Part shown: positions 1 through 15,557 of the stretch, piece by piece
Position numbering within the stretch: the stretch's first letter is position 1
Layout: every line of letters starts with the position of its first letter
Source of the DNA: Gemmatimonadota bacterium
GTDB lineage: Bacteria; GCA-2686955
DNA length: 15,557 nt
Assembly: GCA_002686955.1 (NCBI GenBank)
Contig: NYZA01000188.1
Location: 1 to 15,557 of the forward strand
Direction of reading: 5' to 3'
The notes under the pieces: generated by a model
Databases searched by the model: none
Told to the model about the DNA's origin: nothing
The model's input: only the letters and a program-made list of their open reading frames with translations
Position numbers and translations under genes: made by a program

Positions 1-78
1 GTTCGTCACGTCGCTCGGCGATTTGTCGCCTTCTACGAGCGGGTGCCGCAACTCACTGTAGATCTCATGCGCGCTCAT
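1..78 (-). CDS. actC: NrfD/ActC-type membrane quinol-binding subunit, N-terminal fragment
   Basis: The gene starts with ATG at 78-76 and runs off the left edge, so only 26 codons are visible. They contain the stretch RHPLVEGDKSPSDVT. An R-x-PLV-x-G segment followed by a D-V/I-T just ahead of the first membrane helix is typical of the N-terminus of NrfD/PsrC-family proteins, including ActC of alternative complex III. The start lies 14 bases inside the end of the upstream actB gene, which implies translational coupling. An alternative ATG at 68-66 overlaps the actB stop as ATGA but its frame hits a stop after 11 codons, so it is rejected. By family, ActC is a multi-helix integral membrane protein that binds quinol at the periplasmic face. 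None of the helices can be seen here. The assignment rests on the short motif plus position directly after actA and actB, which is the canonical gene order. Confidence 0.72.
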   Translation of the reverse strand, partial: MSAHEIYSELRHPLVEGDKSPSDVTN

Positions 79-3064
79 TTGACCCCGCTCGCTCCGTGCG
101 ATTGCGCACCTTGGCCAAGTAGCCCACGACAGGCTTGATTCCGAGCTCCTCGAGGACCGTGTAGTGGCGGGGGTCCCTCTTGAGAAGAGACAGCCGGCTC
201 TTCGGGTCGTTCATGTCGCCGAATACGATCGCGCCCGCGGGGCAAGACTGCGCGCAGGCTGGAATGATCTGCCCATCCTCGATCGCTCTGCCCCCTATCT
301 TTGCCGCCGCTTTAGTCTCCTGAATACGTTGCACGCAGAGGCTGCATTTCTCCATGACTCCGCGTGAACGAACCGTAACATCGGGGTTGAGTACCAGATT
401 CTGGAGTCTGTCCTCGCGTGGATAGTCGAACCAGTTGAATCGCCTCACCTTGTAGGGGCAGTTGTTAGCGCAGTAGCGTGTGCCCACGCAGCGGTTGTAG
501 ACCTGTTGGTTGAGACCTTCAGCGCTCTGGACGGTGGCCTGCACGGGACAGACGTTTTCGCAGGGCGCGTTGTCACAATGCTGGCACAGCATCGGCATGT
601 GCACCGCATCGACATTTTCGCCCTCTCCGCTGTAGTAGCGATCGATGCGCATCCAGTGCATCTCTCGAGAGCGGGATACCTCGTCGCGGCCGACGACCGG
701 TATGTTGTTCTCCGCTTGGCAAGAGACGACGCAGGAGGAACAACCCGTGCAGCGGCTCAGGTCGATCACCATTCCCCAGTGATGGGGGCTCTTGGGATGA
801 TCCGCGTACAGGCTGGGATGACCGTGGGCGCCGTGGTCCGATGCGGCGTGAGAGGCATGCCGCAGATTTTCGAGTGTCATCTCTCGAACGATCGGGCGCT
901 TCTCATGCCCTGCTCGGGCGAGTCCGGCGGGGACCGTGAGGGTGTGGTGCCTTTGAGTACACGCGAGCTCGCGCTTCCTGCCGGTTCGTTCGATTTTCAC
1001 GCGGCGTGCCCGAAAGGAGAGCCCAGCGGAGTGCGCGGTGATTAGTGGAGCGGCATTCGTGCCGACCCGGCCGCCAGCGTCCACGGTTGGCTTGCCCTCG
1101 AGCCACTGGGGTCCCACATCGGCGAAACGCTCCGTGCCCGCGCGGCCCCAGCCGAGGGGAATGGCGACGGTCCGCGCGTGTTGGCCCGGCTGCACGAGCG
1201 CTGGAAGTGAAAGAGTTGTGCCGGCATCATCGTGGATCTGGATCTCATCGCCGTCTTCTATGCCGAGAGCGCGAGCGGTCGAAACCGCGATCGACGCGAA
1301 GTTGTCCCAGGTGGTTTTGGCGATCGGATCCGGCAGCTCCAATAGCCATGGGTTGTGGGCGTGCCGCCCGTCGAAGAGCGTCGATGAAGGAGTGAGCTCC
1401 GCGATGAATTCGCCGGGCGCTGCTTCCTCTGAAGGATCGGGAGTGGTGACGGCCGCGGCGTCGAAGCGCGAATCTTGCTCCTCATCTGCGCCGACATCGA
1501 TCCAACCGTCGTGCAGAGCCTTGTTCCAAGAGGCCTCGAAGTCCGCGCTTCCCTTGGCTCGAGGAAAGACCATCGAGCGCCAATGAGCTCGAATCTGCTC
1601 GCGGGCCGACGCGAAGAGCCCCGACCAGGTCGCGATGCTCTCGAGCAAGGGACGTGTGTGGCCCAGGACGCGGAGCACCGGCTGGCGCAATGCCGCGATT
1701 CCGAGGATCGCTTCACTGTCGCCCCAGCTTTCGAGGAAATGGGGCTCGGGACAGACGAAATGAGCGTGCTGCGCCGTCTCGTCGATCCTGTCGGCGAAAC
1801 TGACGACCAGGCCGAGATCGTCGAGCAGGGGTGCCAATGCCTCCCCGAAGGGCAGATCGAAGACCGGATTCACACCCCGAACCAGAAGAGCATCGACCGT
1901 CCCGTCTTGGAGCTCCCGCCACAGTTCGAGCAGTTCGGCGTCGGAACCGACCCGCTGCCGAGAAGGCTGGTGAAGATCGATCGTCCCCATGTTGGAACCG
2001 GAGCCGTATGCTCCGAGCAGCTCGTTGATGTAGTTCGTCAATCGCTGAGCGACGACATCATTCTCGCCGCACAGGACCAGCGCGTGGTGATCGTGGGCTC
2101 CGAGAAGACGCCGGACAATTTCCTCGATCGTGCTTCCATCGAGGGGCGCCGAGGGCGAAGTGCTCCAGGGCGGTATCGCACCGGTATGTCGGGCCACCCG
2201 GTCGGCGAGCTGCGCCAGGATCATCGCCGCCGATCCAGGTGGAATAGGGATCCGTCGATCCGCGTTGCTCCCCGTGAGCGTCATCCGTGACTCGAGTTGG
2301 ATGTGGTGCGAGAAGGGAGTCTTGGTGCTCTCGTCCAGGCGACGGCCAGCTTGATAGGCCCGGGTGTGTTCGACCGGGGAGACCCACCCGCCGAGAAAAT
2401 CCGCTCCAATCGAAACGATGACCCGGGCGCGTTCGAGTCGGTAACGAGGCAGCACCCGGCGACCGTGGGTTTGCTCGTGCGAATCCGCGATCGCGGAGAG
2501 CGACAATGGATCGTAGGAAACGAGCCGAGAGTCGGAATAGCGCGACAAGAAACGCTCGATCGCTGCGCGTTCCGAAGGGCCGAGCGTCGAGTCGGTGAGG
2601 AAGCGAACTCTGCCCCCTTCCGACGCGAGCCGATCGAACTCCGCGGCAAGCTCCGTGTCGACGCTTAGCCAGTCACTCCGCTCACGCTTTCGAAGCGGCG
2701 CACGCAGTCGTTGTGAATCGTACAGAGAGAGCACGCTTGCTTGACCGATCGCGCAGAGTCCGCCACCCGATATCGGATGACCGGGGTTTCCCTCGAGCTT
2801 TACCGGTCGACCGTCCAGCGCCTTCGCGAGAGCGCCGCATCCCGCGGGACAGGCACCACAGACGGTTGCATACCAGTAGGCGCGTCCAGGTACGACCTCT
2901 TCGGGCGCGACCAGGTACGGAACCACTTCGCGTTCCTTCCCGCGGCTGCACCCAACCGTCGCAGTGGCTCCGATCGCGAATCCAGTCATTCGCAGGAAGT
3001 CACGCCTGTGCAAGCCCGGACCTTCGGTTGCCGTCCTGCCTGTCTTGCCACCTTGCCGCATCAT
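65..3064 (-). CDS. actB: ActB-type Tat-exported molybdopterin oxidoreductase-like / ferredoxin fusion (alternative complex III)
   Basis: A 999-residue protein. Residues 19-39 form a Tat signal (RRDFLRM, hydrophobic stretch, then Cys39 in a weak lipobox-like TVGC). A short EVVPY...PEE-VPG linker typical of ActB follows. Residues about 60-700 resemble the MopB fold and keep Cys69, 72, 76 and 104 in C-x2-C-x3-C-x27-C spacing. Residues about 755-960 are a DmsB-like ferredoxin domain with Cys772/775/778/782, 827/830/835/839, 859/865/869 and 907/910/937/941. The third set lacks one Cys (C-x5-C-x3-CP), as expected for one [3Fe-4S] beside three [4Fe-4S] clusters. In known ACIII, ActB carries electrons from ActC toward the ActA haems and its MopB part has no Mo cofactor. 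Two adjacent ATGs (3064, 3061) are possible; an AGGA sits 4 or 7 bases upstream. The gap to actA is 13 bases. A stand-alone periplasmic Mo-enzyme is less likely given the fusion and neighbours. Confidence 0.88.
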   Translation of the reverse strand: MMRQGGKTGRTATEGPGLHRRDFLRMTGFAIGATATVGCSRGKEREVVPYLVAPEEVVPGRAYWYATVCGACPAGCGALAKALDGRPVKLEGNPGHPISGGGLCAIGQASVLSLYDSQRLRAPLRKRERSDWLSVDTELAAEFDRLASEGGRVRFLTDSTLGPSERAAIERFLSRYSDSRLVSYDPLSLSAIADSHEQTHGRRVLPRYRLERARVIVSIGADFLGGWVSPVEHTRAYQAGRRLDESTKTPFSHHIQLESRMTLTGSNADRRIPIPPGSAAMILAQLADRVARHTGAIPPWSTSPSAPLDGSTIEEIVRRLLGAHDHHALVLCGENDVVAQRLTNYINELLGAYGSGSNMGTIDLHQPSRQRVGSDAELLELWRELQDGTVDALLVRGVNPVFDLPFGEALAPLLDDLGLVVSFADRIDETAQHAHFVCPEPHFLESWGDSEAILGIAALRQPVLRVLGHTRPLLESIATWSGLFASAREQIRAHWRSMVFPRAKGSADFEASWNKALHDGWIDVGADEEQDSRFDAAAVTTPDPSEEAAPGEFIAELTPSSTLFDGRHAHNPWLLELPDPIAKTTWDNFASIAVSTARALGIEDGDEIQIHDDAGTTLSLPALVQPGQHARTVAIPLGWGRAGTERFADVGPQWLEGKPTVDAGGRVGTNAAPLITAHSAGLSFRARRVKIERTGRKRELACTQRHHTLTVPAGLARAGHEKRPIVREMTLENLRHASHAASDHGAHGHPSLYADHPKSPHHWGMVIDLSRCTGCSSCVVSCQAENNIPVVGRDEVSRSREMHWMRIDRYYSGEGENVDAVHMPMLCQHCDNAPCENVCPVQATVQSAEGLNQQVYNRCVGTRYCANNCPYKVRRFNWFDYPREDRLQNLVLNPDVTVRSRGVMEKCSLCVQRIQETKAAAKIGGRAIEDGQIIPACAQSCPAGAIVFGDMNDPKSRLSLLKRDPRHYTVLEELGIKPVVGYLAKVRNRTERAGSNERA

Positions 3065-3077
3065 CTATTCCTATCGC

Positions 3078-3734
3078 TCAGTAATGGCAGGTCGCGCAGT
3101 CTAATGGTGGATCGACCGGCTTCCCCGCTTCGGTTCGCCCGGTCATCTCGCGGTGGCACTGCACGCACCAACCCATGCTGAGTGTTGCTTCCTGGCGCAC
3201 CCTATCCATGGTCTCGATCGCCCCGTGGCAGCTCTGGCACTCGATCTCCGCGGCGACATGAGGCCTGTGGTCGAAAGCCACGAAATCCGGAATACTGTGT
3301 ACTCTCTTCCAAGCGATCGGAGTGACCGCGTGCTCCGCGCTGGGCTGTAGCTCGCCATCGAGCCCCTGGGCGGAGTAGAGCTTCGCCAACTCCGCGGAAA
3401 CGATGGTCTTCGGGTTCCGTTTCTCTTCTTGAGCCCGGGCATCCTCTTCTCTTATCGCACCGATCGTCGCACTGACGAATCTATGGCAGTTCATGCAGAT
3501 GCTCGCCGAGGGGATTCCCGCTCTTCGGCTCTTCTCGGCTCCACCGTGGCAGTACAGACAGGGGATCGCGAGCTCACCGGCATGCAGTCGATGGGAATAC
3601 GCGATCGGCTGCACCGGTTGGTAGCCTCGATCGATCCCGACCAGGGGCACCTTGCTCACGGAGCGCGTCAACGAAGCCCCGGCAAGCACGATGCCCAACA
3701 GGAGGAGCGTCGAGAAGAGGCGAGCCTTCATCAT
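3078..3734 (-). CDS. actA: ActA-type pentahaem cytochrome c
   Basis: A 218-residue protein with an N-terminal hydrophobic segment (about residues 7-22) that is a signal anchor or cleavable leader. It carries five CxxCH haem c motifs at residues 59-63, 80-84, 166-170, 190-194 and 213-217. The blocks PIAYSHRLH ahead of the first haem, RRAGIPSASICMNCH at the second and FVAFDHRPH ahead of the third match the layout of ActA of alternative complex III, and their extra histidines could supply distal haem ligands. The chain ends one residue after the fifth motif, so no C-terminal domain is present. The start ATG overlaps the narI stop as ATGA, with an AGGGG six bases upstream; a second ATG follows directly. 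In ACIII this subunit passes electrons from ActB to a soluble or membrane cytochrome c. A generic NrfB/cytochrome c7-type multihaem is possible, but actB and actC follow immediately. Confidence 0.9.
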   Translation of the reverse strand: MMKARLFSTLLLLGIVLAGASLTRSVSKVPLVGIDRGYQPVQPIAYSHRLHAGELAIPCLYCHGGAEKSRRAGIPSASICMNCHRFVSATIGAIREEDARAQEEKRNPKTIVSAELAKLYSAQGLDGELQPSAEHAVTPIAWKRVHSIPDFVAFDHRPHVAAEIECQSCHGAIETMDRVRQEATLSMGWCVQCHREMTGRTEAGKPVDPPLDCATCHY

Positions 3735-4435
3735 CTAGAACCCCTGAATCCGTACCAACGGACCATTTGGGCGCGTCGCCACAGGTACTGATTCGGAATC
3801 ACCAGCACGTGCACGAGCCGGGTGAATGGGAAGAAGGCGATCATGAGGAACGCGGATACGATGTGGAGCTTCGCTAGCAAGGGCAGTCCGACGATGAAGG
3901 CCCAATCCGGTTGGAACTTCACGAGCGACCAGAGATAGGGCGAGACCGCCGCCGCAAACCAAGAGGATCCCCAACCAACAAACACCGCGATCAGCACGCC
4001 GGTCGAGACCTGAAAGAGCAACATGGCGAAGAGAACCCAGTCCGATGCCGTCGTAACGCCTCTGACACGGGTGTCCTTGGATCGGCGAATGAGAGCCATG
4101 ACGAGTCCGACGGCCGTAAGAAGGCCACAAATCAGAGCGCTGACCTCCAGCACGTAGAGTCGGATTGGGACGCCGTTCCATGCCAGTATCGCTCGAGGGA
4201 TCGCGAAGGCGACGATATGTCCCGCAAGTACCGTCAGCAGGCCGTAATGGAATGGGACCATGGCCCAGAAATGTTGGCGGTTTTCGAGGAACTGGGATGA
4301 AAGTGTGGAGTAGGTGAACGTGTCCTGCCGATAGCGCTGAATCGTCACGATCAGGAAGATCGTGAGCGACAGATAGGGCAGCGCGCCGAATAGGAAGACA
4401 TCGAGGTAGTTCAGAAAACCGCTACTCAGTTCCAT
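3731..4435 (-). CDS. narI: Respiratory nitrate reductase gamma subunit (cytochrome b)
   Basis: A 234-residue, five-helix membrane protein of the NarI family, close to the usual 225-240 residues. The four haem b histidines are at family spacing: His63 and His73 (ten apart) in the second helix region, and His191 and His209 (eighteen apart) in the last helix, inside KLHIV and FTRLVH blocks. The conserved RVRxxTT loop between helices is also present (RVRGVTTASDW). NarI anchors NarGH to the inner face of the membrane, oxidises quinol near the periplasmic face and passes electrons inward through its two haems to NarH. The gene begins 14 bases inside narJ, with GGAAGG upstream, and its stop overlaps the actA start. 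I see no missing ligand, so quinol-linked function should be intact. In systems with a NarC cytochrome, NarI may also exchange electrons with that cytochrome; this is inference here. Confidence 0.96.
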   Translation of the reverse strand: MELSSGFLNYLDVFLFGALPYLSLTIFLIVTIQRYRQDTFTYSTLSSQFLENRQHFWAMVPFHYGLLTVLAGHIVAFAIPRAILAWNGVPIRLYVLEVSALICGLLTAVGLVMALIRRSKDTRVRGVTTASDWVLFAMLLFQVSTGVLIAVFVGWGSSWFAAAVSPYLWSLVKFQPDWAFIVGLPLLAKLHIVSAFLMIAFFPFTRLVHVLVIPNQYLWRRAQMVRWYGFRGSR

Positions 4436-5090
4436 GGTCGACCTTCCGTTCAGAACCGTTTGGACCGTGCAAGCAGGGACCGTCGACGGGCGGCGGGGTT
4501 GGACAGCCCGAAGCGGTGAGTTCCGTCACCGAACCGGGCGGTGCGCTACGTCTCTTCTGAGGTTCGATCTCAATCGCATCATGCTCGTCGTTCACGATGT
4601 CTCGCGTGATTTGCAGGAGCGCCTCATATGGGCATTCCTTGTCGACGACCGCTTCGAGCATCTTTCGGAGTGCGGGGAGTACGTAGCGACCGGCAATGCC
4701 GTTCGCAAGCTCTGGCTCGGCTCTACCCAAGAGACGAAGGACATGTGTCAGGTGATCGGGTAGCTCGGTGATCTCTGGGATCTCATGGCGGCGGAGCTCC
4801 TTGCGCAAGTTGACCAACAGAGCGCCGCGCGCGTATTCCTCTCCGTAGACGTGCCAACCCACCTCGAGGGCACAGACGGGATTGATCTCGAAGCTGCGAG
4901 TAAACATCTCTTCGACTTCGCCCGGGGTCATTCGCGTTGCTCGTTCCTCGATGTCGCGAAGGGCGTCGCCTCGCCCCGGAGAGCGGGAGTCCGCGATAGA
5001 GCGACAAAGCGCCACCCGCTCGGCGAAGTCTCCCCGGGGGTACTCGTAGAGCGCAGCCAGAGCATCGAAGAGGGCGAGTTTGCTTTCCAT
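4422..5090 (-). CDS. narJ: Nitrate reductase assembly chaperone (NarJ/TorD family)
   Basis: A 222-residue protein of the NarJ/DmsD/TorD fold. Recognisable blocks are the N-terminal LALFDALAALYEYP and the central FEINPVCALEVGWHVYGEEY-ARG segment, which is characteristic of NarJ. NarJ is a cytoplasmic, system-specific chaperone that binds apo-NarG, allows molybdenum cofactor insertion and holds back membrane attachment until maturation; it is not part of the final enzyme. I take the ATG at 5090, two bases after the narH stop. A GTG at 5093 would overlap that stop by one base and add one residue. The 3' end overlaps narI by 14 bases. The C-terminal 30 or so residues are Pro/Gly rich and look disordered. 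Position between narH and narI is standard for nar operons. Confidence 0.93.
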   Translation of the reverse strand: MESKLALFDALAALYEYPRGDFAERVALCRSIADSRSPGRGDALRDIEERATRMTPGEVEEMFTRSFEINPVCALEVGWHVYGEEYARGALLVNLRKELRRHEIPEITELPDHLTHVLRLLGRAEPELANGIAGRYVLPALRKMLEAVVDKECPYEALLQITRDIVNDEHDAIEIEPQKRRSAPPGSVTELTASGCPTPPPVDGPCLHGPNGSERKVDHGTE

Positions 5091-5092
5091 CA

Positions 5093-6577
5093 CTATCCTC
5101 GCTGCGGTCCGCGCAGGAAACCGAAGCCCACGGCCTGTTTGTGCTCGAGGGGATCGTTGATCATCTCGATCGCCTGTTCACGCTGGGACGGCGCGAAGAC
5201 GAAACGATCCTTGAGGTTGGCGATCGTGCTCAGGCGGTAGATCGCTTCAGCCTCTTCGGCCGTGCAATCCGCTTCGCGCAAGACCCGATCAGCGGTCTCC
5301 TGCGTGATATCGCCGACCGTTGCCGCGCGACGGTAGTGGCGTACGGCCATCAACTTGCGCAGGGAGTAACTGACCACGCCCGTGTTGCCCGCCCCCAATA
5401 GATTGCCGAGGTACTCGACGGGGACCCTGGCCTTGTCGATGGCATGGAAGAAGTCGTCGGAGTCGGTGGAAATGGTGCCCTCTTCTTGGCTGCTCGTCAC
5501 GGGCAACAAGGGCGGCACGTAGAAGAGCATCGGGAGTGTTCTGAACTCGAGGTGCGGGGGCAACGCGAGGCCCCATTCCTTCACGAACTTGTAGACGGGT
5601 GAGCGGAGGGCGGCATCGAGGATGGCGTCCGAGATTCCCTGCTTGCGGGCCTGGTGCTGCACTTCGGGGTCACGAGGATCGAGAATCATCGATCGATGCG
5701 CTTCGACGAGTCCCGTGTTGTCGGTCATCGCCACATCGTGGATGCGATCCGCGTCATAGAGCAACACGCCCAGATAGCGGATGCGCCCCACGCAGGAGTG
5801 GAAGCAGGCCGGTGCCTGACCCGTCTCTACCCTCGGGAAGCAGAGGATGCACTTCTCCGATTTTCCGGTCTGCCAGTTGAAGTAGCTTTTCTTGTATGGG
5901 CAAGCTGATACGCAAGAACGCCACGCGCGACAGACTTTTTGATCGATGAGGACAATGCCATCTTCGCCGCGTTTGTAGAGTGCGCCGGAGGGGCACGACG
6001 CAACACATGCCGGATTGAGACAGTGATTACAGATGCGGGGGAAATAGAAGAAGACGAGTCGTTCGATCGCGGATAGCTGCGCTCGTTGCTCCTGTGAGAG
6101 GGCGACCAGATTGGGATCGTTCTCCGCATAGATCGGCGAACCGCTGAGGTCGTCGTCCCAATTGGGACCCGATTCGATGTCGATGTACCGTCCATCGATC
6201 ATCGAGATCGGCCTGGCAGTGGGTTGATCGTCCCCCTCCGGCGCGTTGAAAAGGTTTTGGTAGTCGTATGTCCACGGCTCGTAGTAGTCATCGAGGCTGG
6301 GCATCGAAGGATTATGGAAAATGTTCGGTACGATTCTGGCCCGACCAGTGGAGCGCAGGCTCAGATTGCCATCACGCGTCCAGCCTCCGCGGTACTTCTC
6401 CTGGTCCTCCCACTTAGTCGGGTACCCAGTGCCGGGCTTCGTCTCGACGTTGTTCCACCACATGTACTCAGTGCCCTTGCGGTCGGTCCACACATTCTTG
6501 CAGGCGATGCTGCAGGTATGACAGCCGATGCACTTGTCCAGGTGGAAGACCATGGAAACTTGTGAGCGAACGTCCAT
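5093..6577 (-). CDS. narH: Respiratory nitrate reductase beta subunit (iron-sulfur electron transfer)
   Basis: A 494-residue NarH. The start chosen is the ATG at 6577, giving MDVRSQVS-MVFHLDKCIGC, the usual NarH N-terminus, with an AGGAAGGA seven bases upstream. A longer reading from 6634 would add 19 atypical residues inside narG and is rejected. Cys16, 19, 22 and 26 open the first cluster motif. Further motifs are CNHCLNPACVASCP, C-RAW-RSC-VSAC-P and CILC...CFHSC. In the third motif Trp replaces a Cys (CxxWxxCxxxCP), the mark of the [3Fe-4S] cluster in NarH, so three [4Fe-4S] and one [3Fe-4S] are expected. The protein carries electrons from NarI haems to NarG in the cytoplasm. The LGVLLYDADRI block after the last Cys pair is also typical. 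The gene lies 19 bases downstream of narG. Confidence 0.96.
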   Translation of the reverse strand: MDVRSQVSMVFHLDKCIGCHTCSIACKNVWTDRKGTEYMWWNNVETKPGTGYPTKWEDQEKYRGGWTRDGNLSLRSTGRARIVPNIFHNPSMPSLDDYYEPWTYDYQNLFNAPEGDDQPTARPISMIDGRYIDIESGPNWDDDLSGSPIYAENDPNLVALSQEQRAQLSAIERLVFFYFPRICNHCLNPACVASCPSGALYKRGEDGIVLIDQKVCRAWRSCVSACPYKKSYFNWQTGKSEKCILCFPRVETGQAPACFHSCVGRIRYLGVLLYDADRIHDVAMTDNTGLVEAHRSMILDPRDPEVQHQARKQGISDAILDAALRSPVYKFVKEWGLALPPHLEFRTLPMLFYVPPLLPVTSSQEEGTISTDSDDFFHAIDKARVPVEYLGNLLGAGNTGVVSYSLRKLMAVRHYRRAATVGDITQETADRVLREADCTAEEAEAIYRLSTIANLKDRFVFAPSQREQAIEMINDPLEHKQAVGFGFLRGPQRG

Positions 6578-6584
6578 GACTTGG

Positions 6585-6592
6585 TCCTTCCT
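6585..6592 (-). promoter_or_regulatory. Ribosome binding site of narH (decides the start)
   Basis: On the minus strand the sequence AGGAAGGA lies seven bases before the ATG at 6577 and inside the 19-base gap after the narG stop (6597-6599). It supports the shorter narH start over in-frame upstream ATG codons that fall inside narG and lack such a site. Confidence 0.75.
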
Positions 6593-6596
6593 GCTC

Positions 6597-9500
6597 TTAC
6601 CAGCGGAGCTCGGGCAGCCTGCGCACATACACATGCGTATCGCGGTTGCAGCCGATCGGACCCCAGTAGTTGAAGTGATAGGTGAACTGCCCGTAGCCGC
6701 CGATCATGAGATTCGGTTTGAGCCGGGTTCGCGTGAGGCTGTTGTGGCCACCGCCGCGGCGGTTGCCCCTTAGCGGCGATTTCGGAACTCCGTAAGTCCG
6801 CTCAGGAGAGTGGTAGATGATGCAGATGCCTCGGGGAATCCGTGCACTCACACAGGCCCGCGTGACGACAACACCATGATCATTGTGGACCTCTACCCAG
6901 TCGTTGTCGGCGATCTCGATCTGAGCGGCATCTTTGTCGTTCATCCAGAAGGGCTCACACCCGCGCGACAAAGTCGTCATACGCTGATTGTCCCCGTAGG
7001 TCGAGTGGATATGCCACTTGCCGTGGGGTGTGAGGTAATTGAGCATCATCGTCTTCCCGACAGCATCGGAGACACGAAGATCCGAATACTGGTGCGGTGT
7101 CGGCTTTGGTTTGTAGGTGGGTAGGTGTTCGCCAAACTGCAGGTAGCCAGGATGGTCGAGATAGAAATGCTGGCGGCCGGTCAGCGTGCGCCAAGGAACG
7201 AGGTGATCGTGGTTGTATGTGTAGGGGGAATAGGCGCGCCCGTACTCGATCAACCCCGACCACATCGGGCTGCTGAGGTATCTGTGGGGGCGTGTTTGGA
7301 GGTCCTCGTAGGTCATTCGAACAGAGCGGGATTTCTCCGCGATGTGCGCGAGCGGGAGACCGGTTCGCTCTTCCATGTTCTTGTAGGAGCGGTAGGCGAG
7401 CTCACCGTTCGAAACCGTCGCCAACCGAAGAACCGCATTGCAGACATCGACATCCTGCTCGATCGAGGGGTAGGTTGCACCCTCCCATGTCGTCGAGGCG
7501 CGTGTTGTGAGCTCATCGTAGAACTCATCGCATTTGTAGTGGGTGCCGTGCGCCCCGATTCCCTTGTCGCGAACCAGAGGTCCCAGCGAAGTATACTGTC
7601 GATAAAGGTTCTTGTAGTCCCGGCTCACGACCTTCAGGTTTGGCATCGTCTTGCCGGGAATCGCTTCGATCTCGTCCTTGGACCAGTCGCGAATCTGCGG
7701 TTGAGCGATCTCAGCCGGCGTGTCGTGCGCCAATGGCATCGCGACCAGATCGTCCACCTTCTCGGGGAAATGCCTCTCAGCCATCTTCGAGAATCGCTCG
7801 GCTACGGCACGGAAGATGCCCCAGTCGCTCTTCGATTCCCAGCAGGGCGGAACCGCTTCAGAGAGAGGGTGCACGAAGCTGTGCATATCGGTGGAGTTGA
7901 GATCGGCCTTTTCGTACCAGGTGGCCGCCGGCAAAACGACGTCGGAATACAAGGCCGACGTATCCATCCGGAAATTCAGGTCGACGACCAGATCCATCTT
8001 GCCCTCGGGGGCGATGTCGCGGTACGTGATTTCGGTGACCGAATCACCGGCTATTTCGTCCGCGATTTCGTTGTGATGCGTCCCCAAGTAGTGTTTCAGG
8101 AAGTACTCATGCCCTTTGGAGCTCGACATCAATGCGTTTCCGCGCCAGATGAACCAGACTCGGGGCCAGCTTTCGGGGGCGTCGGGGTCTTCGACCGCGA
8201 ACTTGAGATCGCCGCTCTTGATACGTGAGAGCGCGTGCTCGACGACTGCATCGTTGTCGGCTGCTCCATCCGCTTTGGCCTTCTCTACGATCTCTAGGCT
8301 GTTCTCCGTGAATTGGGGATAGAAGGGCAGCCAGCCGTTCTTTACCGCTCGCACCTGCACGTCCATGGTGTGTCCCTGCGCGAGGGAGCCTTCTTTCTGG
8401 TTCGGCGGAACAGTGTGGTAGTCGGTGAACGACTTCTCGTATCGCCACTGGTCGGTGTGCACATAGTGCCAGCTCGGTGCATTCTGCAAGCGGGCGGTGG
8501 GAAACCAGTCTTTGCCAAGCGCGATCGCTCCCCATGATTCCGCCGGCGCCAGCTTCTCCTGACCGACGTAGTGGGCCAGTCCTCCACCGTTCTTGCCGAT
8601 GCATCCGCATAGCATCAAAGCGTGGATGCCGGCCCGATACATCAAGTTGGCGTGGTACCAGTGATTGATACCGGCCCCTATGATGATCGTACACTTGCCA
8701 CCGGTGTGCTCGGCGGTGCTCGCCCACTCGCGGGCGAACTGAATCAGGTCCTTTCGGCCCAAGCCGGTGAAGCGTTCCTGCCACGCGGGTGTGTAGGGGG
8801 CGTCTTCGTCGTCATAGCTGGCGGCGTACGCGCCCGGCAGCCCACGGGGGACGCCGTACTGCGCCATCAAGAGATCGTATGTTGTCGTGACGACAACCTC
8901 TTTGCCTTCGGCCGTCTTCAACTTGCGTGCGGGGACACCCCTCTCGATCGCTCGGGCCTCGGCGAAGTCGTCGAACTCCACCATCACGGTATCGCCGGCA
9001 CCATTCAGGAAGCTCAAAACCGGATCGATCGCCGAGCCGTCGGTGATGTCTTCCAGCTTCAGATTCCAATGCCCCTTGTTCTGCTCCGCCCAGCGGGAGC
9101 CCACGGCTCCACTCGGAAGCTTCGGCCGGTCATCCGCCGTATCCCAGAATAGGAATTGCCAGTCGCCGTTCTCGACATCGGAGTAGTGCTCGAGCCGGTT
9201 CGCCCGAAGTAGTTGCCCAGGCCGTACCTTGCCGTCTTCTTCGACCAACTCGACCAGGTGGGGAGCATCACTGTACTGCTTCAGGTAATCCTGAAACGCA
9301 CCGATCGCTCGGTCGTGGTGGAACTCCTTCAGAATCACATGGTTCACCGCCATCCACCAGGCTCCATCCTGCCCGGCGTTGACTCGCAGCCAAGTGTCGG
9401 CGTACTTGGAAACCTGACTGAAGTCGGGCGCGAACACGTACATCTTCGTGCCGTTGTGACGCGCTTCGGCCGCGAAGTGACAGTCCGGAGTTCGGGTCAT

Positions 9501-10232
9501 GTTGAGATTCGACCCCATGACCGCGAGCAGTTTCGCGTTGTACCAGTCCGCGGACTCGTTCACATCGGTCTGCTCCCCCCATGTTTCGGGTGAGGCCGAT
9601 GGAAGATCGCAGTACCAATCGTAGAAAGAGAGAGCGACGCCGCCCATCAACTGCAGCATCCGGGCGCCCGATGCGTAGCTGATCATCGACATCGCGGGGA
9701 TCGGTGAAAAGCCGGCGATGCGGTCCGGGCCGTGCGTCTTGATCGTATGGATCATCGATGCGCAGATCAGCTCGAGGGCTTCGTCCCAACTCGCGCGCCG
9801 GAATCCACCCTTGCCCCTGGCTCTGAGCCACCGCGCTCGAGCACTATCGTCGCTCACGAGTGAGCGCCATGCCTCGACGGGGTCTTCGTGGGCGGCGCGG
9901 GCCGTGCGCCAGAGATCGACCAAGGCGCCGCGGATGTAGGGGTACTTCACTCGTAGGGGGCTGTAGAGGTACCAGGAGTATGAGATGCCCCGCTGGCATC
10001 CGCGCGGCTCGTACGGTGGGATCTCGGGATCGATCTCGGGATAGTCGAGTCCCTGCATTTCCCAGGTTACGATGCCGTCTTTTACATGAATCTGCCATGT
10101 GCAGCCGCCGGTGCAGTTCACTCCGTGAGTGCTGCGCACTGTCTTGTCGTACTGCCAACGGTTGCGGTAGAACTCCTCCCACGAGCGTGCGTGGGGATCG
10201 ACGTTGTCTTGGATCCAGAGTTTGTCGCTCAT
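6597..10232 (-). CDS. narG: Respiratory nitrate reductase alpha subunit (Mo-bisMGD catalytic subunit), NarG/NxrA family
   Basis: A 1211-residue protein, near the 1200-1250 usual for NarG. His36, Cys40, Cys44 and Cys79 (HGVNCTGGC ... RGCQRG) form the H-x3-C-x3-C-x34-C site of the FS0 cluster. Asp209 in FYDWYCDLP sits at the position of the molybdenum-ligating Asp of the E. coli enzyme, judged by equal spacing from the FS0 His. [34 protein letters not shown] and the C-terminal [14 protein letters not shown] block are family signatures. No twin-arginine signal is present, so the active site is inferred to face the cytoplasm. It reduces nitrate to nitrite with electrons from NarH. Remembered sequences of Thermus NarG and Nitrobacter-type NxrA share the [10 protein letters not shown] and YEPRGCQRG style, so nitrite oxidation cannot be excluded. 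The start overlaps the end of the cytochrome gene as ATGA. Confidence 0.97.
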
Positions 10233-11107
10233 TGTTGCTTAGCCTCCACTCCGTCGGAGCTTGCCGCGACGAGCGCCTTGCGCACACCGGTGAAGCGTCC
10301 CTTCCACATCAAGTCGAAGATCATCAAGGCGGCGGCCGTGCCCGATAGTCCGAGAAGGATGAAGATCAGTGTGGCCGCTTGGCTGCTTTCTGGTGGGTCT
10401 TGCGCGATATCAGAGAAGTAGGCGAGGAGCGGAAGAATCTCCTTGTCGCCATCTAGGGGATGAGGTGCGAAGATCGACTGCATCGTGGTCGTCGCCGGCG
10501 CCGCAAGCCAAGTTCCCAGACCCTTGCGACCGTTCAGCCGTCCATAGACATCGCTCAGCTCCGGACCCAGTCCTCCGCCCGCCAGCACTCCGATCCCGCT
10601 GACCGAGTGGCAAGATACGCAGGCCGCTCCCCCATTCTTCAGGGGCTGAGTGCCGAGAAAGATCTCTCGTCCGAGTCGCACATCGTCTTCAGTGAAGGGG
10701 CGATCGCTCATCTGGATGCCGGCGAACTTCGATTTCTCCAACGCCGACTCGGCTTCGATGAGTTCGAGCAGCGCTTTCGCGCGATCCAGCGTCATACCCG
10801 CGATCGCGGGCATCACGACTCCGCGGGCTTCGTTCCGTAGTTTGAGGGCGTACGCATCACCGCTGTCGATGACGGTCGCCGGCTCGACGATGAAGCGGGC
10901 CAACCACGCCCGGTCCTTTCGTTGCGACACATCTTTCAGATCGGGACCCGTCAGGCGGCCACCACCGATTGTGTGGCAGCTCATGCAGTTGGCCTCGAAA
11001 TCCGAAATAGGATCCTCGGCCCTCGCGTGGGAAAGCGTCGGCAGCGCCATCGCGAGCAGTGCGGGAGCTGCCCGTCGAACGACAGTTGCGACTCGCTGGA
11101 TTCTCAT
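10229..11107 (-). CDS. Membrane-anchored dihaem cytochrome c, NarC-like
   Basis: A 292-residue protein with an N-terminal signal sequence (about residues 1-30, ending in an Ala-rich cleavage region), two CxxCH haem c motifs at residues 41-45 and 163-167, and one C-terminal membrane helix (about 244-266) followed by a short basic tail. Each haem half is a class I cytochrome c domain; Met99 and Met209 are plausible sixth ligands. The haem domains would lie in the periplasm. It is the first gene of the nar operon and overlaps narG by four bases. Dihaem cytochromes called NarC precede narG in Thermus, and a cytochrome c gene precedes the nxr genes of Nitrobacter, in both cases linking the enzyme to a cytochrome c pool. 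I infer the same role but leave the symbol blank since homology to NarC is judged from architecture and position only. A GAGGAG lies six bases before the ATG. Confidence 0.88.
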
Positions 11108-11113
11108 TCGAAT

Positions 11114-11119
11114 CTCCTC
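11114..11119 (-). promoter_or_regulatory. Ribosome binding site of the dihaem cytochrome gene
   Basis: GAGGAG on the minus strand, six bases before the ATG at 11107. It is the strongest Shine-Dalgarno match at the head of the nar operon and fixes the start of the first gene. Confidence 0.7.
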
Positions 11120-11154
11120 ATTCGATCCGCGTCCTCTAGTGACGCACTTTGGAA

Positions 11155-11182
11155 GTTATTCGATCGGATTCGACGGAATCAA
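11155..11182 (-). promoter_or_regulatory. Candidate sigma70-type promoter of the nar-act operon
   Basis: On the minus strand TTGATT (11182-11177; four of six bases match the -35 consensus) is followed after 16 bases by AATAAC (11160-11155; four of six match the -10). The start of transcription would fall near 11148, about 40 bases before the cytochrome ATG. The match is weak and could be chance. No GG-N10-GC sigma54 core was found in the same interval, which fits the degenerate sigma54-contact motif of the neighbouring regulator. The choice also agrees with the two inverted repeats lying at activator distance upstream. Confidence 0.3.
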
Positions 11183-11231
11183 CGTCATCGGAGCCGCGCG
11201 AGACGCTGTGGAGACACAGAGAACCACGAGC

Positions 11232-11253
11232 GGTGCATATCCGAATAAGCGCC
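11232..11253. promoter_or_regulatory. Operator-like inverted repeat, copy 1 (imperfect)
   Basis: A 22-bp element: GGTGCATA, six-base spacer TCCGAA, then TAAGCGCC. The left half-site is identical to copy 2 at 11299; the right half matches six of eight bases of the perfect complement. Its centre is about 135 bases upstream of the dihaem cytochrome start and about 95 upstream of the candidate transcription start. It is inferred to be a regulator binding site, most simply for the adjacent response regulator, but FNR/DNR or another nitrate/NO regulator cannot be ruled out. Confidence 0.5.
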
Positions 11254-11298
11254 TCGACCGAGTAGCTGCAAGAAGGCCCTGCGCAACGGGCTTGAAGC

Positions 11299-11320
11299 GG
11301 TGCATACGGGAATATGCACC
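11299..11320. promoter_or_regulatory. Operator-like inverted repeat, copy 2 (perfect)
   Basis: A 22-bp element: GGTGCATA, spacer CGGGAA, TATGCACC. The two arms are perfect 8-bp complements. It shares half-site, spacer length and the central GAA with copy 1, from which it is separated centre to centre by 67 bp. The half-site contains GGTGCA, also found in NtrC boxes, but here the halves point the opposite way (GGTGCA...TGCACC rather than TGCACC...GGTGCA). It lies 49 bases after the response regulator stop. The rest of the 11108-11368 gap shows no T-tailed terminator and no gene. Confidence 0.6.
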
Positions 11321-11368
11321 CCGGGGGATAGAGGGCGATGCGCCCCCCGAGATAAATGCGGCCTCCCG

Positions 11369-12787
11369 CTACCGATCTTCGACGAACTCGTTCCGATCGA
11401 GATCGAGGGTGCGCATTATCCGTTGAAACGCCGCCCGCGTAAGGCCGCACAACTCGGCGGCCCGGGTTACGTTGCCGGCCGTTACCCGCAATGAGCGCTC
11501 TGCGATTCGGCGCTGGAAGGCCTGCAATACCTGCTGCTTGCCGTCTTCATAGGAGAGGCCTTCCGCATCGACCGTGAACCATGGGTCGCTCTCATCGCTC
11601 AGGCGGAGATGTTGTGTGCGGATCGTCTCGCCCCTCGCCAAGACCACGGCCCGTCGGATGCTGTTCTCGAGCTCCCGCGCGTTGCCGGGCCAGTCGTGGG
11701 CGCGGAGCGCATCGAGCGCTCCTTCACTCAAGTCCCCGGCGTCTCGGGCATCGGTGGAGTAGAGGCTCAGGAAATGATCGGCGAGGGGGACGATGTCGCC
11801 GGGGCGGTCCTTCAGCGGAGGCACATCGAGCGTTACCACGCGAAGGCGGAAGTAGAGGTCTTTGCGAAACGCCTTCTCCGCGATCCGCTCATGTAGATGC
11901 TGGTCGGTGGCGGCCACGATCCTGAACTCGACCGGTTCGGGCGTCGTCGAGCCCAAGGGGATCGCGCACTCTTCCTGCAATGCCTGCAGCAACTTCCCCT
12001 GCGCGAGTGGGGGCAATGCAGTGATCCTGTCCAGATAGACCGTGCCTCCTGTCGCCCGTGCCAAGACCCCCTTTCGATCTTCATTCGCGCCCGGCAAGGC
12101 TCCGGCGACATGGCCGAAGAGCTCCGATTCGATCGCCGACTCGCTGAGCGCGGCGAGCCGAACATGGGTAAAAGGCAGCGAGGGATCGCGGCTGCTCTCA
12201 TGTATGAGCCTTGCAACCAGAGACTTGCCGGATCCACTCTCGCCGCGGATCAGCACCGGCATGCTCGTCGGGCCGATCTGTCGAGCCAGTTCCAAGACCT
12301 CGACCATGCTCGGGTCTTCGGCGATGATCCGAGAGGGCTCGCCTTCTCCCGCGGTGTTCATTCGGCGCACCCGCTCCGCGACAAGTGCGTCACAACCGTG
12401 TCGAGCGACTTCTTCCAGAATCTCGCGGTTGTCGAAGGGCTTGGTGATGAAGTGCGCGGCCCCGCGCCGCATCGCCTCTACCGCCAGCTCGATCGTGCCG
12501 TACCCGGTGATCATCAGCACTTGGATCTCAGGGCGATCTCGGCGCACGCGCTCGAGCAGCTCCATGCCGCTCATTTCGCCCATCGTCACGTCGGAAAGCA
12601 GGAGATGAGGTGCCCATCCCCGCAACACTTCTATCGCCATCTCGGCGCTGGCTGCCTCTCGAACCTCCGCTCCGAGGCTCGTGACCAGAAGTCGCAGTCC
12701 GAGGCGCACATCGGCTTCGTCGTCGACGATGAGCACGCGAAGCTGCTCGAATCCTCGCTCGACCGAACATTCCTTAAGCCGGCTCAT
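11369..12787 (-). CDS. NtrC-architecture response regulator with degenerate AAA+ motifs
   Basis: A 472-residue protein with three parts. Residues 16-128 are a receiver with Asp22/Asp23, phosphoacceptor Asp66, Thr94 and Lys116 all present. Residues about 150-385 are an AAA+ domain aligned with the sigma54-activator family: Walker A GESGSGKS (182-189), ESELFGH (221-226 region), FRKDLYFRL with arginine-finger region, and PPLKDRPGDI. The C-terminus is a Fis-type helix-turn-helix (GNVTRAAELCGLTRAAFQRI). Two key motifs are altered: GAFTGA reads GALPGA (229-234), and the Walker B acidic pair DE reads DR (Asp253-Arg254). It therefore probably cannot drive sigma54 polymerase by the usual mechanism and may act as a phosphorylation-controlled DNA-binding protein. 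The gene overlaps its kinase by ATGA and faces the nar operon in the same direction, so that operon and its own promoter are the likely targets. Confidence 0.92.
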   Translation of the reverse strand: MSRLKECSVERGFEQLRVLIVDDEADVRLGLRLLVTSLGAEVREAASAEMAIEVLRGWAPHLLLSDVTMGEMSGMELLERVRRDRPEIQVLMITGYGTIELAVEAMRRGAAHFITKPFDNREILEEVARHGCDALVAERVRRMNTAGEGEPSRIIAEDPSMVEVLELARQIGPTSMPVLIRGESGSGKSLVARLIHESSRDPSLPFTHVRLAALSESAIESELFGHVAGALPGANEDRKGVLARATGGTVYLDRITALPPLAQGKLLQALQEECAIPLGSTTPEPVEFRIVAATDQHLHERIAEKAFRKDLYFRLRVVTLDVPPLKDRPGDIVPLADHFLSLYSTDARDAGDLSEGALDALRAHDWPGNARELENSIRRAVVLARGETIRTQHLRLSDESDPWFTVDAEGLSYEDGKQQVLQAFQRRIAERSLRVTAGNVTRAAELCGLTRAAFQRIMRTLDLDRNEFVEDR

Positions 12788-14946
12788 GACCCGTGCTCCT
12801 TCGTCATCCCCAAAGCCTGCGGTATGAGCAATTCGAACATCGTTCCCTTTTCGGCGGATCCAAGAGTGAGTCGCCCGCCCTGGGCCGAGGCGATCCTACG
12901 CGAGGTCGGCAACCCCAGCCCGGTTCCCTCCCCGGCCGGTTTCGTGGTGAAGAAAGGCTCGAAAACATGATCCCTCAGCTTCTCCGGAATCCCAGGGCCG
13001 TTGTCGCGGACTCGAAGCAGGACCCCGTCCGCTCGGTCCGCGATTTCGATCGTCACGATGCCGTCTTCGATCTCCGACAGAGCTTGAATGGCGTTCATCA
13101 CGAGGTTGACGAGCGCTTGCCGTAGCTGCAACTCGTCTCCATTGGCGCTTCCAACCGCCCCAGCCCCTTCTACTAGCAACATAGTTCCCCCGCGCTCGGC
13201 GATCGGTCGCAGAAGCTCGACCACGTCCTCGACGAGATCCCGCGGATCGAAGTCCGCCTTTTCAAGCGACGAAGTGGTCGCCATATCGAGGAGCGAGCGG
13301 ATCGTTCTCTTGCAGCTCAACGTGTTTCTGTGAACGACTTCCGCGTGTGTGCGAAGCGGAGAAGATGCCTCGAGCCCGTCGATGAGCATCTGGCTAAACA
13401 TCGAAATGGCCGCGAGGGGGTTGTTCATCTCATGGGCCATTACAGCCGCAACCTCCCCGAGCACCGACATTCGTTCCTGATGTGATTGCTGCTCCGCCTG
13501 GCGCAATCGCTCGGTGACATTGCGGCTGACGAGAATCCTCCCGATCTCAACCCCTTGTGGATCGCTGAGCGGGGTCGCTTGAATGTCGTAGACGTTTGTG
13601 CCGATCGTCACTACACAGCCCTTGGCCGGTCGGGCGAATTGCGCCAGACAATCTAGACAGCTTCCCTCGCTCCTCTCTCCTCGTCGACATTCCCCTGGTG
13701 CCACACTACCGTGACGCCGCCCGAGCTCAGCGAGTACTTCCCGCGCGGCGGCGTTCGCGAGTGTCACTCGACTTCGATTGTCGAGTATGAAGAGCCCGTC
13801 CTCCATCGAGTGAATCACTGTATTCAATCGATCTCGCTCGAAGCGTATCTCCGCCTCTCGATACTCGAGATCCTGAGCCGCCCGTGCCAGCCGATGTGTT
13901 CTCTCTTGAATCGCGCCCGCCATCACATCGAAAGCCTGAGAGAGATGCCCGACCTCGTCATTCGATCGATACCCGACTCGGGCCGAGAAATCGCCGTCGG
14001 TGATTCTCCGCGCGGCGCTTTCGAGCTCGGCCAAAGGCTTCAGCAAGAACTGTCGCGAAGGAAGGAGCAGAAGTGCCGCCAACACAACCAATGTGATGCC
14101 TACATAAATAAAGGTCGACACCAGAGTGCGGATAGGTAAAGAAAGGGCGCTTGAGTCGACCGACAGATCGACGGCCCAGCCGGTGCGGGCATTGGTGCTC
14201 GAAAAAGCCAGGGCCGCGCCGGGATTAGCGATATCCGGCATCGAGCCAGGTCCACCGCCCGGGTCGCTGGGAATCAAGGGCAGCCGGTAGCCGTCCCTGC
14301 CACTTAGGCCCAGGCGAATCTCCTCCAGCGGGGAGCGCGCCAGGCTCTTCCGCAGACGGTTGGCCCAGAGGTCGGCACGCACCAAGATCTGCAAGAAGCC
14401 CAGCAGGCGCGTGCCATCGATCGCGGTCAGCGGGGTGGAGAGCACGAAGCTGGGAAAAGGGCAATCGCCGTCGGGTGGGACCAGAGGGCCGAACCACAAG
14501 CCATCCCGGCTGAACCCCTCCGGCGGAGCCGCGGCCCGCGCGTAAGCCCGGACCACCTCTTCCCCCTCTCGTCCCAAAACACGCGCATCGACGAACTCGG
14601 GGACCAGTGGCAGCTTGTTCGTCCGCAGGTGTCTGATCAGCTCGCGGCGAGCGGCCTCCCTCTCCACGGTCGGTGCATCTTGCGCGCGCTGCAATTCGAG
14701 CCGTATATGCCCGTCCGACGCGAAATCCTCCACGCGCCGTCCCAAGAGCTCGAGGCTCCGGTCGATCGCCAGCTGCGTGTTGGCGGCCTGGTCGTCGAGG
14801 CGAAGTCTGATCTGACGTTCCAGCGCGTCGCGGGCCGTGGTGGTTACGACATATCCTCCGAGCCCGAACGCCACGACGCACAGAAACGCGAAAGTCAGCG
14901 GGAGCTTGTACCGCACCGGCATGAGCGTGAGGGGGTCTCGGATCAT
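12784..14946 (-). CDS. Membrane histidine kinase: dCache-like sensor, HAMP, Cys-bearing PAS, HisKA-HATPase
   Basis: A 720-residue sensor kinase using the ATG at 14946, which has GGAGAGG four bases upstream; the first in-frame ATG at 14994 lies inside a repeat and lacks a good site. Order: membrane helix (about 15-35), extracytoplasmic sensor of about 240 residues (dCache-like), second helix (274-296), HAMP (297-349, PLAELESAARRITDGDF), PAS (about 370-480) holding Cys420, 430, 433 and 444, then HisKA with His505 in MAHEMNNPL, N-box Asn618 region (NLVMNAIQAL), G1 DNGPGIP, F-box FEPFFTTK and G2 GTGLGLP. This is the NtrB-like kinase class that pairs with NtrC-type regulators. It is inferred to phosphorylate Asp66 of the regulator encoded next. 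The signal is unknown: a periplasmic ligand such as nitrate or nitrite, or redox through the PAS cysteines, are both possible. Confidence 0.93.
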   Translation of the reverse strand: MIRDPLTLMPVRYKLPLTFAFLCVVAFGLGGYVVTTTARDALERQIRLRLDDQAANTQLAIDRSLELLGRRVEDFASDGHIRLELQRAQDAPTVEREAARRELIRHLRTNKLPLVPEFVDARVLGREGEEVVRAYARAAAPPEGFSRDGLWFGPLVPPDGDCPFPSFVLSTPLTAIDGTRLLGFLQILVRADLWANRLRKSLARSPLEEIRLGLSGRDGYRLPLIPSDPGGGPGSMPDIANPGAALAFSSTNARTGWAVDLSVDSSALSLPIRTLVSTFIYVGITLVVLAALLLLPSRQFLLKPLAELESAARRITDGDFSARVGYRSNDEVGHLSQAFDVMAGAIQERTHRLARAAQDLEYREAEIRFERDRLNTVIHSMEDGLFILDNRSRVTLANAAAREVLAELGRRHGSVAPGECRRGERSEGSCLDCLAQFARPAKGCVVTIGTNVYDIQATPLSDPQGVEIGRILVSRNVTERLRQAEQQSHQERMSVLGEVAAVMAHEMNNPLAAISMFSQMLIDGLEASSPLRTHAEVVHRNTLSCKRTIRSLLDMATTSSLEKADFDPRDLVEDVVELLRPIAERGGTMLLVEGAGAVGSANGDELQLRQALVNLVMNAIQALSEIEDGIVTIEIADRADGVLLRVRDNGPGIPEKLRDHVFEPFFTTKPAGEGTGLGLPTSRRIASAQGGRLTLGSAEKGTMFELLIPQALGMTKEHGS

Positions 14947-14950
14947 CGAT

Positions 14951-14957
14951 CCTCTCC
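14951..14957 (-). promoter_or_regulatory. Ribosome binding site of the histidine kinase (decides the start)
   Basis: GGAGAGG on the minus strand lies four bases before the ATG at 14946. The upstream in-frame ATG at 14994 has only a poor CAGGG-type match and sits within the left arm of the inverted repeat, so the shorter protein is preferred. Confidence 0.65.
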
Positions 14958-14978
14958 AGGGCGCGATTGTTGCAAAGG

Positions 14979-15334
14979 TACGTAACGCTATCATGCGCCC
15001 TGACGTTTAGACATAAGGGTGAGATCCTCGGGGGGACTGCGCACTGGCGAGCGGGCAGCCGTCCTTCTCAGCCAGGCAAGCCCGTTCCCTCGTTGGGGAC
15101 CCGGCGAACGGGGCGCGGGCTGAGAGCGTCCCTTTGCGGCTTTGACTCCGGGCGGGGCGCATCGCGCCGCGGCGTTTCGGGAGCAAGCAGTGCGGGAAGT
15201 TCGGGGGAGTGGAGCGGTGAGGTTTGCCTGGGAAGGAAGGGCGACGCTCGGCGAATCAGTGCTCGGTCCTCCCGAGAATTCCCTATATCGAAACGTCAGA
15301 GAAGACAGGGGCATGATTGCGGGAGGGTTGCGTA
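14979..15334. repeat. Long imperfect inverted repeat, MITE-like, gene-free
   Basis: The left arm (14979-15082) and right arm (15221-15334) are reverse complements in ordered blocks. From the outside in: TACGTAA at 14979 against TACGCAA; CGCTATCATGC at 14986 against CGCAATCATGC; TGACGTTT at 15001-15008 against its perfect complement at 15291-15298; a 20-base block at 15027-15046 matching 17 of 20 with 15257-15276; and CCAGGCAAGCC at 15072-15082 matching 10 of 11 with 15221-15231. A spacer of about 138 bases separates the arms. Open frames exist on both strands but their Arg/Ser/Pro-rich products mirror the repeat and look non-coding. No transposase or clear target duplication is visible. It may be a non-autonomous element, two converging copies of a dispersed repeat, or a structured transcript end for the gene to its right. 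Confidence 0.7.
15066..15125. other. Nested stem-loop inside the repeat element
   Basis: TCTCAGCC (15066-15073) pairs perfectly with GGCTGAGA (15118-15125), and inside it CCCGTTC (15081-15087) pairs perfectly with GAACGGG (15106-15112). Together they form a two-storey hairpin with an 18-base apical loop. No T-tract follows on either strand, so it is not a standard intrinsic terminator. It could be a folded RNA element or a DNA cruciform that is part of the repeat. Confidence 0.5.
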
Positions 15335-15424
15335 GGATGAAAAGTGGAAACTTGGGGTTGGAGTGCCTATCCGCTCCATTCGCACGCTATTCAGACGAAG
15401 AATGTGGGAAAGGAACGGTGTCGA

Positions 15425-15557
15425 TCATCCACCGATCTCCAGATCCACGACATCGGACGCCTCGATGGCTTGGAGCATCGAGCCCCAGCGCGCCGTGTCC
15501 CGGTAAGAACCGCTCGGGATCGGGTCTGGGTTACGGCCACCCCTTCGATTGTGTGGA
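15425..15557 (-). CDS. C-terminal fragment of an unrecognised protein
   Basis: An open frame enters from the right edge and ends at TGA (15427-15425) after 43 visible codons. The tail reads ...SGSYRDTARWGSMLQAIEAS followed by DVVDLEIGG. About 70% of its codons end in G or C, in line with the neighbouring genes, and the composition looks like a folded protein rather than noise. One other minus frame stops within nine codons of the edge. I do not recognise the family. The gene lies upstream of, and points toward, the repeat and the kinase gene, with roughly 480 bases between its stop and the kinase ATG. Between its stop and the repeat (15335-15424) there is only a weak 6-bp hairpin at 15359-15378 without a T-run. 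Confidence 0.5.
   Translation of the reverse strand, partial: PHNRRGGRNPDPIPSGSYRDTARWGSMLQAIEASDVVDLEIGG

Follow-up and report, generated by a model that had tools for sequence, protein, structure and literature searches.

What is an alternative complex III (ACIII) doing in a string of nitrate reductase genes? The question is raised by a 15,557-nucleotide stretch of a Gemmatimonadota contig, analysed here as a whole and called the window, in which narC, narG, narH, narJ, narI, actA, actB and the 5' start of actC follow one another on the minus strand with overlaps or with gaps of at most 19 bases. This tightly packed order on a single strand had been proposed in an earlier sequence-only reading of the DNA, and the minus-strand open reading frames and family matches bear it out:

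12784-14994, minus strand: membrane sensor histidine kinase (HAMP, PAS, HisKA), with a homologous kinase-regulator pair in relatives
11369-12787, minus strand: NtrC-type sigma-54-dependent response regulator
10229-11107, minus strand: narC, dihaem cytochrome c with two CxxCH motifs and a membrane helix at the C terminus
6597-10232, minus strand: narG, Mo-bisPGD nitrate reductase alpha subunit (TIGR01580)
5093-6577, minus strand: narH, FeS beta subunit (TIGR01660 and the starts of relatives)
4422-5093, minus strand: narJ chaperone (TIGR00684, position and homologues)
3731-4435, minus strand: narI, di-haem b membrane subunit (TIGR00351)
3078-3734, minus strand: actA, pentahaem cytochrome c (best match 6BTM ActA)
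65-3064, minus strand: actB, a fusion of a Tat-type, molybdopterin-like B1 domain and a B2 domain that has all the cysteines for four FeS clusters
2753-2860, minus strand: extra N-terminal [4Fe-4S] (FS0-type) cysteines of ActB, Cys69, Cys72, Cys76 and Cys104 (PF04879)
1-78, minus strand: actC, first 26 codons, ended by the contig end

The narC and narG genes (11107-10229 and 10232-6597) overlap by 4 bases. The listed reading frame of narH begins at 6634; moving its start to MDVRSQ (6577), after the starts of its relatives, leaves a gap of 19 bases behind narG. The narJ gene, starting at 5093 or 5090 and ending at 4422, overlaps narI by 14 bases, the narI stop shares the four bases ATGA with the actA start, 13 bases separate actA from actB, and actB overlaps actC, which begins at 78, by 14 bases. 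The genes are presumably co-transcribed. For actC, the earlier reading holds as far as its beginning behind actB; the contig ends inside the gene after 78 bases. The assembly has four other NrfD genes, none of which fits as the continuation of actC; relatives carry a complete actC-D-E-F at the corresponding place. An assembly chimera at the narI/actA junction, a concern of the earlier reading, is ruled out by identical junctions in independent genomes.

In about a dozen relatives, too, the arrangement includes the regulator pair (11369-14994 in the window), with homologues of both genes directly upstream of narC. A search for sigma-54 promoters that might serve the NtrC-type regulator gave 13 matches against 12.3 expected, and scans for sigma-70-type promoters and terminators did no better than on shuffled sequence.

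The nitrate reductase is of a familiar kind. NarG (TIGR01580, 1470 bits against a cut-off of 1084), NarH (TIGR01660, 652.7 against 524) and NarI all exceed the curated NCBIfam cut-offs, and NarI retains its four haem histidines, which together place the enzyme in the NarGHI family; NarJ scores 57.9 bits with TIGR00684, slightly under the cut-off of 59.35. The first gene of the operon encodes a dihaem, membrane-anchored NarC, as in the Thermus-type NarCGHI, and exactly two CxxCH motifs are found in NarC in 73/73 relatives. Among the plasmid-borne records searched, the closest kin of NarG is the Thermus enzyme (61%).

The act genes encode an ACIII. ActA has five CxxCH motifs and matches ActA of the Flavobacterium johnsoniae ACIII (6BTM) best, with an E value of 3.8e-46; a scan of viral contigs for ActA gave no match. 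ActB is a fusion of QrcB-like and QrcC-like parts that aligns over nearly its whole length with solved ACIII chains, its best solved relatives all being ACIII ActB (6F0K, 6LOD, 6BTM, 8K9E), and alignment with 6F0K reveals one [3Fe-4S] and three [4Fe-4S] cysteine sets in B2, with every B2 cysteine conserved. The B1 domain has, in addition, an FS0-type C-x2-C-x3-C-x27-C motif that scores above the Pfam PF04879 cut-off. This extra [4Fe-4S] motif occurs in 46 of the 47 nar-linked ActB sequences aligned; the solved ACIII in the alignment lack it, as do nearly all oxidase-linked ActB copies. The B1 domain here would thus not be cofactor-less as in Rhodothermus marinus, a property of solved ACIII members rather than part of the family definition. 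We also considered a molybdenum ligand in B1, and set it aside, as conserved residues nearby, Asp185 for example, are matched by acidic residues in other ActB and nothing specific was found. A published account of nar genes followed by a six-gene NrfD cluster tentatively read that cluster as an NrfAH-like nitrite reductase (PMC10732223). The act block does adjoin nar genes and does combine a multihaem cytochrome with an NrfD-type subunit, but it lacks an NrfA-type catalytic cytochrome, its ActA and ActB match their solved ACIII counterparts, and relatives carry actE, actF and ActD (PF11821, a family named as ACIII-specific), so that a new nitrite reductase is very improbable.

The sequence-only reading had suggested looking for the same order in other genomes, and it is far from absent there: of the 52 nearest nar loci whose sequence continues for 4.5 kb or more beyond narI, 46 have actAB there, either directly behind narI or after narK transporters, which lie inside many of these operons. 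The carriers include Acidobacteriota, Planctomycetota, KSB1, Elusimicrobiota, Ignavibacteriota/Chlorobiota and Calditrichota; one of them, Bythopirellula polymerisocia Pla144 (L109), is in culture. A search begun from ActB, in an evenly drawn sample of Acidobacteriota, gave a nar-type ActB in 35 of 396 genomes, with narI or narK directly upstream at 28/30 loci. NarG was present in 29 of 32 genomes with nar-type ActB (one of the 29 by a distant, partial match of 38% only) and in 2 of 48 without it (Fisher p 4e-16). Three Acidobacteriota genomes (G233, G328 and G520) have nar-type ActB without NarG, and in another, G301, a narI with its four haem histidines stands directly before actA where narCGHJ are gone. 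The nar-act order is thus far beyond chance.

The phylogeny of ActB follows the same division. In a first tree, which contained one misframed row (L096), nar-linked ActB was split from 42 other ActB sequences with an SH-aLRT of 99. In a wider tree an aerobic-type ActB (L007), which has a fused six-haem ActA like that of Flavobacterium, joins the nar-linked clade (branch support 100), so strict single-clade status, which holds in the first tree, is broken there. With this one exception nar-linked ActB forms a clade of its own and is co-inherited with NarG: distances for the two proteins correlate with r = 0.73, and the maximum in permutations was 0.23. We conclude, with a probability above 0.9, that the nar-act genes constitute a nitrate-dedicated ACIII unit. 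Because this unit is real, has been kept over at least six phyla, is co-inherited and contains a nar-specific ACIII clade, a joint chain, as the earlier reading proposed, is likely; the electron path through it can only be put conditionally.

We suggest that the locus is one nitrate-respiration operon that joins a Thermus-type four-subunit NarCGHI to its own ACIII clade. Most likely, ACIII would oxidise menaquinol on the outer side of the membrane and couple this to proton pumping; electrons would pass from ActA through ActE to the dihaem NarC, then to the two NarI haems, NarH and NarG, and so to nitrate inside the cell. More energy would then be conserved per electron pair than by Nar alone as a quinol oxidase. 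We put the whole path from menaquinol through ACIII and cytochromes c to NarC/NarI and nitrate somewhat below an even chance, and rank it first among the options of the sequence-only reading. The overlapping genes, including narI/actA, and the isolated narI-actA pair of G301 speak for it. A more ambitious version, which we hold only tentatively, is a nitrate respirasome in which an anaerobic ACIII subfamily passes electrons straight on to NarC/NarI within a single membrane assembly. Its extra FeS cluster would lengthen a [4Fe-4S] wire, and nitrate reduction would gain redox-driven proton pumping, in several phyla whose members are mostly uncultured.

NarI itself gives reason for caution. Loss of its quinol site, had it occurred, might have served as proof of feeding by ACIII; instead all haem ligands and the basic quinol-site residue (Arg for Lys86) are kept in 61/61 relatives, with or without act genes, and the key residues of NarI and NarC are unchanged at six nar loci that belong to the same NarG clade and lack act downstream. 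NarI may therefore be an ordinary quinol oxidase. It can probably still oxidise menaquinol itself, so that the ACIII route may be optional, and the six act-less loci and the three genomes with nar-type ActB but no NarG likewise count against the path. The same residues favour a doubtful though possible alternative, in which ACIII is co-regulated with Nar but supplies a periplasmic pool of cytochrome c that serves reductases of nitrite, NO or N2O or, at low oxygen, oxidases, Nar oxidising menaquinol alone. Acceptors for such a pool exist: at least one match to NirK, NirS, NrfA or NosZ was found in 23 of 44 genomes with nar-type ACIII, about half, and at least one COX1-family match in 44/44. These matches are scattered, however (over cut-off, NirK in 2/50, NirS in 1/50, NrfA in 11/50 and NosZ in 12/50), and family searches, on which all gene absences in these incomplete MAGs rest, recognised none of the four reductases in 21 of the 44, the window's genome among them, which weakens supply of downstream NO and N2O steps by ACIII. 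The oxidases, moreover, usually accompany a second, caa3-linked ACIII often present in the same genomes, whose full-length copies are only 36-41% like the window's and usually lie 6-9 kb from a COX1 gene. A Rieske/cytochrome b complex and an aa3 oxidase are encoded separately in the window's own genome. Oxygen reductase genes did not follow act in the 20 nar-linked relatives read, whose clusters end in actF (the window ends in actC). In the Elusimicrobiota genome G101, a nar-ACIII carrier, family searches found no oxidase, bc1, NirK, NirS, NrfA or NosZ, and a quinol-type NO reductase alone among the acceptors sought, which argues for the path to nitrate.

Two further arrangements would use NarC differently. 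In a Thermus-like branch, NarI would pass electrons from quinol outwards to NarC, and one periplasmic cytochrome pool would be served by NarC and ACIII together, as a double quinol-to-cytochrome station in use once nitrate is exhausted. The Thermus kinship of NarG and the constancy of NarC fit this arrangement, as does T. thermophilus, which represses complex III and needs NarC to grow on nitrite or NO (PMC7694296). But in Thermus NarC reportedly takes the place of complex III, which would make an ACIII beside it redundant, and about half of the genomes lack periplasmic acceptors; we regard the branch as unlikely. Less probable again is a nitrite oxidoreductase that passes nitrite electrons to NarC, with ACIII in reverse reducing quinone for biosynthesis. 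The direction of Nar/Nxr enzymes cannot be read from sequence, and the NxrA of Nitrobacter, Nitrococcus and Nitrolancea fall in the same large NarG clade (PMC10732223), yet the nearest NarG among the plasmid records is from a nitrate-reducing Thermus enzyme, many operons contain narK, and some carriers, such as G101, have no detected oxidase to take nitrite electrons.

The nitrate-dedicated ACIII unit has implications for how ACIII evolution is read. One published account confines ActB to aerobic respiration and uses the rise of oxygen to date it (PMC10100899); a widespread nar-tied clade, whose cluster motif is absent from most oxidase-linked copies, speaks against an exclusively aerobic ActB and changes the possible reading of that history. 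If electrons do pass from ACIII to Nar, models underestimate the energy that Acidobacteriota, Planctomycetota and related bacteria of soil, sediment and groundwater gain from respiring nitrate, and the pairing across phyla suggests more energy from nitrate than in textbook nitrate reducers. The role of the ACIII [4Fe-4S] wire, unexplained by the R. marinus structure (PMC5928083), becomes testable.

The gene order, for which the sequence-only reading named no described system, has in fact been reported once, from 13 cases in Planctomycetota/KSB1 MAGs (PMC10732223). The arrangement there is identical, and MAGs of its OFTM series are among our loci (OFTM153 as L047, OFTM341 as L063), but that work did not assign the cluster to ACIII or describe the clade, the extra cluster or the dedication to nar. 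The solved ACIII of R. marinus (6F0K), F. johnsoniae (6BTM) and Roseiflexus (6LOD/8K9E) likewise have a pentahaem ActA, a fused ActB with the four-cluster FeS set and ActC, together with the ActD, monohaem ActE and ActF found in relatives of the window's locus. The nar-type, in contrast, is a separate clade linked to nar rather than caa3, and carries an extra [4Fe-4S] cysteine motif in B1, which in R. marinus holds no prosthetic group (PMC5928083). The narCGHJIKT operon of Thermus thermophilus shares the dihaem NarC as fourth subunit, the gene order, the regulators upstream and, with many relatives here, narK after narI; it has no act genes, and complex III is repressed under these conditions (PMC7694296). 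Thermus NarC interacts with NarI, which favours the path to nitrate put forward here; the proposal that it drains electrons from Nar counts against that path (PMC7694296). Streptomyces coelicolor Nar1 provides the precedent for an ACIII that feeds Nar: it depends on and co-purifies with bcc-aa3, and this cytoplasmic-facing Nar is proposed to be fed by complex III via a dihaem cytochrome c, with electrons diverted into NarI and 4 H+ moved instead of 2 (PMC7931247), although its partner is bcc and not ACIII. The parts of the nar-act unit are thus already known, and their combination is a variant.

The tight, single-strand order narC-G-H-J-I-actA-actB claimed in the sequence-only reading is borne out by ORF coordinates: neighbouring genes overlap by 4 or 14 bases or are at most 19 bases apart, and the ATGA common to narI and actA does lie at 3731-3734. 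The claimed actC is likewise present after actB, but only its first 26 codons fall within the window, which makes up one entire contig (C188; 15,557 bases) of a 4.28-Mb genome (84.5% complete, 270 contigs).

Minus strand: narC, narG, narH, narJ, narI, actA, actB and the first 26 codons of actC (ORF reading of the window)
Upstream of narC: sensor kinase and NtrC-type regulator (family matches)

NarG, NarH and NarI exceed curated NCBIfam cut-offs, with NarJ slightly below. ActA carries five CxxCH motifs, and ActB is a fusion of a molybdopterin-like domain and a multi-cluster ferredoxin domain whose best solved relatives are the ActB chains of alternative complex III (ACIII).

This gene order is conserved. 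A NarG scan of one genome per species retained the 80 nearest loci (70-80% identity), 52 of which extend at least 4.5 kb beyond narI; in 46 of these 52, actA and actB follow on the narI strand, either directly or after one or two additional genes that match the NarK family. By record name the carriers are Acidobacteriota, Planctomycetota, KSB1, Elusimicrobiota, Ignavibacteriota/Chlorobiota and Calditrichota, together with one MAG labelled Ectothiorhodospiraceae, and about 12 relatives have a kinase-regulator pair homologous to that of the window before narC. The six loci with no act genes downstream are L054, L062, L067, L070, L114 and L119; the L119 genome does encode a nar-type ActB, on a different contig, where it lies at the edge.

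To remove the bias of starting from NarG, we searched in reverse from ActB in 396 evenly drawn Acidobacteriota genomes and found a nar-type ActB (E ≤1e-200) in 35. Either narI or narK directly precedes actA in 28 of the 30 such loci read. We found NarG in 29 of 32 genomes with nar-type ActB, counting a distant 38% partial match in G301, versus 2 of 48 without (p 4e-16). The exceptions are instructive. In G233 and G328 a nar-type act cluster (L191, L192) lies away from any nar gene, and no NarG was found in either genome. At the G301 locus (L194, 10977-18813), narI is followed directly by actABCDEF and narCGHJ are absent; its NarI retains all four haem histidines, and a NarI-ACIII partnership without nitrate reductase is possible there.

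The nar-linked ActB proteins form a separate clade. Across 44 genomes they are 45-61% identical to ours; second full-length copies from the same genomes are 36-41% identical, usually with an oxidase subunit I gene 6-9 kb away. In a tree of 89 ActB, one misframed row included, a branch with an SH-aLRT of 99 sets all 47 nar-linked sequences apart from the others. In a wider tree one aerobic-type ActB, whose partner ActA is fused as in Flavobacterium, groups with them, and the enlarged group separates from the rest with support of 100. NarG and ActB distances are correlated (r 0.73; permutation maximum 0.23), and the planctomycetotal locus L072 groups with Acidobacteriota in both proteins, as expected if nar-act is transferred as a unit. 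Acquisition of the window nar-act genes from outside is plausible, because G001, of the same family, has only a non-nar-type ActB and no NarG was found in it. At least 98% of the nar-linked sequences share a short GPxW stretch (window 1103-1114, ActB residues 651-654) that has almost no counterpart in other ActB and may mark a contact surface.

Cys69, Cys72, Cys76 and Cys104 of window ActB constitute the N-terminal [4Fe-4S] motif of molybdo-enzymes, matching Pfam PF04879 above cut-off. Of the 47 nar-linked ActB, 46 have these cysteines, which are missing from 18 of 19 second copies; PF04879 matches 4/4 nar-linked relatives tested versus 0/4 oxidase-linked ActB without the motif. R. marinus ActB lacks them in alignment with ours, and its B1 domain showed no prosthetic group (PMC5928083). 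Since the motif is shared by ten deep ActB sequences from other lineages and by one Ignavibacteria copy linked to an oxidase, the predicted cluster site is probably ancestral and lost in most oxidase-linked ACIII. That Ignavibacteria copy (L121 6135-17000, G102) belongs to a deep-branching ACIII, and its ActB has a clear molybdopterin-domain match (PF00384, 43.9 bits).

In 20 nar-linked relatives read further, the act cluster ends actC, actD, actE, actF (the simple gene caller missed a few short genes), followed in some by narK, transporter or Moco genes and in none by oxidase genes. Elsewhere, the window genome codes for an aa3 oxidase and a Rieske/split cytochrome b complex, with which its aerobic chain could run without ACIII. 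It also holds a very divergent haem-copper oxidase family protein (L202 8550-10876, minus strand, contig C93; 461 aa, weak COX1 match, no NCBIfam match) adjoining a dihaem cytochrome c, and further NrfD-type modules: a DsrMKJOP-like set, an FeS-NrfD fusion neighbouring a molybdo-enzyme, and a NarI-like protein adjoining a truncated NrfD gene (L001, L003, L004).

The nar-linked ACIII might instead supply cytochrome c to other acceptors, a reading we rank second and hold to be rather unlikely. Periplasmic N-oxide reductases are patchy in 50 genomes (NirK above cut-off in 2, NirS 1, NrfA 11, NosZ 12), and 21 of 44 nar-type ACIII genomes, including that of the window, have none of the four, in a count that leaves octahaem/HAO-type enzymes aside and draws on incomplete MAGs. 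The elusimicrobial genome G101 combines nar-ACIII with a quinol-type NO reductase, assigned by eye from sequence features with no NCBIfam match, and no other recognised cytochrome c acceptor was found in it. Directly upstream of its narCGHJI-act genes lies a Qrc-like module of a five-haem cytochrome, QrcB-like, QrcC-like and membrane subunits (L206 2666-10497).

The gene order of the nar-linked ACIII unit, which the sequence-only reading did not place among described systems, is already in print for 13 Planctomycetota and KSB1 MAG cases, whose authors tentatively interpreted the act block as either an NrfAH-like nitrite reductase or a component of the respiratory chain (PMC10732223), but we found no description of a nar-dedicated ACIII clade, its extra cluster motif or its phylum spread in the open-licence literature searched. 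In another paper (PMC10100899), ActB is described as taking part solely in aerobic respiration.

The four NarI haem histidines are retained in all relatives (one gap) and Lys86 is replaced by Arg in 61/61, so that, judging from these residues, Nar could still oxidise quinol directly. Every NarC has two haems (73/73). The NarC of Thermus interacts with NarI, and its proposed role is to lead electrons away from Nar (PMC7694296); a similar outward branch here ranks third and seems improbable. With the Streptomyces system described next as precedent, we rank first, at a probability of roughly 0.45, a path in which electrons would pass from menaquinol through ACIII, NarC and NarI to nitrate. Streptomyces Nar1 requires an active bcc-aa3 complex, with which it co-purifies, and its authors propose that a dihaem cytochrome c donates to NarI, so that 4 rather than 2 H+ would be moved per electron pair (PMC7931247). 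The window-type nar-act operon would be the ACIII counterpart of that system.
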